Shown here: positions 1-64,000 of the stretch, piece by piece
Layout of the letters: each line of letters opens with the position of its first letter
Numbering within the stretch: position 1 is the first letter of the stretch
Source of the DNA: Planctomycetes bacterium syqfu
GTDB lineage: Bacteria; Planctomycetota; Phycisphaerae; Phycisphaerales; Phycisphaeraceae
Assembly (NCBI GenBank): GCA_020974905.1
Contig: CP087563.1
Coordinates: 7,130,001-7,194,000 of the forward strand
Length of the DNA stretch: 64,000 bases
Reading direction: 5' to 3'
Made by a program: the position numbers and the translations under genes
Notes under the pieces: model-generated
What the model saw: the letters and a program-made list of their open reading frames with translations, nothing else
The model's database searches: none
What the model was told of the DNA's origin: nothing

Positions 1-1
1 G

Positions 2-2347
2 ACGAGCAACATTCTCCCGCCCGTGGGGACTGTGAGTCTGACGTTTGATGAGATGATCGTTGACCTTGGCAAAGAGCAGCCCTACGCAGTGCTCATGGGC
101 AAGGTTGGTGTGATGTACGTTGACCGCAGCGGTCAGCTTGCCATGAGTCTGCGTGCCGATCAGGCCGTGATTTTCCTTCGCAAAAAGGACAAGGATTACG
201 AGCAGGTTTTCAGCCGTCTGAATGCTGAGGATGTCATCGGCGTTTATCTCGAAGACAACGTGCAGGTGACCAATGGTGAATACAACATTCGCGCCCCAAG
301 AGCCTATTACGACACGCAGCAGAACAAAGCGGTTGTGCTTGATGCGGTGATGTACACTTGGTCGGTTCGCAAACAGGTGCCACTGTATGTCCGTGCTGAA
401 AAGATCATGCAACTGTCCAAGACCCAGTGGCAGGCGAATCAGGCGGTGTTAACCACCAGTGAATTTGCCCAGCCGCATTTCTCCATCGCAGCACGCACCA
501 TCACCCTGACCCAGCAGCCGGACAAGAACGGTGAAAGCGAATACCGCTACACCGCCCGTGATGTCGGCGTGAAGTGGGGCGATGCCAAACTCTTTGGGGG
601 TGGCAAACTCTCGGGTAAAGTCCAGGAAATGCCGCTGCGCAGCATGGCCATGTCCTTTAGCCAGAACAACGGTCCGACCATTCAGACGACTTGGGACACC
701 TTCATGCTCCTGGGGCGCGAAAAGCCCGATGGCGTCGACAGCACCGCCAGCTTTGATTATTTGGGCGAACACGGTCCGGGGCTTGGTCTTGATCTGACTT
801 ATGACAAGATCACCATGCTCGGTGAACACAAAGCCTACATGCTTGCATACGACACCGGCGAAGATGAAATCGGCGGGCGTGATGACGTGGATCAAAACGG
901 CGAAGTCCGTGGCTTTTACCGGGGGCAGCATCGTAGCTTCCTGGATGACAATTGGGAACTTTCCCTTGAATTCGGGTACAGCTCCGATGAGACGTTCCTC
1001 GAAGAAATGTTCCGTGAAGAAGTCGAAAACGAAAAGCCCTACGAAACCTCGCTGTATCTGAAAAAGCAGCAGGATCAGACGTTGATGTCGTTCTATGCCA
1101 ACTATGAACTCAACGAGTTCACGATCAATTCGCAGCAGTTGCAGTATCAGGGCTACACCGTTGAGAAACTGCCGGAGCTTGGCTTCCATTCCATCGGCGA
1201 AAGCCTCTTTGACAACAATCTGACTTACTACGGTTCGACGACTGCAAGCTACATGCGTGCTCAACCGGGCAAGGACAATCCCAGTGATCGCGGCTTTACC
1301 AATGCTCAGAGTATGCTGCTCTTTGGTCGTCCCAACACGGTGAGTTTTGAAAGTGCGTACAACGCCACCGGCGCTCCGTCGGACTTTGTGCTACGTCTGG
1401 ATACGCGTCATGAACTCCAGGCCCCGATGAAAGTCGGCAGCATTGATCTGGTGCCCTATGCCGTCGGTCGTGTAACCGCCTACGACAATGACTTTGATGC
1501 CTACAGTGGCAATGATGACAACGTCCGTCTGTGGGGCAGTGTCGGCTTGCGGGCTCATACGCAATTTAACAAGACCATCAGCGATGTGGACAGCCGGTTG
1601 CTTGATCTGCATAACATCCGTCACATTATTGAACCGAGCGTTGATGTGTCCTTCTCGGACGCGTCGATTGAGTCAATCGATTTGCCGGTGTATGACTACG
1701 ATGTCGAAGCGCTGCGTGATGGCATGACTTTGTCCATTGGACTTCGCAATACGTTCCAGACACAGCGCGGTGGCCCCGGACGTTGGCGGACGGTGGATTG
1801 GCTGACCGTGGATTCGCATTACGTGGTCTCCAGCGATGATGCTGAACCCAACCCCAACTCGCTGGCTCACTATTTTGGTTACCGTCCTGAGTACACCCGT
1901 GGTGGGGAGTACTTCCATACCGCCATCGCATGGATGATCTCCGATTCGCTGGCAAGTATGAGTGAGTTCACCTACGACTTTGATCAGGACATGGTCACGC
2001 AATGGCGTACCGGTTTGAGTCTTGAGCATTCCCCGGTTCTCACCAGCTTTGTGGATTACCAGGAGATCGACATTCTCGATACCCGCCTGCTGACGTACGG
2101 CTTTTCGTACCGCCTGACCAGCAAGTATTTCATGAGCTTTGAACACCGTCTGGACTTCTCCAATACGTCGGAGGATCAGCGGTATATCGATGTCACCCTG
2201 GTCCGCGAATTGCCACGCTGGAATCTCATCGGACTTTACAGCTTTGATGAGACAGACGGCGATCACACATTCGGGATCATGCTCATGCCCATGGGACTCA
2301 GTGGCAGTCGATACGGGCGTCCGCTCTTCGGGTCGGCCCTGCGGTGA
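2..2347 (+). CDS. LptD-like LPS-assembly outer membrane protein, 5' truncated by window edge
   Basis: The reading frame is open to the first base of the window, so the GTG at 23 is not a convincing start and the N-terminus, including any signal peptide, lies upstream. About 780 residues are visible. The first ~200 look like the OstA/LptA-like periplasmic domain of LptD (beta-rich, with a DNVQVTNGEYNIRAPRAYYD stretch). The remainder alternates short amphipathic strands and acidic turns, as expected of a beta-barrel (for example YGFSYRLTSKYFMSFEHRLD near the end). In diderm bacteria LptD inserts lipopolysaccharide into the outer leaflet together with LptE. The PpiD/SurA-like chaperone gene starts 74 bp downstream on the same strand, which fits joint outer-membrane biogenesis. 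Family membership is inferred from overall pattern; sequence divergence from proteobacterial LptD is large. Confidence 0.7.
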   Translation, partial: TSNILPPVGTVSLTFDEMIVDLGKEQPYAVLMGKVGVMYVDRSGQLAMSLRADQAVIFLRKKDKDYEQVFSRLNAEDVIGVYLEDNVQVTNGEYNIRAPRAYYDTQQNKAVVLDAVMYTWSVRKQVPLYVRAEKIMQLSKTQWQANQAVLTTSEFAQPHFSIAARTITLTQQPDKNGESEYRYTARDVGVKWGDAKLFGGGKLSGKVQEMPLRSMAMSFSQNNGPTIQTTWDTFMLLGREKPDGVDSTASFDYLGEHGPGLGLDLTYDKITMLGEHKAYMLAYDTGEDEIGGRDDVDQNGEVRGFYRGQHRSFLDDNWELSLEFGYSSDETFLEEMFREEVENEKPYETSLYLKKQQDQTLMSFYANYELNEFTINSQQLQYQGYTVEKLPELGFHSIGESLFDNNLTYYGSTTASYMRAQPGKDNPSDRGFTNAQSMLLFGRPNTVSFESAYNATGAPSDFVLRLDTRHELQAPMKVGSIDLVPYAVGRVTAYDNDFDAYSGNDDNVRLWGSVGLRAHTQFNKTISDVDSRLLDLHNIRHIIEPSVDVSFSDASIESIDLPVYDYDVEALRDGMTLSIGLRNTFQTQRGGPGRWRTVDWLTVDSHYVVSSDDAEPNPNSLAHYFGYRPEYTRGGEYFHTAIAWMISDSLASMSEFTYDFDQDMVTQWRTGLSLEHSPVLTSFVDYQEIDILDTRLLTYGFSYRLTSKYFMSFEHRLDFSNTSEDQRYIDVTLVRELPRWNLIGLYSFDETDGDHTFGIMLMPMGLSGSRYGRPLFGSALR

Positions 2348-2421
2348 TCTTCTGCCCAAGTTCGGGTATACTACCGGGCTAAACTTTTGATTCCTTATTT
2401 GTCCATAGAACTGGTGTCACG

Positions 2422-4512
2422 ATGCTTAAGTGGTTTCGAATTTACAACAAATTCATTCTGGTCATTGGCGGCTGTCTGTTGATGGTGGCTTTCCTGATTC
2501 AACCGGTGCTCAGCATGTTCATGCCACACCCCGGTAATCAGCCTTTGGGCACACTCAACGGTAATGAGATCACCCTTGGTGATCAGCAGGCTGCTGGACG
2601 TGAACTGACTTTAGCGCGTCAGACGCACAACATGATCGCCATGTTCACGCCTGAAGAACCGCTGCAGTGGTTGCTGATGAAACATGAAGCTGCTCAGTTG
2701 GGTGTCTCTGCCAGTGGTTATGAAGTCACTGAACTATTGACCAATCTTGGTGTCACCGAACAGATTCTTGCTGACAATGCCCGCAACAGTGGCATGACCG
2801 TCGAAGACATCAAGGAAGCCCTGCGCTCATGGCTCTCGGTTCAGAACTACAAGGAACTGATTCTGGGTGTCAGCCACATGTCTCCGGTTGAAAAGATTCG
2901 CACCATGAGCGAAACGCAGCAGCGTTTTTCAAGCTTCATGAATCAAGGCCAATCCAACCCGCAGATGATGTGGCAGATTCAGCGTCTGCTTTATCAGCAG
3001 ATGGCTCAAATCCAAACCGGTGCATCACGCGTGAGTAAGCCTGTCGTTGAACACTTCGTCAACGACCAGCAGGCCCGCGTCAAGATCGGTTACCTGCAGG
3101 TTCCGTTGACGTCCTATCTTGAAAAAGTCTCACTGGAAACCGCTGCTCATGAAACTCAGAAGACGGTGACCAACAAGGAACTTCAGGACCTTTTTGATCA
3201 ATACAAAGACAACCTGCCCGGTACCAGTGAGCCTTACGGTTTTGGTTACCGTCTGCCCGAACGCGTCAAGTTTGAATACCTGAGCTTAAGCCAGCAAAGC
3301 CTGATGCCCAAGGTCACCGTTGCTGAATCCGAAGCCGTTGCCTACTACGACCAGAACCAGTCACAATACACCGAAACGGTTCCCGCACCGCAGCCCAAGG
3401 AAGGCGAAGAACCTGCTGCACCGACGACCAAAGTCAAGCCTTATGTCGACGTGCGTGATCAGATTCTCAGCCAACTCAAGTATCAAAAGGCAGGCGAACT
3501 GGCCGACAAGATCATCAAGACTGCCCAGACAATTCTGCTCGGTGATGTGCGTTCGCTGGATGTCGAAGCTGGCTTCCGCGTGATTCCTGAAGACTTCAAG
3601 CCCATGGAACTTGAAAAGGTTGCTGTGCAGATTCAGGAACAGTTTGGCGTGCTTCCCAGCGTGGTCAAACTCGATAAGCAATGGCTGAGCATTGACGACA
3701 TCAACACCATGCAGGGCATTGCTTATTCGACATTGATGGGTAAAGCCAATGTCGGTTTTTCGGATTACCTGTTCAGCGTCAAGGAAATCGAACGCGAAGA
3801 ACCGTCACCCAATGCCGGACTTCGTTTGCAGGCCAATGTCGTCAGCATGCCGTTGCGTGGCTATGATGGCAATCGTTACCTGTTCCGCGTGATTGATGCC
3901 CAGGCCGAGCGCAGCCCCGAGTCACTGGACGAAGTCCGCGATGCCGTGGTTGCCGACGCCAAGAATCTGGCTGCCTATGGCTTGCTGCTTGCCGACCGTG
4001 ACACATGGCGTCAGCGTATGGTCAAGGACAGCCTTCAGTTCATCGCCAAGGATCTTGGCACCACCGTCGAAGAACCGCCCGCCTTCCAGCGTCGCCAGGT
4101 CGGCATGGGGGGCAGTGGTGTTCCCAATGTGCAGGGCATCGGCCAGGACGAGCAGTTCGTCGACAGTGTCTTTGCCTTTGCCATGTCCCACGCTGCTTCG
4201 GATCACAAGGCCTTTGAGAAGCTTGCAGCGGATAAGCGTTCGACCATTGCCGCAGCCCCGAGCAACTTGGCCATGTACCTTGTCCGTGTGGATGAAGTCC
4301 ATCCCGTCACCGAGCAGCAATATGCTCAGCGCATGGAATACCCCCAGGCATTGGAGAACATCGGCTTTGCCGTGCAGACCAGCGTGCTGGGTGATGACGT
4401 GACCAATCCCTTTGAGTTTGACACATTAGCCAAGCGCGTCGGTTTTGTTTCCGTCTCCGAACTCGAAGCCCAGGAAAAGGGTGATTCAGCAACCGAAGAA
4501 GCTGCTGAGTAA
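2422..4512 (+). CDS. PpiD/SurA-like membrane-anchored periplasmic chaperone
   Basis: A 696-residue protein with a short cytoplasmic start (MLKWFRIYNK), one membrane segment at about residues 11-34 and a long periplasmic part. The region around residues 40-200, with a TLNGNEITLGDQQ start and helical repeats, resembles the SurA N-terminal chaperone fold found in PpiD. No clear parvulin catalytic core is visible, so isomerase activity should not be assumed. Such proteins assist folding of exported and outer-membrane proteins. It follows the LptD-like gene and ends before a bidirectional terminator. The extreme C-terminus is acidic (GDSATEEAAE). The ATG at 2422 is chosen because it immediately precedes the membrane anchor; its ribosome binding site is weak. 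A TATACT at 2367 could be a -10 box, but no good -35 was found. Confidence 0.7.
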   Translation: MLKWFRIYNKFILVIGGCLLMVAFLIQPVLSMFMPHPGNQPLGTLNGNEITLGDQQAAGRELTLARQTHNMIAMFTPEEPLQWLLMKHEAAQLGVSASGYEVTELLTNLGVTEQILADNARNSGMTVEDIKEALRSWLSVQNYKELILGVSHMSPVEKIRTMSETQQRFSSFMNQGQSNPQMMWQIQRLLYQQMAQIQTGASRVSKPVVEHFVNDQQARVKIGYLQVPLTSYLEKVSLETAAHETQKTVTNKELQDLFDQYKDNLPGTSEPYGFGYRLPERVKFEYLSLSQQSLMPKVTVAESEAVAYYDQNQSQYTETVPAPQPKEGEEPAAPTTKVKPYVDVRDQILSQLKYQKAGELADKIIKTAQTILLGDVRSLDVEAGFRVIPEDFKPMELEKVAVQIQEQFGVLPSVVKLDKQWLSIDDINTMQGIAYSTLMGKANVGFSDYLFSVKEIEREEPSPNAGLRLQANVVSMPLRGYDGNRYLFRVIDAQAERSPESLDEVRDAVVADAKNLAAYGLLLADRDTWRQRMVKDSLQFIAKDLGTTVEEPPAFQRRQVGMGGSGVPNVQGIGQDEQFVDSVFAFAMSHAASDHKAFEKLAADKRSTIAAAPSNLAMYLVRVDEVHPVTEQQYAQRMEYPQALENIGFAVQTSVLGDDVTNPFEFDTLAKRVGFVSVSELEAQEKGDSATEEAAE

Positions 4513-4534
4513 CATACCAACACGATTCAAAAAC

Positions 4535-4567
4535 AAAAACAGCCTGGCGGAATCGTCAGGCTGTTTT
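4535..4567. terminator. Bidirectional intrinsic terminator
   Basis: Perfect 11-bp inverted repeat AAAACAGCCTG / CAGGCTGTTTT with a 10-nt loop and A/T runs on both outer sides. It lies between the convergent stop codons at 4512 (+) and 4613 (-), so it can end transcription from both sides. Confidence 0.85.
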
Positions 4568-4612
4568 GCTATTTGGATTTTGTTGTTCTGATCGTGAATC
4601 GCTTGTTATCAA

Positions 4613-4963
4613 TCAACCTACCGTCGAACCGGGGTTTGCTGGCTTGGAGGGGCTGAGCACGATGACATCGGTGACTTCTTCGCCATCCATGTTGCTTGCA
4701 GCCAGGAGCATGCCGTTGGACTCTTCACCGCGGATTTTACGGGGTGCCAGATTCGCCACGACGATAATCTGCTTGCCAATGAGTTCTTCGGGGCTGTAGT
4801 AAGCCTTGATACCCGCACAGATTTGGCGTTTTTCTTCGCCCAGGTCGATTTGCAGCTTCAACAGGCGGTCAGCATTGGGATGTTCCATGGCTTCGACGAT
4901 GGTTGCCACGCGTAAATCGATCTTGGCAAAGTCGTCATAGGTAATTTCTGGTTTGGTTTGCAT
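4613..4963 (-). CDS. Stand-alone tRNA-binding domain protein (MetRS beta / CsaA-like)
   Basis: About 116 residues forming a single EMAP/OB-fold tRNA-binding domain. Visible landmarks are the FAKIDLRVATIVEAMEHPNA opening, LLKLQIDLGEEKRQICAGI in the middle, and IVVANLAPRKIRGEESNGM with the conserved S-N-G-M-L-L-A-A stretch. This domain is usually the C-terminal dimerisation/tRNA-binding part of methionyl-tRNA synthetase, or the separate MetRS beta subunit or CsaA chaperone. No synthetase gene is nearby, so it acts in trans or has a CsaA-like role. Two in-frame ATGs exist. 4963 is preferred because GGAG stands 6 nt before it; 4975 would add four residues but has no Shine-Dalgarno. It converges on the upstream chaperone gene across a shared terminator. 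Confidence 0.8.
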   Translation of the reverse strand: MQTKPEITYDDFAKIDLRVATIVEAMEHPNADRLLKLQIDLGEEKRQICAGIKAYYSPEELIGKQIIVVANLAPRKIRGEESNGMLLAASNMDGEEVTDVIVLSPSKPANPGSTVG

Positions 4964-5204
4964 CTTCTGCTCCATACTTGGTGTAAAAACTTAAGCGTGT
5001 ACATCAAGGAATTGACAGTACAATGGTGTACCGTCCGATCCAGTGAGGACGCCAATGGTAACAAGGTTTGCCCCCAACGGGTAATGTGCCAGCGTTCGGG
5101 ATTGCAATGCATCGACGTTCTGTTGCGTTTAACAGACGGATCATCGCGATCATCAGGAGACGGACGCGAAGATTAATCAGGCCAATTCGCAGGAAAGGTC
5201 GTTT

Positions 5205-8200
5205 TTGCCAAAGCATCGGGTACATCGCTCATTGGTCGGGAAAATGCCTCACCGGCGCGGCGTCCGTCGTGCAGGTCTTGTGTTGTTGATCACCGGTCTG
5301 CTCATCACCTCCGTGGTCATTTACCTCACCCGTCCTCGTCGCTTGGCGGATATGGCGGGTACGTTTCTCTCCGATCTCACCGGAGCGCAAACGCACATCG
5401 AAGCCGCATGGATTCGCTTTGATGGCACGATTGAACTGCAGAACGTTGTCCTCACCGTCCCGGGCATGAGTCCGCAGGCAGGGCGTCTGTTTGAAGCCCG
5501 TAACGTGGTGATCCGGCATCACATTCTCAGCTTGCTGCAAGGACAATTTGATGCCAGAAATCTCACCTTTATCGACCCCGTCCTGTACCTTGCACGCGAG
5601 GTGAAGTCCGATGAACTCAATGTCGAATCGCTGCAGGCCGTCCGCCAGGCCGACTACCGGATGTCCGGCGAAAAAGCGTTGACACGTGTCCCGCAGAACC
5701 TGCCTAACATTTTCATCCGCAACGGCAAGATCGTTCTGGGGGAACTCGAAAAAGGGCAGTTCAATGCACTGGGGAACGCACGCTTCAACGGTTCGCTTTC
5801 ATCCGACACCGCTTCACGCAACATTTATTATTTCTCACTGCGACAAGTCCGTGAAGCAGATAATAATAGCCCGTTTCTGGCAGGTTATCTGAACATTCAG
5901 ACACTGGAAGTCGAAGCCAGTCTCAAAGGGTTGGATTTCAATGATGAACCAGCCATGCGCAATCTCCTGCCAACGCCGATCCGTAACTGGTGGGATCAAC
6001 TTGCCCCCACCGGTAAGGTTCCCAATGTGCGCATTGGTTACGACCCCGATCCTGCGGTCGGACTCTTTGGCGTGCTCGATGTCTCCGACGTGGCGTTGAC
6101 CTTGCCTTACACCGAAAACAAAAGCCGCATGACCGTCAAGTCCGGCCGCTTCAAAGTCTCCGGTCAGCGCATTCGCATTGAAAATCTGCTCGGTCAGATC
6201 GAAGATTTTACCTACAAAATCAACGGCACTGTCAACGGCTTAAACCCCGACGCGCCGTTTACACTCAACAGTCACATCACCGGCAAGATCACACCCACGC
6301 CACGCTACGCACCGTGGTTTGGGGATCAGGTCCACAAAGCCTTCCAGGACCTGGCGCCCACCGGTGATCTGGAAGTGGCTGTCAAAGTCGAACGTAAAGT
6401 CCCCGGCGGACCGTTTTCCTATGCTGGCAATATCGACATCCGCGATGCGAGTATCTGCTATAACGCCTTTCCCTATCCCTTGACCAACGTCAACGGCTTG
6501 ATCCGCTTTGACGATCAGAAAGTCGAACTGATCAACTTCCGTGGACGGGGACCCAGCGGTTCAGCGTTGGGGATTCGCTGCTCGATCAATTTTGAACCGG
6601 GTGAACATTCCGGCGTCAAAGCGGAGGTCTCCGGTCTTGATTTACCGATCGATGATTATCTCTACAACGCGATGGCCCCCAAACATCGTGACCTCATCGA
6701 CAACCTGTTCTCACGCAAACATTATGCCCGTCTGACGGATGAAGAAGACGGTGTGATCGCAAGCTCCAAACAACATGAAGCATGGTTAAACCAACGGACT
6801 GACATCGCAACACAACTTTATGATCCGAAGAAACTCTCCGACGACCAGGTCAAAGTGCTCCAGTTGCGTAAGCAGATTCTCGACATCAAACTTGCTCGAC
6901 CTGTTTTCGACCTGGGCGGCAAGACCAACATGTACCTGACGCTCGAACGCAAGCTTGGTGAAAATGTCCGAAATATCATTGATGCGCGTTATGAACTCCA
7001 GGGCGTTAATGTCCTGCTCAAAAATTGGGCTTACCCCATGCAACTCTCATCGGGTGTTTTTACACTCGGGCCAGATGGCGGCAAACTCCAGGATGCCATC
7101 ATGGTCGGACTTCGTGGCGGTGAAGCATCCATCTCCGGCAACATGTATTGGAAGCGATTCCCCAACAAGAAAAAACTCCTGCCAGAGATCAAATTCACCG
7201 GCACCAATTTCCCCGTCGATGACATCGTCATCCAATCACTTGGTGATCGCGGGGATAAAATTCTCAGTTCTTTGGGACTCAACGCAACCATCGATGCTGC
7301 AGGTATGGTGCTGGCAAACGACCTGGGTAAACCCTATCCAACCTTGCAGATTCGCGTCCGAAACGGCAGTGTCCGTCCCAACGCTGGTCGCTTTGAAATC
7401 AATCAGTTAAACGGCTACATCGCAGTCCATGACAAGGACGTGCAGATCACCGAGATTAAAGGCAAACATCTCAATGCTGACTTCATACTCAAAGGTGACT
7501 TGCCCAAGAACAAGCCGGTAAACCTGATTTTTTCAGGCAAGCGGATCCCGCTGACGCAGAAGGTGCTGGACCTCATCCCACCATCTGCTGATAAACGTGA
7601 TGACGCCAAGCGCATCATTGATCCGCTGCAATTAACCGGCCAGTTCGACATGCAATTGCGGTTGTTTAATGAGAAACCTGAGACGCCATGGAAGTCACAG
7701 TTGCGACTCTTCCCGCGTGAGCTTGATGCGGTGGTGCGTGATCAACCGGTCAAACTTAGGCAGATGCAAGGCTGGGTTGATATCGTTGGCAACCAGATTC
7801 AACTGCATCAACTCCAGTGCCAGTACGGGCAGGGGCATGCTACCGTCAGCGGACACGCCGAGTTCGCCAATGCCGACGCACCACAGTTGGATTTGGATAT
7901 TGATGCACAGAGTGATGCGTTCTGTGAGACCACACGGGCCGTCCTGCCCAAAGCAGTGGTCAATGCATTGGATGCCCTGGAGATTCAAGGCAAGTATCAT
8001 CTGGAAAAATCACATCTGACCTATCTGCCCAAAAGCAAAACCAAGCCAGCGACTTACACCTTCAATGGTCAGATTCACATGGAAGATGCCACCGCGCATG
8101 TCGGGGTTCCCATTACCCAGATGGCTGGCAAGATGAAGGTTAACGTCTCGCATCAAAAAGCGGACCCATTACCACAACTTAAACTCGATTTGGAACTGGA

Positions 8201-9002
8201 CCGACTGTACGCTGCGGATCGACTCATCAGCCCCATGACGGTGCATATGGATAACCATGCAGCAGACGGGCAGATGCTCTTTATCCAGCAGTTCTCCGGC
8301 CAATGTTACAACGGCTTACTACACGGTCAGGGGCAGGTCGCCTTGGATGAATCGTCCGCGTACATGGTCCGACTGACTTTGCAGAATGCGGATTATCAAC
8401 CGGTGATTTATCCCAAGCAGCCGCGTGAAAAAAATCCGGTGGTTGATGATGCACTGGACCGCCCGACACTCTCTGCGGACCTGACAATTTCAGGCATGTC
8501 CGAAGGCATGCAAAACAAACGCTCAGGGCGTGGCTCCATTGCCATCCGCAATGCCAACATTTATCAGTTCCCGTTAACCATGTCCATCGTTCAGATATTG
8601 AACATGGCTTCCCCGACCGCCCGACAGTTTAACGATGCGGATGTCCAGTTCCTGGTGGATGGGAATTTTATCAACGTTGAAAATATCGAACTCAAATCGC
8701 CGACCATCAACATCGCAGGCAACGGCACACTCCAATACGACACCGGCGCGTTGAATCTGGATATGTATACCCGCAATCCCGGTGCACCCAATCTCGGGCC
8801 GGTGACGGAACTGATGAAGATGTTCAAGAATGAACTGGTGGGCATTCATGTCGGTGGGACTTTGGAAAACCCTGTCACATCCGTCAAATCGCTGGGTGGG
8901 ATTCGTAACACCATGACGGAGATTCTGGGTAAGCCCATCGAGAAGGATAAGTCCGATTCACAGTCCGATCACTTTGCAGCGCCCAATCGATCCGGCCAGT
9001 AA
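5205..9002 (+). CDS. Large AsmA-like envelope protein
   Basis: A 1265-residue protein with a basic N-terminus (RRGVRRAG), one membrane anchor at about residues 24-43 and a very long periplasmic region of repeated beta-strand units. The C-terminal ~250 residues (GRGSIAIRNANIYQFPLTMS, NIELKSPTINIAGNGTLQYD, then LGPVTELMKMFKNELVGIHV) match the AsmA-like C-terminal domain. Proteins of this class (AsmA, TamB, YhdP and relatives) form hydrophobic grooves thought to move phospholipid between membranes. The start TTG at 5205 is preceded by AGGAAAGG with 6-nt spacing; ATG 5244 is the alternative and leaves the anchor intact. The last 34 bp overlap the convergent bioD gene. Its closeness to LptD-like and PpiD-like genes supports an outer-membrane maintenance role. 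Confidence 0.75.
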   Translation: MPKHRVHRSLVGKMPHRRGVRRAGLVLLITGLLITSVVIYLTRPRRLADMAGTFLSDLTGAQTHIEAAWIRFDGTIELQNVVLTVPGMSPQAGRLFEARNVVIRHHILSLLQGQFDARNLTFIDPVLYLAREVKSDELNVESLQAVRQADYRMSGEKALTRVPQNLPNIFIRNGKIVLGELEKGQFNALGNARFNGSLSSDTASRNIYYFSLRQVREADNNSPFLAGYLNIQTLEVEASLKGLDFNDEPAMRNLLPTPIRNWWDQLAPTGKVPNVRIGYDPDPAVGLFGVLDVSDVALTLPYTENKSRMTVKSGRFKVSGQRIRIENLLGQIEDFTYKINGTVNGLNPDAPFTLNSHITGKITPTPRYAPWFGDQVHKAFQDLAPTGDLEVAVKVERKVPGGPFSYAGNIDIRDASICYNAFPYPLTNVNGLIRFDDQKVELINFRGRGPSGSALGIRCSINFEPGEHSGVKAEVSGLDLPIDDYLYNAMAPKHRDLIDNLFSRKHYARLTDEEDGVIASSKQHEAWLNQRTDIATQLYDPKKLSDDQVKVLQLRKQILDIKLARPVFDLGGKTNMYLTLERKLGENVRNIIDARYELQGVNVLLKNWAYPMQLSSGVFTLGPDGGKLQDAIMVGLRGGEASISGNMYWKRFPNKKKLLPEIKFTGTNFPVDDIVIQSLGDRGDKILSSLGLNATIDAAGMVLANDLGKPYPTLQIRVRNGSVRPNAGRFEINQLNGYIAVHDKDVQITEIKGKHLNADFILKGDLPKNKPVNLIFSGKRIPLTQKVLDLIPPSADKRDDAKRIIDPLQLTGQFDMQLRLFNEKPETPWKSQLRLFPRELDAVVRDQPVKLRQMQGWVDIVGNQIQLHQLQCQYGQGHATVSGHAEFANADAPQLDLDIDAQSDAFCETTRAVLPKAVVNALDALEIQGKYHLEKSHLTYLPKSKTKPATYTFNGQIHMEDATAHVGVPITQMAGKMKVNVSHQKADPLPQLKLDLELDRLYAADRLISPMTVHMDNHAADGQMLFIQQFSGQCYNGLLHGQGQVALDESSAYMVRLTLQNADYQPVIYPKQPREKNPVVDDALDRPTLSADLTISGMSEGMQNKRSGRGSIAIRNANIYQFPLTMSIVQILNMASPTARQFNDADVQFLVDGNFINVENIELKSPTINIAGNGTLQYDTGALNLDMYTRNPGAPNLGPVTELMKMFKNELVGIHVGGTLENPVTSVKSLGGIRNTMTEILGKPIEKDKSDSQSDHFAAPNRSGQ

Positions 9003-9748
9003 AACAGACCCACCGCATCAATGACCGCTTGATCAAGAATACCTTCGTGCGGTTGGACGTTGGCAGGATCGCAACGTGGGATCACAGCAAGCACATCAAT
9101 GCCTGTCATGCGTTTGAGCCATCTGGCATTGGAGAGCATCGACGGATCTTCGAGTTTGCCCCGTGATGAAGCATCGGGTTCGTGACGGTTAAACACCACG
9201 CCGGCGACTTTGCAGCCAGCCTGCTTCAGACACTTGATCGTCATCGTCGTGTGATTAAGCGTCCCCAATCCCGCGTCTGCAACGATCAAAACCGGGTAAC
9301 CAATTGCTACGATCAGATCGAGCATTGAACGCTTGGGGTGCTCTGCGTCAATCGGCACGTAGAGTCCGCCTGCTCCTTCAACCAGCAGACAGTCACTGAT
9401 ATCCTGAATGTGATGCAGGCTCTTGACGATGGCCTCGGCGTCGAAGGGAATGTTCTCGGTCTCTGCTGCAACGCCGGGGGCAAGCGGTTGGCGGTAGCGG
9501 ATCGGTGTGATCGTCTCCAACGGCACGCGACAGTCCGCAAAGTGTGCAATCGCTTCGGTATCCGGGCAAACCAATCCTTCACGGTCTTTACGACATCCCG
9601 ATGCCAGCGGTTTACTCACACCAACACGCATGCCTTGATCTCGTAACACGCTTGCCAATGCGCAGGTGACCACCGTCTTGCCAACGTCGGTTCCTGTTGC
9701 GGTGATGAATAAACCGGGGATGTTGAGTTTAAGTCCTTCAAGTTCCAT
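8969..9748 (-). CDS. bioD: Dethiobiotin synthetase
   Basis: A 259-residue ATP-dependent dethiobiotin synthetase, the penultimate step of biotin synthesis (7,8-diaminononanoate + CO2 + ATP). The P-loop GTDVGKT is at residues 19-25, preceded by the family's hydrophobic strand LFITAT. Lys and Ser of VSKPLASG match the substrate-binding region, and VEGAGGLYVPID is the second nucleotide-binding signature. The tail after residue 220 carries the usual variable end. No other biotin gene is in the window, so bioD is separated from the rest of the pathway. A TACAAT hexamer lies exactly 6 nt before the ATG, with no Shine-Dalgarno, suggesting a leaderless message. The 3' end overlaps the AsmA-like gene by 34 bp, tail to tail. 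Confidence 0.93.
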   Translation of the reverse strand: MELEGLKLNIPGLFITATGTDVGKTVVTCALASVLRDQGMRVGVSKPLASGCRKDREGLVCPDTEAIAHFADCRVPLETITPIRYRQPLAPGVAAETENIPFDAEAIVKSLHHIQDISDCLLVEGAGGLYVPIDAEHPKRSMLDLIVAIGYPVLIVADAGLGTLNHTTMTIKCLKQAGCKVAGVVFNRHEPDASSRGKLEDPSMLSNARWLKRMTGIDVLAVIPRCDPANVQPHEGILDQAVIDAVGLFYWPDRLGAAK

Positions 9749-9754
9749 GCGGAT

Positions 9755-9783
9755 ATTGTAGGGTAAAACGTTTGTGTTGTTAG
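9755..9783 (-). promoter_or_regulatory. Putative bioD promoter, leaderless arrangement
   Basis: On the minus strand, CTAACA (9783-9778; 4 of 6 to TTGACA) is separated by 17 nt from TACAAT (9760-9755). The ATG begins 6 nt after the -10 box, so transcription is predicted to start at or within a base or two of the start codon. Confidence 0.5.
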
Positions 9784-9830
9784 GTTGTCTTGTGATGACC
9801 GGCCGACATGTTTTTGTATGTGATGTTTTA

Positions 9831-9870
9831 ACGCGAAGGCGCGAAGAGCACGAAGATCGCGAAGATCAAG
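9831..9870. repeat. GCGAAG-rich intergenic repeat
   Basis: A short run of imperfect GCGAAG/CGAAGA units in the 250-bp gap between bioD and the next gene. Related wording (cttcgcg..., cttggcg...) recurs near 45210, 45420 and 56680. The rest of this gap shows no other recognisable feature. Confidence 0.5.
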
Positions 9871-10003
9871 ACAAGATGAGTTGATATCTGGATTACTTAT
9901 GTTTGTCGTGGTTTTTGAAATTGAATAATAAATGTGACTTTGCCTTTGCTACCTTCGTGTTATTCACACCTTCACGTTGAAAGTAAACCGCACATCAAGC
10001 CAG

Positions 10004-11215
10004 TTAAGAGATCGACACCATCAATGCAGCAAAGACATCCGGATCAAGCAACTGGCGAACCAAGCGATTGGCAGCAGACGTCCGTAAGACATGAGCGCGG
10101 CCAAAAGCGTGGTCAATCGCACCGATGGCATGATCCATGGGCGCATCGGTTTGGGTAAAGAGTCGGGCGGTGCCTAGGCATAGGGGGTAAAGCAGACACA
10201 AACTGCGCAGTCCGTCGAGCAGGTCCAGATCGTGATTGGCTGAACCCATAAAACCCAACGTTTGCAGACGGGTTTTGATCAGTTGATCCAGTAATGACAG
10301 GTCGATTTTCCCGTCGTGGGTTTTATCAAAGAGTTGGGAACGCTTGCCACTGCCTGCTGGGTACATGCTGCCCAGTGCGTTGACGGAGACCTTACCTGAA
10401 CCGAAAAACACGATGCTTGCTGCACGCTTGATCCGACCGACGCGTTTATCCAGCACGTCTTCATCTCGGCGGAGATACATGGATAACAGGTTGGCCAGCG
10501 TATAGCGATCGACTTTGCGTAACTTCGCTGCGTCGGTTTCGTCAACCCATTTGGTGACGTGTTCAACCAGTGGTTGATACAACTGTCCCAACGCTTCACG
10601 ATCCAGTTCGGTCGCTTGCTGATGGCTAAGCCAATCGCAGAATCCGTAAAGGAACATGGCCTTGTGAGCAACCGTCGGCAAACTCGGCAGCAGGGCGGAG
10701 AGAAAATCGACGATCCCCTGAATCTGCTCTTCATCCAGATTACATCGCTGCTGCTCGGTGAACGGGCGGGCATCCTCGAGCACGATGTCAGCGAGTTTAC
10801 TTAACTGGTTGGACTTGTACCGATCACCTTTGTTCTGTCGGACGGAGGGACAGTCATGACGCGGGGTGATGCTGACCTTCTCACCAAATGTTCGATGCAT
10901 GGAGAACGGGAAAAGTTGGCATCCCACCGGTTTGGCGGACTCCCCGAATTGTTCGTGAATCCGGCAGTAGCCGTTGTCGGGATTGAGAAAAATGCAATCG
11001 CCATTGGGCTTGTGTGCAAGGAAGGTCTGTCCACTGTGGAGCATGTTGATGGTTTGCCTACCCAGCGGATCACCGGTCGGCCAACGCAGCGAAGCAATGC
11101 GATCGATCTCATCCGGCAGTAACTGGACATGCCAATGCCGGCAGCAATTCCCGCAGCTATGACAGGAGAAACGCTTGTCTTCGAGGATGTTGAGCTTGAG
11201 TGGCTTTGCCGTCAT
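10004..11215 (-). CDS. YkgJ-family cysteine-cluster protein
   Basis: A 403-residue protein whose N-terminus has the Cys cluster typical of YkgJ-type putative zinc- or iron-chelating proteins: FSCHSCGNCCRHWHVQL (residues ~13-30), then more Cys at CIFLNPDNGYCRIHEQFG and VGCQLFPF. The remaining ~270 residues are mostly helical and not recognised. The function of the family is not established; an Fe-S oxidoreductase-like role is often suggested. The ATG at 11215 is preferred over GTG 11221. It starts 18 bp after the purL stop on the same strand, so the two are probably co-transcribed, although no metabolic link is evident. Confidence 0.75.
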   Translation of the reverse strand: MTAKPLKLNILEDKRFSCHSCGNCCRHWHVQLLPDEIDRIASLRWPTGDPLGRQTINMLHSGQTFLAHKPNGDCIFLNPDNGYCRIHEQFGESAKPVGCQLFPFSMHRTFGEKVSITPRHDCPSVRQNKGDRYKSNQLSKLADIVLEDARPFTEQQRCNLDEEQIQGIVDFLSALLPSLPTVAHKAMFLYGFCDWLSHQQATELDREALGQLYQPLVEHVTKWVDETDAAKLRKVDRYTLANLLSMYLRRDEDVLDKRVGRIKRAASIVFFGSGKVSVNALGSMYPAGSGKRSQLFDKTHDGKIDLSLLDQLIKTRLQTLGFMGSANHDLDLLDGLRSLCLLYPLCLGTARLFTQTDAPMDHAIGAIDHAFGRAHVLRTSAANRLVRQLLDPDVFAALMVSIS

Positions 11216-11233
11216 TACCACAGACCCATGTAC

Positions 11234-14200
11234 TTACCAATCCAGCGTTCCCAACCAGGCTGCTTTCAACTCAGCCAGGGACTGTTCGAGCAATTGGCCG
11301 GCTTCGGCACTGCGGACGGTGAGTTTATCCGAGTCATTGAAGCGACCGACTTCACCAAACGGAATCTGCTTGTCACGCAGCAGTCGGATGATTTCGTCTA
11401 AGTTCTCTGGCTTGACTTCCAGCAGGTATCGGCTGGGGGTTTCCGCAAAGGCTGCAGAGACATCATCAAGCTTGCCGGTGCTTGCAACGGCGGTGAGATC
11501 GATATCCAAACCGATGCCGCCTGCAAAGGCCATCTCGGCTGCAGCAACAAGCAAACCACCATCGGAACAGTCGTGGGCGGACACCACCTTACTGTGATGG
11601 ATCAGGCCCGCGACGATGGCAGCCTGGCAGGGACCGTCATGCAGGTCGGTCCTGGGCACGGTCATGTCGCGACTGGTGTCACTGTAGGACATGGTGTAAT
11701 GCGAGCCGAGCATGGCGGGCGTCGTGTTACCAATCAACAGGAGAATATTCCCCGCGGCCTTGGCGTCCATGGTGCAGGTCTTGGTCGCATCCTGAACGAT
11801 CCCCATCGCGGAGATGAGCATGGTCGGGGGGATGGAGATGACTTCACCTGAGTCGGTGGTGAACTGGTTGTTCAGTGAATCCTTGCCGGAGACGAATGGC
11901 GTCTTGTAGGCCAGTGAACCGTCGTAACAGGCTTCGGCAGAGCGGACCAGTGAGCCAAGGTTCTCAGGCTTGTCACAGCTGGGCCAGCAGAAGTTATCGA
12001 GGATGCAAATCTTGGACGGATCCGCACCGGTGCAGACCACGTTACGCACGGCTTCGTCGATGGCAGCGAGCGTCATCCAGTAGCTGTCGCCCTTGGATTT
12101 TTCACCCATGCCGGTTTGCAGACCGCTACCCAGTGCGATGCCCTTGTTGGAGTTGAGCTTGGGACGCAGGACCGACGCGTCAGACGGGCCGTCCTGATTC
12201 GGGCCGGTGAGTGGTTTGACAGCTGCACCACCCTGAACTTCGTGATCGTACTGGCGAATGATCCAGTGCTTCGAAGCGATGTTGGGATGAGCAAGCAACG
12301 TCTTAAGTGCATCACCCATGTCTGACGGTTTGTCTGCAACAGGATGCGACTGAGCGGTTTGATATTTTCCGGGGGTCCACTGAGCCTTGCGGGTGGGCGT
12401 GGGGATGCCGTCATGAAGCAGGGGCATGGACAGGCGTCCGACTTCCTGCTCGCGATAGGTCAGAATCAGTTCCGGTTCACCAGCATCATTGGTGTAGCCA
12501 AAGGTGCCCAGGTCACAAACTTCCACGTCTTCCGAAGCACAGATGGCCATGACCTTTTCGACATGTTCTTCGGGAACTGAGAGCACCATGCGTTCCTGTG
12601 CTTCGGAGATCCAGATTTCGGTGTAGCTTAAGCCACGGTATTTCAGGGGTGCGTTGTCGAGGACGACTTTGGCGCCGACCTTCTCACCCATTTCACCGAC
12701 AGCTGACGAAAAACCGCCTGCACCGCAGTCGGTGATGGCGGAGAACAGTGGACCGCCTTCGTGGTCACGGGCTTGGAGGATGACGTCAAGGGTTTGTTTT
12801 TCGGTGATGGCGTTACCGATCTGAACCGCATGCGAGAATTCATCCGCATGAGTATCGGTGAGTTCAGCACTGGAGAAGGTTGCGCCATGGATACCGTCGC
12901 GACCAGTGCGTCCGCCGATGGCAATGATGTGGTCACCGGGTTGCGGGTCACCGAAGCATTTGTCCAATGGGATCATGCCGATGCAGCCAGCGAAAACGAG
13001 GGGATTGCCCAGGTAATCGTCGTGGAACCAGACGCTGCCGTTGACGGTGGGGATGCCCATGCGGTTGCCGTAGTCACGGACACCTGCGACGACCTGCTGG
13101 AGGATGCGCTTGGGCGGGATGACGCCGGTGGGGATGGGCTTGGTTTGCTGGGGGTGTGCAACACAGAACACGTCGGTGTTGGCGATGGGTTTACCTGCCA
13201 GTCCGGTGCCCATGATGTCGCGGATACAGCCGCCGATCCCGGTAGCAGCACCGCCGTAGGGTTCAATGGCTGAGGGATGGTTGTGGGTTTCAACTTTGAT
13301 GCACACGGCATCTTCGTCGTCGAGCTTGACGATGCCTGCATTGTCAACGAACACGCTGATACACCACTTGTCCATGCCGTGTTCGGTCATGAGTTTGTTG
13401 GTGGCGGCAGCGATGGTGGACTTGAGCAGGTTGTTGATGGTGACTGATCCGTCTTCGTGGACTTCGTGACCGGGACGTGAAGCCCAGTTGATCGCGTCAT
13501 CACCTTCAGGCTGCGTGTAGAGGACGGTGCTCTTGAGGGTCTTGTGGACGCAGTGTTCCGACCAGGTCTGAGCGAAGGTCTCAAGCTCAATGTCGGTGGG
13601 TTCGCGTTCGGCTTTGCGGTAGTAATCCTGGATGGCCTTCATCTCTTCAAGAGAGAGGAACAGGTGGCCTTCACGGGAGAGTTTGGTCAATGCTTCGTCA
13701 TTCAGATCACGCATGGGAACATGGGTCAGATGCATTTTGTAAGGCGTACCGGTCATGAAGGACTCGGGGTGATACGCCTTGGCATAGATGTCCTGAATGA
13801 CAGGGTTAGCTAATGACGCCTGGGCAAACTCGGTAAGGGCAGCTTCGTCAGGTGTCGCACCCAAAACGTCGTAGCGGGCGCCGGTGGTGACTTCCAATTG
13901 TTCTGCTGTCAGGCCGGTGCTGCTGAGCATTTCGAGGATGGCAGACTTGGTCGACTGGGCGACGGGGTCCATGACGCCGGGCTTGTAGTGGACTTCCACG
14001 CTGCCTGAATTGTCGGAAATCGGGCTGACTCCCACCGCGAACTCCTGGCAGACCGGATCGCAGAGAAGCTCGGTGGCAATCTGGTTGGCCTGCTCGGTAC
14101 TGATGGGGGATTGGATCAAATAAATGCTTGCAGCTCGGAGGTTTGCATTATCACCAAATCGCTGGGCAACCGTCTCTTCATGGGGGTGAGCCAGTGCGTC

Positions 14201-14284
14201 GGCTTCGCCGGTTCTGGGCCAGATTTCAATGCGGTAGACCGTCTGGGTGAGCTGCGGGGCGTCCGGGGCGTCGGTTTGTGTCAT
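11234..14284 (-). CDS. purL: Phosphoribosylformylglycinamidine synthase, PurS-PurL fusion without glutaminase
   Basis: A 1016-residue enzyme of purine synthesis (FGAR + glutamine + ATP to FGAM). Residues ~14-170 contain two PurS-like units (VYRIEIWP... and VEVHYKPGVMDPVAQSTK). Then comes the PurL linker and core: ETFAQTWSEHCVHKT, VETHNHPSAIEPYGGAATGIGG with the conserved His, DCGAGGFSSAVGEMGEKVG, and a second half with SGKDSLNNQ and AHDCSDGGLLVAAAEMAFAGG. There is no C-terminal glutaminase domain, so a separate PurQ must supply ammonia. It is longer than small Bacillus-type PurL (~740 aa) and shorter than the enterobacterial fusion (~1295 aa). AGGAAG stands 9 nt before the ATG, a clear Shine-Dalgarno. 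The YkgJ-like gene follows 18 bp downstream. Confidence 0.92.
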   Translation of the reverse strand: MTQTDAPDAPQLTQTVYRIEIWPRTGEADALAHPHEETVAQRFGDNANLRAASIYLIQSPISTEQANQIATELLCDPVCQEFAVGVSPISDNSGSVEVHYKPGVMDPVAQSTKSAILEMLSSTGLTAEQLEVTTGARYDVLGATPDEAALTEFAQASLANPVIQDIYAKAYHPESFMTGTPYKMHLTHVPMRDLNDEALTKLSREGHLFLSLEEMKAIQDYYRKAEREPTDIELETFAQTWSEHCVHKTLKSTVLYTQPEGDDAINWASRPGHEVHEDGSVTINNLLKSTIAAATNKLMTEHGMDKWCISVFVDNAGIVKLDDEDAVCIKVETHNHPSAIEPYGGAATGIGGCIRDIMGTGLAGKPIANTDVFCVAHPQQTKPIPTGVIPPKRILQQVVAGVRDYGNRMGIPTVNGSVWFHDDYLGNPLVFAGCIGMIPLDKCFGDPQPGDHIIAIGGRTGRDGIHGATFSSAELTDTHADEFSHAVQIGNAITEKQTLDVILQARDHEGGPLFSAITDCGAGGFSSAVGEMGEKVGAKVVLDNAPLKYRGLSYTEIWISEAQERMVLSVPEEHVEKVMAICASEDVEVCDLGTFGYTNDAGEPELILTYREQEVGRLSMPLLHDGIPTPTRKAQWTPGKYQTAQSHPVADKPSDMGDALKTLLAHPNIASKHWIIRQYDHEVQGGAAVKPLTGPNQDGPSDASVLRPKLNSNKGIALGSGLQTGMGEKSKGDSYWMTLAAIDEAVRNVVCTGADPSKICILDNFCWPSCDKPENLGSLVRSAEACYDGSLAYKTPFVSGKDSLNNQFTTDSGEVISIPPTMLISAMGIVQDATKTCTMDAKAAGNILLLIGNTTPAMLGSHYTMSYSDTSRDMTVPRTDLHDGPCQAAIVAGLIHHSKVVSAHDCSDGGLLVAAAEMAFAGGIGLDIDLTAVASTGKLDDVSAAFAETPSRYLLEVKPENLDEIIRLLRDKQIPFGEVGRFNDSDKLTVRSAEAGQLLEQSLAELKAAWLGTLDW

Positions 14285-14489
14285 CGTCGCTTACTTCCTG
14301 CGAGGGTGTCGGGGGTCAAAAATCACTGTCAGAATAAGGATGATAAGGTCTATAAGGTCTGGCGCAAAATCGAAGGGCCTGTTCCTGCCTCTTTGTTCAG
14401 TGATTGCTTCAGGTTTACTTGCATTGAACCGATCCAGATTGTTACACGGTAATACGTCAACCCACACGCAATCATGAGGATTTTACATC

Positions 14490-14897
14490 ATGCGAGCAAT
14501 GCTCCTCATCACAGTGACACTTGTTCTGACCGGTTTACTCACGGGATGTGGCGGTAACGATGCCTCCGCCCAGAGTTCGAGCGTGGTCAACGGCACGGCT
14601 GTGTTAACCTTTCACTTGCCCGATGATGCTGGCCAAATCCGTTGCCCGGGAAGCTTATCGGAAGATGACAAGATTCTGATCAACGTCACCAAGAAAGTCG
14701 GGGCCACCGTGTTCCGACTCAACGGCACGATGCAGATCCGCGAACGCACCTCCTCCAACGCCCGCATCTTCGTCCGTGCCATGCTCTATAAAGACGGACG
14801 TCCTGACGGTTCCTTCAACTTCACCGTCGAAGTCACCCCCGGCAACACCAAGATCGTCAACCTCGGCCAGGGCATGATGCTGCATGCGAGTTTGTGA
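14490..14897 (+). CDS. Small predicted lipoprotein of unknown function
   Basis: 135 residues. The N-terminus MRAMLLITVTLVLTGLLTGC ends in a good lipobox (LLTGC, Cys20), so the protein is expected to be lipid-anchored. The mature part is beta-rich (VVNGTAVLTFHLPDDAGQ, FNFTVEVTPGNTKIVNLGQG) and resembles a small Ig-like or transthyretin-like fold, but no family was recognised. GAGGA lies about 9 nt before the ATG. It is divergent from purL and followed by a small membrane protein. Confidence 0.7.
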   Translation: MRAMLLITVTLVLTGLLTGCGGNDASAQSSSVVNGTAVLTFHLPDDAGQIRCPGSLSEDDKILINVTKKVGATVFRLNGTMQIRERTSSNARIFVRAMLYKDGRPDGSFNFTVEVTPGNTKIVNLGQGMMLHASL

Positions 14898-14924
14898 TGA
14901 TCTGTTGATCTGGTTTGATTGTCA

Positions 14925-14930
14925 TACAAT
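14925..14930 (+). promoter_or_regulatory. -10-like box, leaderless arrangement
   Basis: TACAAT at 14925-14930, exactly 6 nt before the ATG at 14937. No convincing -35 at 16-18 nt spacing and no Shine-Dalgarno. Confidence 0.4.
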
Positions 14931-14936
14931 TCAGTG

Positions 14937-15257
14937 ATGTCTGATTCGGGGAAGCCATCCAACGTTCCGAGCTTGAATCGCGTGTTAAATCATCCATTGG
15001 CTGAGGCATGGATAGGTTTTGCTTTTGGTTATCTCATGGTGGCAATTTTGGCTTTTGTCGCATTGATGGGTACGGTCAGTTTGCGCGTCATTGTTTGGGA
15101 ATTGCCACCAATGCCTAAAGAGAATGGACATGCAATCTTTCTCACCATGATGATCGGTGGTGGCTTCGTTTTACCTGCCATCACGGGATTGTGCTACGCC
15201 TCCTATCGCTACAAACGCGCTAAACGCAGAATAACCAATCAACCCTCCCGGCTCTGA
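14937..15257 (+). CDS. Small two-helix membrane protein, hypothetical
   Basis: 106 residues with two predicted membrane segments: roughly residues 26-52 (WIGFAFGYLMVAILAFVALM...) and 72-90 (ILTMMIGGGFVLPAITGLC-like stretch). A basic tail follows (YRYKRAKRRITNQPSRL), placing the C-terminus in the cytoplasm. No family was recognised. A TTG six codons earlier (14919) is possible, but the ATG is chosen because a TACAAT box sits 6 nt before it. The 3' end overlaps the convergent XylR-like gene by 19 bp. Confidence 0.55.
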   Translation: MSDSGKPSNVPSLNRVLNHPLAEAWIGFAFGYLMVAILAFVALMGTVSLRVIVWELPPMPKENGHAIFLTMMIGGGFVLPAITGLCYASYRYKRAKRRITNQPSRL

Positions 15258-16378
15258 TGCAGATCGCGATATTGCTTGGGCGTGTGCTTCATGGCTTTGG
15301 CAAAGGTCGCATGAAATCTTGCACGTCCTGAAAAACCCGACGCTTCACCCACCTCTGCAATGGATAAATCCGTATCAATGAGCAGGCGACAGGCACGCTC
15401 GATATGCACACGCTGAATCTCTTCATAAACAGAACGCTGTAAAAACTGTTGGAATCGTCGTTCCAAAACACGCCGGGAAATCGGTACGCGCGAAACAATG
15501 TCCGTTACCGAGATCGGCTGGGCAGCATGTTGGCGAATGAAGGCTAACGCAGCGGTGATGCTCTCATCCGCAATGGCGGTGATGTCCGTGGACTTGCGCG
15601 TCACCGCCTGCACGGGTGGGAACTTGGTAATGCAGTTGTCGGTCATCTCCCCCTTGATCATCTGGTCAAGCAGACGCGCAGCTTCAAAGCCGATCTTAAA
15701 TGTCGGCAAATCCACACTCGATAACGACACATGGCTGGCTTCCACCAGCAGGTCATCATTGTCCGCCCCCAACACCGCGATTTGCTCAGGTACCTTCAAG
15801 CCCAGGGACTCAGCGATGTTGATCACTTTGATGGCATACTCATCGTTGGCTGCAAACAACGCAGCAGGAAGTTGAAGTTGTTTTAGCAAGTGTTCGATCT
15901 GGTCAAGGTTCCAGATGGCGTCGACCTGATATTCCGCGGATCGCACGCCGTCAGCAAAACCGCGATGACGTTGTGCAACGAACGATGAAATCTCCGGCAG
16001 CAGATCCGAGTGTCCAACGAAAGCAAAGTGTCTGAATCCACGGTCCAGAAAATGCTTCGCTGCCAATCGTCCAATCAGATAGTCATCCGCCAGCACCGAT
16101 GTCGGATACAGTCCGGGCAGAATCGACGAGACACAGACGACGGGCTTGTTGATCTGGTTAATCGTCTTGAGCGTCTGCTCGTCGGGGATCATGACGATCA
16201 GGCCATCACCTTCCCATTGGTCAATGAACGAAGCCGGTTGGAAAATCCATGTCCGGAGCATGGAGAGCTGCCACTGCTGATAGCGTTGGTAGGCCAGTAC
16301 ACCGCGCGTGACACCCCGACCGTATGTGCCGATTGGGTCGATCATGATGCCGACATTAATTGGGGAGATTTTGGACAT
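15239..16378 (-). CDS. XylR-type AraC-family regulator with sugar-binding sensor domain
   Basis: A 379-residue regulator. Residues ~1-265 form a LacI/periplasmic-binding-protein-like sensor (PINVGIMIDPIGTYGRGVTRG, FRHFAFVGHSDLL, VAVLGADNDDLL-type strand). Residues ~275-375 form a double helix-turn-helix AraC domain (ITAALAFIRQHAAQPISVTD, VSRRVLERRFQQFLQRSVYEE-like helix, SIAEVGEASGFSGRARFHAT). This is the architecture of Escherichia coli XylR, which senses a sugar and activates adjacent genes. The start at 16378 is ATG; an upstream TTG (16420) would only add a non-conserved extension. It is divergent from the pseudopilin/GH50 agarase genes, so it is the likely agar- or galactan-responsive activator. 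Direct repeats suited to an AraC protein lie in the shared intergenic region. Confidence 0.88.
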   Translation of the reverse strand: MSKISPINVGIMIDPIGTYGRGVTRGVLAYQRYQQWQLSMLRTWIFQPASFIDQWEGDGLIVMIPDEQTLKTINQINKPVVCVSSILPGLYPTSVLADDYLIGRLAAKHFLDRGFRHFAFVGHSDLLPEISSFVAQRHRGFADGVRSAEYQVDAIWNLDQIEHLLKQLQLPAALFAANDEYAIKVINIAESLGLKVPEQIAVLGADNDDLLVEASHVSLSSVDLPTFKIGFEAARLLDQMIKGEMTDNCITKFPPVQAVTRKSTDITAIADESITAALAFIRQHAAQPISVTDIVSRVPISRRVLERRFQQFLQRSVYEEIQRVHIERACRLLIDTDLSIAEVGEASGFSGRARFHATFAKAMKHTPKQYRDLHQSREG

Positions 16379-16587
16379 AAGGAGCCATCGATGGTTGGGG
16401 GCGATATCGTATTGCGTCAAGTGTAAAATGTGACGGAAAACGGGTCAATGGTCAGAAATAAAAAACGTGTTACGTGACTGGTGTGATGTGTTAAAGCCTT
16501 TGTTGTTATTCGCAAGGTGTCAATAATATTTGCAAATCAGGGGGAAAATGGATGTTTGGGATCATTCTGGGTGGGGGAAGTTGAATG

Positions 16588-16652
16588 TGACGCAAAGTGA
16601 TACATCAAAGTCGCATAAAGGCGTTGATGGGGGATAGGCAGGGTTCTAGACT
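16588..16652 (+). promoter_or_regulatory. Putative activator site and promoter of the pseudopilin-agarase operon
   Basis: Two similar half-sites, TGACGCAAAG (16588-16597) and GTCGCATAAAG (16610-16620), are about 21-22 bp apart, i.e. two helical turns, as AraC-family proteins prefer. They end 3 bp before a -35-like TTGATG (16624-16629), followed after 17 nt by TAGACT (16647-16652). The imperfect hexamers directly downstream of the repeats look like an activator-dependent promoter. The rest of the 388-bp region between 16379 and 16766 holds no gene; it also contains ATCAAC/GTTGAT inverted words around 16660-16690. Confidence 0.45.
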
Positions 16653-16766
16653 TATCACAAATCAACAAGGTTGATGACTTTTGTTGATGCGTCACGAACA
16701 AGGCGTCAGATTGGCGTCGCTTCGTGTTTAATCGTTCACTAGAATTCCTGAACTTGAGGTGAAGGT

Positions 16767-17549
16767 ATGTCCACCAGCACAAAAGTAACTCGCTTGACAT
16801 CTCAGTCGGCTTTTACACTCATCGAACTGCTCGTTGTCATTTCGATTATCTCACTGCTCATCTCGATTCTCCTGCCTGCGCTGGGTGCAGCACGCAAACA
16901 GGCGCAGGCCATGGTCTGTGCTTCGAACATGCATCAAATCGGCTTGGCACACACCATGTACCAGAACGACTTCAAAGGCTACAACCTGTCACTGATGACA
17001 GCCAAGGGAGACTGGTATTACTGTGTCTATTCGTTGGACTATCTACCTTCGGAAAATGTCTTCCTCTGCCCGTCGGACACCATGGGTAAATTCTCGCGAG
17101 GCTCAATCTGCTACGGCATCAACTCAACGCTTGTCGGCAACAGTTACAGTTCCGGTGAATCACAATCCCGCTGCACCAAACTTGAAGACCTGCTCCGCAA
17201 GCCCGGGATCAATGATGCCATTGTCTTCTCCGAAGCGGTTCCCGATGGGCATTCGGCATTGCTCAGCGGACGTGGTCAATCCGCACGTGTGAATCCCACG
17301 AACCTGAACATCTGGCCTAAGAACGAAATCCGTTCCGGTGGCTCGCCGTGGATATGGCCCGTCGGTGCCCGTCACAATGACTCAGCGGTAGCAGGTTTTA
17401 TTGATGGTCATGTGGAGCAGCTTGGCTACGAACAGTTGCGCGACATGGACAAGTATTGGTCGCCTGTGAATTACTGGGGTTGGCGTGTGTTCAAGTCCAA
17501 TGCCAACCCGGATCAGTTCAGTTGGTCCACCATGCAGAGCATTCCCTGA
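16767..17549 (+). CDS. Pseudopilin-like protein (prepilin N-terminus, C-terminal DGH motif), module 1
   Basis: A 260-residue protein with a type IV prepilin leader: short basic lead, then [13 protein letters not shown], with the cleavable position before Phe and the conserved Glu at +5. A long hydrophobic helix (~residues 17-45) ends in [12 protein letters not shown]. The globular part holds paired Cys (CASNM, CYGIN) and ends with the RHNDSAVAGFIDGHVEQLG motif, as in the planctomycetal DUF1559-like/H-X9-DG group. These proteins are processed by prepilin peptidase and assemble into pseudopili or stay in the inner membrane; their role in planctomycetes is unproven. GAGG precedes the ATG. The GH50 agarase follows 57 bp later, and the XylR-like regulator is divergent. 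Confidence 0.85.
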   Translation: MSTSTKVTRLTSQSAFTLIELLVVISIISLLISILLPALGAARKQAQAMVCASNMHQIGLAHTMYQNDFKGYNLSLMTAKGDWYYCVYSLDYLPSENVFLCPSDTMGKFSRGSICYGINSTLVGNSYSSGESQSRCTKLEDLLRKPGINDAIVFSEAVPDGHSALLSGRGQSARVNPTNLNIWPKNEIRSGGSPWIWPVGARHNDSAVAGFIDGHVEQLGYEQLRDMDKYWSPVNYWGWRVFKSNANPDQFSWSTMQSIP

Positions 17550-17606
17550 AGCTTGTCATTAACGTCTAAATCCATCATGATGCATGTAGTCTGGAAATCT
17601 TTCTCG

Positions 17607-20312
17607 ATGAACAACCGTCCTATCGCCCAATTTGTTTTCACTGGTTTGATCGCTACGTTATTGCTGGTCACCACACCGATAGTTCACGCTGGTAAGCTCA
17701 TTGCCGATCGCGCCGACGCCACGATGCGGACCGACGGTCGTGTGCAGCAAGCTGATAACTGGACTGTCCGTGCTGGCGAGAACACCGCGCCTTTTGCCGG
17801 CTGTGTGATCCTGCCGTTTCAGTTGCCCGACATTTCCATCTCCGGCAAACCCTTTGAAACCGCGAGTCTCCGCGTGCAGTTGGCTTCCTTCTCCGGCAGG
17901 CCCAATGCCTTTGCACTTGATCTCTACGGACTTAAACGCATCGCGGATAAACCCGATGTGCTCAGCGAAGATTACTTTGCAGGTAAGCGTGATACGTCAG
18001 CTGTTTTGATTCAAGATGATTACATGACCGCTGCAACACCTGTCCGCTCCAAGACGGTTCCTTATGTTGGGACCACGGCCGAAGCCGATCAGGTGCTCGC
18101 AACGTTTCTGCGTCAACAATGGGATGATGGGAAGAATGCTGGCAAGTTCATCTTCCTGCGGTTAAGCCCTGACGTGTACCCCATGCCCAAGGGCAATCAC
18201 GCGTATCATATTGTTGCTTCCAATGCTGCGATGGATCGTGAAAAACCCATCATCAACTTCACCGGTGATGGTGAAGATGCAGCCAGCGCATCACTGCAAA
18301 TCCCGGCGGGTTCAGATGGCAAGCTGCTCATCCAGAGCAATCAGGTTCACCCGCGCGGGTTTGCAAAAATCAATCAGACCGATGTCCAGACGGTTGAAAT
18401 GTCATTTGATAATCCGCAGCAGGGTTCAGGCATTCGCATCACGCCTGCCAACTATGCTTCAAGTTGGGATCTAGCCAACTGGAAGATTCTCTCGGTTGAT
18501 ATCCAGAACCAATCACAGACGGTGCAGATGCGACTGCTCATGGAGATTGCTGCCAAGGGACAGACCAAGACGCAGTACAGCAGCACCGGTATTGCCTTGA
18601 ATCCCAGCGAAAAACGCACACTCAAAATGCTTATCCCGCACGATTGGAAATACGACATTCCCAAGGATGGCCCTCGCGGGCCACGCACTGTTAACTCATC
18701 GCAAATCACCGATGTGAGTTTCTTTGTGCAGTGGCCGTTTGAGCATCCTAAAGCCGATCTGGTCCATTGCGTGATCTCCAATCTGCATGTCGAAGAAAAC
18801 ATCACGCCCACGACATCGCTTGCCAAGGAAAACTTCTATCCGTTCATTGATGAATATGGTCAGTACATTCATGAAGATTGGCCGGAGAAAATTCATACTC
18901 CCGCTGATCTGAAAAAAGCCCATCAACAGGAGCTCGAAGAACTCGCCCAATCCAAACGTCCGACGCAATGGAACAAGTACGGCAGTTGGATCAACGGCCC
19001 GAAGCTTAAAGCCACCGGTTTCTTCCGCACGGAGAAAGTCGATGGCAAGTGGTACTTCGTCGATCCCGAAGGCTACCTGTTCTGGTCGCATGGTGTGGAT
19101 GTACTCTCGCGTTACAACGACGGCATGAAGATCGAAGGTCGAGAAAACTGGTACGCCAAAGTCCCTAAGGATACCAAGTGGTTCTATCCCACCGATGGCA
19201 ACTTAAAACACAAGTATGGCACTGAAGACTACCACGCCCAATACTATGCCAACCTCGATCGCCGCCTGGAACACTGGGGTTTTAACTCCATCGGTAACTG
19301 GTCTCGTCACGAGCTCATCGCCCAGGGCAACACGCCTTACACACTGCAAATCACCGATTACAACTGGTCCATGCCACGAATCCAAGGCACGGACATCAAG
19401 TTCTATGATGTCTGGGATCAACGCTATGCCAATCACATCAGGACGCTGATTCCCGATCAGATCAAGAGCAATCCCGTGTTGGAAAAATCGCTGACTGATC
19501 CGATGTGCATTGGCTATTTCATTGACAACGAACTGAACTTTGGCAATCGCGGACGCCAGGTTCTTGTTGACGGCATTTTCAAATCACCTGCCAAACAGGC
19601 TGCCAAGATCACCTTTGTGGATGGTCTAAAAATCAAGTATCTGACCATCGACAAACTCAATGTGGCTTGGCAGACGCATTACGAAGATTGGACTCAGATG
19701 TTGGAGAGTACCGACGTGCCGACGTCTGAGAGATATCGTGCTGATGGTGATGTGTTTTTCCGCAAGACGGTCGAGCGATATTTTGAGTTGAATCGAGATG
19801 CGATCAAGACCATCGCACCGCATCGCTTGTATCTTGGTTGTCGATTTATCTCCACGGATGCGCCGCGCCCGGTACTCGCCCAAATGAGTGCGAAGTATTG
19901 CGATGTGCTGACAGTCAATATTTACGCTCACTCCGCTGCCAACTTCCCGATGGATGGCATGCCCGACATGCCGGTGTTAATCGGTGAGTTTCACTTTGGT
20001 GCCAAGTTTGTTGACGGACGTGGCATGTTCAGTGATGGTTTGTCACACAGCGGGATCACCCAGGCCGACCGCGCCTTTGCATACACGCGGTATGTCCAGG
20101 GCGCACTGGTCCATCCCAACATCGTGGGGGCGCATTGGTTCCAATACCGCGATCAACCCCTGACCGGCCGCGGTGATGGTGAAGCGTATCAGATCGGTTT
20201 TGTCGATGTCGCGGACACGCCTTACAAGCAGATGTGCAATGCATCTCGCATTGTCGGCCAGAGCATGTACACCTACCGTGCCAAGGGCAAGCTTGAAAAG
20301 TCGATGGATTAA
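17607..20312 (+). CDS. Secreted GH50 beta-agarase-like enzyme
   Basis: 901 residues from the chosen ATG, beginning with a signal peptide (MNNRPIAQFVFTGLIATLL..., cleavage near VHA-GK). ATGs at 17577 and 17580 are in frame but would bury the signal. Residues ~30-380 are beta-rich and likely carbohydrate-binding. The catalytic part opens with GFFRTEKVDGKWYFVDPEGY, the hallmark of GH50. GYFIDNELNFG places the acid/base at Glu642 and PVLIGEFHFGA the nucleophile at Glu794, a spacing close to that in characterised GH50 agarases. GH50 enzymes cut beta-1,4 bonds of agarose, mostly exolytically to neoagarobiose. Agar is a red-algal polymer, which points to a marine habitat. It is likely co-transcribed with the preceding pseudopilin. 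Activity on porphyran or carrageenan-like galactan cannot be excluded. Confidence 0.82.
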   Translation: MNNRPIAQFVFTGLIATLLLVTTPIVHAGKLIADRADATMRTDGRVQQADNWTVRAGENTAPFAGCVILPFQLPDISISGKPFETASLRVQLASFSGRPNAFALDLYGLKRIADKPDVLSEDYFAGKRDTSAVLIQDDYMTAATPVRSKTVPYVGTTAEADQVLATFLRQQWDDGKNAGKFIFLRLSPDVYPMPKGNHAYHIVASNAAMDREKPIINFTGDGEDAASASLQIPAGSDGKLLIQSNQVHPRGFAKINQTDVQTVEMSFDNPQQGSGIRITPANYASSWDLANWKILSVDIQNQSQTVQMRLLMEIAAKGQTKTQYSSTGIALNPSEKRTLKMLIPHDWKYDIPKDGPRGPRTVNSSQITDVSFFVQWPFEHPKADLVHCVISNLHVEENITPTTSLAKENFYPFIDEYGQYIHEDWPEKIHTPADLKKAHQQELEELAQSKRPTQWNKYGSWINGPKLKATGFFRTEKVDGKWYFVDPEGYLFWSHGVDVLSRYNDGMKIEGRENWYAKVPKDTKWFYPTDGNLKHKYGTEDYHAQYYANLDRRLEHWGFNSIGNWSRHELIAQGNTPYTLQITDYNWSMPRIQGTDIKFYDVWDQRYANHIRTLIPDQIKSNPVLEKSLTDPMCIGYFIDNELNFGNRGRQVLVDGIFKSPAKQAAKITFVDGLKIKYLTIDKLNVAWQTHYEDWTQMLESTDVPTSERYRADGDVFFRKTVERYFELNRDAIKTIAPHRLYLGCRFISTDAPRPVLAQMSAKYCDVLTVNIYAHSAANFPMDGMPDMPVLIGEFHFGAKFVDGRGMFSDGLSHSGITQADRAFAYTRYVQGALVHPNIVGAHWFQYRDQPLTGRGDGEAYQIGFVDVADTPYKQMCNASRIVGQSMYTYRAKGKLEKSMD

Positions 20313-20324
20313 GCAGTGCCTAGC

Positions 20325-20475
20325 GCAGTTCAAATCATTATTCTCCATACAGTCTCTGATTTCGTCATTCCCGCGCAGGCGGGAATCCAGTGGCATTCAG
20401 GTGACGCTTGCATATTTCACTGGACTCCCGCCTGCGCGGGAGTGACGGAAAGTGGAGATTAATGATTTGAACTGC
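20325..20475 (+). repeat. Palindromic intergenic repeat, copy A (full length with terminal inverted repeats)
   Basis: Core of 85 bp at 20363-20447: CGTCATTCCCGCGCAGGCGG... to ...CCTGCGCGGGAGTGACG, two hairpins with a GTGACGCTTGCA-like centre. Outside it are the inverted ends GCAGTTCAAATCATTAT and ATTAATGATTTGAACTGC, making a 151-bp foldback unit. It lies between the GH50 gene and the convergent LacI gene, where it may also end transcription. Confidence 0.85.
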
Positions 20476-20479
20476 CTAT

Positions 20480-21442
20480 TTACCGTAGTGATTTAACAGA
20501 GCTGCGGACAATCAGTTCGCAGTTAAAGTCCAGTTGCCTGTTGTCGTTGTGGTGTTCACCAGCAATGATCTTGCCTGTGAGTTCGACGGTTTTATCGATC
20601 ATGTCTTTGAGTGGTTCACGGACCACGGTTAACGGCGGGTGGCAGGAAGCAGTCTGCTGGCCTGCATCGATGCTGATAAATGACATGTCTTCGCCGATAC
20701 GGATGCCCAGTTTGAGCAGGGCGAAATAGGTGTTCATGAGCATTGAGCCGTTGCCCATGAAGACGCAGGTCGATGGGTTATTCACCGCATCAAGCACGGA
20801 TTCAAAGATCGTCTTCTTTTCATTGAGTAGTCCCATGTGACATGTCATGCCCAGTTGCTCTGCTGCATCACGCAGGCCTTGCATCCGTTGTTGTTGGAGG
20901 GGGGCAGTGACATCGAAGTTGATGTAGTGCACATGCTCATGTCCCATCTGGTGCAGGTATCGCATGGCAAGGAAGGCCGACTGATAATGATTGGACGTGA
21001 TGTTGTAGCCATGATCGGGCGTGCGGTGACCGTTGATATGGATCAGTGGAATCTGCCCGAGTTGCTGCTGGATTTGTTCGTCGGCTTCCTGGGATTGGCT
21101 GATGTGAATGACGGTACTCACATGCCTGGGGTCGAGTTGATCGAGTTGTTCAAGTGAGAGAATCTGCACATGTCGGAAGTGGGTGTTGAGTTGGTAGAGC
21201 AGTTGCGTGAGCAGGGTGACAAAGTAGGTGTCGTTGCCTTTCTGTTTGGGGCGGAGTTGATAGGTGACGACCACAAACTGGTAACGATTGGACGCAACGG
21301 TGGGGGTGTAGTTGAGTTCGGCGATGGCTTTGAGGACGCGCTGCCTGGCTTCGGGTGAGACGTTTTTCTTGTTGTTGAGCACCCGAGAAACGGTGCCAAT
21401 GGAGGTTTTGGCGTGTTTGGCGACCTGTGAGATGGTGGGCAT
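20480..21442 (-). CDS. LacI-family transcriptional regulator
   Basis: 320 residues from ATG 21442 (upstream in-frame ATG at 21475 rejected because MPTISQVAKHA is the canonical LacI start). The N-terminal helix-turn-helix is complete: ISQVAKHAKTSIGTVSRVLNN, then VSPEARQRVLKAIAELNYTP. The hinge and sensor follow, with a periplasmic-binding-protein fold (ILSLEQLDQLDPRHV, VFMGNGSMLMNTYFALLKLG, SFISIDAGQQTASCHPPLTV). It is divergent from pseudopilin module 2 and its glycosidases (GH42-like, GH27), so it probably represses them until a galactoside inducer binds. A perfect palindrome in the shared intergenic region is a candidate operator. Confidence 0.9.
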   Translation of the reverse strand: MPTISQVAKHAKTSIGTVSRVLNNKKNVSPEARQRVLKAIAELNYTPTVASNRYQFVVVTYQLRPKQKGNDTYFVTLLTQLLYQLNTHFRHVQILSLEQLDQLDPRHVSTVIHISQSQEADEQIQQQLGQIPLIHINGHRTPDHGYNITSNHYQSAFLAMRYLHQMGHEHVHYINFDVTAPLQQQRMQGLRDAAEQLGMTCHMGLLNEKKTIFESVLDAVNNPSTCVFMGNGSMLMNTYFALLKLGIRIGEDMSFISIDAGQQTASCHPPLTVVREPLKDMIDKTVELTGKIIAGEHHNDNRQLDFNCELIVRSSVKSLR

Positions 21443-21572
21443 GTGTGTTCGTATCCGGGTGTAAGAGTAACACAAAGTTGATTTATTTTTACATGCTGGT
21501 GTGAAAAATCAAGTTTGAATTCATGTAATTCTATCAGTTTTGTCAATTTATAGACGAAATTAAACGGAAATA

Positions 21573-21616
21573 TTGACTGGTCTGTATTAGGTGTTAGCAT
21601 TACAAATAATTGTAAT
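21573..21616 (+). promoter_or_regulatory. Putative promoter with operator palindrome, module 2
   Basis: TTGACT (21573-21578), a 16-nt spacer and TAGCAT (21595-21600) make a plausible sigma-70-type promoter. Overlapping the -10 box and start site is the palindrome ATTACAA-ATAA-TTGTAAT (21599-21616; 7-bp arms), a suitable position for repression by the divergent LacI-family protein. Confidence 0.5.
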
Positions 21617-21637
21617 TTTAACACAAAAGGGCTCGGC

Positions 21638-22465
21638 ATGAATTCAGATCGGACACCTGTTGCCCACGCATTTACGCTCATTGAACTGCTGGTGGTCATC
21701 TCCATCATCTCGCTGCTGATCTCCATTCTCCTGCCGGCGTTGGGGGCAGCACGCAAGTCCGCGCGGGCGGTGCAGTGTCAGACAAACTTACGACAGGTGG
21801 GGATGCTTCACGAAATTTATCTCAACGACTTTAACGGACGCTACATTCATCACCGCGGCAACTGGCAGGCGGGGCAAGGTGAATTCTGGCCGACTGTGCT
21901 GCTTGATTATATTGCAGACAAACGCAAGATCGGTGACGGTTCTCGCCGCTTCACAGTCAAGCAGTGGCAACTGATGCTCTGTGGCGAACAGGATCATGCC
22001 TACATCCAGGCCATCACCGATGAGGCTTCGCAGACTGTCTGGTCGGACTTCATCGCGCGACATGTGGACTTTGGTTACAACTACGTGACGCTTGGGTCCA
22101 GCGCACTTTACACCTCACCGCAATGGCAAGGTTCAATCAATCCCGAGTACGGCCCAAGTGTCACGGTTCAGGAAGTCATCCAACCCTCACGCAAGTACAT
22201 GATGATGGATGCCAAGGCCACCGGCCCGACACAGTCTTTTGAAGGTGCAACGGGATATTACGCGGGGTCATACCGTGTCTCACACAAGAGCACATCCACC
22301 GTCTCGTCACTGACGGGCATTCCTGCTGCAAGGCATAACAGCAATGTCAATATTCTCTTTTGCGATGGCCATGTCAAAAGCATGAAAGTCGATCCGGACG
22401 CGCCCTATAACGCCTTGGATGAGTTTTATTCCAAGACCGTTTCCACCCCGTGGTCACGCAATTGA
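21638..22465 (+). CDS. Pseudopilin-like protein, module 2
   Basis: 275 residues. The leader [20 protein letters not shown] is followed by the hydrophobic helix ending [13 protein letters not shown], nearly the same as in the protein at 16767. The globular domain has CQTNLRQVG, tyrosine- and tryptophan-rich loops, and the C-terminal [20 protein letters not shown], which is the conserved DGH motif. Prepilin peptidase processing is expected. It is the first gene of a likely operon (pseudopilin, GH42-like enzyme, GH27, TIM-barrel protein) divergent from a LacI regulator. Module 1 repeats the same arrangement with a different enzyme and regulator. Confidence 0.85.
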
Positions 22466-22515
22466 TCCAATCCATCAACGCGATCCGATCTGGATCATCA
22501 TCGACGGAGATTCCA

Positions 22516-24783
22516 ATGAAATTGTCAGCCCATCTGGTGTTATCCCTGTGTCTGTTCTTCGCGGCTTGTGCAAAGGCTCAAACGCTCGAACAACTCACAC
22601 AGGAAGTAACCGCACTACAACAATGGCGAACCCAACTGGCCAATACCGGCCTGGACACATCCTATGAACAGGTGACGTTGCATACCGTCAGTTTGTTCGC
22701 AGACTACATTGTTTATGACCGGGCGCATCCTGATGCGCTAGCAGATGTTTATCAACGCTATCACAAGCAGATTCCCGACACACCCCAGGCCATGGCCGCA
22801 GCGTTACCGGATCAGGAGTTGGCTGACTGTTGGCAGTTACTCGATGAATGTCGCCAATCACTTCAAGCATTGGCCGATGGAACCGTCACGCGACGCAACG
22901 TTCCGCGATGGGATGGCAGGCAGATCACCATTGGCGATGGTCACTTTGTCCAGAACAATCGTCCCGTTTTCCCAGGCACCTTCATCTGGATGCCCTACAC
23001 CGAAGCGAACTATCAGGCTTTTGGTTCATTCAAGGGAGCCTATACCACGCTCAAGTATCTGGCGCCTGACATGACCGGAACACGTGCAAATGGCACGGTA
23101 CTGGACATGAAATCATTCCCGCCGGAGGATACGCAGTTTCCCAGCGGCTTGTTTCTTGGGCATGTCCCAGCAGAATGGATGAAGCAGCAGTATCCACAAA
23201 TCCAGATCGGCGCCCGGCTGTTCACCAAGTACGACATTGACAATCCGCTGATTCGTGATTGGATGACGGTCCTGCTGGGCAAAGCGGTTTCTGAAAGTCG
23301 GCCTATTAACCCCATCAACCTGTACCTGCTTGCCAACGAACCGCATTGGGCATCGGCTGAAGGTGGCTGGTTGTCTTCAGAAGCTTCGGAGCACACATTT
23401 GCCAAATTCCAATTATGGTTAAGCACGCACTATACCGACATCGCAGCACTCAATGCATCATGGCAGTCGAGTTTTCCCAGCTTCGATGCGGTGACGATTG
23501 ACATCCCCATCGATGGTCAACTGCGTGGCAGCGCCAAGTGGTATGACTGGTGCCGATTCAACATGGATCGTGTCACCGAGTGGTTCACCTTTCTCAAGAC
23601 CAACATGATCCAGCATGATTCTGCTGCCAAATGCACCATCAAAATGCTCGGCGGACACATGGAAGATTCCAGCCGCGACCACGGATTGGATATTGAGCAA
23701 CTGGTCAACTTGCAGGACTTTCCCGGTCTTGACGCCCACCCGTCACCAGCCAATGCCGTCTTTCATGATCCGGTCAAAGCTGCCAAGCGTGCACATCCCT
23801 ATGCCCTGGACTGGCGGTCGCAAACCAGCATGCTCGACATGATCAAATCCGTCGCGCCGAACAAGCCCGTTTACGATTCGGAATGGCATGGCATGGGAAC
23901 CGTTGGCTGGATCAGTCACGATATGTCTGACGATTTTATCCGTGCAGCGATGTGGATGAGTTTCCTGCATGGTAATAGCGCGATCAACACCTGGTATTGG
24001 GCACGCAAAGCCGATGGCAAACCCTTGCCCGCGATGCTTGCAAGTCCCATGGCTCAGCCCATCGCCCTTAACGCCTACGGCCAGACACTCCATGAACTCA
24101 ACGCCTATGCACCGGAGATTGCAAAGCTCGCATCGACACCCAAGAACGTACGTATCTTTTACACCGAAGAGTCCGCCATCCAGGATGCCAACTATGGCGA
24201 CGACCTGATCACCATCCACGAAGCCATGACACTCACCGGGGCCAATGTCGGTTACCTAACGCCAAAAATGATTCTTGACAGTTCAGCGACCTGCCAGATG
24301 CTTGTGGTGCCCAACGCGAAATATATCAGCAATGCAAGTCTCAATGCCCTGGCCTCATTTACCGGCAATGTGATTTACATCGGGCATGATCATTTCCAGT
24401 TTAATGAGCGAGGCATCACACGGACGGGAACACTGCCTGTGACGATTGACCCTGCCAGACGATTTGGTTTGCAGGAAACAGACATGATGACATGGACCTT
24501 GCGCAGTCAGTTTGCCAGCGCCGGTGTCCTGCCGGAGATTGTTGCCATCAACCGCGCGACCGGCGCATTACCCATGGGGGTTTTGATTCGTGTTGCTGCT
24601 ATTGAAAACGGCCAGTACATCATTTCGCTGGTCAACACATCCGTGGATGAAATGGACATTGTCCTCAAACGCAACGGCACAAGAGTCGATGCCGAAAATC
24701 TTACCGGCCAAGAAGGCACGCTCTTTGACGGGGTACTGCCATCGCTCGAAGTTCGCTTGGTCAAGGTTCAAACAAGTCAGTAA
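22516..24783 (+). CDS. Exported clan GH-A glycoside hydrolase with GH42-like architecture
   Basis: 755 residues from ATG 22516, chosen because GGAGA lies 5 nt before it. The N-terminus MKLSAHLVLSLCLFFAACAKA is a signal peptide; the FAAC could also be a weak lipobox. Residues ~25-120 are helical and unassigned. The TIM barrel follows, with a clan-A acid/base candidate in LYLLANEPHW and a nucleophile candidate in VYDSEWHGMG. A C-terminal Rossmann-like part (VRIFYTEESAIQDANYGDDL, QMLVVPNAKYISNASLNALA) resembles the trimerisation domain of GH42 beta-galactosidases. The motifs deviate from typical GH42, so it may be a separate family. The GH27 gene is 11 bp downstream, suggesting a role in galactan or galacto-oligosaccharide breakdown. 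Confidence 0.65.
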   Translation: MKLSAHLVLSLCLFFAACAKAQTLEQLTQEVTALQQWRTQLANTGLDTSYEQVTLHTVSLFADYIVYDRAHPDALADVYQRYHKQIPDTPQAMAAALPDQELADCWQLLDECRQSLQALADGTVTRRNVPRWDGRQITIGDGHFVQNNRPVFPGTFIWMPYTEANYQAFGSFKGAYTTLKYLAPDMTGTRANGTVLDMKSFPPEDTQFPSGLFLGHVPAEWMKQQYPQIQIGARLFTKYDIDNPLIRDWMTVLLGKAVSESRPINPINLYLLANEPHWASAEGGWLSSEASEHTFAKFQLWLSTHYTDIAALNASWQSSFPSFDAVTIDIPIDGQLRGSAKWYDWCRFNMDRVTEWFTFLKTNMIQHDSAAKCTIKMLGGHMEDSSRDHGLDIEQLVNLQDFPGLDAHPSPANAVFHDPVKAAKRAHPYALDWRSQTSMLDMIKSVAPNKPVYDSEWHGMGTVGWISHDMSDDFIRAAMWMSFLHGNSAINTWYWARKADGKPLPAMLASPMAQPIALNAYGQTLHELNAYAPEIAKLASTPKNVRIFYTEESAIQDANYGDDLITIHEAMTLTGANVGYLTPKMILDSSATCQMLVVPNAKYISNASLNALASFTGNVIYIGHDHFQFNERGITRTGTLPVTIDPARRFGLQETDMMTWTLRSQFASAGVLPEIVAINRATGALPMGVLIRVAAIENGQYIISLVNTSVDEMDIVLKRNGTRVDAENLTGQEGTLFDGVLPSLEVRLVKVQTSQ

Positions 24784-24794
24784 GGATTGATTGG

Positions 24795-25925
24795 ATGAAT
24801 ACGTTGTTAGCACCGACCCCACCCATGGGCTGGAACAGTTGGAACACCTTCGGCAAACAGATCAATCAGGAGATTGTCCTCCAAACCGCGCAGGCCATGG
24901 TCGACCGTGGTCTGCGAGATGCAGGCTATACCTACGTGGTGATCGATGATTGCTGGCAGGATCGTAAACGTGATGACGCAGGCAGATTGGCTCCATGTCC
25001 CAAGGCGTTTCCTGACGGCATAGCCAAGCTTGCTGATCAGGTTCATGACCTTGGGATGAAGTTCGGTATCTACACCTGTACCGGCACGCACACCTGTGCG
25101 CAACGGCCCGGCAGCTTTGGTTACGAAGAAATCGATGCACAGAGCTTTGCAGACTGGGGCGTCGATTTTCTCAAGCATGACTGTTGTTTTAAACCCGTGG
25201 ACATTCCTGCACGGATACTGTACATGCGAATGGGACAGGCACTTCGTGCGACCGGTCGGCCGATCCTTTACAGTCTGTGTAACTGGGGCAAACATGACCT
25301 CATGGATTGGGCGCCGCAAACCGGCGCGCAGATGTGGCGCATGGGGCCGGACATTTACGATTGCTGGGAAAGTGTCAGCCGGATCATCTTTGAATTGCAG
25401 GATGGTCTTGAACGCTTTGCTGGACCTGAGCGTTGGAACGATCCGGACATGCTGGTGGTCGGGATGAACAATCAGGGGCACGTCGCACGCGGGGGCTGCA
25501 ATTGGCAGGAGTACAAAACACACTTTGCCATGTGGTGCATGCTTGCTGCGCCCATGATGATTGGTTGTGACATTCGATCCATGGATGAGGATACGCGTGG
25601 CCTGCTTTGTCACCGTGAGCTGCTTGCCATCAACCAGGACCCATTGGGCAGGCAAGGCTATCGCGTCGGAAAAGACGAAGCCAAAGGTGAAGTCTGGACC
25701 AAGCCGTTAGCTGATGGTTCCATCGCGGTGGCGTTGTGCAATCGTGATGATGAACACCGTCGGATGATCAACGTGGCATGGGAGTCGGTGGGGTTACATG
25801 TCTCGCGACAATGCATCGTCCGTGATGTCTGGCGTGGCAAAGATGTGGACACCTGCTGCGGGAGTTATGCCACGGATGTCCCACCGCATGGCTGCGCGGT
25901 GTTGCGCTTGATCCCGGTGAGCTGA
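24795..25925 (+). CDS. GH27 alpha-galactosidase, cytoplasmic
   Basis: 376 residues, a near-complete GH27 retaining alpha-galactosidase. PPMGWNSWNTFG at the start, VVIDDCWQ, WGVDFLKHDCC (nucleophile Asp129) and PERWNDPDML (acid/base Asp216) are all present, and the beta-sandwich C-terminal domain follows. The usual FLKYDNC-type motif reads FLKHDCC here. GH27 removes terminal alpha-galactosyl groups (alpha-galactosidase or isomalto-type activity). There is no signal peptide, so the substrate must enter the cell. AAGGA precedes the ATG by 8 nt. It is 11 bp after the GH42-like gene and certainly in the same operon. Confidence 0.92.
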   Translation: MNTLLAPTPPMGWNSWNTFGKQINQEIVLQTAQAMVDRGLRDAGYTYVVIDDCWQDRKRDDAGRLAPCPKAFPDGIAKLADQVHDLGMKFGIYTCTGTHTCAQRPGSFGYEEIDAQSFADWGVDFLKHDCCFKPVDIPARILYMRMGQALRATGRPILYSLCNWGKHDLMDWAPQTGAQMWRMGPDIYDCWESVSRIIFELQDGLERFAGPERWNDPDMLVVGMNNQGHVARGGCNWQEYKTHFAMWCMLAAPMMIGCDIRSMDEDTRGLLCHRELLAINQDPLGRQGYRVGKDEAKGEVWTKPLADGSIAVALCNRDDEHRRMINVAWESVGLHVSRQCIVRDVWRGKDVDTCCGSYATDVPPHGCAVLRLIPVS

Positions 25926-25971
25926 GTCGTTTTATGGAAAGAATCTCCAAACCCTGCGATAAACAATTTCC

Positions 25972-26055
25972 CGTCACTCCCGCGCAGGCGGGAGTCCAGT
26001 GATACATGCAAGCGTCAACAGAATGCCTCTGGATTCCCGCTTTCGCGGGAACGAC
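25972..26055 (-). repeat. Palindromic intergenic repeat, copy B
   Basis: 84-bp core in minus orientation (GTCACTCCCGCGCAGGCGGG ... GATTCCCGCTTTCGCGGGAA). The outer inverted ends are degenerate here. It sits inside the module 2 operon, between the GH27 and TIM-barrel genes. Confidence 0.8.
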
Positions 26056-26126
26056 AAAGTATGAAAATGATTTGATTGCAATGATAGAGCCAATGAGTTT
26101 TTGTTTTTGAAAAGTGAAGTTCGACC

Positions 26127-27017
26127 ATGTTGATTAACTGTTACTACTACGCTCCCCATAATCACAGTATGCTGCTTAAGCATCTGGATCACGATTTGGC
26201 ACACATTGCAGAACTCGGCGCCCATGTCGTATCGCTCTGCGTGCAGGAGTCGCATATGGCTCAGTGGCATCGTCCGCGTTTAGAGCGTGTGATTCAACGT
26301 GCCAAGTTGCATGGCCTCAAAGTGCATGCGGTGCCCAATCGCTGGTGCGGTTTGCTTGCAGGTTGGTGTGATGGCTTTAACGAATGGACTGTTGCACATC
26401 CGGAAACCTTGTTGCCGAATTATCCCAGGCATCACGGTTTTTCTGATCCGACACATCCGGCGGTGGCTGAGCATTACCAGCAAACCATGGACGAGATGTT
26501 CGGCATGTTCGATTTTGATGGCTTGATCTGGGATGAACCACGACCTGCCATTGAGCCGGTGATGCATTTCCTGGATGAGATGACGGCATACGCCAAGTCG
26601 ATCAAGCCCGGATTGGTGACGAGTATTTTTGCAGAGGCCGGTAACCTGAATCTCGCGCCGGTGTTCGCTGAATTGCAGCACATCGACTATCTGGGAGCCG
26701 ATGGACATTTGCGTAGCAATGATCATCAGATGCACCGGATGAAGAACACCATCTTCACCACGCATGCTGCCTTTGAACCGGTGCTCAAGCAAGCGGGCAA
26801 ACAGACGATGTATCTCATCGAAGCCCAGCGGCATCGTGATGAGGATTTGGAAAACTACCTGGCCAACCTTGAACGTGCGTTTTCATTGCCCATGGATCAG
26901 TTGATGTTTTACTACTCAGCGCATGAGATGCTGGTGCCGGAGAATGAAGATCGGTTTAACGAAGCGACATGGCGCATGGTCCGACAGATAGCTGACCGGG
27001 CAACAGTGTCCGTGTAA
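26127..27017 (+). CDS. Putative TIM-barrel glycosidase-like protein
   Basis: 296 residues, no signal peptide. Alternating strands and helices suggest a TIM barrel: MLINCYYYAPHNHS, GAHVVSLCVQES, HGLKVHAVPNRW, FDFDGLIWDEPRP, KPGLVTSIFAEAG, QTMYLIEAQRH, DQLMFYYSAHEM. The WDEPRP after strand 4 is a candidate catalytic acid region, as in clan GH-A. No named family was recognised. It is the last gene before a strong terminator, in the module 2 transcription unit, so a role in handling galactoside-derived oligosaccharides is inferred from context only. Confidence 0.6.
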   Translation: MLINCYYYAPHNHSMLLKHLDHDLAHIAELGAHVVSLCVQESHMAQWHRPRLERVIQRAKLHGLKVHAVPNRWCGLLAGWCDGFNEWTVAHPETLLPNYPRHHGFSDPTHPAVAEHYQQTMDEMFGMFDFDGLIWDEPRPAIEPVMHFLDEMTAYAKSIKPGLVTSIFAEAGNLNLAPVFAELQHIDYLGADGHLRSNDHQMHRMKNTIFTTHAAFEPVLKQAGKQTMYLIEAQRHRDEDLENYLANLERAFSLPMDQLMFYYSAHEMLVPENEDRFNEATWRMVRQIADRATVSV

Positions 27018-27031
27018 ACCATATGAACATG

Positions 27032-27065
27032 AAAAAAGAGTCGCCCAATTGAGCGACTCTTTTTT
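27032..27065. terminator. Bidirectional intrinsic terminator
   Basis: 13-bp perfect stem (AAAAAAGAGTCGC / GCGACTCTTTTTT) with an 8-nt loop, between the convergent TIM-barrel gene (+) and hisI (-). Confidence 0.92.
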
Positions 27066-27112
27066 TGATGTTGTTATATTCCCGAATGCACAGCGAAAAC
27101 TTCCGGGTGGGG

Positions 27113-27574
27113 TTATTTCTTGCCGTAGACTTCCTTGGGGTCGAAGACCTTTTCGGCTTCGGTGGTGGTCAGGGCGACGGTGCCGTCAACGGCGCCATCA
27201 ATCTTGCGATAGAAGCAGCTGTTATATCCGACGTGGCAGGCCGCGTTGCCGATCTGTTCGACTTCCATCACGATGGCGTCCTGATCACAGTCGGTGTAGA
27301 TGGCTTTGATCTTCTGAACATTGCCGGACTCTTCACCCTTGTGCCAAAGCTTTTGACGGCTGCGCGAGAAGTACACTGCTTCGCCGCATTCGATGGTCTT
27401 TTTGAGTGCGACTTCATTCATGAATGCGACCATGAGAATTTTGCCGGTTTGATGGTCCTGTGCGATGGCCGTGATCAGGCCGTTGTCGTCAAACTTGGGG
27501 GCAAAGAGGTTGCCTTCTTCGAGTTGGGCTTTATCGCCACGTTCACCGAACTTGATATCACACGATTCGCACAT
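27113..27574 (-). CDS. hisI: Phosphoribosyl-AMP cyclohydrolase
   Basis: 153 residues, monofunctional. This is the third step of histidine synthesis, opening the purine ring of phosphoribosyl-AMP. Family landmarks: LMVAFMNEVALKKTIECGEA, YFSRSRQKLWHKGEESGN, DCDQDAIVMEVEQIG with the metal-binding CDxD, and ACHVGYNSCFYRKI with the zinc cysteines. There is no fused pyrophosphohydrolase (HisE) domain. The short N-terminal CESCD stretch is unusual and may bind metal. An AAGGAA Shine-Dalgarno lies about 8 nt before the ATG. No other his genes are near. Confidence 0.95.
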   Translation of the reverse strand: MCESCDIKFGERGDKAQLEEGNLFAPKFDDNGLITAIAQDHQTGKILMVAFMNEVALKKTIECGEAVYFSRSRQKLWHKGEESGNVQKIKAIYTDCDQDAIVMEVEQIGNAACHVGYNSCFYRKIDGAVDGTVALTTTEAEKVFDPKEVYGKK

Positions 27575-27710
27575 GTTCTGATTCCTTGTAAAGTCGTTTT
27601 CTTAAACTTCAAACAGACGGGTATTGTAACAACATCGGACTTTCGTAGCACGTGGCGGTTCGCAACTGTGTTTATAGTGGATGTATCCCCGGACGATGCC
27701 TTGCTGGTAA

Positions 27711-28754
27711 TCAATGGAAAAGACGCCAATTTCTGGATCGCTCACTGGCTTTTTCAATCAGCATGTCCCAGTCAAATGCCGGCCCGGGATCGGACTTGAT
27801 TGCCTTGATGTGATGATGTCCGAGCAAGCCTTGGTATTGGGCGAGTTCATCTTCGGTAAGTGTGCGATCCATGATGATCTGTCCGTTGGCATCACGGGGG
27901 ACATCACATTTAAGCTGCGGGAAGATACGACACAGGGCAGCGGTGAGTTTGATCAGTGAATCGTATTGCTGAGGTGTCAGATCGTATTGCACGAGGTCTC
28001 TGCCGTTGATCTTGCCGGAGATGGGTTGGTCATGTGCAGGCCTGCCAATAAAGTCCGGCATGCGGAGTCCGCCATCACCATAACGCTTGGGAATCGTGAT
28101 GTGTGTGCGACCATGTTCGTCGGTGTTATACCACTCTGTAAGCGGTTTGGCGTTAGCGGATGCATAGGCGCCGATGTTGGCGATCTCAATACCAATCGAT
28201 CGATCATTGGCAACACCGGCATGCCAGGCACGTTCCTTTAAATCCAAGGTCTGGTAAATCGTCCCATCCAGATCGAGCATGAAATGCACACTCAAACCGC
28301 GGTGATCATGGAGGATGTTAAAACACTGACGACTTATGCCGCAGACATCGTAATGAATCACGAACTGGTCAACGGTCTTTTGCAGTAACGCCAGATCCCA
28401 ACCGCCCCCACGGATTTGCTCAAGAATCTTCGGTGGCCAATTGGCTTTGTTGCGTTGACCATATCGGTTGGGGGTGTCGATCCCACTGTCCTGCTGCCAG
28501 TGAGATTCGTCGAAGTCTGTAAACCGCTTTTGCACGCGATACGCATCGTACCCACCCGGGTCTGTCCAGAGCACGACCGGGGCGCCAGTGTGAAACAGGT
28601 GACCGGCTGCGACGATCTCATCGCCTTGGCGTTGGTAAGCCAACTCACCGGCACGCGGCGCGCAGGCAACGCATGTCAACAAGCAGACCCACCCCAGACA
28701 AATGGCCTGCAACTTTTGACGAATTCCCAAAAGCGTTGGTTGGATCAAGTCCAT
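27711..28754 (-). CDS. N-acetylmuramoyl-L-alanine amidase (Amidase_2, AmpD/PGRP fold), exported
   Basis: About 347 residues. The N-terminus carries a hydrophobic segment (AICLGWVCLLTCVACAPRAG), a signal peptide or lipoprotein signal with an atypical lipobox. The Amidase_2 fold begins at LLQKTVDQFVIHYDVCG (first zinc His), continues with LSVHFMLDLDGTIYQTLDL and RAWHAG, then IGIEIANIG. It closes with GLLGHHHIKAIKSDPGPAFD, which holds the later zinc ligands and the conserved Lys-x-Asp-Pro-Gly. Such enzymes cut the bond between muramic acid and the stem peptide in peptidoglycan recycling or remodelling. The start at 28754 is chosen over the ATG at 28778; neither has a good Shine-Dalgarno. It is divergent from the GH2 gene. 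Confidence 0.85.
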   Translation of the reverse strand: MDLIQPTLLGIRQKLQAICLGWVCLLTCVACAPRAGELAYQRQGDEIVAAGHLFHTGAPVVLWTDPGGYDAYRVQKRFTDFDESHWQQDSGIDTPNRYGQRNKANWPPKILEQIRGGGWDLALLQKTVDQFVIHYDVCGISRQCFNILHDHRGLSVHFMLDLDGTIYQTLDLKERAWHAGVANDRSIGIEIANIGAYASANAKPLTEWYNTDEHGRTHITIPKRYGDGGLRMPDFIGRPAHDQPISGKINGRDLVQYDLTPQQYDSLIKLTAALCRIFPQLKCDVPRDANGQIIMDRTLTEDELAQYQGLLGHHHIKAIKSDPGPAFDWDMLIEKASERSRNWRLFH

Positions 28755-28891
28755 TTTTTGATCATACCTGACTCGCATGGAAGGTTCACTTCGAAGAAGT
28801 CCAAATCGTGACGGCTGAAAAGCTGAAAGTGAAGTATTTTTCTCAAATCTTTACCGCAACATGGTGAAAAATAAGTAAACTATCTCTTTTT

Positions 28892-28908
28892 GGGCAACAA
28901 TTGTACCC
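28892..28908. promoter_or_regulatory. Candidate operator upstream of the GH2 gene
   Basis: GGGCAACAATTGTACCC contains the perfect 8-bp palindrome ACAATTGT flanked by GGG/CCC. It lies 57 bp before the GH2 start, in the divergent amidase/GH2 spacer. No regulator gene is adjacent. Confidence 0.3.
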
Positions 28909-28964
28909 TTTTGGTACCTGCTGTATACATATTGCCCGATGCTCGACTCGATGAAAGGTATTTC

Positions 28965-31424
28965 ATGTCCACGACATTGAGTTTGCTTGGTGATTGGCAG
29001 TTGACCTGCAAAGAATCCGACATGGTTTGGCAGACCCAGTTACCCGGTGATGTGCACAGCGCATTGTTGGAACACAAGCACCTGACCGATCCCTACGTCG
29101 GCACACAGGAGAATGCTGCCCAGTGGGTCCACGAACGTCACTGGACTTTCAGTCGACGTTTTGAAATCGATGCAGCGATGCTTGAACATGACCATGTGTA
29201 CCTCAATGCCGAGATGGTCGACACCGTTGCCAGCATCAAAATCAACGGCAAAAAAATCCTCGACACCGACAATCAGTTCCGTCGGTACCGCGTTGATGTT
29301 GCCAAGGTTCTCGTCGAAGGCAGTAACAGCATCGAGATCATTTTCATGCCGCCGATTCTTGAAGCGACCAAACGCGCATCCAGGTATTCGTTGGACATGC
29401 CTTACACCACCAACAACCGCGTGCCGCATATGAACCATCTGCGCAAGACCGCATGTCACGGCGGCTGGGATTGGGGCGTGTGCCTTGTGCTCATCGGTGT
29501 GTATGGCGATCTGTCACTCAACGCTGTGAACACCGCGCGGCTTGAACATGTCTACACCACGCAAACGCATCACAAAAATAAAGTCGATGTGGATGTCACC
29601 GTCGAACTGCTTGGCATCACTGCTGAGAAAATCGAAATGGAGATTGAACTGGCAGGGCAGCAGATTACCAAGACCCTTGCCATCAAGGCCGGTGAACAAA
29701 CCGTCACCCAACGCATCACCATCAACAAACCCAGACTGTGGTGGCCAGCAGGACATGGCGATCAACCCCTCTACGATCTGTCCGTGCGCGTCGGTGATCA
29801 AGCTGTCTCCAAGCGCATTGGTTTACGACATATTCACTGGGACAACTCCCGCGATAACATCGGCACGCAGATGACACTTTACGTCAACGGCAAACCGATC
29901 TTCTGCAAAGGTTCAAACTGGATTCCAACCGATGGACTTTCAATTCGTCAAACCGATGAAGTCTATGAACGTCTCATTGGTGACACCGTGGCTGCGAACA
30001 TGAACATGCTCCGTGTCTGGGGTGGTGGTCAGTATGAACGTGATCGCTTCTATGAACTCTGCGATGAGAAGGGCGTGATGATCTGGCATGACCTGATGTT
30101 TGCCTGCCAGCTTTATCCCTTTGATGATGACTTTATTGACAACGTTGCTCACGAAATCGACTACCAGGTCAAACGCCTGCGCGATCATGCCTCCATGGTT
30201 CTCTGGTGTGGTGACAATGAAGTCGAAGGCGCTTTGGGGTGGTTTGAACAAACTCGAAAACATCACGATACCTACCTTGTTGCATACGATCGTCTGAATC
30301 ATGCCAACGGCAAGGCAGTCGCCAAGGCCGACCCCAATGTCACCTATTGGCCATCCTCACCGAGCAATGGTCCGGGGCAGTTCGGCAATGTCTGGGATGA
30401 TGACTCCTCCGGCGATATGCATTACTGGGCGGTCTGGCATCAAGGCAAAAGCTTCAGTTCCTACTACGATGTCATCCCGCGTTTCTGCTCGGAGTTCGGC
30501 TACCAAAGTTTCAGTTCCATCGACCTGGTTAAAAAGTACATCGATCCGGCACACTTCAACCCGACTTCACCGCAGATGGAACATCACCAGCGAAACCCGC
30601 GGGGCAACTCGCTGATCATGGAAATGTTCACGCGTTATTTCCGCATGCCCACCAGCTTTGAAAACACGCTTTACCTGTCGCAGGTTCAGCAGGCCATCGC
30701 GATCAAAACGGCAGTCGAATATTGGCGGTCCCTGCGCCCTGTCTGCATGGGCACACTCATTTGGCAACTCAATGACAACTGGCCTGTCGCATCCTGGTCG
30801 AGCATCGAATACGACGGATCATGGAAGCAACTTCACTATCATGCCAAGCGTTTTTATGAACCGGTGATGGTGACGATGTTCCATAAGTCCGACGATGTCG
30901 TGCAGGTGGTGGGCATTAACGATCACTTCAAGTCCGCCAAGTTGCAGCTTAAATTGCAACTCGTGGACTTTGCAGGCAAGGTGCATAAGGTCTGGACGCG
31001 TGAACTCTCGGTTAAGGGCAGCAGCTCCAAGACGATCATGAAGCTGCCGATTGAGAAGCTGCCGATCCCACGTAATGAAGGTGTGCTTGTTGCGGATATC
31101 ACGGTCACCCAACCTGATGGCAAGAAGACCAAGCTGCGCAACACGCATTTCATGGATGTCTACAAACGCTGTGAACTTGCTGATGCCAACGTCACCGCCA
31201 ACATCAAGCAGCAGGGCAAAGGTTTTATCGTCGAACTCAAAACGGATAAGCCCGCGTTCTTCGTCACCTGTGCGTTTACCCATGTCGCAGGCATCTTCGA
31301 TGACAACTCCGTTGATCTGCTCCCCGGCAAGGCAACCAAACTCAAGTTCACCCCGCGTGAAAAAGTCAGTCTAACCCAACTCAAAAAAGCCCTGCACGTC
31401 ACACATCTGCGGATGACGTACTAG
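28965..31424 (+). CDS. GH2 beta-mannosidase, cytoplasmic
   Basis: 819 residues from ATG 28965 (AAAGG 6 nt before it). Domain order is that of GH2 beta-mannosidases: jelly-roll sugar-binding domain (LGDWQLTCKESDMVWQTQLP, RHWTFSRRFEID), immunoglobulin-like domain (~195-285), TIM barrel (KGSNWIPTDGL, VWGGGQYERDRFYELCDEKG), then C-terminal beta domains. The acid/base is Glu419 in WCGDNEVEG (most relatives read G-N-N-E) and the nucleophile Glu510 in RFCSEFGYQSF. It releases terminal beta-1,4-mannose from manno-oligosaccharides. There is no signal peptide, so it acts inside the cell. The GH113-like and GH130 genes at 53-58 kb would supply matching substrates. The final 26 bp overlap the convergent gene. 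Confidence 0.92.
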   Translation: MSTTLSLLGDWQLTCKESDMVWQTQLPGDVHSALLEHKHLTDPYVGTQENAAQWVHERHWTFSRRFEIDAAMLEHDHVYLNAEMVDTVASIKINGKKILDTDNQFRRYRVDVAKVLVEGSNSIEIIFMPPILEATKRASRYSLDMPYTTNNRVPHMNHLRKTACHGGWDWGVCLVLIGVYGDLSLNAVNTARLEHVYTTQTHHKNKVDVDVTVELLGITAEKIEMEIELAGQQITKTLAIKAGEQTVTQRITINKPRLWWPAGHGDQPLYDLSVRVGDQAVSKRIGLRHIHWDNSRDNIGTQMTLYVNGKPIFCKGSNWIPTDGLSIRQTDEVYERLIGDTVAANMNMLRVWGGGQYERDRFYELCDEKGVMIWHDLMFACQLYPFDDDFIDNVAHEIDYQVKRLRDHASMVLWCGDNEVEGALGWFEQTRKHHDTYLVAYDRLNHANGKAVAKADPNVTYWPSSPSNGPGQFGNVWDDDSSGDMHYWAVWHQGKSFSSYYDVIPRFCSEFGYQSFSSIDLVKKYIDPAHFNPTSPQMEHHQRNPRGNSLIMEMFTRYFRMPTSFENTLYLSQVQQAIAIKTAVEYWRSLRPVCMGTLIWQLNDNWPVASWSSIEYDGSWKQLHYHAKRFYEPVMVTMFHKSDDVVQVVGINDHFKSAKLQLKLQLVDFAGKVHKVWTRELSVKGSSSKTIMKLPIEKLPIPRNEGVLVADITVTQPDGKKTKLRNTHFMDVYKRCELADANVTANIKQQGKGFIVELKTDKPAFFVTCAFTHVAGIFDDNSVDLLPGKATKLKFTPREKVSLTQLKKALHVTHLRMTY

Positions 31425-32052
31425 ACTTACTAAGTGGTTGAATATCTTTGGTAATCGCACTGCCACATTCGGGGCAGGTGGTTTGACATGCGCTACCAAG
31501 CAGGTCATAGCTGCATGTGTCACATAGCGTGGTGACAGGGGGGACGTATTTCTTTTTGGCCGCATCATTCAATGGGATGAAGATGACGACCCAAAGCCCA
31601 CATGTGAGCCAGAAAATGGTTTCCAGTGAGATGTCGATGTACGTGTAAAAGAAGTAATACGTTGCAAGTGGGAGGATGTGATTAATGAAAAAGAGGATGC
31701 AATATAAATAACTGAAGCCATACGCCATGCCACATCGTCGATGCCCTTTACTGCCCACGCGAATGTTTTGGATGGCATACCCCATACCAAGCGCAACAAG
31801 CACAATGGTTCCGAAGTGATTCAAAATGGACATGAAAAATACGGTGTAGTGGAACGGATACCATTTACCAATTGCAAAGATCAGAAAAATCAAAGGTATC
31901 CAACGAAGAGATTGTTTGCGCCAAACAGGGGACGTCTGTTTGGATACTAACTTCTGGGAAGCGATGATCAGAATTAAATCCAGAATCCAGAGATAATTGA
32001 TTGAACCTAATGGTTCGACTAGCAGTCTTGCCAAATTCAATTGCATCAACAT
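31399..32052 (-). CDS. Membrane protein with C-terminal zinc ribbon, paralogue 1
   Basis: 217 residues with five or so hydrophobic helices (LWILDLILIIAS, WIPLIFLIFAIG, IVLVALGMGYAI, YLYCILFFINHIL, IFWLTCGLWVVIF) followed by a zinc ribbon CDTCSYDLLGSACQTTCPECG near the end. This CxxCxYDLxG...CPECG tail recurs in planctomycetal membrane proteins; its function is unknown. A related gene lies just upstream (32141-32779) with the same layout, pointing to tandem duplication. The end overlaps the GH2 gene tail by 26 bp. Confidence 0.65.
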   Translation of the reverse strand: MLMQLNLARLLVEPLGSINYLWILDLILIIASQKLVSKQTSPVWRKQSLRWIPLIFLIFAIGKWYPFHYTVFFMSILNHFGTIVLVALGMGYAIQNIRVGSKGHRRCGMAYGFSYLYCILFFINHILPLATYYFFYTYIDISLETIFWLTCGLWVVIFIPLNDAAKKKYVPPVTTLCDTCSYDLLGSACQTTCPECGSAITKDIQPLSKSSTSSADV

Positions 32053-32140
32053 GCGTTAAGCTCGCTTCCCACGGAAAATCCCTTGCGTTTAGTTTATCTC
32101 GGTTGATCGAAATAATACACTTGGTTTTTCCGCCAGAATG

Positions 32141-32779
32141 TTATGCCTCTGCGGATGACGTATTGATGGGTTTGATCGCTTTGATGATCTCACTGCCACA
32201 CTCCGGGCAGGTGGGTTGTCCTGAGCTACCGCGCAGGTCATAGCCGCAGGTGTCGCAAAGATTGTCGATGGTTTTGAACAAGGGATACTTTTTGTTTTGC
32301 CAATACAACAAATAGATCCAAATAAATGCTGTTGCAAGCCAGCATACACCAGATAAGCTTTCTGGAATCCAATCAAAATGAGAATTCATCATGGCCAATA
32401 AACTAGTAACGGCTAAGAAGTAAATGATCGCGTAAATCAGCCCCATTATTCGATTGATTTTAGATTGTTGTCGGATGTTAACCAATGCGTAACCTGTGCC
32501 AAAAGCTAATGCGAAGATATCCGCCAAAAAATCAGGCATGTCAGCAAAACGTCGATATGCTGGAAATACCAAGGCTTGATTCAGTAATAATGCAACAAAG
32601 AAAAGAATAGGCCAGATCATTATCCAGCGTTCTTTTGATTGTTTACTGATTGGTAGAAATACATTGTCTGTTGTTGTCAAAATGGAAAGCAGAACGGTTA
32701 AGCAAGCGATGATAGATATCCCGCCAATTGGATTTAAGCCTGGTGAGTAAATCGTTGAAATATGCAGATTTGTTGGCAT
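32141..32779 (-). CDS. Membrane protein with C-terminal zinc ribbon, paralogue 2
   Basis: 212 residues. Several membrane helices (GGISIIACLTVLLSILT, MIWPILFFVALLLN, IMGLIYAIIYFLAVTSLL, VCWLATAFIWIYLLYW) precede the zinc ribbon NLCDTCGYDLRGSSGQPTCP and a final ECG. Even the DNA of the ribbon and tail resembles the downstream copy, so duplication seems fairly recent or the tail is under strong constraint. A TATAAT about 45 nt upstream of the ATG may be its promoter. Function unknown. Confidence 0.65.
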   Translation of the reverse strand: MPTNLHISTIYSPGLNPIGGISIIACLTVLLSILTTTDNVFLPISKQSKERWIMIWPILFFVALLLNQALVFPAYRRFADMPDFLADIFALAFGTGYALVNIRQQSKINRIMGLIYAIIYFLAVTSLLAMMNSHFDWIPESLSGVCWLATAFIWIYLLYWQNKKYPLFKTIDNLCDTCGYDLRGSSGQPTCPECGSEIIKAIKPINTSSAEA

Positions 32780-32987
32780 GACTTGAATCCCGGATTTGTA
32801 GAGATGAAGCTTTTATCATTATAAAGATAAAACATGCAGAGAATTTGCACATTTGTCTCACCCCGCTACAATCCTTCGCTTTGCCACTTTTTGCACGAAA
32901 TGCATGCCTGATCACGTGGTTCCCCGCCGCCTGTTTGGGTTTTGCCGTGAGTTTGCCGGTAGCCGGTACGTGAACCAGGAGTTTTTT

Positions 32988-34538
32988 GTGACGGACATCC
33001 CAACTTGGGCCAAGAGCTTTTCGCCCAATATTAAAAATGACGTGCTCTCAGGTCTGACCGTCGCTTTGGCGTTGGTGCCTGAGGCGGTCGCGTTTGCCTT
33101 TGTGGCAGGTGTCGAACCGCTGGTCGGACTTTATGCAGCATTTATGGTGGGTTTGATCACATCGCTACTCGGTGGTCGGACGGGCATGATCTCCGGCGCA
33201 ACGGGCGCCGTGGCTGTGGTTCTCGTCGCGTTGGTGGCTCAACATGGCGTTGAATACATGTTCGTTGCTGTGCTGCTTGCAGGGGCGATTCAAATCACCG
33301 CTGGTTTATTGCGGCTCGGTAAACTCGTTCGGCTGGTGCCTGAGTCGGTGATGTTCGGTTTTGTCAACGGGCTTGCGATTGTCATTTTCCTGGCGCAACT
33401 CCAAAGCTTCCAGAACAAGACCATCATTGATGGCGTGGTTGTCATGCAATGGATGACCGGCAATGAACTCTACCTGATGTGCGGTCTGGTTCTCGGGACC
33501 ATGGCGATCATCCTTGGGATGGCACACATCACCAAGGCGGTCCCCGCGCCGCTGGTTGCGATTGTCTCCATTACGTTGCTGGTTCAATTTCTCAACATTG
33601 ATACCAACACCGTCGGTGATCTGGCAGGTTCGATCAAGGGGGGCTTGCCACAGTTCCATCTGCCCCAGGTGCCATGGGACTTGGAGATGATCAAGGTGGT
33701 TTTGCCATACTCAATTATCGTTGCCAGCGTGGGTTTGATTGAATCGCTGATGACGCTGAGTCTGCTTGATGAGATGTCCCAAACGCGCGGCCGTGGCAAT
33801 CGTGAATGCATGGCATTGGGTTTGGCGAACATGGTCAACGGTGTCTTCGGTGGCATGGGCGGTTGTGCGATGATCGGCCAGAGTGTCATCAACTTTGAGT
33901 CCGGGGGGCGCGGGAGATTATCCGGTTTTTCAGCATCAATCTTCCTGTTGGTCTTCGTGCTTTTCGGCAGTGGACTCATCAGCCAGATTCCCATCGCGGC
34001 ACTCACCGGCGTGATGTTCATGGTGGTCATCGGCACGTTTGAATGGTCAAGCTTCCGCGTCATGGGCAAGATTCCTAAAGCTGATGCACTGGTGATCGTC
34101 CTCGTCTCCGCCATTACGGTCATGCACGATCTTGCCATTGCGGTGTTCGTCGGTGTGATCGTTTCTGCCCTTGTTTTTGCGTGGGAAAAGTCCAAGCATG
34201 TCTATGGCAAGACCCGCATGAACCCGCAGGGTTGGAAGATTTACGAGATCGATGGCCCGTTGTTCTTTGCTTCCATCGGTGACTTTAAACAACTCTTCAC
34301 GCCCGACACGGATCCGGATGATGTGATCATCGACTTTGCACATTGTCGCGTATATGGGCATAGCGGGTTGGATGCGATCGACTCGTTGGCGGAACGCTAT
34401 CGATCACTGGGTAAGACGCTGCACATCGTGCACCTGAGTCCGGAGTGTAAACTGCTATTGGACAAAGCAGGCGACATGGTGGAAGTCAATCACCTGGAAG
34501 ACCCGCATTATCATCTTGCGGTGGATGAATTGGCGTAA
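32988..34538 (+). CDS. SulP-family anion transporter with STAS domain
   Basis: 516 residues from GTG 32988. This start is preferred over upstream ATGs because AGGAG stands 6 nt before it and the protein then begins just before the first conserved segment ([20 protein letters not shown]). The membrane domain has the SulP signatures [20 protein letters not shown] and [14 protein letters not shown], plus a later [20 protein letters not shown] stretch. The cytoplasmic STAS domain covers the last ~120 residues ([40 protein letters not shown]). SulP carriers move sulfate, bicarbonate or other anions. Substrate cannot be read from the sequence; sulfate is plausible beside algal galactan enzymes, but no sulfatase gene is present. 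Confidence 0.88.
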
Positions 34539-34647
34539 GTGTGATTGCTTGAAGTTCTGAATTTCACAGAGAAGAAACGTCAACGTCATTGCAGGCGAGC
34601 CGCGTCGTGTCGACGCGGGTTTGAGCGAAGTTCAAGTGTGATTGCTT
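34537..34647. repeat. Direct repeat of 14 bp around a GC-rich hairpin
   Basis: AAGTGTGATTGCTT occurs at 34537-34550 (over the SulP stop codon) and again at 34634-34647. Between them is the hairpin CCGCGTC-GTGTC-GACGCGG (34600-34618), preceded by GCAGGCGAG. The arrangement looks like a small insertion flanked by a duplicated target. Confidence 0.45.
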
Positions 34648-34660
34648 CGATGTGATTAGA

Positions 34661-34812
34661 GCGGAGTTCACCATTAATCTCTATATTCAGTCACTCCCGC
34701 GCAGGCGGGAGTCCAGTGAAATTTACAAAGAGTCAACTGTATGCCACTGGATTCACGCCTTCGTGGGAATGACGAATGATGTGATGGTATGTAGATTAAT
34801 TGTTTGAACTGC
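34661..34812 (-). repeat. Palindromic intergenic repeat, copy C
   Basis: 85-bp core at 34690-34774 in minus orientation, with somewhat decayed second hairpin (GATTCACGCCTTCGTGGGAA). Outer ends GGAGTTCACCATTAATCTC and ATTAATTGTTTGAACTGC are recognisable. Confidence 0.8.
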
Positions 34813-34830
34813 GCTGTGTGAGATACGAAT

Positions 34831-34866
34831 TTCGACTTTGTCGAATCCCGCGGTGATACACCGCGG
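34831..34866. repeat. Double hairpin repeat, inverse relative of the element at 34590
   Basis: TTCGAC-TTT-GTCGAA (34831-34845) followed by CCGCGGTG-ATA-CACCGCGG (34848-34866) and then CTCGCCTG. In reverse complement it reads AGGCGAGCCGCGG..., like the GCAGGCGAGCCGCG element at 34591. It lies just downstream of the GT2 gene (minus strand) and could end its transcript. With copies above, it fills the 366-bp SulP-GT2 gap. Confidence 0.5.
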
Positions 34867-34904
34867 CTCGCCTGATTAACGGGTGGATGATTTTCCGTGA
34901 ACAA

Positions 34905-35681
34905 TTAATCATCCATCTCGTCATCACAACGTTTTTTCTTTTTGCCACAGATGCATCCCCATCGGTCATGGGTCCAGAGACAGAAGATGGTCATCAGGAT
35001 TTTGTAGCCGGCTTTGATTGAGCCTTTGATTGAGCCGGAGATTTTGCTTTTGCCTGCATGACGTTTGCGGTAGGGGACGTCGATGTCGATGCAATCATAT
35101 TTGTAGGATGCAGCTTTGTATTGCATCTCCACGGTCCAGCCCCAGGTGGTGTCCTGCATGTCGAGTTTGATCAGGGTTGACCAATCAATGATGCGCAGGG
35201 GGCCCAGGTCGGTGAAGCGTTTGCCGGTGGTCGCCCAGATCAGACCGCAGGCGAGTTTGTTGCCGAAGCGCTGGGTGAAGGTGAGGCTGCCGGGCTGGGC
35301 AAGTTTCGTGCGTGAGCCGATGACCATGACCGCTTCCCCACGTGCGATGGGTTTGGCGAGTTTGGCCAGTTGTGCTGGATCGTCGGATAAATCCGCATCA
35401 CAAAACGCCACCATCTCCGGCGGGGGACTCTGGAGTTTGAGCCAACTGATGCCCTTGAGACAGGCTGCGCCGTACCCGCGTTGGCATTCGTGGAGCACCA
35501 TAAACCCCTGCTGGCGCGCCAGGTCAGGCGTGTTGTCCGTGGAGTTATTGTCGATGAGGATAATGTGTCGGAAGAGATTCTTGGGGATCGCACTGGCGAG
35601 GGCGACAATGTTCTGCTGCTCGTTGTAAGCAGGAATGATCAGGTCGATAACAGGTTTTGGATCTTTGGGAATCATATTCAA
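34905..35681 (-). CDS. Family 2 glycosyltransferase (dolichyl-phosphate-mannose-synthase-like)
   Basis: 258 residues, soluble. The GT-A fold is clear: DLIIPAYNEQQNIVALASAI, IILIDNNSTDNTPDLARQQG, RGYGAACLKG, then the metal-binding AFCDADLSDDP. The later DLGPLRIIDWSTL and VEMQYKAASYKYDCIDIDVP strands, with YRKRHAGKSKISGS, match polyprenyl-phosphate sugar transferases. Such enzymes move a sugar from a nucleotide donor to a lipid or glycan acceptor. The C-terminus is odd: CICGKKKKRCDDEMDD, with two Cys and a charged tail. Two start codons are possible (35681, 35675). A single gene with no glycan cluster around it, so the product cannot be named. Confidence 0.85.
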   Translation of the reverse strand: MNMIPKDPKPVIDLIIPAYNEQQNIVALASAIPKNLFRHIILIDNNSTDNTPDLARQQGFMVLHECQRGYGAACLKGISWLKLQSPPPEMVAFCDADLSDDPAQLAKLAKPIARGEAVMVIGSRTKLAQPGSLTFTQRFGNKLACGLIWATTGKRFTDLGPLRIIDWSTLIKLDMQDTTWGWTVEMQYKAASYKYDCIDIDVPYRKRHAGKSKISGSIKGSIKAGYKILMTIFCLWTHDRWGCICGKKKKRCDDEMDD

Positions 35682-35802
35682 GTCACATGGTAGTATTGCT
35701 TTACCATTTTTGCCGCAGGTTAGCCCAATTCAAAATATTACAACGGCATGGACCGGATCGCCGACGTTAAGCAGAACCGGTTGAGCTTTGGATTTATTCC
35801 GA

Positions 35803-35831
35803 TTGACAGTTGATGGATGGCAAAGTAGTAT
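35803..35831 (+). promoter_or_regulatory. Strong sigma-70-type promoter of metF
   Basis: Consensus TTGACA (35803-35808), 17-nt spacer and TAGTAT (35826-35831). Predicted transcription start near 35838 and a ~24-nt leader containing AAAGGA before the ATG at 35862. No riboswitch-size leader fits. Confidence 0.8.
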
Positions 35832-35861
35832 TTGTTTATCCGGATTAAAGGATGAAACAAA

Positions 35862-36782
35862 ATGCATATTCGCGACATCTTCGATCAGCATCCCACGACG
35901 CTTTCCTTTGAGTTCTTCCCGCCCAAAAACGAGAAGTCGGCCGAGTCGTTGTATCAGGCCATTGAGCAGTTGGAGGGGCTCAAGCCGTCCTTCGTGTCGG
36001 TGACCTATGGTGCGGGCGGCTCGACGCGTGAGTTGACGCATGACCTGGTGGTGCGGATTCAAAAGCAGAGTTCACTTGAGCCGATCCCGCATCTGACATG
36101 TGTGTGCCACCAGGAAGACGAGATCAAGCAAATTCTCGAGCGCTATGCCGCAGCAGGGGTGGGCAACATTCTCGCACTCGGTGGCGACCTACCCTTCGAC
36201 AAGCCCGACTATGACCGCAGCCAGGATGCGTTCCGACATGCAGCAGGGCTCGTGGACTTCATCAAGAAGTTCGGCGAGCAGGGCAACCATCCCGATAAAC
36301 GCGGCTTTGGTATCGGCGTTGCCGGTTTCCCCGAAGGTCACCCCGGCACGCCCAATCGTCTTTTGGAGATGGACTATCTCAAAGCCAAGATCGATGCCGG
36401 TGCGGATTATATTTGCACACAGCTGTTCTTCGATAACCACGACTTTTTTGATTTCTGTGAACGCTGCGAGTTGGCGGGCATCAACGTGCCGATCATCGCA
36501 GGCATCATGCCCGTCTCCACGGTCGCAGGCATGAAACGCATGGCAGAACTCTCCGCCGGTTCCCGTTTCCCCGCTCCCTTGATGCGAGCCATCCAGCGCG
36601 TGCAGGACGATCCCGAAGCCGTCAAACAGGTGGGGCTCCACTGGGCGACCAAGCAGTGCATGGACCTCCTGGACAACGACGTCCGCGGTATCCACTTCTA
36701 CACGCTCAACAAGTCCGACACCACCCAGCAAATCTACCTCCGCATGGGCTTAGCCGACTCCACGCCGGTGACGGGGAAGTGA
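35862..36782 (+). CDS. metF: 5,10-methylenetetrahydrofolate reductase
   Basis: 306 residues, the FAD-dependent reductase that makes 5-methyltetrahydrofolate for methionine synthesis. The fold and active site are visible: LSFEFFPPKNEKSAESLYQA with catalytic Glu, FVSVTYGAGGSTRELTHDLV, HLTCVCHQEDEI, NILALGGDLP, GVAGFPEGHPGTPNRLLEMD, then GADYICTQLFFDNHDFFDFC and PIIAGIMPVSTVAGMKRMAE. Length and order match bacterial MetF; no C-terminal regulatory domain. A consensus promoter and AAAGGA site precede it. The gene ends one base before the stop of a tiny convergent frame. Confidence 0.96.
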   Translation: MHIRDIFDQHPTTLSFEFFPPKNEKSAESLYQAIEQLEGLKPSFVSVTYGAGGSTRELTHDLVVRIQKQSSLEPIPHLTCVCHQEDEIKQILERYAAAGVGNILALGGDLPFDKPDYDRSQDAFRHAAGLVDFIKKFGEQGNHPDKRGFGIGVAGFPEGHPGTPNRLLEMDYLKAKIDAGADYICTQLFFDNHDFFDFCERCELAGINVPIIAGIMPVSTVAGMKRMAELSAGSRFPAPLMRAIQRVQDDPEAVKQVGLHWATKQCMDLLDNDVRGIHFYTLNKSDTTQQIYLRMGLADSTPVTGK

Positions 36783-36923
36783 TTATTTTTTGCTTTTCCA
36801 GCGAAAGTTTAAATGTAGTTTGATGTACCGTAATTTCCCAAGACTTAGGTACTCAAAGTCTATTTCGAACACAATACATATAACAATCAACAGAGCCACA
36901 ACATCCCGTAGTAAATCAAGCAT
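36783..36923 (-). CDS. Possible small membrane protein (46 aa) or gene remnant
   Basis: A 46-codon frame starting ATG at 36923 and stopping immediately beside the metF stop. The product has a membrane-type segment (LRDVVALLIVICIVFEID) followed by a tyrosine- and lysine-rich tail ending FRWKSKK. The frame remains open for about 38 more codons upstream without an ATG (HVVPSFFDTAILQHFP...), so it may be the 3' end of a degraded gene. The Shine-Dalgarno is weak. Base composition is AT-richer than its neighbours. No family recognised. Confidence 0.35.
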   Translation of the reverse strand: MLDLLRDVVALLIVICIVFEIDFEYLSLGKLRYIKLHLNFRWKSKK

Positions 36924-37170
36924 CTTCGCTCGCTTTCTAGGCGTAATTGCCAGCAAGCGATTGCTCGTACAGGGGAAATGCTGGAGAATGGCGGTGTCAA
37001 AAAAACTAGGTACTACGTGCTCCTCAAGTATTTAATTTTTGAAGCGTAAAAAAATAATTGCTTTGCAAGACCTGTTTTTAAAATGGCTTATGTGCTAACT
37101 GTGTAAAAAGAGAAGATTTCTTCAAAAAAGTGGCAACGCGGTGTCAAACGCACACATCGCATCGATTTGA

Positions 37171-37338
37171 TATAATTCACCAACACTTAATCCGTGTATG
37201 AACCCCACTGGTTGGCTGACAGGCTTGTGGGACTCCTTAATAAAAACCATGTCAGCGACAACAGATTTGATGCGTTTGTGGCACGGTCTTTTTTACTGAT
37301 GCCCACGCCGTTGTGACATACACGGAAAGATTTGCCCT
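37171..37338 (+). promoter_or_regulatory. Pribnow box and long structured leader of the PSP1 gene
   Basis: A perfect TATAAT (37171-37176) lies 163 nt before the PSP1 start codon, with no good -35. The predicted leader of ~155 nt contains CCCAC...GTGGG pairing (37204-37232) around GGTTGGCTGACAGGCTT and an open AT-rich stretch after it. The upstream AT-rich part of the gap (36924-37170) shows no other recognisable feature. Confidence 0.4.
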
Positions 37339-38736
37339 ATGCCCGGTTCCATCATGCCTCTTCCGATCATGCTCGAGGAAGAAGAGGATCGCAAAGCCTA
37401 CGAAAAACTCGAAGCTCCCAAGACCATCGTTTGTCGGTTTGGTTATCTGCGTGAAATCGCCGAGTTGCCTTACAAGGGTGACGCCAAGCCCGGCTGTGGC
37501 TCCAAGCTGGTGATCCGCACCAAGCGCGGGATCGAAATGGCAGAGATGCTCACCACCGTCTGCGACAACTCCGGCTGTTCCAAATCGATCAGCCGCGACC
37601 AGATGCTCCAGTACATCGAGAACTCCGGTGGCAAGGACTACCCCTACTTCAACCAGGGCAAAGTCCTCCGCGTAGCCACCATTGAAGATCTCAACGAGCA
37701 GTCGCATCTGGACGAGTCCAAGACTCAGAAGATCATCTTCGCCCGTCAGACGATCCGCGAGATGGACCTGCCGATGAAGCTGGTCGATGTGGAGCAACTG
37801 CTCGGCGGTGAGCGGATCATTTTCTATTACACCTCCGAAGACTGGGTCGACTTCCGGGAGTTGGTCCGCAAGTTGGCTGCTGAGTACCAGACGCGCATTG
37901 AGATGTGCCAGGTCAATGCCCGTAACGAAGCACGATTGGTTGCTGACTACGAAAAATGTGGTCAACACTGTTGCTGTAAACAGTTCCTCAAGGTCTTAAA
38001 GCCGGTGTCAATGCGATCAGCCAAGGTGCAGAAGGCGACGCTGGACCCGACCAAGATTTCCGGTCGCTGCGGGCGATTGATGTGCTGTCTGCGGTACGAG
38101 GATAAGACGTACACGGAACTGCAAAAGCGTCTTCCCAAGAAGCAGACCCCGGTCGAAACCGAGGACGGCATTGGTGTGGTCATCGACACCCAGATTCTCA
38201 CGCAGTTGGTTCTGATTCGTCTGGATGACAACCCGTCGAACCTACAGGCTTATCCATTGGAGAATATTGAGATTCTCAAGAAGGATCAGGTTCAGGCCCG
38301 TAAGGCCGAGTTGGAACAGAAGGCCGCCGAGCAGCGCGAACGTGCAGCGTCCGCGCCTGCTACCCGTGAACGCAAACCGCCACGCGATGCCAAGCCGTCA
38401 ACGGATGACAATAACAAAGAAGCATCAGCCGACAATCAGGAGCAAGGCTCAGGCGAAGGAGGGGAACGCAAGCGTCGCCGTCGCCGCCGCCGCAAGTCCG
38501 GCTCGGGTGAGGGTGGGGACAATCAAGCCAACACCCCCAACGCCGACAGCAATGACGGGCAGTCCAACCAGCCCAGAGCCCAGGTATCCGACGGTGATGC
38601 AGGCGGTGATGGTGCACCGAAGAAAAAACGCCGCCGTCGCCGTCGCCGCAAACCACGTGGTGAAGGTGGGGGCAATGACGGTGGTGCTTCCGGGAACTCC
38701 GGGGGCGGAGATGCTGGCGGATCGGGTGAGGGTTGA
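37339..38736 (+). CDS. PSP1/RicT-like protein with arginine-rich C-terminal tail
   Basis: 465 residues. Residues ~20-300 are a PSP1 domain protein like Bacillus YaaT/RicT: ARQTIREMDLPMKLVDVEQL, RIIFYYTSEDWVDFRELVRK, ARLVADYEKCGQHCCCKQFL, then ISGRCGRLMCCLRYEDKTY, with two Cys clusters able to hold Fe-S or zinc. In Bacillus, RicT works with RicA and RicF in RNA processing and development. An extra N-terminal Cys patch (CDNSGCSKSISRDQ) is present. From ~300 the protein is low-complexity, with two runs of seven or eight arginines/lysines separated by Gly/Ser/Asp-rich linkers, typical of RNA-binding disordered tails. No RicA/RicF partner is in the window. Confidence 0.82.
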   Translation: MPGSIMPLPIMLEEEEDRKAYEKLEAPKTIVCRFGYLREIAELPYKGDAKPGCGSKLVIRTKRGIEMAEMLTTVCDNSGCSKSISRDQMLQYIENSGGKDYPYFNQGKVLRVATIEDLNEQSHLDESKTQKIIFARQTIREMDLPMKLVDVEQLLGGERIIFYYTSEDWVDFRELVRKLAAEYQTRIEMCQVNARNEARLVADYEKCGQHCCCKQFLKVLKPVSMRSAKVQKATLDPTKISGRCGRLMCCLRYEDKTYTELQKRLPKKQTPVETEDGIGVVIDTQILTQLVLIRLDDNPSNLQAYPLENIEILKKDQVQARKAELEQKAAEQRERAASAPATRERKPPRDAKPSTDDNNKEASADNQEQGSGEGGERKRRRRRRRKSGSGEGGDNQANTPNADSNDGQSNQPRAQVSDGDAGGDGAPKKKRRRRRRRKPRGEGGGNDGGASGNSGGGDAGGSGEG

Positions 38737-38756
38737 TTCTGTTGATTGGGGGGGCG

Positions 38757-39179
38757 ATGTTGCAGTACATCAAGAATTATTTCAAGCGGAAGCATGTGGC
38801 GGATCAGAAAGAAAGTGTTTCATTTAGTCAAAGACGTCGAGCAAAATGGTATCCCGAATGTTTGTGGTCTTTACGCGTCGACGAACAGAAGGTGACAGTT
38901 ACTGATCATTTAGATGAAACAACGGTTGTTAACTGGAGTCATCTGATCCGTGTTGTGATACTCACCAATGATCAGGGGCCTTGGAAATGTGATTTCTTCT
39001 GGTGTTTGTACACCACAGACAAAGAGCCACTGTGCTCAATCCCTAATGTTGTTTCTGGTATTGAGGAATTAGTTGAATTTCTAATAAAAATGCCCAGCTT
39101 TGATCACAGGATGTTGATTAAAGCTAACTGTTCTGTGGACAATGCGCAGTTTCTTTGTTGGGAAAAACAACACACTTGA
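38757..39179 (+). CDS. Hypothetical protein
   Basis: 140 residues from ATG 38757, 20 bp after the PSP1 stop and preceded by a G-run that can serve as ribosome binding site. The start is basic (MLQYIKNYFKRKHV). The rest alternates strands and short helices (WSLRVDEQKVTVTDHLDETT, HLIRVVILTNDQGPWKCDFF, SIPNVVSGIEELVEFL), resembling small PH-like cytosolic domains. No family is recognised. Probably co-transcribed with the PSP1 gene. Confidence 0.6.
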   Translation: MLQYIKNYFKRKHVADQKESVSFSQRRRAKWYPECLWSLRVDEQKVTVTDHLDETTVVNWSHLIRVVILTNDQGPWKCDFFWCLYTTDKEPLCSIPNVVSGIEELVEFLIKMPSFDHRMLIKANCSVDNAQFLCWEKQHT

Positions 39180-39208
39180 AGCTGTGAACGCTTTAGGTCA
39201 ATACCATC

Positions 39209-39293
39209 CGTCACTCCCTCGCAGGCGGGAGTCCAGTGGAACATGCAAGCGTCTACAACATGCCACTGGATTCCCGCCTGCGCGGGAATGACG
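39209..39293 (-). repeat. Palindromic intergenic repeat, copy D
   Basis: 85-bp core, minus orientation, both hairpins intact; outer inverted ends not evident. Lies between convergent genes. Confidence 0.85.
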
Positions 39294-39384
39294 GAATCAG
39301 AATTTGAATGGCGTAAATGATACGCCCTGCGGTCTCATCTGGCGGCTTGTGCAATAAACACACACGAATTGAAATAACGAAATA

Positions 39385-39421
39385 AAAAACGCTCTGCACC
39401 GTGATGATGCAGAGCGTTTTT
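39385..39421 (-). terminator. Intrinsic terminator of the phosphofructokinase gene
   Basis: 14-bp perfect stem AAAAACGCTCTGCA / TGCAGAGCGTTTTT with a 9-nt loop, 50 bp beyond the minus-strand gene; the symmetric A/T runs allow use from the other side too. Confidence 0.92.
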
Positions 39422-39471
39422 GTTTTAGTTCTGTCTTAACCGTCCGTATGCACGGGGGCAACTTCCGGGGG

Positions 39472-40677
39472 TTAGAACAGGGTTTCGATTTCGGCGATCG
39501 GGCCGACGATCGGGGCAAGGTACTGCTTGAAGCTTTCGCAGATGTTGCAGTCATCAATGATGTACTTGGGATCCAGGTGCTTGGTCTTGGCAGCGACGTC
39601 ACCCAGTTCGATCTTGGCGTAGGTGACCTGGTACGGATCGTCGGAGAGACGCTGGATGGCGATGGAGCCGTCGATGTCACCAGCCATGGCCAGTTCAGCA
39701 GCCTTGTAACCGGTGCCGCGAGCTTCCTTCTGGTCGACTTCGCTGACGCAGCCAGCGAAGCTACGCTGCAGGTAACCGAGGGTATCCGCACGGACACGCT
39801 TGATGCCCAGCTTGCTCTTGATGGCCTTGGAGATGAAATCGCCCAGAGCGCCACTGCCGGAGAGTTGCACGTTGCCGTGGCTGTCGCGTTCGACTTCACC
39901 ACCGGCAGCTTCAGCAAGCTTGGCGGCAAGGGGTTCACCGTTTTCGTCATGAATACCTTCAGAGACAGCCATCACGCAGCGGCCGTATTTCTTGAAGGTA
40001 CGATCCACGTCAGCCATGATCTTGTCCACGGAAAGACGGGCTTCGGGAACGTAGACCAGATGCGGGCCATCGGCATCGCTGCGACGACCAAGGATCGAAG
40101 CGGCTGTCAGGAAGCCAGCGTGGCGACCCATGACGATGTTGACTTTGACACCGGGGAGTGCGGCGTTATCCAGATTGTCACCCATGAAGGCCTGAGCAAC
40201 GAACTTGGCAGCCGAACCGTAACCGGGGGTGTGGTCGTTGCAGACAAGGTCATTATCGATGGTCTTGGGGCAGTGGAAGGCACGCAGTTCGTAACCTTCA
40301 GCCTTGGCCAATTCATTGACGATGCGGCAGGTGTCGGAGCTGTCGTTACCACCAGCATAGAAGAAGTAGTGGATTTCGTTCTGTTCCAGAACCTTGAGAA
40401 TGTTCTTGCAGTACTCGGTGTCAGGCTTGTCACGGGAAGAACCCAGACCGGCGGACGGTGTGTTGGCGAAGCGATTCAGACGATCCTGCGGGATGTCCTG
40501 AAGCTCGATGAAATCGCCCTTGAGCATACCGGCGACGGCATGATGAGCACCATAAATCTTGCCTTCAAAACCGTTGGCTTTGAGACCTTCGATGACACCG
40601 ACCACGGACTGGTTGATGACAGCGGTGGGACCACCGGACTGACCGATGACTGCGTTACCTTTGAGAACCTGAGCCAT
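39472..40677 (-). CDS. 6-phosphofructokinase, probably pyrophosphate-dependent
   Basis: 401 residues. PFK signatures: NAVIGQSGGPTAVINQSVVG, YAGGNDSSDTCRIVNEL, HCPKTIDNDLVCNDHTPGYG with catalytic TIDND, and VNIVMGRHAGFLTAASIL. The residue after GGN is Asp, where ATP-dependent enzymes have Gly, and the Lys of PKTIDND is present; both are known marks of pyrophosphate use. It phosphorylates fructose 6-phosphate reversibly in glycolysis. AAAGGAG lies 9 nt before the ATG, one of the best Shine-Dalgarnos here. The minus-strand leader contains a CAGACCG/CGGTCTG hairpin. Strong expression is suggested by the ribosome site and terminator. Confidence 0.9.
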   Translation of the reverse strand: MAQVLKGNAVIGQSGGPTAVINQSVVGVIEGLKANGFEGKIYGAHHAVAGMLKGDFIELQDIPQDRLNRFANTPSAGLGSSRDKPDTEYCKNILKVLEQNEIHYFFYAGGNDSSDTCRIVNELAKAEGYELRAFHCPKTIDNDLVCNDHTPGYGSAAKFVAQAFMGDNLDNAALPGVKVNIVMGRHAGFLTAASILGRRSDADGPHLVYVPEARLSVDKIMADVDRTFKKYGRCVMAVSEGIHDENGEPLAAKLAEAAGGEVERDSHGNVQLSGSGALGDFISKAIKSKLGIKRVRADTLGYLQRSFAGCVSEVDQKEARGTGYKAAELAMAGDIDGSIAIQRLSDDPYQVTYAKIELGDVAAKTKHLDPKYIIDDCNICESFKQYLAPIVGPIAEIETLF

Positions 40678-40939
40678 TTGCTCGTACTCCTTTTGTGGGT
40701 TGTTCTAACTGTCGGCAGACCGATAGCACGGGGGGACGGTCTGCACGGATGAGCCGACCAGTTTAAGACAAATACAGCTTTTGTCCAATTGGGTAAGTGA
40801 GAATCGGGTGAGAGGATTGATTGAGCGTGATATTGGTTGTGAACGGAGATTTTAAGATGATGAATTTGGGGGGGGAAATGAAGCAGGGATACAGCTTCAT
40901 GCCACGGAGCGGTTTAAACCATCAATCTACATTTACTTT
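40678..40939 (-). other. Leader and spacer upstream of phosphofructokinase; hairpin at 40716-40743
   Basis: No gene is supported between 40678 and 41143. The phosphofructokinase leader contains a 7-bp hairpin (CAGACCG ... CGGTCTG, 40716-40743) about 40 nt before the start codon. Around 40885 there is a small GAAGC/GCTTC hairpin. The remainder holds repeat copy E and plain AT-rich sequence. Confidence 0.4.
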
Positions 40940-41024
40940 CGTCACGCCCGCGCAGGCGGGAGTCCAGTGGAACCTGCAAGCGTCAACAGAATGCCACTGG
41001 ATTCCCGCCTGCGCGGGAATGACG
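40940..41024 (-). repeat. Palindromic intergenic repeat, copy E
   Basis: 85-bp core, minus orientation, almost identical to copies D and I. The left flank GTTTAAACCATCAATCTAC resembles the terminal inverted repeat. Confidence 0.85.
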
Positions 41025-41143
41025 AAATGACAGTACACCATATCTGTATCAAGGTTTGAATCGCTCAAACCATAAACATGCAGTGATAACAAAGACCATG
41101 ATTGTTTTCTCAACAAGTATCCAAGCAACCAATAAACTGACAT

Positions 41144-42328
41144 TCAAATCTCCGGCGGGAAGTCCTGTGAGGGTAACTCGGAAAGCAAAGTCGCGATCAG
41201 CGCTTTCTGATTCTCATCCGACACCCGTCGTTTGGCTTCGGTGAGTAATTCCCGCGCACGTTGGTAACGCTTGACATACCGCGTGTAAATCAGGCCCAGC
41301 AGCAATTGGACCTGTTCCTTTTGAGATGAACTGGAGAACGTGCTCAGGTACAACTCATACGCCTTGGCAGCGGACTCGTGATTAGCATCAGTCATCAACT
41401 GGTTGGCAATGTCCAGCTGCTGCTTCATGCTCATCACCTGCCTGGGGGCGATCTCAAGCATCTGAGCATACACCCGCGCTGCCTGGGGTAAGTCCTGCTC
41501 CGTGAGTGACCGTAACACCTGCCCACGCAGCAGTGAGATTTGCTGCCGTTGCGTGTCATCACCGGTTGATTGCTGGCGTGGCTGCGTTGACACCGCATCG
41601 GGGACCGGCGTGTCCGCCTGTGTGTGTTCCCACGGTGAGTATCCCTGCTGAGCCATCTTGGCAAATTCGATCCGACGTTTGCGATGCAGGTACATCCCAC
41701 GCAGGTCATACGGTTCGTGTTTGAGCAGTCTTGACCACAGCAGCCCCAACGCAATGAGAATGCCAAAGCCATAACCCGAGAGATGGGCGATGTAGGCGTA
41801 GTGCGATTCATTGCCGGAGAACTGCATCATGACGTTCTGTGCAATCTGAAATCCGATGAGCAGGATACTCCAGATTTCAAAGACACCAAAGATGATCAGC
41901 CAGTAAAAAATCGTCGTCCGCGTGTTGGGGAAGAGTACTAAAAACGCACCGGTCACCGCAGCGACACTCCCGCTTGCACCCAGTACCGGCGAGACTTCTC
42001 CCAGGCAGTGCCCCAGTCCTGCAATAATGCCACCGGCCAGGTAAAAAAACAGGTATCCGATTTTGCCCAACCGGTCTTCAACATTATTGCCGAAGGTCCA
42101 GAGGAAAATCATGTTCCCGCCGATGTGATAAATATCCTGATGCAGGAACTGGTAGGTCACAAACTGAAACAGTGTCGGGTCCAGCGGGTTAAGCAGTAAC
42201 GTCCGCGTCAGTTCCGTATTCGTCCCATGCTGAATCGCAAAAATAATGAGATTCGCTGCAATCAACGAGACATTGATCCAGGGCAGGCTGGTGAGTCGTC
42301 GGTCAGTATGCAGCGGGATCAGGAGCAT
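41144..42328 (-). CDS. Rhomboid-family intramembrane serine protease with C-terminal helical-repeat domain
   Basis: 394 residues. Residues ~1-205 form a six-helix rhomboid core: FLHQDIYHIGGNMIFLWTFG (Asn72 supports the oxyanion hole), VLGASGSVAAVTGAF (nucleophile Ser119 in GxSG), and YIAHLSGYGFGI (His183). Rhomboids cut membrane helices of other proteins within the bilayer. Residues ~275-394 are helical, TPR-like (LPQAARVYAQMLEIAPRQVM, ANHESAAKAYELYLSTF), probably for partner binding in the cytoplasm. A basic linker YLHRKRRIEF joins the parts. Substrate unknown. It is transcribed away from a conserved ATCTGTG-type repeat. Confidence 0.9.
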   Translation of the reverse strand: MLLIPLHTDRRLTSLPWINVSLIAANLIIFAIQHGTNTELTRTLLLNPLDPTLFQFVTYQFLHQDIYHIGGNMIFLWTFGNNVEDRLGKIGYLFFYLAGGIIAGLGHCLGEVSPVLGASGSVAAVTGAFLVLFPNTRTTIFYWLIIFGVFEIWSILLIGFQIAQNVMMQFSGNESHYAYIAHLSGYGFGILIALGLLWSRLLKHEPYDLRGMYLHRKRRIEFAKMAQQGYSPWEHTQADTPVPDAVSTQPRQQSTGDDTQRQQISLLRGQVLRSLTEQDLPQAARVYAQMLEIAPRQVMSMKQQLDIANQLMTDANHESAAKAYELYLSTFSSSSQKEQVQLLLGLIYTRYVKRYQRARELLTEAKRRVSDENQKALIATLLSELPSQDFPPEI

Positions 42329-42365
42329 GAGAATCCGTTAAAAGATCACGTATTGGTTTCAAACA

Positions 42366-42456
42366 TTAAACCACAGATGAACACAGATAGAGACAGAAAA
42401 CACTTCGTCGTCACGATCTTGAAAATCTGTGTTTATCTGTGTTCATCTGTGGTTAA
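42366..42456. repeat. Inverted repeat of the ACCACAGATGAACACAGAT type
   Basis: Arms TTAAACCACAGATGAACAC... (42366-42388) and ATCTGTGTTCATCTGTGGTTAA (42435-42456) are near-perfect inverses about 22 bp long. This intergenic word is found in many unrelated environmental bacteria (from general knowledge). It fills the gap between two minus-strand genes. Confidence 0.8.
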
Positions 42457-42480
42457 TTGTCTTGTACTGTTGGGTTGAAA

Positions 42481-43719
42481 TTACTGCAGTTTTTCGGTTT
42501 CGCCGAAGGCCACCAGTTTCCAGCCACCGATGGACCAGAATCGGCTGATGGGGATATTGACGATGAACTCAACGCGTTGACGTGGGTCGATGGTGCGTTG
42601 CCAATTCACGCGCCAGTGCGCCAGTTCCCCATCCTGTTTGTCGATGGCAATGATGGAGAACACACAGCGTGCAAGCGGTTTGTCTAACGGATTGTAGGCC
42701 GCGATGAGCAGGGTGGCATTCTCGCCGGTGATCTGTGACTCGATCATCGGTTCGCGTAAAGCCACGCTGTTGCCCATGGTTTTGACGACTTGGGTGTGAC
42801 TTGCCATCGAATCCATTTGGCTGGCTAAAGTCCGGGGGACTTGCACGTTGATATGGCCTTTGGATCGCAGTCCCATGGTGACATCGGTCAGCAATGCCAT
42901 GGGGATCTGGTTGGTGGCAATGACACGCTGGTTATGATCCAGAAGCGACAGATGGACAATTGCCAACTCAAGCACATCATCACTGTGAACCGTGTAGGGT
43001 GCGATATAGGTCAGATTGGCATCGTCATAACCGACGGTCGTCCCCGGCTCCAGTTCAATGGGGTTTGGGCCCTGGGGTTGCTGGTACGGCATGTCGCTTT
43101 GCGGGATGCGCCAGAAAGGCGCTGCCAGGCGTTCGGCTTTGACAGTGATCAGGTTCAATGCCTGCAGGTCAATGGATGTCGAATGGTTACCTGCATCACT
43201 CTGAAAGACGGTTGTGCCGTCATCGGATTTAATGCTGGTGTCGTCAATCTGCCTGGCCATCATGTACATGTAGATCAGCAAGGCAAAGGGCAGCGTGCAA
43301 CCGAGAATGATGCAGATAATGCGAATGATCAACCGTTTGCGTTCACGCTGGGCACGACGCTGGGCGATCATGCGTTGGACTTCGGCTGGCGGCTTGGGTT
43401 TGGGGGCCGGATGCAGCGTCGGGTCGACTTCCGGCGTCAGCAATGCAGGTGTATCACCGGTACCGCGATTCTCACTTTGACGCCGTGGGCGAGGCGAATG
43501 TGCCGGGTGCGCCGGGGCAGGTGGCTTGGTGACCGGCGAGCCAAAAAGCAGCGGGTTAGGGACGGTGTTGTCCTCGGGGGGCAATTCGATTTGGCGGTCA
43601 ACCTGCTCGTTGGTGAGTTGATAACGGTGCTGACACTGGGCGCAGGACGTACGAGCCCCATACCGCACAAAGACGTGCTGGGACTTGTTTTCACAGGCTG
43701 GACAGGTCAGTTCATACAT
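42481..43719 (-). CDS. Zinc-ribbon, single-pass membrane protein of unknown function
   Basis: 412 residues. An MJ0042-like zinc ribbon opens the protein (LTCPACENKSQHVFVRYG, TSCAQCQHRYQL). A Pro-rich linker (~65-115) and a basic stretch (QRRAQRERKRLIIR) lead to one membrane helix (IICIILGCTLPFALLIYMYM, ~131-150). The outer domain (~160-412) is beta-rich, with SIDLQALNLITVKAERLAAP, DVLELAIVHLSLLDHNQRVI and VSALREPMIESQITGE-like strands, possibly two Ig-like folds. A cytoplasmic ribbon plus outer domain suggests sensing or scaffolding, but no function is known. Similar ribbon starts occur in the genes at 47612 and 50059. Confidence 0.65.
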   Translation of the reverse strand: MYELTCPACENKSQHVFVRYGARTSCAQCQHRYQLTNEQVDRQIELPPEDNTVPNPLLFGSPVTKPPAPAHPAHSPRPRRQSENRGTGDTPALLTPEVDPTLHPAPKPKPPAEVQRMIAQRRAQRERKRLIIRIICIILGCTLPFALLIYMYMMARQIDDTSIKSDDGTTVFQSDAGNHSTSIDLQALNLITVKAERLAAPFWRIPQSDMPYQQPQGPNPIELEPGTTVGYDDANLTYIAPYTVHSDDVLELAIVHLSLLDHNQRVIATNQIPMALLTDVTMGLRSKGHINVQVPRTLASQMDSMASHTQVVKTMGNSVALREPMIESQITGENATLLIAAYNPLDKPLARCVFSIIAIDKQDGELAHWRVNWQRTIDPRQRVEFIVNIPISRFWSIGGWKLVAFGETEKLQ

Positions 43720-43815
43720 GTGTTATTCAATCCAGCCCAACACTTTAACATCATATGACACGGGCACAATTCCAAATACGGTCATTTCAAATCGCAGCGG
43801 TGAATCGTTTGCTTG

Positions 43816-43884
43816 TTATCGGGCAATGATTCCCAATACAGGCGCAGTATTCCCGCTGGCTTTCTAAAGCTTTTATCGGGCAAT
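43816..43884. repeat. Direct repeat TTATCGGGCAAT upstream of moaA
   Basis: Two exact 12-bp copies at 43816-43827 and 43873-43884, each followed by ATTCCCAATA- or ATATTGGAAT-like words. They lie 87-155 bp before moaA and could be regulator sites. The rest of the 250-bp gap has nothing else recognisable. Confidence 0.4.
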
Positions 43885-43958
43885 ATTGGAATTTCCTTTA
43901 TCAGATAGCTGTTGGATATTGGGATTGTGGAAAAATTCGTAAAACTGGCAGACAACTC

Positions 43959-43964
43959 TATAAT
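43959..43964 (+). promoter_or_regulatory. -10 box of moaA, leaderless arrangement
   Basis: Perfect TATAAT at 43959-43964, 6 nt before the ATG at 43971. The -35 region (TTCGTA, 17-nt spacing) is poor. No Shine-Dalgarno. Confidence 0.55.
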
Positions 43965-43970
43965 CAGACT

Positions 43971-45050
43971 ATGGCCATTGCTTTACCCGTCATCACCCAC
44001 GGCCCGATGCGTCCTGTCTATGCACAGGGACCACGGAGTTTAAGTGCGCTGAAACTGCTGCGAATTTCTGTGACGGATCGCTGCAATCTCCGCTGCATGT
44101 ACTGTATGCCCCAGCAAGGTGTCGATTTTGCGCCCAAGTCCGATACGTTATCACCGGGTGAGATTATTTCCGTCGCCCGCGCAGCAGTGGATGTGGGCGT
44201 GCGTCACCTCAAACTCACCGGTGGTGAGCCGACTGTTCGGCATGACCTGCTTGAGATTGCCCAAGGTCTCGCTGCACTCAAACCCGATGACCTTTCCATG
44301 ACTACCAACGGTTTGTCACTGCATCGCCAGGCCAGGCAACTTCGCGATGCAGGTGTGGATCGTCTGACCATCAGTTGGGACTCCATGCAGCCTCATCGCT
44401 TGGCGCGGGTTGCCGGTTCTGCCACCAAATACGATTCGCCGGATGTTCAGCGCGATCGCGGGCTCAAACTTCTTGAGCAACTTCAACAGGGGATCGACGC
44501 TGCCCTCGCTGCCGGCTTTGACAAACTCAAAATCAACACCGTTGTCATTGGCAATGTCAATGATGATGAAGTCGCGGATTTCGCACGGCTGACCCTTGAA
44601 AACAACTGGACAGTCCGCTTCATTGAGTACATGCCTTTGGGCGAAAGCCAACTCACCGACAATTACGAACAATCCCCAAGCACTGTCGACAACGCACAAA
44701 TCATCCAACGCATCGAACAGGTCTTTGGCAAGATTCATCCCGTTGACCGCCAAACCGAAGCCGGTGTCGGCCCCGCGCAGGTGTACAAAATCTCCAATGC
44801 TGCCGGGCGACTGGGTTTTATTTCCGCTATGAGTCAGCCGTTTTGTGAAACCTGTAACCGCCTGCGATTGACCGCCAAGGGTGAACTGCGAGCGTGTCTG
44901 TTTGATGGTGGTGAAGTTGATCTCTTGCAAGCATTGCGCCCGACACCCGACGTGAAAAAACTCATCGACCTGATGCAGCAATGCGTTCTCGAAAAACCCG
45001 AGACCCACTCCATGCATGGCAACCGCCAGATGTCTGAGCTTGGTGGGTGA
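43971..45050 (+). CDS. moaA: GTP 3',8-cyclase, molybdenum cofactor biosynthesis
   Basis: 359 residues, a radical-SAM enzyme that converts GTP to the precursor of cyclic pyranopterin monophosphate. The N-terminal [4Fe-4S] motif is TDRCNLRCMYCMP (Cys38, Cys42, Cys45), followed by HLKLTGGEPTVRHDL and LSMTTNGLSL. The C-terminal cluster is SQPFCETCNRLRLTAKGELR with a later ACLFDGG. The conserved Gly-Gly end is present (SELGG). It carries a longer loop (~residues 160-185, KYDSPDVQRDRGLKLLEQL) than usual. No other mo genes are nearby. A TATAAT lies 6 nt before the start, suggesting a leaderless transcript. Confidence 0.95.
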   Translation: MAIALPVITHGPMRPVYAQGPRSLSALKLLRISVTDRCNLRCMYCMPQQGVDFAPKSDTLSPGEIISVARAAVDVGVRHLKLTGGEPTVRHDLLEIAQGLAALKPDDLSMTTNGLSLHRQARQLRDAGVDRLTISWDSMQPHRLARVAGSATKYDSPDVQRDRGLKLLEQLQQGIDAALAAGFDKLKINTVVIGNVNDDEVADFARLTLENNWTVRFIEYMPLGESQLTDNYEQSPSTVDNAQIIQRIEQVFGKIHPVDRQTEAGVGPAQVYKISNAAGRLGFISAMSQPFCETCNRLRLTAKGELRACLFDGGEVDLLQALRPTPDVKKLIDLMQQCVLEKPETHSMHGNRQMSELGG

Positions 45051-45135
45051 ATGCCTTGGTTGATTCATTTTCAACCGCCAAGATGCCAACCCACGGAATC
45101 ACCAGGCTTTCAAGACATAGAAAGACATCTTTTTT

Positions 45136-45233
45136 ACCACAGAGACACAGAGAACTCAGAGGTCAGAGAGAAGAGTTTCAATACAAAATATCATCTCTCT
45201 TAACTTGGCGTTCTTCGCGTCTTGGCGGTAAAA
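45136..45233. repeat. ACCACAGAGACACAGAG / CTTGGCG intergenic repeat
   Basis: ACCACAGAGACACAGAGA at the left, then tcagaggtcagagag, and ...AACTTGGCGTTCTTCGCGTC... at the right. The same kind of block recurs at 56576-56760. With repeat copy F it occupies most of the 401-bp moaA-uvrB gap; no gene is supported there. Confidence 0.6.
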
Positions 45234-45276
45234 CTGCCTTGGAAAAACTCATTCCTCAAGTGCAATTTATTCATTA

Positions 45277-45361
45277 CGTCATTCCCGCGCAGGCGGGAAT
45301 CCAGTGGCATTCTGTTGACGCTTGCACGGATCACTGGACTCCCGCCTGCGCGGGAGTGACG
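45277..45361 (+). repeat. Palindromic intergenic repeat, copy F
   Basis: 85-bp core in plus orientation with both hairpins perfect (CGTCATTCCCGCGCAGGCGG and CCCGCCTGCGCGGGAGTGAC). Between convergent moaA and uvrB. Confidence 0.88.
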
Positions 45362-45451
45362 GAAGAAGAGATCGTTTGTGTTCAATGCTCTATACCAAAA
45401 CCGGTCTTATCCTTCACGACCTTCGTCTCCTTCGCGCTAAAGACAAATCCC

Positions 45452-47542
45452 TCATTCCCGCGGTGGTGACTTCTTCTTTTTCTTTTTGATCACCTTGGTC
45501 CCAGGCGTGCCCGGTTTGGGTTTGGACTTCTTTTCCACGCGACTCATACTCACCTTTTCCAACTCCGGCGAATCCTTGAGTTGTTTGACCTGATCACGTA
45601 ACGCAGCAGCACGTTCAAACTCCATGGCATCGGCAGCTTTGAACATTTTGTCTTCCAGACTCTTGATCAGTTCAAGGCGATCGTATTCGTCATCGGTTCG
45701 CGACACCGCAGCACGGGCGGTCTCCATCGCGCGCAGTTCCACTTCAATGCCGCGGCGGATTTCCTTCTTGATCGTCTGTGGCGTAATGCCATGCTCCTTG
45801 TTGTAGGCAAGCTGAATCTCGCGACGACGATTGGTTTCGTCAATCGCTTCCTGCATTGCAGGGGTGACCGTGTCCGCGTAAAGAATCACGATGGAGTTGA
45901 CGTTACGCGCAGCACGTCCGATCTGCTGAATCAATGAAGTCGCACTCCGCAAAAAACCGGCCTTGTCGGCGTCCATGATCGCAACCAGAGAGACTTCCGG
46001 TAAGTCCAAACCTTCACGCAACAGGTTCACACCCACCAATACGTCATACTCACCTTCACGTAACTCACGCAGAATCTGCACGCGATCCAGCGTGTCGATT
46101 TCACTATGCAGATACCGACACTTGATCTGGTTCTCAGCAAGGTAACTTGAGAGGTCTTCAGCTAAGCGTTTGGTGAGTGTGGTAACGAGCGTGCGCTCCT
46201 TGTTGGCAATGCGACCCTTGGCCATCTCCATCAGGTCCGGCACCTGTGTCGCAGCAGGCTTGACCACAATTTCAGGGTCCACCAAACCGGTGGGGCGAAT
46301 GATCTGTTCGATCACATGGCCTTCACATTTTTCAAGTTCATATGGACCCGGTGTTGCAGAGACGAAGACAACCTGCCCCCATGTTTTTTCGATCTCCTCA
46401 AATCGCATCGGCCGATTATCCAGCGCGCTGGGCAGTCTGAAACCATGATCCACCAACACGCGTTTACGCGCTTGATCACCGTTGTACATCGCACGCAACT
46501 GCGGGATGGTGACGTGACTCTCATCAATGAGCATCAGCCAATCGTCTTCCGGGAAATAGTCCATAAGCGTGTAAGGCTTGGAACCGGCGGGGCGACCGTC
46601 AAGATGCCGCGAGTAGTTTTCAATCCCCGAGCAGTAGCCCACTTCCTCGATCATTTCCAGGTCATAACGCGTGCGTGCCTGGAGACGCTGAGCTTCAAGG
46701 AGTTTGCCTTCGGAGCGCAGATTAATATTCTGGGCTTCGAGTTCCTGTTTGATGTTGTCGATGGCATTTTTGATATGTTCTTCGCCGATGACGTAGTGGA
46801 CTGCGGGGAAGATGAAGATTTGCCGGTCTTCTGCCAGCAGTTCGCCTGTTAATGGATTGATCATTTGCAGGTTGTCGATTTCATCACCGAAAAGTTCGAT
46901 ACGGTAAGCAAACTCTTCGTCAGCAGGATGCACTTCCACGACATCACCACGGACGCGATAGGTCCCGCGTTGCAGATCCATGTCGGATCGTTTGTATTGC
47001 AGGTCGTTGAGAGCCATGAAGAAATCGCGCCTTGCCATCTCCTGGCCGACACTGAGGCTGATGATGGATTTCTTGTATTTGTCCGGCGAACCCAGACCAA
47101 AAATACAGGACACCGATGCGACGATGATGCAGGCTCGGGAACTGATGAGGTTGCTGGTTGCAGCCAAGCGGAGTCGGTCGAGATTGTCGTTGCGCGAGGA
47201 GTCTTTTTCGATGTAGATGTCGCGTTGCGGTATGTAGGCTTCGGGCTGATAGTAGTCGTAGTAGGAGACGAAGTAGCAGACCGGGTTATTGGGGAACAGT
47301 TCGCGGAACTCTTCGTAGAGTTGGGCCGCGAGTGTTTTGTTGTGACTGATGACGAGGGTGGGCTTGCCACACTGTGCGATGACGTTTGCCATGGTGAACG
47401 TCTTGCCGGTACCGGTGGCACCCATGAGCGTCTGATACGGCATGCCGGCTTCGACGCCTTGAACCAGTGACTCAATGGCCTTGGGTTGATCGCCCATCGG
47501 CTGCATTTCAGAGACAAGTTGATAAGTTTCCTTGTTGAGCAT
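45452..47542 (-). CDS. uvrB: Excinuclease ABC subunit B
   Basis: 696 residues, the damage-verification helicase of nucleotide excision repair. Walker A GATGTGKT is at residues 41-48; the beta-hairpin region [20 protein letters not shown] follows, then [20 protein letters not shown] (Walker B), [12 protein letters not shown], and motifs [23 protein letters not shown] and QQIGRAARN. The UVR motif ([20 protein letters not shown]) near residue 640 binds UvrC/UvrA. The C-terminus adds an unusual Lys-rich tail ([14 protein letters not shown]). A TAAAAT box sits 6 nt before the ATG. UvrA and UvrC are not in the window. Confidence 0.97.
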
Positions 47543-47548
47543 GCGGGC

Positions 47549-47578
47549 ATTTTAGCATGTTCGGCAGGGAATTGTTAG
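47549..47578 (-). promoter_or_regulatory. Putative uvrB promoter, leaderless arrangement
   Basis: Minus strand: CTAACA (47578-47573), 18-nt spacer, TAAAAT (47554-47549), then 6 nt to the ATG. The same CTAACA word precedes bioD. No LexA-like palindrome seen. Confidence 0.5.
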
Positions 47579-47611
47579 GGCTTGGCATGGTGTTGTGAAA
47601 GTGATTTGAAA

Positions 47612-48631
47612 TCAGGCTGCCGAGCGTGATGGGATCGTGTAGCTGGCGCTGCACTTGGCGCAGGTGACCTTGGTGCCACGCTTGGACTGCGGGTAACTTG
47701 CTGCCGTGCGACACTTGGGGCAGGCGACGCGGACCGCCATGCCACCACCTGAAGATGCGCCTTTACTGCCACCGGGAACGGTGAAGGCGACGTTGCATTT
47801 GGTGCATTGGACCTTGTTGCCACGTTGTGATGCGTCGAAGGTTTGGATGGTTTTGCATTTCGGACATCCCACGCGGACATCACTGCTTGGGGCCTTGGCA
47901 GGTGCAGCGTCACTTGCTGCAGGCTTGCTGGTTGCTGCCGGGGTCGGTGCTGGCGCCGGTGCAGGCTTACGTGTTGGTACGGGGCGACGACGGGGTGCTT
48001 CGGATGTGTGTTTGATCTCCGCCTTTTTGGCATCGATTCCCATGAGTTGCTGATAGCAATGCAGGAACAGGGCATTGAACTCGATGGCCTGGATTTTGCG
48101 AACCGTTTCTTCCGATGCCGAACTCATCTGGCCGGACATCGCTTCATCGTAGACATCGATAAACGCGTAGGGTTCCCAATCGCCATGGAGTTCAAGAATG
48201 CCATGGAATCGGGTGAGGCGTTTGTCCATGGAGGATTTGAGTAGCGCCATCGCTTCTTTGTGGAGGGTCTGATAAACCGGGTGTTCCTGGACTTTTTGGA
48301 AGTGCGATTTGGCGCGATCTTTGTGCCCAAGATTGCGTTCAACCAAGCCACAGATAAAGTCCGCTTCGGCTTTGGGGGCCATCATCGCGAACATGCTGCC
48401 TTCGGAGAGTAGACCGCATCGGACGAACAGCAGCGAGCGGATCGCCATGGCCATGTCGGCATGACTGATCTGGGCAACGCCAAAGAGCTTGTCGTCAGCC
48501 ATTTCGTCGATTTTGTCACCAGCCTGAGTGTGCGGATGGTCAGCCAAACACAGCGGTGGCAAACTCGTCCCACGCAGCATGAGAATATTGGACACTTCCG
48601 TAGCCAGCTTGGATAAGTCGATTTCCACCAT
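47612..48631 (-). CDS. Protein with three C-terminal zinc ribbons (MJ0042-type), unknown function
   Basis: 339 residues from ATG 48631 (GGAG upstream, long spacing; 48658 is an alternative). Residues ~1-200 are helical and may form TPR-like repeats (VAQISHADMAMAIRSLLFVR, LVERNLGHKDRAKSHFQKVQ, ETVRKIQAIEFNALFLHCYQ). A Pro/Ala-rich linker follows (APAPAPTPAATSKPAA). Two zinc ribbons of the CPKC...CxKC type finish the protein (VGCPKCKTIQTFDASQRGNK, then VACPKCRTAASYPQSKRGTK), each with a second CxxC pair (CTKC, CAKC). MJ0042-type ribbons are common in planctomycetes and proteobacteria; their ligand is unknown. The arrangement, helical head plus ribbon tail, suggests a protein- or nucleic-acid-binding adaptor. 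Confidence 0.65.
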   Translation of the reverse strand: MVEIDLSKLATEVSNILMLRGTSLPPLCLADHPHTQAGDKIDEMADDKLFGVAQISHADMAMAIRSLLFVRCGLLSEGSMFAMMAPKAEADFICGLVERNLGHKDRAKSHFQKVQEHPVYQTLHKEAMALLKSSMDKRLTRFHGILELHGDWEPYAFIDVYDEAMSGQMSSASEETVRKIQAIEFNALFLHCYQQLMGIDAKKAEIKHTSEAPRRRPVPTRKPAPAPAPTPAATSKPAASDAAPAKAPSSDVRVGCPKCKTIQTFDASQRGNKVQCTKCNVAFTVPGGSKGASSGGGMAVRVACPKCRTAASYPQSKRGTKVTCAKCSASYTIPSRSAA

Positions 48632-48816
48632 GATTGACAATGCTCCAACGCGAGTCATTTCGTTGATCAGATGCTGGCAATATCGGCTTAATGCAGGGTC
48701 CGGTTTAGATAATCCAGCCCCGGAAGTTCGACATAACCAATCAGAATGCTGGGCGATGATGACCGTTTGAGTTATAATGCAGGTTTAAACGAAACCCGAT
48801 GTTTGGAGTGCTTCGT

Positions 48817-49992
48817 ATGCTCTGGCAACCGCCATTACCTGATCATTACACTGCCATGTCCGACGAACAGTTGGTCGATGCGATCAAAGCGCGTCGTGCT
48901 GAATTGGGCAACCAACTGGTCATCCTCGGACATCACTATCAGCAGGACGATGTCATTCAATTCGCAGATTTCACCGGCGACAGCTTCAAGCTCAGCCAAC
49001 TGGCTGCCCAACGCGTCAAGGAGACCGGTGCCAAGTATGTGATTTTCTGTGGCGTACACTTCATGGCAGAGTCAGCGGACATCCTGGCGCCCGATGACAC
49101 CACCGTCATCCTCCCGGACATGTCAGCAGGTTGTTCCATGGCAGACATGGCGGACTACGAACAGACCGTCGATGCGTGGGAAGCGATCAACGATGCGCTC
49201 AAGGACACCAACAGTCGTGTGATCCCGATCTGTTACATGAACTCATCAGCAGCGATCAAGGCCTTCTGCGGTGAACATGGTGGGGCGGTCTGCACGAGCT
49301 CCAACTGTGACAAGATTCTTGACTGGGCCTTTGCAGGCGGTGAAGAACCACTCAAGCCCGGTGAGAAAATTCGCATCCTGTTTTTGCCGGACCAGCATCT
49401 TGGTCGCAACACGGCTGCAGCAACCGGGCTTGATGTCAATGACGACATGATCGTCTGGGACCCGATGGATGCTGCGGGCATGGGGGGCAATGACGAAGCT
49501 GACATCCAGCGCGCAACCATGTATCTGTGGAAAGGTCACTGCTCGGTGCACAAGCTTTTCCGCCCTGAACACATTGCGCAAATCCGTAAGGAATGGCCAG
49601 GCGTCAAGGTGATCACGCATCCGGAATGCAGCTACGAAGTTTGTGAGTTGGCGGACATGACCGGATCAACCGAAGGGATCAAGGCTGCGATCGAACAGTC
49701 CGAACCCGGCTCGCGCTGGGCCGTGGGTACCGAGGTGCACATGGTCAACCGTCTGGCTGCCCAGGCTGCGGAGCGTGGCGTTGAAGTGCGTATGCTCTCA
49801 GGTTGTCAGTGTCTGTGTACGACGATGTATCGCATCGACATGCCGCACCTGCTTTGGACGATGGATATGATTGCCCAGGGCAAACCTGTGAATGTCATCC
49901 AGGTGCATCCCAAGGTTGCTCACTGGGCGATGATCGCGCTGCAGCGCATGCTCGACATCACGCAGAACCAGACTGCTGCTGCGGGCAAATGA
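48817..49992 (+). CDS. nadA: Quinolinate synthase
   Basis: 391 residues. NadA condenses iminoaspartate with dihydroxyacetone phosphate to quinolinate, for NAD synthesis, using a [4Fe-4S] cluster. Signatures: VILGHHYQQDDVIQFADFTG, YVIFCGVHFMAESADILAPD, IPICYMNSSAAIKAFCGEHG, FLPDQHLGRNTA, WKGHCSVHKLF, HPECSYEVCELAD, and a Cys-rich end SGCQCLCTTMYRIDMPHLLW. The ATG at 48817 is preferred because GGAG lies 8 nt before it; 48799 and 48856 are also in frame. A TATAAT at 48773-48778 fits a ~30-nt leader. NadB and NadC are not seen. Confidence 0.95.
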   Translation: MLWQPPLPDHYTAMSDEQLVDAIKARRAELGNQLVILGHHYQQDDVIQFADFTGDSFKLSQLAAQRVKETGAKYVIFCGVHFMAESADILAPDDTTVILPDMSAGCSMADMADYEQTVDAWEAINDALKDTNSRVIPICYMNSSAAIKAFCGEHGGAVCTSSNCDKILDWAFAGGEEPLKPGEKIRILFLPDQHLGRNTAAATGLDVNDDMIVWDPMDAAGMGGNDEADIQRATMYLWKGHCSVHKLFRPEHIAQIRKEWPGVKVITHPECSYEVCELADMTGSTEGIKAAIEQSEPGSRWAVGTEVHMVNRLAAQAAERGVEVRMLSGCQCLCTTMYRIDMPHLLWTMDMIAQGKPVNVIQVHPKVAHWAMIALQRMLDITQNQTAAAGK

Positions 49993-50058
49993 CTCGGGTG
50001 TAGGATCAAGTAGACATTCGTTTGTTTGATACGTTGGACATGTCATTGAACGCTGGAG

Positions 50059-51030
50059 ATGCCGTTGCTTATTCGCTGTCCGCATTGTGACCATCGCATT
50101 CTGGTTCGCAACGCACGACCGCGCACCTATCAACTGGCATGTCCCAAGTGTCATGACGGACTTTACCTGCTGATTGAAGGCGAACCGGGACCGGACCAGC
50201 GATTGTCTGTCTTCAAAGATTTTGATCAACTCAAATTGCAGGTGATCAAAGCCAGGGCAACGCGCCCCAGTCAGAAGTTCCGCACCACCGATCCTATCCT
50301 GCGGCCTGAAAGTCCCGAACTCATTCATGGTACGTCTGCAGGCAGTCAAGCCGCTGAAGACGAAGATGACATGGATTATGTCGTCCCCCAACGCCCCGAC
50401 TCGCCGGTGAGCTTGGCATCATCTCAAGACCCGTCCATGATCGAGGATGCCCCTGGACCTGATGCTCCCCAACTCGATGACCATCTGCCCGATCGGATTC
50501 TCCCACATGCTGCGCCGGTCGCCTTTGGCAGTGACGACGAAGACAAAGAGTTGGACTTGTTGGAAGAGGCTTTGCAGCAGGTCAACGAAGCACACATGAT
50601 GGCCCCCGAGGAGTCGGACCAGAAGGTGGACGAGGGTGATGATGTGCCGATTCTCAGGCCTGATTCACCGCGCGTGACCGAGGAGGAAGCGACCGTCAAC
50701 AAGATTCGCCCCGAGTTCAGTGTGGTTGATGAAGTGATCCCGACATTCCCCACAGACAAGCAGCAGCAGGAGATGCACCCGGACCTGGATGATGCGGACC
50801 ATTTGCTTATGATGAATGCGGAAGATTTGCAGGCTGCCGAACCGAGCATGCTCCTGGAGATTTCCAGTGATGAGGATGATGCAGCTGGGACGGATGCCTC
50901 CATGGACATCGATCCAACCGAGGACGTGGATGATACGCAAAGTGCAGATCAAATCACCAATGCCTCGCTGCATGAGACTGGAGAGCCCAAGCCTCCCAAG
51001 GGTTGGCGGAAGTGGTTTGGCAAGTCTTGA
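50059..51030 (+). CDS. Acidic protein with N-terminal zinc ribbon, hypothetical
   Basis: 323 residues. A zinc ribbon at the start (LIRCPHCDHRILVRNARPRT, then ACPKCHDGLYLLIEG) is followed by a long, very acidic, low-complexity region rich in Asp/Glu (for example EDEDDMDYVVPQRPD, GSDDEDKELDLLEEAL) and a short basic end (KPPKGWRKWFGKS). This resembles a disordered scaffold. The region repeats a P-x-L-R-P-[DE]-S-P motif (PILRPESPEL, PILRPDSPRV), perhaps a short binding site. No family is recognised. It follows nadA by 66 bp. Confidence 0.6.
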   Translation: MPLLIRCPHCDHRILVRNARPRTYQLACPKCHDGLYLLIEGEPGPDQRLSVFKDFDQLKLQVIKARATRPSQKFRTTDPILRPESPELIHGTSAGSQAAEDEDDMDYVVPQRPDSPVSLASSQDPSMIEDAPGPDAPQLDDHLPDRILPHAAPVAFGSDDEDKELDLLEEALQQVNEAHMMAPEESDQKVDEGDDVPILRPDSPRVTEEEATVNKIRPEFSVVDEVIPTFPTDKQQQEMHPDLDDADHLLMMNAEDLQAAEPSMLLEISSDEDDAAGTDASMDIDPTEDVDDTQSADQITNASLHETGEPKPPKGWRKWFGKS

Positions 51031-51130
51031 ATGAACGTCCGACGGATGTGTCTTGCCAGTTGCCCGATTATTCGTCAGAATGGTGCCATGGTTTCAGGGG
51101 TGACGCCTGCATTTTTTGAAAGTGGTCCAG

Positions 51131-52162
51131 ATGAATCGGATGCATCATGTGTTTCTGGGGTTGTTGTTTGTTGTTACTTGTTGGCCCAATCTTGCCATTG
51201 CTCAGCAGCAGTTCGTTCCCGATGAACGTTGGGCGATGACCCTTTACACAGAAAATGACAGTTCCTACTACGTTCCCGAATCGACTGCGGATCGTTATTT
51301 CACCCATGGCACCAAATTGGTACTGACCCATCAACCAGCTTACGCAGACACGCTGGCTCAGCAGTTGGGGACCATCTTCCCCATCGGCAATAACGAACCC
51401 GTCGACACGGCAGTCGGCTATGTCTTCGGCCACAATATCTACACGCCCGACAACATCAGGAACACCGTAGCCAACCCCAATGATCGACCCTATGCCGGCT
51501 GGCTTTACGGGGGCATGTTCCTTCAGCGCAGTGTCAACGACCAGGAACTTGATCACCTGGAATTGAACCTGGGCGTTGTCGGTCCTGCAGCCTTGGGGGA
51601 ACCGATTCAGAAATTCGTCCACCGGTTCACGGATTCGCCTGAACCCAAAGGTTGGGATGACCAGCTTCATGATGAGTTTGGTATTAATTTCATTTACAAA
51701 CACAAATGGAAATTCACTCTTGCTGGTGATGCCCGTGAAGGCTTTGGTTTGCAGACCATTCCGCAAGCCGGATTCACGGTCGGTAATATCAACCGTGATC
51801 TGAATGCTGCAGCAACGTTCCGCGCGGGCTGGAATCTGCCCAATGACTTTGGTCCCGGCCGTCTGGATGACGTGCTCGCGGCAACCGGCAATCCCTACGC
51901 TAAAGACCTCTCCATCTATGGCTACGTCCGCGCCGGTGGCAGGTATGTCGAACACGATGTTTTTATCAGCGGCAATAACGACCACGACTCACTGGGCGTA
52001 GCAGAAGAACACTGGGTCGCTGAACTGGAATACGGCGTTGCCATGGCATACAAACGCTTCATGGTCCACTGGTCCAACCGTCACATCACCGAAGAGTTCG
52101 AGCAACAGGAACGCAGCCACATCGTCGGAGTCTGGATGGTCTCCTGGTCTCAGCCGTTCTGA
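51131..52162 (+). CDS. LpxR-family lipid A deacylase-like outer membrane protein (DUF2219)
   Basis: 343 residues from ATG 51131 (a TTG at 51116 is also in frame). Signal peptide MNRMHHVFLGLLFVVTCWPN..., cleavage after AIA. The mature part is a 12-strand type barrel with LpxR landmarks: LYTENDSSYYVPESTADRYF, FTHGTKL, AVGYVFGHNIYTPDNIRN, and NDRPYAGWLYGGMFLQR. LpxR removes the 3'-acyloxyacyl group of lipid A in a calcium-dependent reaction in Salmonella and Helicobacter. Its presence beside LptD- and AsmA-like genes supports a lipopolysaccharide-like outer membrane. Whether the catalytic Asn/His are conserved cannot be confirmed by eye. Confidence 0.85.
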   Translation: MNRMHHVFLGLLFVVTCWPNLAIAQQQFVPDERWAMTLYTENDSSYYVPESTADRYFTHGTKLVLTHQPAYADTLAQQLGTIFPIGNNEPVDTAVGYVFGHNIYTPDNIRNTVANPNDRPYAGWLYGGMFLQRSVNDQELDHLELNLGVVGPAALGEPIQKFVHRFTDSPEPKGWDDQLHDEFGINFIYKHKWKFTLAGDAREGFGLQTIPQAGFTVGNINRDLNAAATFRAGWNLPNDFGPGRLDDVLAATGNPYAKDLSIYGYVRAGGRYVEHDVFISGNNDHDSLGVAEEHWVAELEYGVAMAYKRFMVHWSNRHITEEFEQQERSHIVGVWMVSWSQPF

Positions 52163-52171
52163 GTTCAGAAC

Positions 52172-52319
52172 GCTTCAAATAATTAATCTCTATGCCAACG
52201 CTCATTACGTCATTCCCGCGAAGGCGGGAATCCAGTGGCATTCTGTTGACGCTTGCAGTTCTCACTGGACTCCCGCCTTCGCGGGGTGACGGGAAACGGA
52301 GATTAAATATTTGAATAGC
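52172..52319 (+). repeat. Palindromic intergenic repeat, copy G
   Basis: Core 52208-52291 (84 bp) with the variant CCCGCGAAGGCGGG / CCCGCCTTCGCGGG: compensating changes keep both hairpins paired. The ends GCTTCAAATAATTAATCTC and GATTAAATATTTGAATAGC are inverted. Confidence 0.85.
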
Positions 52320-52387
52320 TTCAATCTCACTTGCGTGTTGGCAATAGCTGCGTCACCACGTGACGCTGATGTCTTGTTACGCACGTA

Positions 52388-52771
52388 TCACTGTCGATTG
52401 ATCATGAACGTTGCCAGATGCTCAAAAAATGCCAGCATCAGTTCGCGGTCTTTGGCTGAAATCTCAATCTCATCCAGCGCATTGGTCATCAATGCAATCC
52501 AGCGATTGCGTGCATTGACATCAATGGCAAAGGGCATGTGTCGCATGCGCAGTCTCGGGTGACCCCGCTGCTCAATGTAGGTCTGCGGACCCCCAAGGCG
52601 GAAAATCAGAAAGTCACGCAGCCTGGCTTCTGCAGCATCCATTTCATCCGACGGATACATCGGCCCGAGAATATCATCATCTGGAACCTGCTTGTAAAAC
52701 GCAGCAACCAGATCGGTGATTCCCTGCTGACCAAGGTTGATATACAGGCGATGTAACGGGTCTTCAGACAT
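52388..52771 (-). CDS. Group II truncated haemoglobin
   Basis: 127 residues, the standard size. Tyr26 (B10) sits in AAFYKQVPDD, the F-helix region is GHPRLRMRHMPFAID with proximal His78, and Trp91 is the conserved G8 Trp of group II. Such globins bind oxygen or nitric oxide and often serve in oxidative or nitrosative defence. The ATG at 52771 is preceded by GGAG at 10 nt; the longer frame upstream to 52870 has no globin homology. It is divergent from a small Cys-rich protein gene. Confidence 0.9.
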   Translation of the reverse strand: MSEDPLHRLYINLGQQGITDLVAAFYKQVPDDDILGPMYPSDEMDAAEARLRDFLIFRLGGPQTYIEQRGHPRLRMRHMPFAIDVNARNRWIALMTNALDEIEISAKDRELMLAFFEHLATFMINRQ

Positions 52772-52899
52772 CAGGCGGACTCCAGCAAATTCATGAGGTC
52801 GAGCAGTGTACCATCTGACCACGACACGTAAAACTGTAGATGATTGACCATACGCTGCATTCAAAACCACTTGCGGTTTAGCGCGACTCCGCCTTGACC

Positions 52900-52905
52900 T
52901 ATAAT
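52900..52905 (+). promoter_or_regulatory. -10 box, leaderless arrangement
   Basis: Perfect TATAAT 6 nt before the ATG at 52912. No acceptable -35 at 16-18 nt, though TTGCGG is farther away (52871). Confidence 0.45.
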
Positions 52906-52911
52906 GACACC

Positions 52912-53151
52912 ATGTTCAAGAAACTCGGTCACTACATCCACGGTGCCATTGGTATTCTCAAATCACGTCTGCGCATCGGTATCGCCGACCTGGATGTCAT
53001 TGCCAAGCGTCGCGAGATTTGTCAGAACTGCCCCGAAGCACAGCCTTGTCGTGGGTCGATTCGGATCAAATGCAAGTGCGGTGTCTGTGGCTGCAAACTC
53101 AACGACAAGATCCGACTGCACAACGAAAAATGCCCCATCGACAAATGGTAA
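52912..53151 (+). CDS. Small cysteine-rich protein, probable metal binder
   Basis: 79 residues. A basic helical start (MFKKLGHYIHGAIGILKSRL) precedes a Cys-rich module: ICQNCPEAQPC, then CKCGVCGCKL and a final CPID, eight cysteines in all. The pattern resembles small zinc- or Fe-S-binding modules found in phage and bacterial genomes, but no name can be given. The ATG at 52912 has a TATAAT 6 nt ahead. An ATG-less extension to 52894 is possible but unlikely. Confidence 0.6.
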   Translation: MFKKLGHYIHGAIGILKSRLRIGIADLDVIAKRREICQNCPEAQPCRGSIRIKCKCGVCGCKLNDKIRLHNEKCPIDKW

Positions 53152-53166
53152 GTCGGTCGGTTAGAT

Positions 53167-53322
53167 CTGTTCAACGAATCAATCTCCACCTTCCGTCACT
53201 CCCGCGCAGGCGGGAGTCCAGTGACAACTGCAAGCGTCAACAGAATGCCACTGGATTCACGACTTCCGGGGCGCGGGAATGACAAAATCTAAGACGACAT
53301 GGTGTTTCATTGTTTGAACTGC
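53167..53322 (-). repeat. Palindromic intergenic repeat, copy H
   Basis: Core 53194-53284 (91 bp), minus orientation; the second hairpin is broken by an extra ACTTCCGG-type stretch. Ends CTGTTCAACGAATCAATCTCC and CATTGTTTGAACTGC remain. The following 145 bp to the GH113-like gene show no other feature. Confidence 0.8.
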
Positions 53323-53467
53323 TCCAGTTACTGAATTCCTGATTTGGAATGGAAAACACCTGCTTGCGATATCATTGTTGACCCTCTGTACAGCCATGTC
53401 TACGATCATGCCAATTCAGAAAGATTTGTTTCTGAAAGTAAACAGTCGTTAGCAAGGTGACAGGATC

Positions 53468-54520
53468 ATGTCCCAGCAAATTCCCATCGGTTGTCGTGAA
53501 GTTCATCGCGGCGTGACGTTCGGTTTTTATGCTCGCAATGGTGTGTTCTCTTCCCAATGGGCCTTGGATCAGGTTCAGAAAATGGTGGACCTGAACATCA
53601 ATTGGGTGGTGCTCATTGCTACCGTCATGCAGGACACCCCATACTCCGATACACAGTATCGCGACTTTGAAGTGACCCCCGGTGATCATGAGTTGATGAC
53701 CATCATCGACGCCTTGCATCAGGCAGGGATTCGCGTACATCTGCGTCCCATGCTTGAAACACAAAATGGTCAGGGGCGTCTGCAGGTTCAATACTTCGGG
53801 GACGGCATGGGAACACGTATCCCCGGACGTGGCAGTGATCACTGGGCACGCTGGTTTAACTCCATGCGCAAACGCAGTGTCTACTACGCACGTATCGCTC
53901 AGCAGACCGGCTGTGAGATGTACGGTCTGGACAGCGAACTGGATCGCTTTGTGGACCAGAACGAAAACTGGAAGTCAGTCGTCAAAGCTGTCCGCGAAGT
54001 CTATGACGGGCCGGTGAGTAGCTGCCACACCACGCACACCGGTGTGGTCGATTTTGATAAGCACCTGGCCAATAAGGATCACTGGTGGTACGACCTGGAT
54101 ATGCTCGAACTCTCCTGCTATGCAAAGGGTCCGCAGCATCTTAATGCCAGTGTTCAGGAAATTGTGGACCAGCTCAAACCCACAGTCGAACGTTTCCGTA
54201 ACATGGCCAAGACCTTCGGCAAACCGGTCATGCTCGGGGAAGTCGGTTGCACATCATCCACCGGTGGTGCGATGCATCCCTCCGGTTGGCAGGGTGATGG
54301 CAAATACGATCCACAGGAACAAGCCAACTATCTCACCGCAGTTCTCGAAAGTTTCTGGAACGAGCCCTGGTGGTACGGCATGTATTGGTGGAAGTGGGAC
54401 GAACAAAACAAACGTGAACAATTCCTCAATGATCCTGCAGGTGACAAGGGCTTTATCGTTGATGGTAAACCCGCAGCACAAATCATGAAACAATGGTTCG
54501 CCCGAACCGATCGCCCATAA
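53468..54520 (+). CDS. GH113-like glycoside hydrolase (putative beta-mannanase), paralogue 1
   Basis: 350 residues, a single TIM barrel with no signal peptide. Family-like motifs: RGVTFGFYARNGVFSSQWAL near the start, INWVVLIATVMQDTPYSD, YGLDSEL with acid/base Glu157, VMLGEVGCTSS with nucleophile Glu258, and the aromatic block WWYGMYWWKWDEQ near the end. GH113 enzymes cleave internal beta-1,4-mannosidic bonds; the assignment is inferred from these motifs. A paralogue follows 57 bp downstream, and a GH130 phosphorylase lies in the same cluster. A cytoplasmic location implies it trims imported manno-oligosaccharides. A weak hairpin with a T-run (54522-54545) separates it from the next gene. Confidence 0.7.
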   Translation: MSQQIPIGCREVHRGVTFGFYARNGVFSSQWALDQVQKMVDLNINWVVLIATVMQDTPYSDTQYRDFEVTPGDHELMTIIDALHQAGIRVHLRPMLETQNGQGRLQVQYFGDGMGTRIPGRGSDHWARWFNSMRKRSVYYARIAQQTGCEMYGLDSELDRFVDQNENWKSVVKAVREVYDGPVSSCHTTHTGVVDFDKHLANKDHWWYDLDMLELSCYAKGPQHLNASVQEIVDQLKPTVERFRNMAKTFGKPVMLGEVGCTSSTGGAMHPSGWQGDGKYDPQEQANYLTAVLESFWNEPWWYGMYWWKWDEQNKREQFLNDPAGDKGFIVDGKPAAQIMKQWFARTDRP

Positions 54521-54577
54521 TAGCCCATAAAACAGGCTGTTTTTTCTCCATTGGTTTAATCAGATTGAGACAGACAC

Positions 54578-55600
54578 ATGCAAGAACCTTACCCGATTCA
54601 TCGTGGCATGACTTTCGGTTTCTACGCACGCAACGGATACTTCTCCAGTGACGAAGCCAGGCAGCAAGTCGATAAAATGGCAGCGCTGGACATCAATTGG
54701 GTTTGCCTGGTCTCCACTGTCCTGCAGGAAAACATGATGAGTGGTCGTCAGTTTCGTGACTTTGAAATGACGCCTGCTGATGACGAACTCCGTGACATCA
54801 TCGACTACATTCACGAGAAGGGTATGAACGTCCAACTGCGCCCCATGCTCGAATGCTGGGATGGCACGCAACGTTGTCACATCCATCTCCCACCTGACCA
54901 TGAGATCATGCCCGGCAAGCCCATTCGCCATTGCTCGATCTGGTTCGACTCCATGACCAAACGCACGCTGCATTACGCCCGACTTGCTCAGCGTGCAGGT
55001 TGCGAAGCCTTCGGCATCGACAGTGAAATTGATCAAATTTTAAATTACAACGAGCAGTGGAAAGACGTCGTCAAAGCCGCACGCAGTGTCTACGACGGAC
55101 ACCTCACTTCAAGTCATACCCGCTGGGCAAACTTTGAAAAACAATTGGAAAATGCGGACCACTGGTGGTTCGACATTGACTCCGTGGGAACCAGTTTTTA
55201 CGATCCCGTCTCGGATAAAGTCGGTTCGACCATGGATGAAATGCTCGCCTTCCTCAAGCCTTTACTCGAAAAGCATCGCAATATCGCCAAGATGTATGGC
55301 AAGCCCTACTACTTCGGTGAGTCCGGCTGCTGTGCGACCGCAGGGGCAACCCGCAAGCCACACGGCTGGGATAATCCCGGCGGCTATGACGGGCAGGAAC
55401 AAGCCAATTTCATGGAAGCTGTCTTCCGGACGTTCTGGGATGAACCGTGGTGGATGGGGCTTTACTGGTGGAAGTGGGATGAACAAAATTACCGCCCGCA
55501 ATTCCACAATGATCCACGCGGCAACAAGGGCTTTACCATCGATGGCAAGCCGGCAGCAGATGTCATGAAAAAATGGTACAGTCGCACCGACCGTGTTTGA
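54578..55600 (+). CDS. GH113-like glycoside hydrolase (putative beta-mannanase), paralogue 2
   Basis: 340 residues, clearly homologous along its whole length to the previous gene (shared HRGMTFGFYARNGYFSS, DINWVCL, FRDFEMTPADDELRDIIDYI, WWMGLYWWKWDEQNYRPQF). Catalytic candidates are Glu150 in FGIDSEIDQ and Glu248 in YYFGESGCC. The loop around residues 95-120 differs most (CWDGTQRCHIHLPPDH), which could change chain-length preference. No signal peptide. Most likely a duplication followed by specialisation. It is followed by repeat copy I and a LamG protein. Confidence 0.7.
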   Translation: MQEPYPIHRGMTFGFYARNGYFSSDEARQQVDKMAALDINWVCLVSTVLQENMMSGRQFRDFEMTPADDELRDIIDYIHEKGMNVQLRPMLECWDGTQRCHIHLPPDHEIMPGKPIRHCSIWFDSMTKRTLHYARLAQRAGCEAFGIDSEIDQILNYNEQWKDVVKAARSVYDGHLTSSHTRWANFEKQLENADHWWFDIDSVGTSFYDPVSDKVGSTMDEMLAFLKPLLEKHRNIAKMYGKPYYFGESGCCATAGATRKPHGWDNPGGYDGQEQANFMEAVFRTFWDEPWWMGLYWWKWDEQNYRPQFHNDPRGNKGFTIDGKPAADVMKKWYSRTDRV

Positions 55601-55602
55601 AC

Positions 55603-55752
55603 GCGTTTCAAATAATTAATCTCCACTCTCCGTCACTCCCGCGCAGGCGGGAGTCCAGTGGAACCTACAAGCGTCAACTGCATGCCACTGGATTTCCGCC
55701 TGCGCGGGAATGACGAAATAAGAGATAGCGGGTGATTAATGATTTGAACTGC
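55603..55752 (-). repeat. Palindromic intergenic repeat, copy I
   Basis: Core 55631-55715, minus orientation; inverted ends GCGTTTCAAATAATTAATCT and GATTAATGATTTGAACTGC give a 150-bp unit, one of the most complete copies. It starts 3 bp after the second GH113-like stop codon. Confidence 0.88.
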
Positions 55753-55789
55753 TCTGATCGCCATTTTGATGTCCACATAGAGAGAGAAC

Positions 55790-56542
55790 ATGCCCGCCAA
55801 AATCCATCCCACCGACATTGACAATCTCATCTGCTTCTGGGATTTCCAGGAACCTACAGGTCAACCCCGTGTTGCTAAAGGCCCCAACAACTACGCACTC
55901 ACCGAGCAGGCAGGCCCGATGCAACGCGTGGGTGAAGGCGTCTTCGGTGATCATGCCATTAAGGTGGATTATGGGCAGTGGCTGCGCGTCCCCAAGTTTG
56001 AAGCACCCGCGCTGGACATCCCCGGCAAGGATGCACAGGTCTCCGTCGTGGCGTGGCTCAAACGTTACAAAAAACCCGAAGGTGAATGCGAGTTCGTTGC
56101 AGGCCTTTGGGACGAAACCCACAAACTTCGCCAATACGGCATGTTCCTGAACCTGGGCATTTGGGACAGTGCCAACCAAGTCTGTGGCCACGTCTCCAAC
56201 CTCGGTGGCCCGACACCCGGTTACAAATACTGCATGGACGCCTCCATCGGCGCGACACCCGTTAAGCTGGATCAATGGTGTTGTGCAGCATTCACCTACG
56301 ACAGTCAACAGGCCATAAGCTATCTCAACGGCATGCTTGATGAGCGTCCCGAACGCAATCCCTATCCCTACCCCGGCGGACTCTTTGATGGCGGTGATCG
56401 ACCCGCGGACTTTACTGTCGGCTCGGTCACCCGCAGCGGGAAAATGGGCAACTTCTACGTCGGACTCCTCGGCGGGGTGGCCGTCTTCAACCGTGCCCTG
56501 ACCCAGGAAGAAATCAAGGGACTCGCAGCCTGGATCAAGTAA
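55790..56542 (+). CDS. LamG/concanavalin A-like domain protein, cytoplasmic
   Basis: 250 residues with no signal peptide. One LamG-type jelly roll: LICFWDFQEPTGQPR, VKVDYGQWLRVPK-like strand, DIPGKDAQVSVVAWLKRYKK, DQWCCAAFTYDSQQAISYLN, and the closing LLGGVAVFNRALTQEEIKGL, which is the classic LamG end. Such domains bind sugars or serve as spacers in secreted proteins; a stand-alone cytosolic form is unusual. Its place between the GH113-like pair and GH130 suggests a role in handling manno-oligosaccharides. Confidence 0.75.
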   Translation: MPAKIHPTDIDNLICFWDFQEPTGQPRVAKGPNNYALTEQAGPMQRVGEGVFGDHAIKVDYGQWLRVPKFEAPALDIPGKDAQVSVVAWLKRYKKPEGECEFVAGLWDETHKLRQYGMFLNLGIWDSANQVCGHVSNLGGPTPGYKYCMDASIGATPVKLDQWCCAAFTYDSQQAISYLNGMLDERPERNPYPYPGGLFDGGDRPADFTVGSVTRSGKMGNFYVGLLGGVAVFNRALTQEEIKGLAAWIK

Positions 56543-56575
56543 TTCAGCGATCTGTGCAAATCAATCCTTGTTGTC

Positions 56576-56760
56576 TTAACCACAGAGTCACAGAGACACA
56601 GAGCCTGAAAAAGACAAAAAACTCAAACAAAGACGCCAAATCGCAAAGAAACGGTTAACTTCTTTCTGGCTTGGCGTCTTTGCGTCTTGAGCGAAGCGAG
56701 CGTGAGATTGTCTTACTCGGTTTTGAAATCTGTGCCTCTGTGCCTCTGTGCCTCAGTGGT
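56576..56760. repeat. Composite CACAGAG / CTCTGTG intergenic inverted repeat
   Basis: TTAACCACAGAGTCACAGAG... at the left and ...CTCTGTGCCTCTGTGCCTCA... at the right are inverted arms. Between them lie AGACGCCAAATCGCAAAG and CTTGGCGTCTTTGCGTCTTG, a second inverted pair. The block fills most of the 352-bp LamG-GH130 gap. Confidence 0.75.
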
Positions 56761-56839
56761 GAAGACAGTTGTGATAATCATGTCTGAGGCGACTCAATAA
56801 TACATTATTGCCCGCCACACTTGTCAATCGAACAAGTCG

Positions 56840-56859
56840 GATGTATCTTTTGATGTATC
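56840..56859 (+). promoter_or_regulatory. Candidate regulator site upstream of GH130
   Basis: Two exact copies of GATGTATC (56840-56847 and 56852-56859), 12 bp apart, 36 bp before the start codon and just upstream of a TAAAAT (56870-56875). Confidence 0.35.
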
Positions 56860-56894
56860 GTCTGTATTGTAAAATTTATGAAAAGGAATACAGA

Positions 56895-58079
56895 ATGGCC
56901 TTTGACACATTCGACTACGCTCAGGCTCTTAGCCAACTCAACAATCGTTACCAGCAACACGTCAGCCGCAAGAATCAGGTGGATGCCAACTGGTACAACG
57001 GCGTTTACGAACGCTATGTCGATCCGGTGCTCACCCGTGATCACGCACCGGTGAGTTGGAAGTATGATCTGAATCCCAAGACCAACCCGATGCTGCTCGA
57101 ACGTCTTGGCATCAATGCGACCCTCAACAGCGGGGCGATCATACGTGATGGTAAAGTGCAACTGGTTGTCCGTGTCGAAGGCAATGACCGCAAATCCTTT
57201 TTTGCAATCGCTGAAAGTGAATCCGGCGTGGACGGTTTTGAATTTAAGAAAGACCCGATCCTCCTGCCACAGACGGATCGTGATGATGTCAACGTCTATG
57301 ACATGCGTTTGACCGAACACGAAGACGGATACATTTACGGCCTGTTCTGCACCGAACGCAAAGACCCCGATGCCCCTGAGGGTGATACCTCTATGGCAGA
57401 GGCGCAGTGTGGCATTGTCCGCACCAAGGACCTTATCAACTGGGACCGTTTACCCGATCTCAAATCCCCATCACCGCAGCAGCGCAACGTGGTGCTTCAC
57501 CCCGAATTCGTCAACGGTGAATACGCGTTTTACACCCGCCCGCAAGACGGTTTTATCTCCACGGGTAAAGGTGGGGGCATTGGTTGGGGGACCTGCAAGG
57601 ATATGACCAATCCGGTGATTGATCACGAAACCATCGTCCATGCCAAGACGTATCACACCATCTATGAAGTCAAAAACGGTCAGGGCCCGCAACCCTTCAA
57701 GACTGACAAAGGTTGGCTGCATCTGGCTCACGGTGTGCGTAACTGCGCATCAGGTTTACGCTATGTCCTATACATGATGATGACCGATTTGGACGAACCC
57801 TGGAAGGTGACGCATCTTCCAAGTGGTCACTTCATCTCGCCGCTGGGTTCAGAACGCGTGGGCGATGTGTCCAACGTCACCTTCTCCAACGGCTGGGTGA
57901 AACGTGAGAATGGTGAAGTGCTCATCTACTACGCATCGTCGGATACACGCATGCATGTTGCTACGAGTACCATTGACCGTTTGGTGGATTACACCATCAA
58001 CACGCCAGAAGATCCGTTTAAATCTCACCTGTGTGTGCAGCAGCGATTGGACTTGATCAACGCCAATCGCTCACTGTGA
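56895..58079 (+). CDS. GH130 phosphorylase, probably 4-O-beta-mannosyl-glucose phosphorylase type
   Basis: 394 residues from ATG 56895 (AAAGGA 7 nt before it). GH130 enzymes are inverting phosphorylases that split beta-mannosides with phosphate, giving mannose 1-phosphate. Seen here: NPMLLERLGINATLNSGAII, LVVRVEGNDRKSFFAIAESE, DVNVYDMRLTEHEDGYIYGL (Asp136, the likely catalytic acid), then GWGTCKD, AKTYHTIYEVKNGQGPQPFK and HLAHGVRNCASGLRYVLYMM. Length and motifs fit the GH130_1 group. It is cytoplasmic and would salvage energy from mannan fragments made by the GH113-like pair. A terminator follows. Confidence 0.9.
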   Translation: MAFDTFDYAQALSQLNNRYQQHVSRKNQVDANWYNGVYERYVDPVLTRDHAPVSWKYDLNPKTNPMLLERLGINATLNSGAIIRDGKVQLVVRVEGNDRKSFFAIAESESGVDGFEFKKDPILLPQTDRDDVNVYDMRLTEHEDGYIYGLFCTERKDPDAPEGDTSMAEAQCGIVRTKDLINWDRLPDLKSPSPQQRNVVLHPEFVNGEYAFYTRPQDGFISTGKGGGIGWGTCKDMTNPVIDHETIVHAKTYHTIYEVKNGQGPQPFKTDKGWLHLAHGVRNCASGLRYVLYMMMTDLDEPWKVTHLPSGHFISPLGSERVGDVSNVTFSNGWVKRENGEVLIYYASSDTRMHVATSTIDRLVDYTINTPEDPFKSHLCVQQRLDLINANRSL

Positions 58080-58097
58080 GATTCATTTCAGTGATAA

Positions 58098-58136
58098 AAA
58101 AACAGCCGTCATTCGTAGAGATTGACGGTTGTTTTT
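58098..58136. terminator. Bidirectional intrinsic terminator
   Basis: 14-bp stem AAAAACAGCCGTCA / TTGACGGTTGTTTTT with one G-T pair and a ~10-nt loop, between the convergent GH130 and LamG genes. Confidence 0.88.
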
Positions 58137-58154
58137 CTTGGTGTGTTTTAATGT

Positions 58155-58892
58155 TTACTTGATATCAGACGGCGTGAGTTTGCCATCTTTGAGATCTTTG
58201 ATTTGTTGTTCGGTCAACACGTTTTTCCAGACCGCGAGATCGTCGATCATGCCGGTGAAAAAGCGATTGCCTTCGATGCCGGATTGGCCGAGGATCAGGT
58301 CTGCGGTGTTTGCCATCGGCATTTCTTTCTCAGCACGGATGGTGTGTTCATGTTTTTTGCCATCAACGTAGTCAATGAACTTCGTGCCATCGAAAGTGAA
58401 GACAACGTGATGCCATTTGCCGTCGAGGAGTTTACCGATGGGACCATGCTGGTTGAATCCCTTGAGGGTGTCGACACGGTAGTGCAGTTCATCGGTCTTG
58501 GCGGAGCGCTGAATCTCAATGCCAACGCTTGTCTTTTCAACACGCTGCATTTTGCTGATGATGCGAGCCCACATACCCGGGCTGTCGGCTTTGCCGTTAA
58601 ACCAGAGACTGATGGTGAAGGTCTTGCCATCCAGAAGTCCATCGGTATGCGGGATGTTGACGGTGGCATTATCCGCCAGTGAGAGGGCTTGACTGCTCTT
58701 GATGCCAGCAGGAACTTCGTCGGTGAAAGTGGGTTTGCCTGTCTTGGCGACAGCATTGCTGGAGCCTGCGGTGGCTTCCTTGAGATCACCCTCCATCGGC
58801 CAGTATCCAACGAGTTGTGCCTGGGCAGGCAGTGTCAGACAGGTGGCTACCAACATGAAGCAGACTGCAAAAGTTAAATGGATGTTGCGCAT
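58155..58892 (-). CDS. Secreted LamG-domain protein
   Basis: 245 residues. Signal peptide MRNIHLTFAVCFMLVATCLT..., cleavage near AQA-Q. The rest is one LamG jelly roll: LVGYWPMEGDLKEATAGSSN, SLADNATVNIPHTDGLLDGK, FTISLWFNGKADSPGMWARI, DGKWHHVVFTFDGTKFIDYV and MIDDLAVWKNVLTEQQIKDL. Such domains bind glycans or surface proteins. CAGGAG lies about 8 nt before the ATG. Unlike the LamG protein at 55790 it is exported. A structured spacer separates it from the pectate-lyase-fold gene upstream. Confidence 0.82.
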   Translation of the reverse strand: MRNIHLTFAVCFMLVATCLTLPAQAQLVGYWPMEGDLKEATAGSSNAVAKTGKPTFTDEVPAGIKSSQALSLADNATVNIPHTDGLLDGKTFTISLWFNGKADSPGMWARIISKMQRVEKTSVGIEIQRSAKTDELHYRVDTLKGFNQHGPIGKLLDGKWHHVVFTFDGTKFIDYVDGKKHEHTIRAEKEMPMANTADLILGQSGIEGNRFFTGMIDDLAVWKNVLTEQQIKDLKDGKLTPSDIK

Positions 58893-59030
58893 GATTTGTC
58901 TCCTGAATAAACGTAACTGATACGTATAAGTTCTTGTCCAATCTTAACGCGGATTTGAGGCAATGGGTAGTGGGTCAGTCAAGATGGTATGAAATTTCTT
59001 GTCCGACAGAACGCGTGTGTTGCATTGATT

Positions 59031-59106
59031 TGAGCACCGGATGTTAATCCGGTGCAAGTGCCTTGATGACTCTTCGTACCTGCACCGCATTGACATGGGG
59101 TGCTCA
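59031..59106. other. Structured intergenic segment
   Basis: Nested pairing: outer TGAGCACC / GGTGCTCA (59031-59038 with 59099-59106), GGTGCA / TGCACC (59051-59056 with 59081-59086), and an alternative perfect hairpin GCACCGGAT-GTTA-ATCCGGTGC (59034-59055). No T-run follows on either strand, so it is not a simple terminator; a small RNA or attenuator is possible. Confidence 0.35.
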
Positions 59107-59134
59107 TTTATGCGCGTTTTAAGTGCGATGGAAG

Positions 59135-60478
59135 TTACTGACTGTTTGCAGGGAGTTTCTGGAGCAGGGGGATAAACTGTGAACCGTTGATGCGATAGCC
59201 TTTTTCAGTGTCGATGTAATCGTCAAAGACAATGCTGTTGGTCAGTTCATAACCGCTGTTGGCATCACAGGTGATATGCTGCCGCGGGTTTGCCAGGAAT
59301 CGGAAGCGACTGTCTTTGATACTCAGCCAGGAGGCAGGTTTGTCACTGCTGGTTTTGATGTCAGCGATCATACCCGAGAACTGCGAGGCGACGATACTCA
59401 GTTGCGCACCATCACGCACGTGAATCATCGGCGTTTGGTCATCGCCATTTTTACCCGCAATGCCCATGCAGGTGGTGAGCATGCCGTTGACAAAGACGTT
59501 GGTTTCACCAGCAACATCCAATAGCGAAGTGCGGCGAATGTCTGAACTGTCAGGGGCAGATGGATTCATGAATGAACGCTTGGGTGATTTGTCATAACCA
59601 CCAAACGGGCGGGATTCGACACGCATGCCGTTGATGGAGAACGTGCCTGCATTGATGCCGCCTTTGTCGATTTTCAGCGCGGTTCGCAGGGAATGTCCAT
59701 TGAGTTGATTGATGGTTGCTGAGCCTCCCTTGGCAAAGTGAATGCCGATGTTGGACATGCCGACATTGGGGCGCATGAACAGGAAGTTGAGATTCTGATC
59801 CGCCATGGTCAGAAAGCCGGTGCGACAGCTGCTGAAAGTACAGTCATAAAACGACATGTCCGAAGCGCATGTCCATGAGTCCTTGCCACAGCGATAACCC
59901 ACCGTTGCGTTGGCAAAGGTGCATCGCGTGACAACATGCAACGCACCAGCACGTCCGCCGAATCGTTTGAGAAGTTGCGGGTCGGAAGTATCCTTGTCGA
60001 TCGAGTCCAGCGCGAAGGCTGCCTGGGCTTTGTGGTTACCATCAAAACAGATGTCGGACATGACCAGCCCCAGTTGCCCATAGGATTGCATCAAGACGCT
60101 TTGTTCATCACCATCCCAAAGCAGTCGCGTCATGGCACGCATGGGGCCACCGTACGCGCCTGCACCTTCCAGCCGGAGATTGGTATGCGCCGATGTCATG
60201 AGTAGTGTACTGGTGATGCGATAAGTGCCTGCGGGGATGAACACACGACGCGGGGCAGTGCGTGGCGTTTCAGGAAAGCGAAGGGTTGTATCACCGACCG
60301 CCATATCCAAGGCGCGTTGGATGGCCAATGTGTCATCCGCAATTCCATCACCGAGAGCACCGCAATCGCGCTTGGCATCAATCACTGATGATGTATTAAT
60401 CGGCGATGTTTGTGCCGTGAGTTGCTTGGAGATCAGTAGTAAAGCAGGCAATATTGCCAAGATCAGATAGCGATGCAT
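59135..60478 (-). CDS. Exported right-handed beta-helix protein (Pectate_lyase_3 fold), module 3
   Basis: 447 residues. Signal peptide MHRYLILAILPALLLISKQL..., cleavage near LTA-QT. Residues ~33-115 form the Pectate_lyase_3 N-terminal signature (DCGALGDGIADDTLAIQRAL, RRVFIPAGTYRITSTLLM), followed by parallel beta-helix coils (NLRLEGAGAYGG, SDICFDGNHKAQAAFALDSI, VTRCTFANATVGYRCGKDSW). This fold is shared by pectate lyases, polygalacturonases (GH28), epimerases and phage tailspikes; catalytic residues cannot be assigned, so the substrate is open. AAAGGA precedes the ATG. It is the third gene of a GntR-pseudopilin-beta-helix operon (gap 33 bp). Confidence 0.75.
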   Translation of the reverse strand: MHRYLILAILPALLLISKQLTAQTSPINTSSVIDAKRDCGALGDGIADDTLAIQRALDMAVGDTTLRFPETPRTAPRRVFIPAGTYRITSTLLMTSAHTNLRLEGAGAYGGPMRAMTRLLWDGDEQSVLMQSYGQLGLVMSDICFDGNHKAQAAFALDSIDKDTSDPQLLKRFGGRAGALHVVTRCTFANATVGYRCGKDSWTCASDMSFYDCTFSSCRTGFLTMADQNLNFLFMRPNVGMSNIGIHFAKGGSATINQLNGHSLRTALKIDKGGINAGTFSINGMRVESRPFGGYDKSPKRSFMNPSAPDSSDIRRTSLLDVAGETNVFVNGMLTTCMGIAGKNGDDQTPMIHVRDGAQLSIVASQFSGMIADIKTSSDKPASWLSIKDSRFRFLANPRQHITCDANSGYELTNSIVFDDYIDTEKGYRINGSQFIPLLQKLPANSQ

Positions 60479-60511
60479 GGACGAATCCTTTGAACAAAAA
60501 AGGTGCGAAAA

Positions 60512-61273
60512 TCAGGGGTTAACTAACCAGCGTTTGCGATGCGTGCTGTCTCGGCCGTCGGACCAGATGTGCGCTTCGTCTTCGGGGATTCGCGCAGCAT
60601 GACTATCAACAAAGAGCATTTGGATGCCGCCGCTGTGATGCGGGTAAAAGCTTGAACCGTTGTCAGGGTAAATCATGCCAAGCACCAGACGCTGCGTGTT
60701 GGGATTGGTGACGGTGTAGAAATCCGATTGACTACCGGTGCAATCACCTGCATAAATCAGTGATGAAGCAAAGGGGATATTGCCCAGTCGATTGGAACTT
60801 GTGCCGAAGGAGCGTTCGGGATTGGAAGGGTATTTGAAGGCATTGATGCCGATGGTTTGGACCGCCGAGGTAGCGCTTTGGAGATTCAGATCGGTGGGGT
60901 CTTTGCGTTTTTCGATCGTCTCAATGTGCTGACTCAAAGCACGCTCGGGGGCATTGGTGCAGACCCATGGCATGGCTTTAACCGTGTAAGGCATCAGCAC
61001 ACTCACCCAACGCTCATTGGCGGACGTGTTGGAAAGCGAATTAAGCCAACCGGGTACGAAGTCATCATTGTCATTGGCATACATGTGCACTGCCTGACCG
61101 ATGGTCCGCAGTTGATTCAGACATCCCATTGCCTTGGCGGACTGTCGGGCTTTACCCAACGCAGGCAGGAGAATGCTGATGAGAATGGAAATGATGCTGA
61201 TGACCACCAGCAGTTCGATGAGTGTGAAACCCGGATCATGTTGGGTTGAATCATGTCGACGGATGGGTCGCAT
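60512..61273 (-). CDS. Pseudopilin-like protein, module 3
   Basis: 253 residues from ATG 61273, chosen because AAGGAG lies 8 nt before it and the protein then starts shortly before the leader. The sequence [20 protein letters not shown] is followed by the hydrophobic helix ending [14 protein letters not shown], then [20 protein letters not shown]. The C-terminal motif reads [15 protein letters not shown], with Ser in place of Gly in the DGH motif of modules 1 and 2. It lies 31 bp after the GntR gene and 33 bp before the beta-helix gene on the same strand, so all three are one operon. Confidence 0.85.
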
Positions 61274-61304
61274 GCTCTGGCTCCTTGGTGTGATTGACGA
61301 TTGG

Positions 61305-62378
61305 TTATTCGTCTGTGAAGTTGAAATCAACCAATCGCTTTTGTGGTTCCTTGCGTGTGCTGATAATGGACTCAATGACATCCACAGCTTGGTGGATGAT
61401 GTGATCAGTTTCAAAAAGTAGCAGGTCGATGTTGTCAAAGGCATCCAGAATCTGGTTGTGATGTGAACACAGAACCATGCGAATGGAATGGGGGACTTTG
61501 ATGCTGTTTTCCGCAAGTTCAATGCGAAGACCAAGCATGAGCATGTCATCAAAAAACACCATGCCGTCAGGTCGCTTGTTTGCAGGTGTCTGTGCGAGTT
61601 GTTTGCCCAGTTCCCTGCCATACTGGATCATGCCCGGTGTTTTGGCATGCTTGGGATACGTGATGGATTCGACGTCCGTGTGTTTCTTTGCGAGATATCG
61701 AGCATGAGTAACATACTCCGGCGGATACTGCACCTGTATCTTCTTACAGCCTGCATTTTTAAGGTGTTCGACAGCCTTGATCCCCGCCTGTCGGTGATTG
61801 AGACCGACATGATTGGGGGCCTGTTTACTCAGTCCGACGACGGGGATTTTCCATTGCGATAGCCAATCCAACACGCCGGGCATCGTGCCGGGATGATTGA
61901 GGATCACGCCACGAACCAGGTTGGCAGCAAGCACGGGTTCCAAGGCATGCGCCAGGTGAACCCCAGCCAATTCCTTGTCTTCAATCCGACCGGTGGGCAG
62001 GTAAATCACCCGTGCGGTCTGACCTTCAAAACGTGCAACATCATACGCACTTGCCATGATCTGGTTTTCGTACAACGTCGCATGGTGGTCAGCATTCATC
62101 GTGATCAACACATACTGCTGCACCGGCACGGGCGCAATGACACGCGAACCGCGTGATCGGCGAATCTCAATCAGACCTTCTTTTTCCAGCTGCTGATAGG
62201 CCTTGAGGACCGTAACATGACTCACGCCATCAAAGCTGTTGGAAGCAGGGAGTGTCGCACCTTGCGGTAACGAGCCACTTTGAATCTTCTGCCGGATGAA
62301 GGATGCCACCTGCTGATTCAAAGGCAGATTGGATTGGGGTTCAAATGCCAGAACGGATTGTGTGTCTGATTGGCTCAT
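61305..62378 (-). CDS. GntR-family regulator with LacI-type sensor domain
   Basis: 357 residues. Residues ~18-85 are a GntR winged helix ([40 protein letters not shown]). Residues ~100-357 are a periplasmic-binding-protein-like sensor ([80 protein letters not shown]). This combination, as in AraR of Bacillus, senses sugars and usually represses. It heads the operon with a pseudopilin and a beta-helix protein, so it probably controls them and itself. A -10-like TAATAT lies 7 nt before the ATG, and the AGTTTA-rich stretch upstream is a candidate operator. Confidence 0.88.
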
Positions 62379-62404
62379 TGAGTTTATATTAGTTTAGTTT
62401 ATTA
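62379..62404 (-). promoter_or_regulatory. Candidate promoter/operator of the GntR operon
   Basis: The plus strand reads AGTTTATATTAGTTTAGTTT (62381-62400) then ATTA: AGTTTAT occurs at 62381 and 62396, 15 bp apart. TAATAT (62391-62386 on the minus strand) is 7 nt from the start codon, so a bound repressor would block transcription. Confidence 0.4.
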
Positions 62405-62442
62405 AAGAGTCAAGTTTTTTTTGCTCAATCTTTTCATTGGTG

Positions 62443-62607
62443 TAGAGCGTGTTATGCACTTTTTCGTTTCTCAGACGCCGTTTTTCCTGCGTTTTATCGC
62501 AGTGTGGACCGGCGCAGGCGATGCTGAAGCATCGTCGAGTACGGGACACCAAGAGAAAACGCAGGAAAAACAAGTATGAAGGCGATAAAAGTGCATAATA
62601 CGCTCTA
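62443..62607. repeat. 165-bp foldback (MITE-like) element
   Basis: Terminal inverted repeats of 21 bp with one mismatch (TAGAGCGTGTTATGCACTTTT / AAAAGTGCATAATACGCTCTA), then an inner perfect 16-bp pair (GTTTTTCCTGCGTTTT / AAAACGCAGGAAAAAC) and a central CGATGCT-GA-AGCATCG hairpin. No coding capacity. It lies between two minus-strand regulator genes. Confidence 0.7.
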
Positions 62608-62620
62608 AGGGATTGGCGAA

Positions 62621-63445
62621 TTACTGTCGGTGATACCTGCGATACATACTTGCGCTGATCCCCGTGTTCTTGCGGAAGAGTCGGGAAAAGTACAACGGGT
62701 CTTCATAACCGACTTCGTAGGCAATTTCCGAGATGGTCATGGCTGTTTCAGCGAGCATGCGTCGGGCGTGGATCATGCGGCGTTCAATGACATAGCGATG
62801 CGGGGGAATGCCCACGAGATGGTTCCAGATGCGCCGGAAGACCGACGGACTTAAACCGTTGGACCTTGCAAGATCGTCAAAGTCATGCGACTGTTGCCAG
62901 GTGGTTTCCAGATGTTGCTTGATATCGAGCACCACGCGATCGGATGGGCTGAGAATGGGTGGGCCGGGCAGCAGGCTTTCGGTGATCATTAATTCAGCTA
63001 AGCGGTCGAGTCGGTCTGCCATGCCGACTTCATCAATGCGTTGAGCCAGTTGGATGAACTGGTCGACAGTCTGCAAAAACGTGCTGGCATTCTCGACAGG
63101 CCACCAGCGTTTATTTTCGTTGATCAGCCCCCGTCCAGTCAGGGCAGGAATCTCCGAGCTCTCATAGATCAGGTACAACTCCCGCCAGGTTGTCCCCTTG
63201 GCGGGTCCATAATGCATCGGCATGTCAGGCCATTGCGTGATCACGCAGGGCGCCTTGATTGGGATGGACGGCTGACCTTCCCAAGCGTAAAAGCCATGAC
63301 CTTCAAGGATCAGTGAGAAGTTAAACGTCGTAAACGGATGATTGACCACATCACGCTTCTGTGGGACATGGCCGATGTATCCGATCTTCATATGACCGGG
63401 AAGAAGACGGCTGTACTGGATGGGAGCAATGGAAAAATGATCCAT
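62621..63445 (-). CDS. AraC-family transcriptional regulator with cupin-type sensor
   Basis: 274 residues. Residues ~1-120 fit an AraC-type cupin sensor (NHPFTTFNFSLILEGHGFYA, APCVITQWPDMPMHYGP, TTWRELYLIYESSEI). The C-terminal ~100 residues hold the two helix-turn-helices (FDDLARSNGLSPSVFRRIWN, MTISEIAYEVGYEDPLYFSR, then LFRKNTGISASMYRR). Such proteins activate sugar-use genes. It is divergent from a Gfo/Idh/MocA-type dehydrogenase gene with 143 bp between, which is its likely target. TAATAC upstream may be its -10 box. Confidence 0.88.
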   Translation of the reverse strand: MDHFSIAPIQYSRLLPGHMKIGYIGHVPQKRDVVNHPFTTFNFSLILEGHGFYAWEGQPSIPIKAPCVITQWPDMPMHYGPAKGTTWRELYLIYESSEIPALTGRGLINENKRWWPVENASTFLQTVDQFIQLAQRIDEVGMADRLDRLAELMITESLLPGPPILSPSDRVVLDIKQHLETTWQQSHDFDDLARSNGLSPSVFRRIWNHLVGIPPHRYVIERRMIHARRMLAETAMTISEIAYEVGYEDPLYFSRLFRKNTGISASMYRRYHRQ

Positions 63446-63588
63446 GTTTTTGAAATTTCTGTCTATGGCCTTGTATTATGTGTTGATTATACTATTTCAA
63501 ACTGGCGATTGGCAGAAAAAATTGTCCATTTGCTGGTGAGTTACATCTTACGCACAACAGTCCACAAACACAGGCAGGCAAGAGTATC

Positions 63589-64000
63589 ATGGAAGTTATC
63601 AAGGTCGGCATCATCGGTTGCGGCAACATCAGCAGCATCTACATCGAAAATTTGTCCAACATGTTCAAAGGCGTCAAACTCGTCGCCTGTGCGGACCTTG
63701 ATCCATCGCGTGCCCAGGCCAAGGCGGACCAGAAAGATGATGATGGCAAGCTCAAATATCCTGATCTCAAAGCCATGACCGTCGAACAACTACTGGCAGA
63801 TGACCAGATCAAAATAGTGGTCAATCTCACCATTCCCGCAGCCCATCATGAAGTTGCAACGCAAGCGATCAAGGCAGGTAAGTCCTGCTACAACGAAAAG
63901 CCATTATGTCTGAGTCGTGATCAAGCTCAGGAACTGCTCAAACTCGCAGAAGAAAACAACGTCCTTGTCGGTGGCGCACCGGATACGTTTATGGGAGCAG
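63589..64000 (+). CDS. Gfo/Idh/MocA-family oxidoreductase, 3' truncated by window edge
   Basis: 137 residues are visible. The Rossmann start VIKVGIIGCGNISSIYIENL with GxGxxS-type loop (GCGNIS) binds NAD(P). KLVACADLDPSRAQAKA contains the acidic residue after strand 2, and IVVNLTIPAAHHEVATQAIK, then CYNEKPLCLSRDQAQELL with the conserved EKP, complete the cofactor domain. The substrate domain lies outside. Members oxidise or isomerise sugars and inositols. The gene is divergent from an AraC regulator and is likely sugar-related. The frame continues past base 64000. Confidence 0.88.
   Translation, partial: MEVIKVGIIGCGNISSIYIENLSNMFKGVKLVACADLDPSRAQAKADQKDDDGKLKYPDLKAMTVEQLLADDQIKIVVNLTIPAAHHEVATQAIKAGKSCYNEKPLCLSRDQAQELLKLAEENNVLVGGAPDTFMGA

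Follow-up and report, generated by a model that had tools for sequence, protein, structure and literature searches.

Two GH113 types, a LamG protein, and a mannosylglucose phosphorylase-like GH130 protein in a conserved genomic cassette

INTRODUCTION

Mannan loci of Roseburia intestinalis encode RiGH113, two GH130 enzymes, and an epimerase, and RiGH113 is an intracellular GH113 enzyme acting on oligosaccharides, according to the cited portions of PMC6385246. In the cited sections of PMC9032380, five clade-1 GH113 enzymes are exo-acting on oligosaccharides, 83% of clade 1 lacks signal peptides, endo- and exo-acting members are described as inseparable by sequence comparison, and clade 5 appears without a substrate found. 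The cited part of PMC10992819 lists eight substrate contacts of PcMan113 as strictly conserved (i.e., N98, W104, R105, D183, Y204, W282, D283, and Y300). Here, we compare these systems with a four-gene locus in a 64,000-nucleotide stretch of bacterial DNA (the window), which an earlier note had read as an intracellular beta-mannan cassette.

RESULTS

The cassette (GH113a-GH113b-LamG-GH130) occupies positions 53468 to 58079, with all genes on the + strand (Table 1). A synteny comparison revealed the same order and strand in L031 and L032, so the arrangement is not a product of chance. The order is kept in three of the four genomes of the genus searched, this genome included; the fourth (78% complete) shows none of the cassette and no GH113 gene of the cassette type. 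Purifying selection acts on the cassette genes (dN/dS of 0.025 to 0.081 in seven computable comparisons, an eighth being saturated). The gap between GH113b and LamG is 189 nt here versus 32 nt in L031 and 25 nt in L032.

Table 1. Features of the cassette and of the wider window
Feature	Positions	Strand	Basis or remarks
GH2 protein with mannosidase Ig-like domains	28890..31424	+	Domain make-up
GH113 type a, 350 aa	53468..54520	+	PF22612, 249.2 bits (curated cut-off, 27 bits); acid/base Glu157, nucleophile Glu258; a-clade support 100/99
GH113 type b, 340 aa	54578..55600	+	PF22612, 247.5 bits; Glu150/Glu248; b-clade support 97/95
REP-like inverted repeat, 31-nt arms	55631..55715		Between GH113b and LamG
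Cytosolic LamG/concanavalin A-like protein, 250 aa	55790..56542	+	PF13385 (Laminin_G_3), 42 bits (cut-off, 27.6 bits); structure model; fold match
Second palindromic element	56628..56682		Lies between LamG and GH130 (gap, 352 nt)
GH130, 4-O-beta-D-mannosyl-D-glucose phosphorylase-like, 394 aa	56895..58079	+	PF04041, 78 bits (cut-off, 26 bits)

The earlier note had recognized two GH113-like paralogues and named their catalytic glutamates. Both points were borne out: the two proteins lie far above the PF22612 cut-off, the profile search ruled out another GH family for the pair, and the glutamates listed in Table 1 align with E151 and E231 of AaManA (4cd6). The paralogues share 51% identity and fall into two well-supported orthologue groups in the tree, and both types also coexist in the Kiritimatiellota genome B12222 and in a Verrucomicrobia metagenome-assembled genome. 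Judged from their sequences, the paralogues are two old orthologue groups, and their coexistence in these two further lineages would favor some division of labor. The split by chain length proposed in the earlier note is a hypothetical form of it.

The open frames of GH113a (355 codons for 350 residues), GH113b (343 for 340), and LamG (253 for 250) barely exceed the proteins and leave no room for in-frame export signals. The intracellular location claimed previously, including the lack of an export signal in the LamG protein, is thus certain for these three products; for GH130, whose frame alone is open for 39 codons upstream of the chosen start, it holds only if that start is correct. For GH130, the longest frame opens at TTG 56808 (433 codons versus 394 from ATG 56895), but the orthologues in L031 and L032 have frames of 394 and 395 residues, so ATG 56895 is most likely the start by this comparison, and position 56808 was not adopted.

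The GH130 assignment held at the profile level. Its nearest characterized relatives are 3was (524 bits) and 5ay9 (507 bits), which stand more than 400 bits ahead of any other solved GH130 protein (next, 94 bits) and which are the 4-O-beta-mannosylglucose phosphorylases of B. fragilis and R. albus, respectively. Asp136 aligns with Asp131 of 3was, presumably the catalytic residue. By sequence, the protein resembles phosphorylases of the mannosyl-glucose disaccharide, and the proposed release of mannose 1-phosphate is supported by the same closeness. A CE-type 2-epimerase gene adjoins GH130 in 4 of 16 other loci of the phylum, but not here.

The LamG protein belongs to the LamG/concanavalin A-like superfamily by its Laminin_G_3 profile match and by the predicted beta-sandwich fold (pLDDT, 95.8). 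The fold search ranks AbnA entries highest, including one titled as domain 4 with an arabino-oligosaccharide (5ho2, Z of 22.4 and rmsd of 2.2 over 199 residues; 5hon, Z of 21.9), along with other concanavalin A-like domains; when the LamG alignment was searched as a profile against solved chains, the matches were marginal (best E value, 0.003). Receptor-binding domains of clostridial toxins were also numerous in the fold search, with only the concanavalin A-like fold in common. The family is spread over several phyla, and its closer members lack signal-like N termini: by a crude count, the hydropathy threshold was passed by 0 of 26 homologs scoring at least 225 bits, by 6 of 8 at 140 to 225 bits (including a fusion protein scored across a long segment), and by 6 of 7 below. 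By eye, the L011 homolog looks secreted despite failing the threshold, and L040 looks lipoprotein-like. Literature searches on the family returned a paper on DUF1735 and nothing that could be tied to the cassette protein.

These data most likely describe a noncatalytic, oligosaccharide-binding beta-sandwich. The LamG protein might instead be an enzyme that uses the fold with an active site of its own, which we regard as improbable: 34 sequences drawn from several phyla share 22 invariant positions, including W107, R114, Q115, Y116, F119, and S136 in two strongly conserved stretches, and GH54 arabinofuranosidase entries occur among the fold matches (Z of 18.3 for 1wd3, over what we assume to be the catalytic domain), but AbnA domain 4, which is distinct from the GH43 domain of AbnA, leads the fold matches by about 3.6 Z units, and no catalytic family profile matched.

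The ligand is a separate matter. The earlier note had proposed a manno-oligosaccharide binder, and the predicted fold suits a sugar binder, but none of the 32 other distinct LamG loci has GH113 or GH130 within the flanks retrieved. Neighbors elsewhere include a sulfatase, an alpha-rhamnosidase, an amidohydrolase, MocA, SusD, and an ABC binding protein, and because they are so varied, a mannan-specific family was not adopted. LamG could accordingly be an unrelated passenger with a role of its own, which we judge rather unlikely. Seven LamG-bearing Paenibacillus and Anaerolineae genomes have no full-length GH113 and no match above 63 bits to the cassette GH130, with partial GH113 matches (27.7 and 26.5 bits) in two of the Anaerolineae, which suits a passenger. 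Against it, LamG sits within the cassette in three species at a dN/dS near 0.08, is present in all three genomes shown to hold an intact GH113 of the tight subfamily (392-genome sample, this genome included), and occurs in B12222 with both GH113 types and GH130, all unlinked on one chromosome. In the same sample, G185 carries a decayed subfamily GH113 copy and neither LamG nor GH130 of the cassette kind. LamG is present in 7 of the 17 genomes of the phylum with GH130 (0.87 expected; P = 4e-6, or 3e-5 without this genome and 3e-4 outside family f16), a co-occurrence that does not prove a link because the genomes are not independent and because it is absent among the 10 named members of f16 (3, 2, 4, 1; P = 1).

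The cassette GH113 proteins depart from the contact set of characterized GH113 beta-mannanases. R105, Y204, and W282 of PcMan113 are kept, and four of the eight contacts (N98, W104, D283, and Y300) are replaced; the D183 region is gapped in the alignment and was left out of the comparison. Only the W104 replacement is telling, because the D283 position is Glu in AaManA itself and the N98, D283, and Y300 positions vary in many other GH113 proteins. The corresponding W103 of AaManA is Gly in GH113a (Gly103) and Gln in GH113b (Gln98), and the subfamily has one or the other where 42 of 47 other GH113 proteins have the cleft Trp. All 36 distinct subfamily proteins have R104, E151, E231, W281, and F299, plus E97, G/Q103, and K282 (AaManA numbering). 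K282 and F299 were considered as hallmarks and dropped, since they occur in 18 and 16 of the 47 others.

This invariant set, together with gene neighborhoods, raises the alternative that the subfamily cleaves beta-glycosides carrying a sugar acid (aldonate or uronate) and not plain mannan, the Trp loss serving the changed substrate and the genes of this genus having come to adjoin a mannosylglucose phosphorylase. We consider this unlikely. Within 6 kb on the same strand, 12 of the 36 distinct proteins have some sugar-acid gene (12 of 29 outside the genus), and 8 of 36 have a UxuA or MR_MLE dehydratase, as in the operon at L285 (IclR-MR_MLE-GH10-GH10-UxuA-GH113-RraA-SDR); none of the 29 proteins outside the genus lies beside LamG or GH130 of the cassette kind. 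Three UxuA-like neighbors score 228 to 235 bits in Pfam (cut-off, 23.7) and 197, 207, and 187 bits in an NCBIfam subfamily model (cut-off, 191), but they miss the uxuA equivalog cut-off (143 to 157 versus 199.55), and the MR_MLE proteins fall below the cut-offs of all specific models. The enrichment within 1.5 kb (9 of 36 versus 5 of 60; P = 0.036) is biased and weak, as its labels come from the same loci. This genome encodes a 76%-identical MR_MLE dehydratase at 5058739 to 5059926, but apart from the cassette, flanked by what look by eye like a sulfatase gene and a secretion/pilus-ATPase gene, and in the genus of the window, the GH113 partners are GH130 and LamG.

Elsewhere in the window, the protein called a GH2 beta-mannosidase in the earlier note has GH2 and mannosidase Ig-like domains, and that name is based on the domain make-up; its only NCBIfam match is a weak 33-bit beta-galactosidase one. 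Neither the cassette nor the scanned neighbors contain a 2-epimerase, a transporter, or an alpha-galactosidase, and the linked 2-epimerase and oligosaccharide transporter of a Roseburia-type beta-mannan locus are thus missing here. PF07221 matches lie elsewhere in the genome, and a cytosolic mannobiose 2-epimerase was not found, as the two CE-like proteins of the genome start with hydrophobic, signal-like stretches. The single GH26 match in the genome is weak and partial (32.5 bits, covering 102 of 311 positions; cut-off, 20.2).

DISCUSSION

We see about an even chance that the cassette serves to salvage, in the cytosol, short beta-mannosides that the cell has imported. In the scheme that we infer, from substrate and order of steps to paralogue roles and LamG binding, the GH113 pair would trim imported beta-mannosyl or glucomanno-oligosaccharides by retaining hydrolysis with the conserved Glu pair, and GH130 would then phosphorolyze mannosyl-beta-1,4-glucose to alpha-mannose 1-phosphate and glucose. 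GH113a and GH113b, with different cleft residues in place of Trp, probably handle different chain ends or units, and LamG may hold substrate for the cassette enzymes. In favor of the scheme are the closeness of GH130 to two mannosylglucose phosphorylases, the conserved gene order and purifying selection, the presence of both GH113 types in two other lineages, the R. intestinalis and clade-1 precedents, the AbnA-like fold of LamG, and its co-occurrence with GH130 in the phylum. The replaced GH113 contacts speak against this salvage scheme, as do the sugar-acid genes near subfamily members outside the genus, the failure to find a cytosolic mannobiose 2-epimerase, the weak GH26 match, the 32 LamG loci lacking GH113 and GH130 neighbors, the missing co-occurrence within f16, and the fourth genome of the genus. 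Use of mannan is plausible from the gene content, but the "beta-mannan" of the earlier note did not stand as worded; the substrate may be narrower or different, given a GH130 protein resembling a mannosyl-glucose disaccharide enzyme, the absence of a 2-epimerase, transporter, or alpha-galactosidase nearby, the weak GH26 match, the changed GH113 cleft, and the sugar-acid neighbors elsewhere.

A combined reading would make the subfamily cytosolic exo-enzymes for oligosaccharides with a sugar-acid reducing end, e.g., C1-oxidized manno-oligosaccharides produced by oxidative cleavage. Without the Trp, the cleft would have room for the acid end, and Lys282 could hold the carboxylate; mannonate, once freed, would pass to the UxuA/MR_MLE dehydratase and the RraA aldolase, GH130 would take the neutral mannosyl part, and LamG would be a soluble protein that captures such acid ends in the cytosol. 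Taken jointly, these parts are very unlikely to hold, and we lowered an already slim estimate slightly because Lys282, found in other GH113 proteins too, is not special to the subfamily. Its clearly altered cleft, its recurring sugar-acid partners, and its two ancient types of paralogue make this coherent subfamily a testable handle on GH113 specificity.

The LamG protein shares the concanavalin A-like fold with AbnA domain 4 (19% identity) but exists here as a separate cytosolic protein, and its invariant positions are its own. GH130 is similar to 3was and 5ay9 over its full length, with Asp131 aligned, but has different genomic partners. The GH113 pair shares its family, catalytic Glu pair, R104, Y203, and W281 with AaManA, AxMan113A (5ylh), and PcMan113; it differs from characterized beta-mannanases in the replacement of W103 by Gly or Gln, which is special to the subfamily, and in N97 to Glu, E/D282 to Lys, and Y299 to Phe, of which the last two are also found in many other GH113 proteins. 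The cytosolic beta-mannan pathway of R. intestinalis (RiGH113, RiMep, GH130_1, and GH130_2), as described in the cited portions of PMC6385246, likewise has an intracellular GH113 enzyme and a mannosylglucose-type GH130 enzyme. Unlike that pathway, the present cassette lacks a 2-epimerase, an ABC transporter, and an esterase, and it has two GH113 types, a LamG protein, and a remodeled GH113 cleft.

Layout and conservation of the cassette

The best-supported account of the four-gene cassette listed in the table is that of a cytosolic beta-mannoside kit. Any action of the GH113 pair on mannan is less certain than the earlier note took it to be, because the cleft has lost a Trp retained by most relatives and because sugar-acid catabolism genes lie beside many of them. 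The window spans positions 7130001-7194000 of a single 7.38-Mb contig, and the gene order is the same in loci of two related MAGs (L031 of NAT22 and L032 of UBA7800). The intergenic gaps, in gene order, are 57, 189, and 352 nt in the window, 48, 32, and 332 nt in L031, and 28, 25, and 166 nt in L032. The GH113 pair was seen in three of the four genus genomes searched, its own included; in the fourth (G393; 78% complete, 560 contigs), just one distant GH113 was found. Nei-Gojobori dN/dS values against L031 were 0.074 (GH113a), 0.025 (GH113b), 0.080 (LamG), and 0.055 (GH130); those against L032 were 0.081 (GH113a), 0.077 (LamG), and 0.075 (GH130), with GH113b not computable owing to saturated dS.

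Features discussed in the text, with coordinates
Feature	Location	Coordinates	Strand
GH113a	window	53468-54520	+
GH113b	window	54578-55600	+
LamG	window	55790-56542	+
GH130	window	56895-58079	+
Second LamG protein	window	58155-58892	-
GH42-like protein	window	22450-24783	
XylR-like regulator	window	15239-16420	
Third GH113	own genome	5608978-5609748	
Extra b-type GH113	L141 (NAT22)	8533-9648	
Dehydratase/GH113 frame	L111 (G185)	1036-1824	
736-residue LamG-domain protein	L067	7919-10129	

GH113a, GH113b, and LamG (350, 340, and 250 residues) occupy open frames of 355, 343, and 253 codons, leaving only 3 to 5 codons spare, which excludes in-frame export signals. In GH130, a further 39 codons are open ahead of the chosen ATG, at which its orthologues also start, and no signal was seen by eye in its N-terminus (MAFDTFDYAQ).

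The wide second gap of the window's cassette holds a REP-like inverted repeat. The REP-like sequence CCGCGCAGGCGGGA is present at 15 sites between 20371 and 55707 of the window (at most one mismatch; 0.04 expected); six opposed pairs have 55-nt spacing, one of them between GH113b and LamG. A second LamG protein, with a signal-like N-terminus by eye, adjoins the cassette here and in both MAG loci. Elsewhere in the window, a GH42-like protein (38 bits) lies about 6 kb from a XylR-like regulator.

Cleft residues of the GH113 pair

HMM searches did not move the pair to another GH family, and the earlier placement in GH113 was upheld. A 25-row tree, with long branches chiefly in its outgroup rows, splits the pair into an a-clade (100/99), comprising GH113a and proteins of B12222 (a Kiritimatiellota genome), B1221, and a Verrucomicrobia MAG, and a b-clade (97/95), comprising GH113b and proteins of B12222 and the same MAG. 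B12222 and the MAG carry one of each type and B1221 carries two of type a.

Aligned with the characterized beta-mannanase AaManA (4cd6), both proteins match its two catalytic Glu residues, R104, Y203, and W281, and differ at N97 (E), W103 (G in GH113a, Q in GH113b), E282 (K), and Y299 (F). One study describes lower activity upon mutation of the equivalent Trp, W104, in PcMan113 (PMC10992819). Among 64 GH113 proteins compared (17 of the subfamily kind and 47 others), W103 is retained in 42 of the 47 others, so its loss marks the subfamily. The other three changes do not: of the 47, 18 have K282, 16 have F299, and no more than 1 has N97. A wider comparison of 96 distinct proteins yielded 36 with E97, G/Q103, and K282, and all of these keep R104, E151, E231, W281, and F299, which lie outside the selection criteria. 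The third GH113 of the own genome falls outside the subfamily.

Gene neighborhoods of the subfamily

Seven of these 36 proteins belong to the genus of the window; the remaining 29 do not. A 6-kb neighborhood includes LamG and GH130 for 6/7 genus proteins and for 0/29 outside; same-strand sugar-acid genes lie beside 9/29 outside proteins within 1.5 kb and 12/29 within 6 kb (genus, 0/7), including a UxuA or MR_MLE dehydratase for 8/29 (genus, 0/7); these counts are descriptive and carry no test, because contig ends often cut the flanks and the labels come from the same loci. Some of the closest non-members of the subfamily (L267, L268, L114, and L111) likewise have sugar-acid neighbors. GH113b relatives (E <= 1e-50) were found in 35/387 genomes of the phylum of B12222, including B12222 and B1221, and longer flanks were taken for 20 high-listed genomes of these 35. 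The own genome has an MR_MLE dehydratase (76% identical) far from the cassette, with no SDR, RraA, GH10, or IclR matches beside it.

A set of MR_MLE/UxuA dehydratase, GH10, GH113, SDR, RraA-like aldolase, and IclR recurs in varying order in two phyla: L142 (MR_MLE, GH10, GH113, SDR, RraA), L144 (GH113, SDR, RraA, GH10, MR_MLE), L143 (IclR, MR_MLE, GH113, SDR, TIM-barrel-like protein, RraA), L284 (SDR, IclR, fucosidase-like, MR_MLE, UxuA, GH113), and L285 (IclR, MR_MLE, GH10, GH10, UxuA, GH113, RraA, SDR). In L111, a dehydratase-like stretch is continuous with a GH113 end in a single frame, with IclR-like and SDR-like frames alongside, which suggests a copy of this recurrent set in decay. Near the extra b-type GH113 of NAT22 lie a GDSL esterase, a protein with a SASA domain, and an SSS transporter; LacI-type regulators were also assigned there by eye.

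The LamG protein

The LamG model (pLDDT 95.8, pTM 0.94) has as its top VIA fold match domain 4 of the arabinanase AbnA (5ho2 residues 641-846; Z 22.4, rmsd 2.2, 199 aligned, 19% identity), with the domain-4 entry 5hon at Z 21.9; ConA-like lectin domains (Z 18-19) and an arabinofuranosidase (Z 18.3) were further VIA matches. An alignment of 34 rows has 22 invariant positions. The family occurs in 20/392 phylum genomes (E <= 1e-10) and in 21 named contigs, among them contigs of Paenibacillus, Anaerolineae, Armatimonadota, Dysgonomonas, Kiritimatiellota, and Verrucomicrobia. Of 33 loci fetched, one was a duplicate contig, and the 32 other distinct loci contained neither a GH113 nor a GH130 relative in any open frame of at least 100 aa. 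Across the 21 named genomes, 6 have a full-length GH113 (at least 238 bits), 7 a GH130 relative (>450 bits), and 5 both. In L067, the LamG domain follows about 465 residues without a Pfam match.

GH130 and the last step

The predicted last-step chemistry is well supported by homology: the nearest solved chains are the 4-O-beta-D-mannosyl-D-glucose phosphorylases 3was (524 bits) and 5ay9 (507 bits), with the third-ranked match at 94 bits, and Asp136 aligns with Asp131 of 3was, which we take to be the catalytic Asp. Relatives occur in 17/392 phylum genomes (E <= 1e-60). The own genome encodes a GlcNAc-epimerase-like PF07221 protein (362 bits, model cutoff 600; best solved match, 374 bits), two CE-like PF07221 proteins (152 and 153 bits, cutoff 800) with hydrophobic, signal-like N-termini, and one further weak match. 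In 4 of the 16 other GH130 loci (L171, L172, L175, and L176), unlike in the window, a CE-type 2-epimerase and an SSS-type transporter adjoin GH130.
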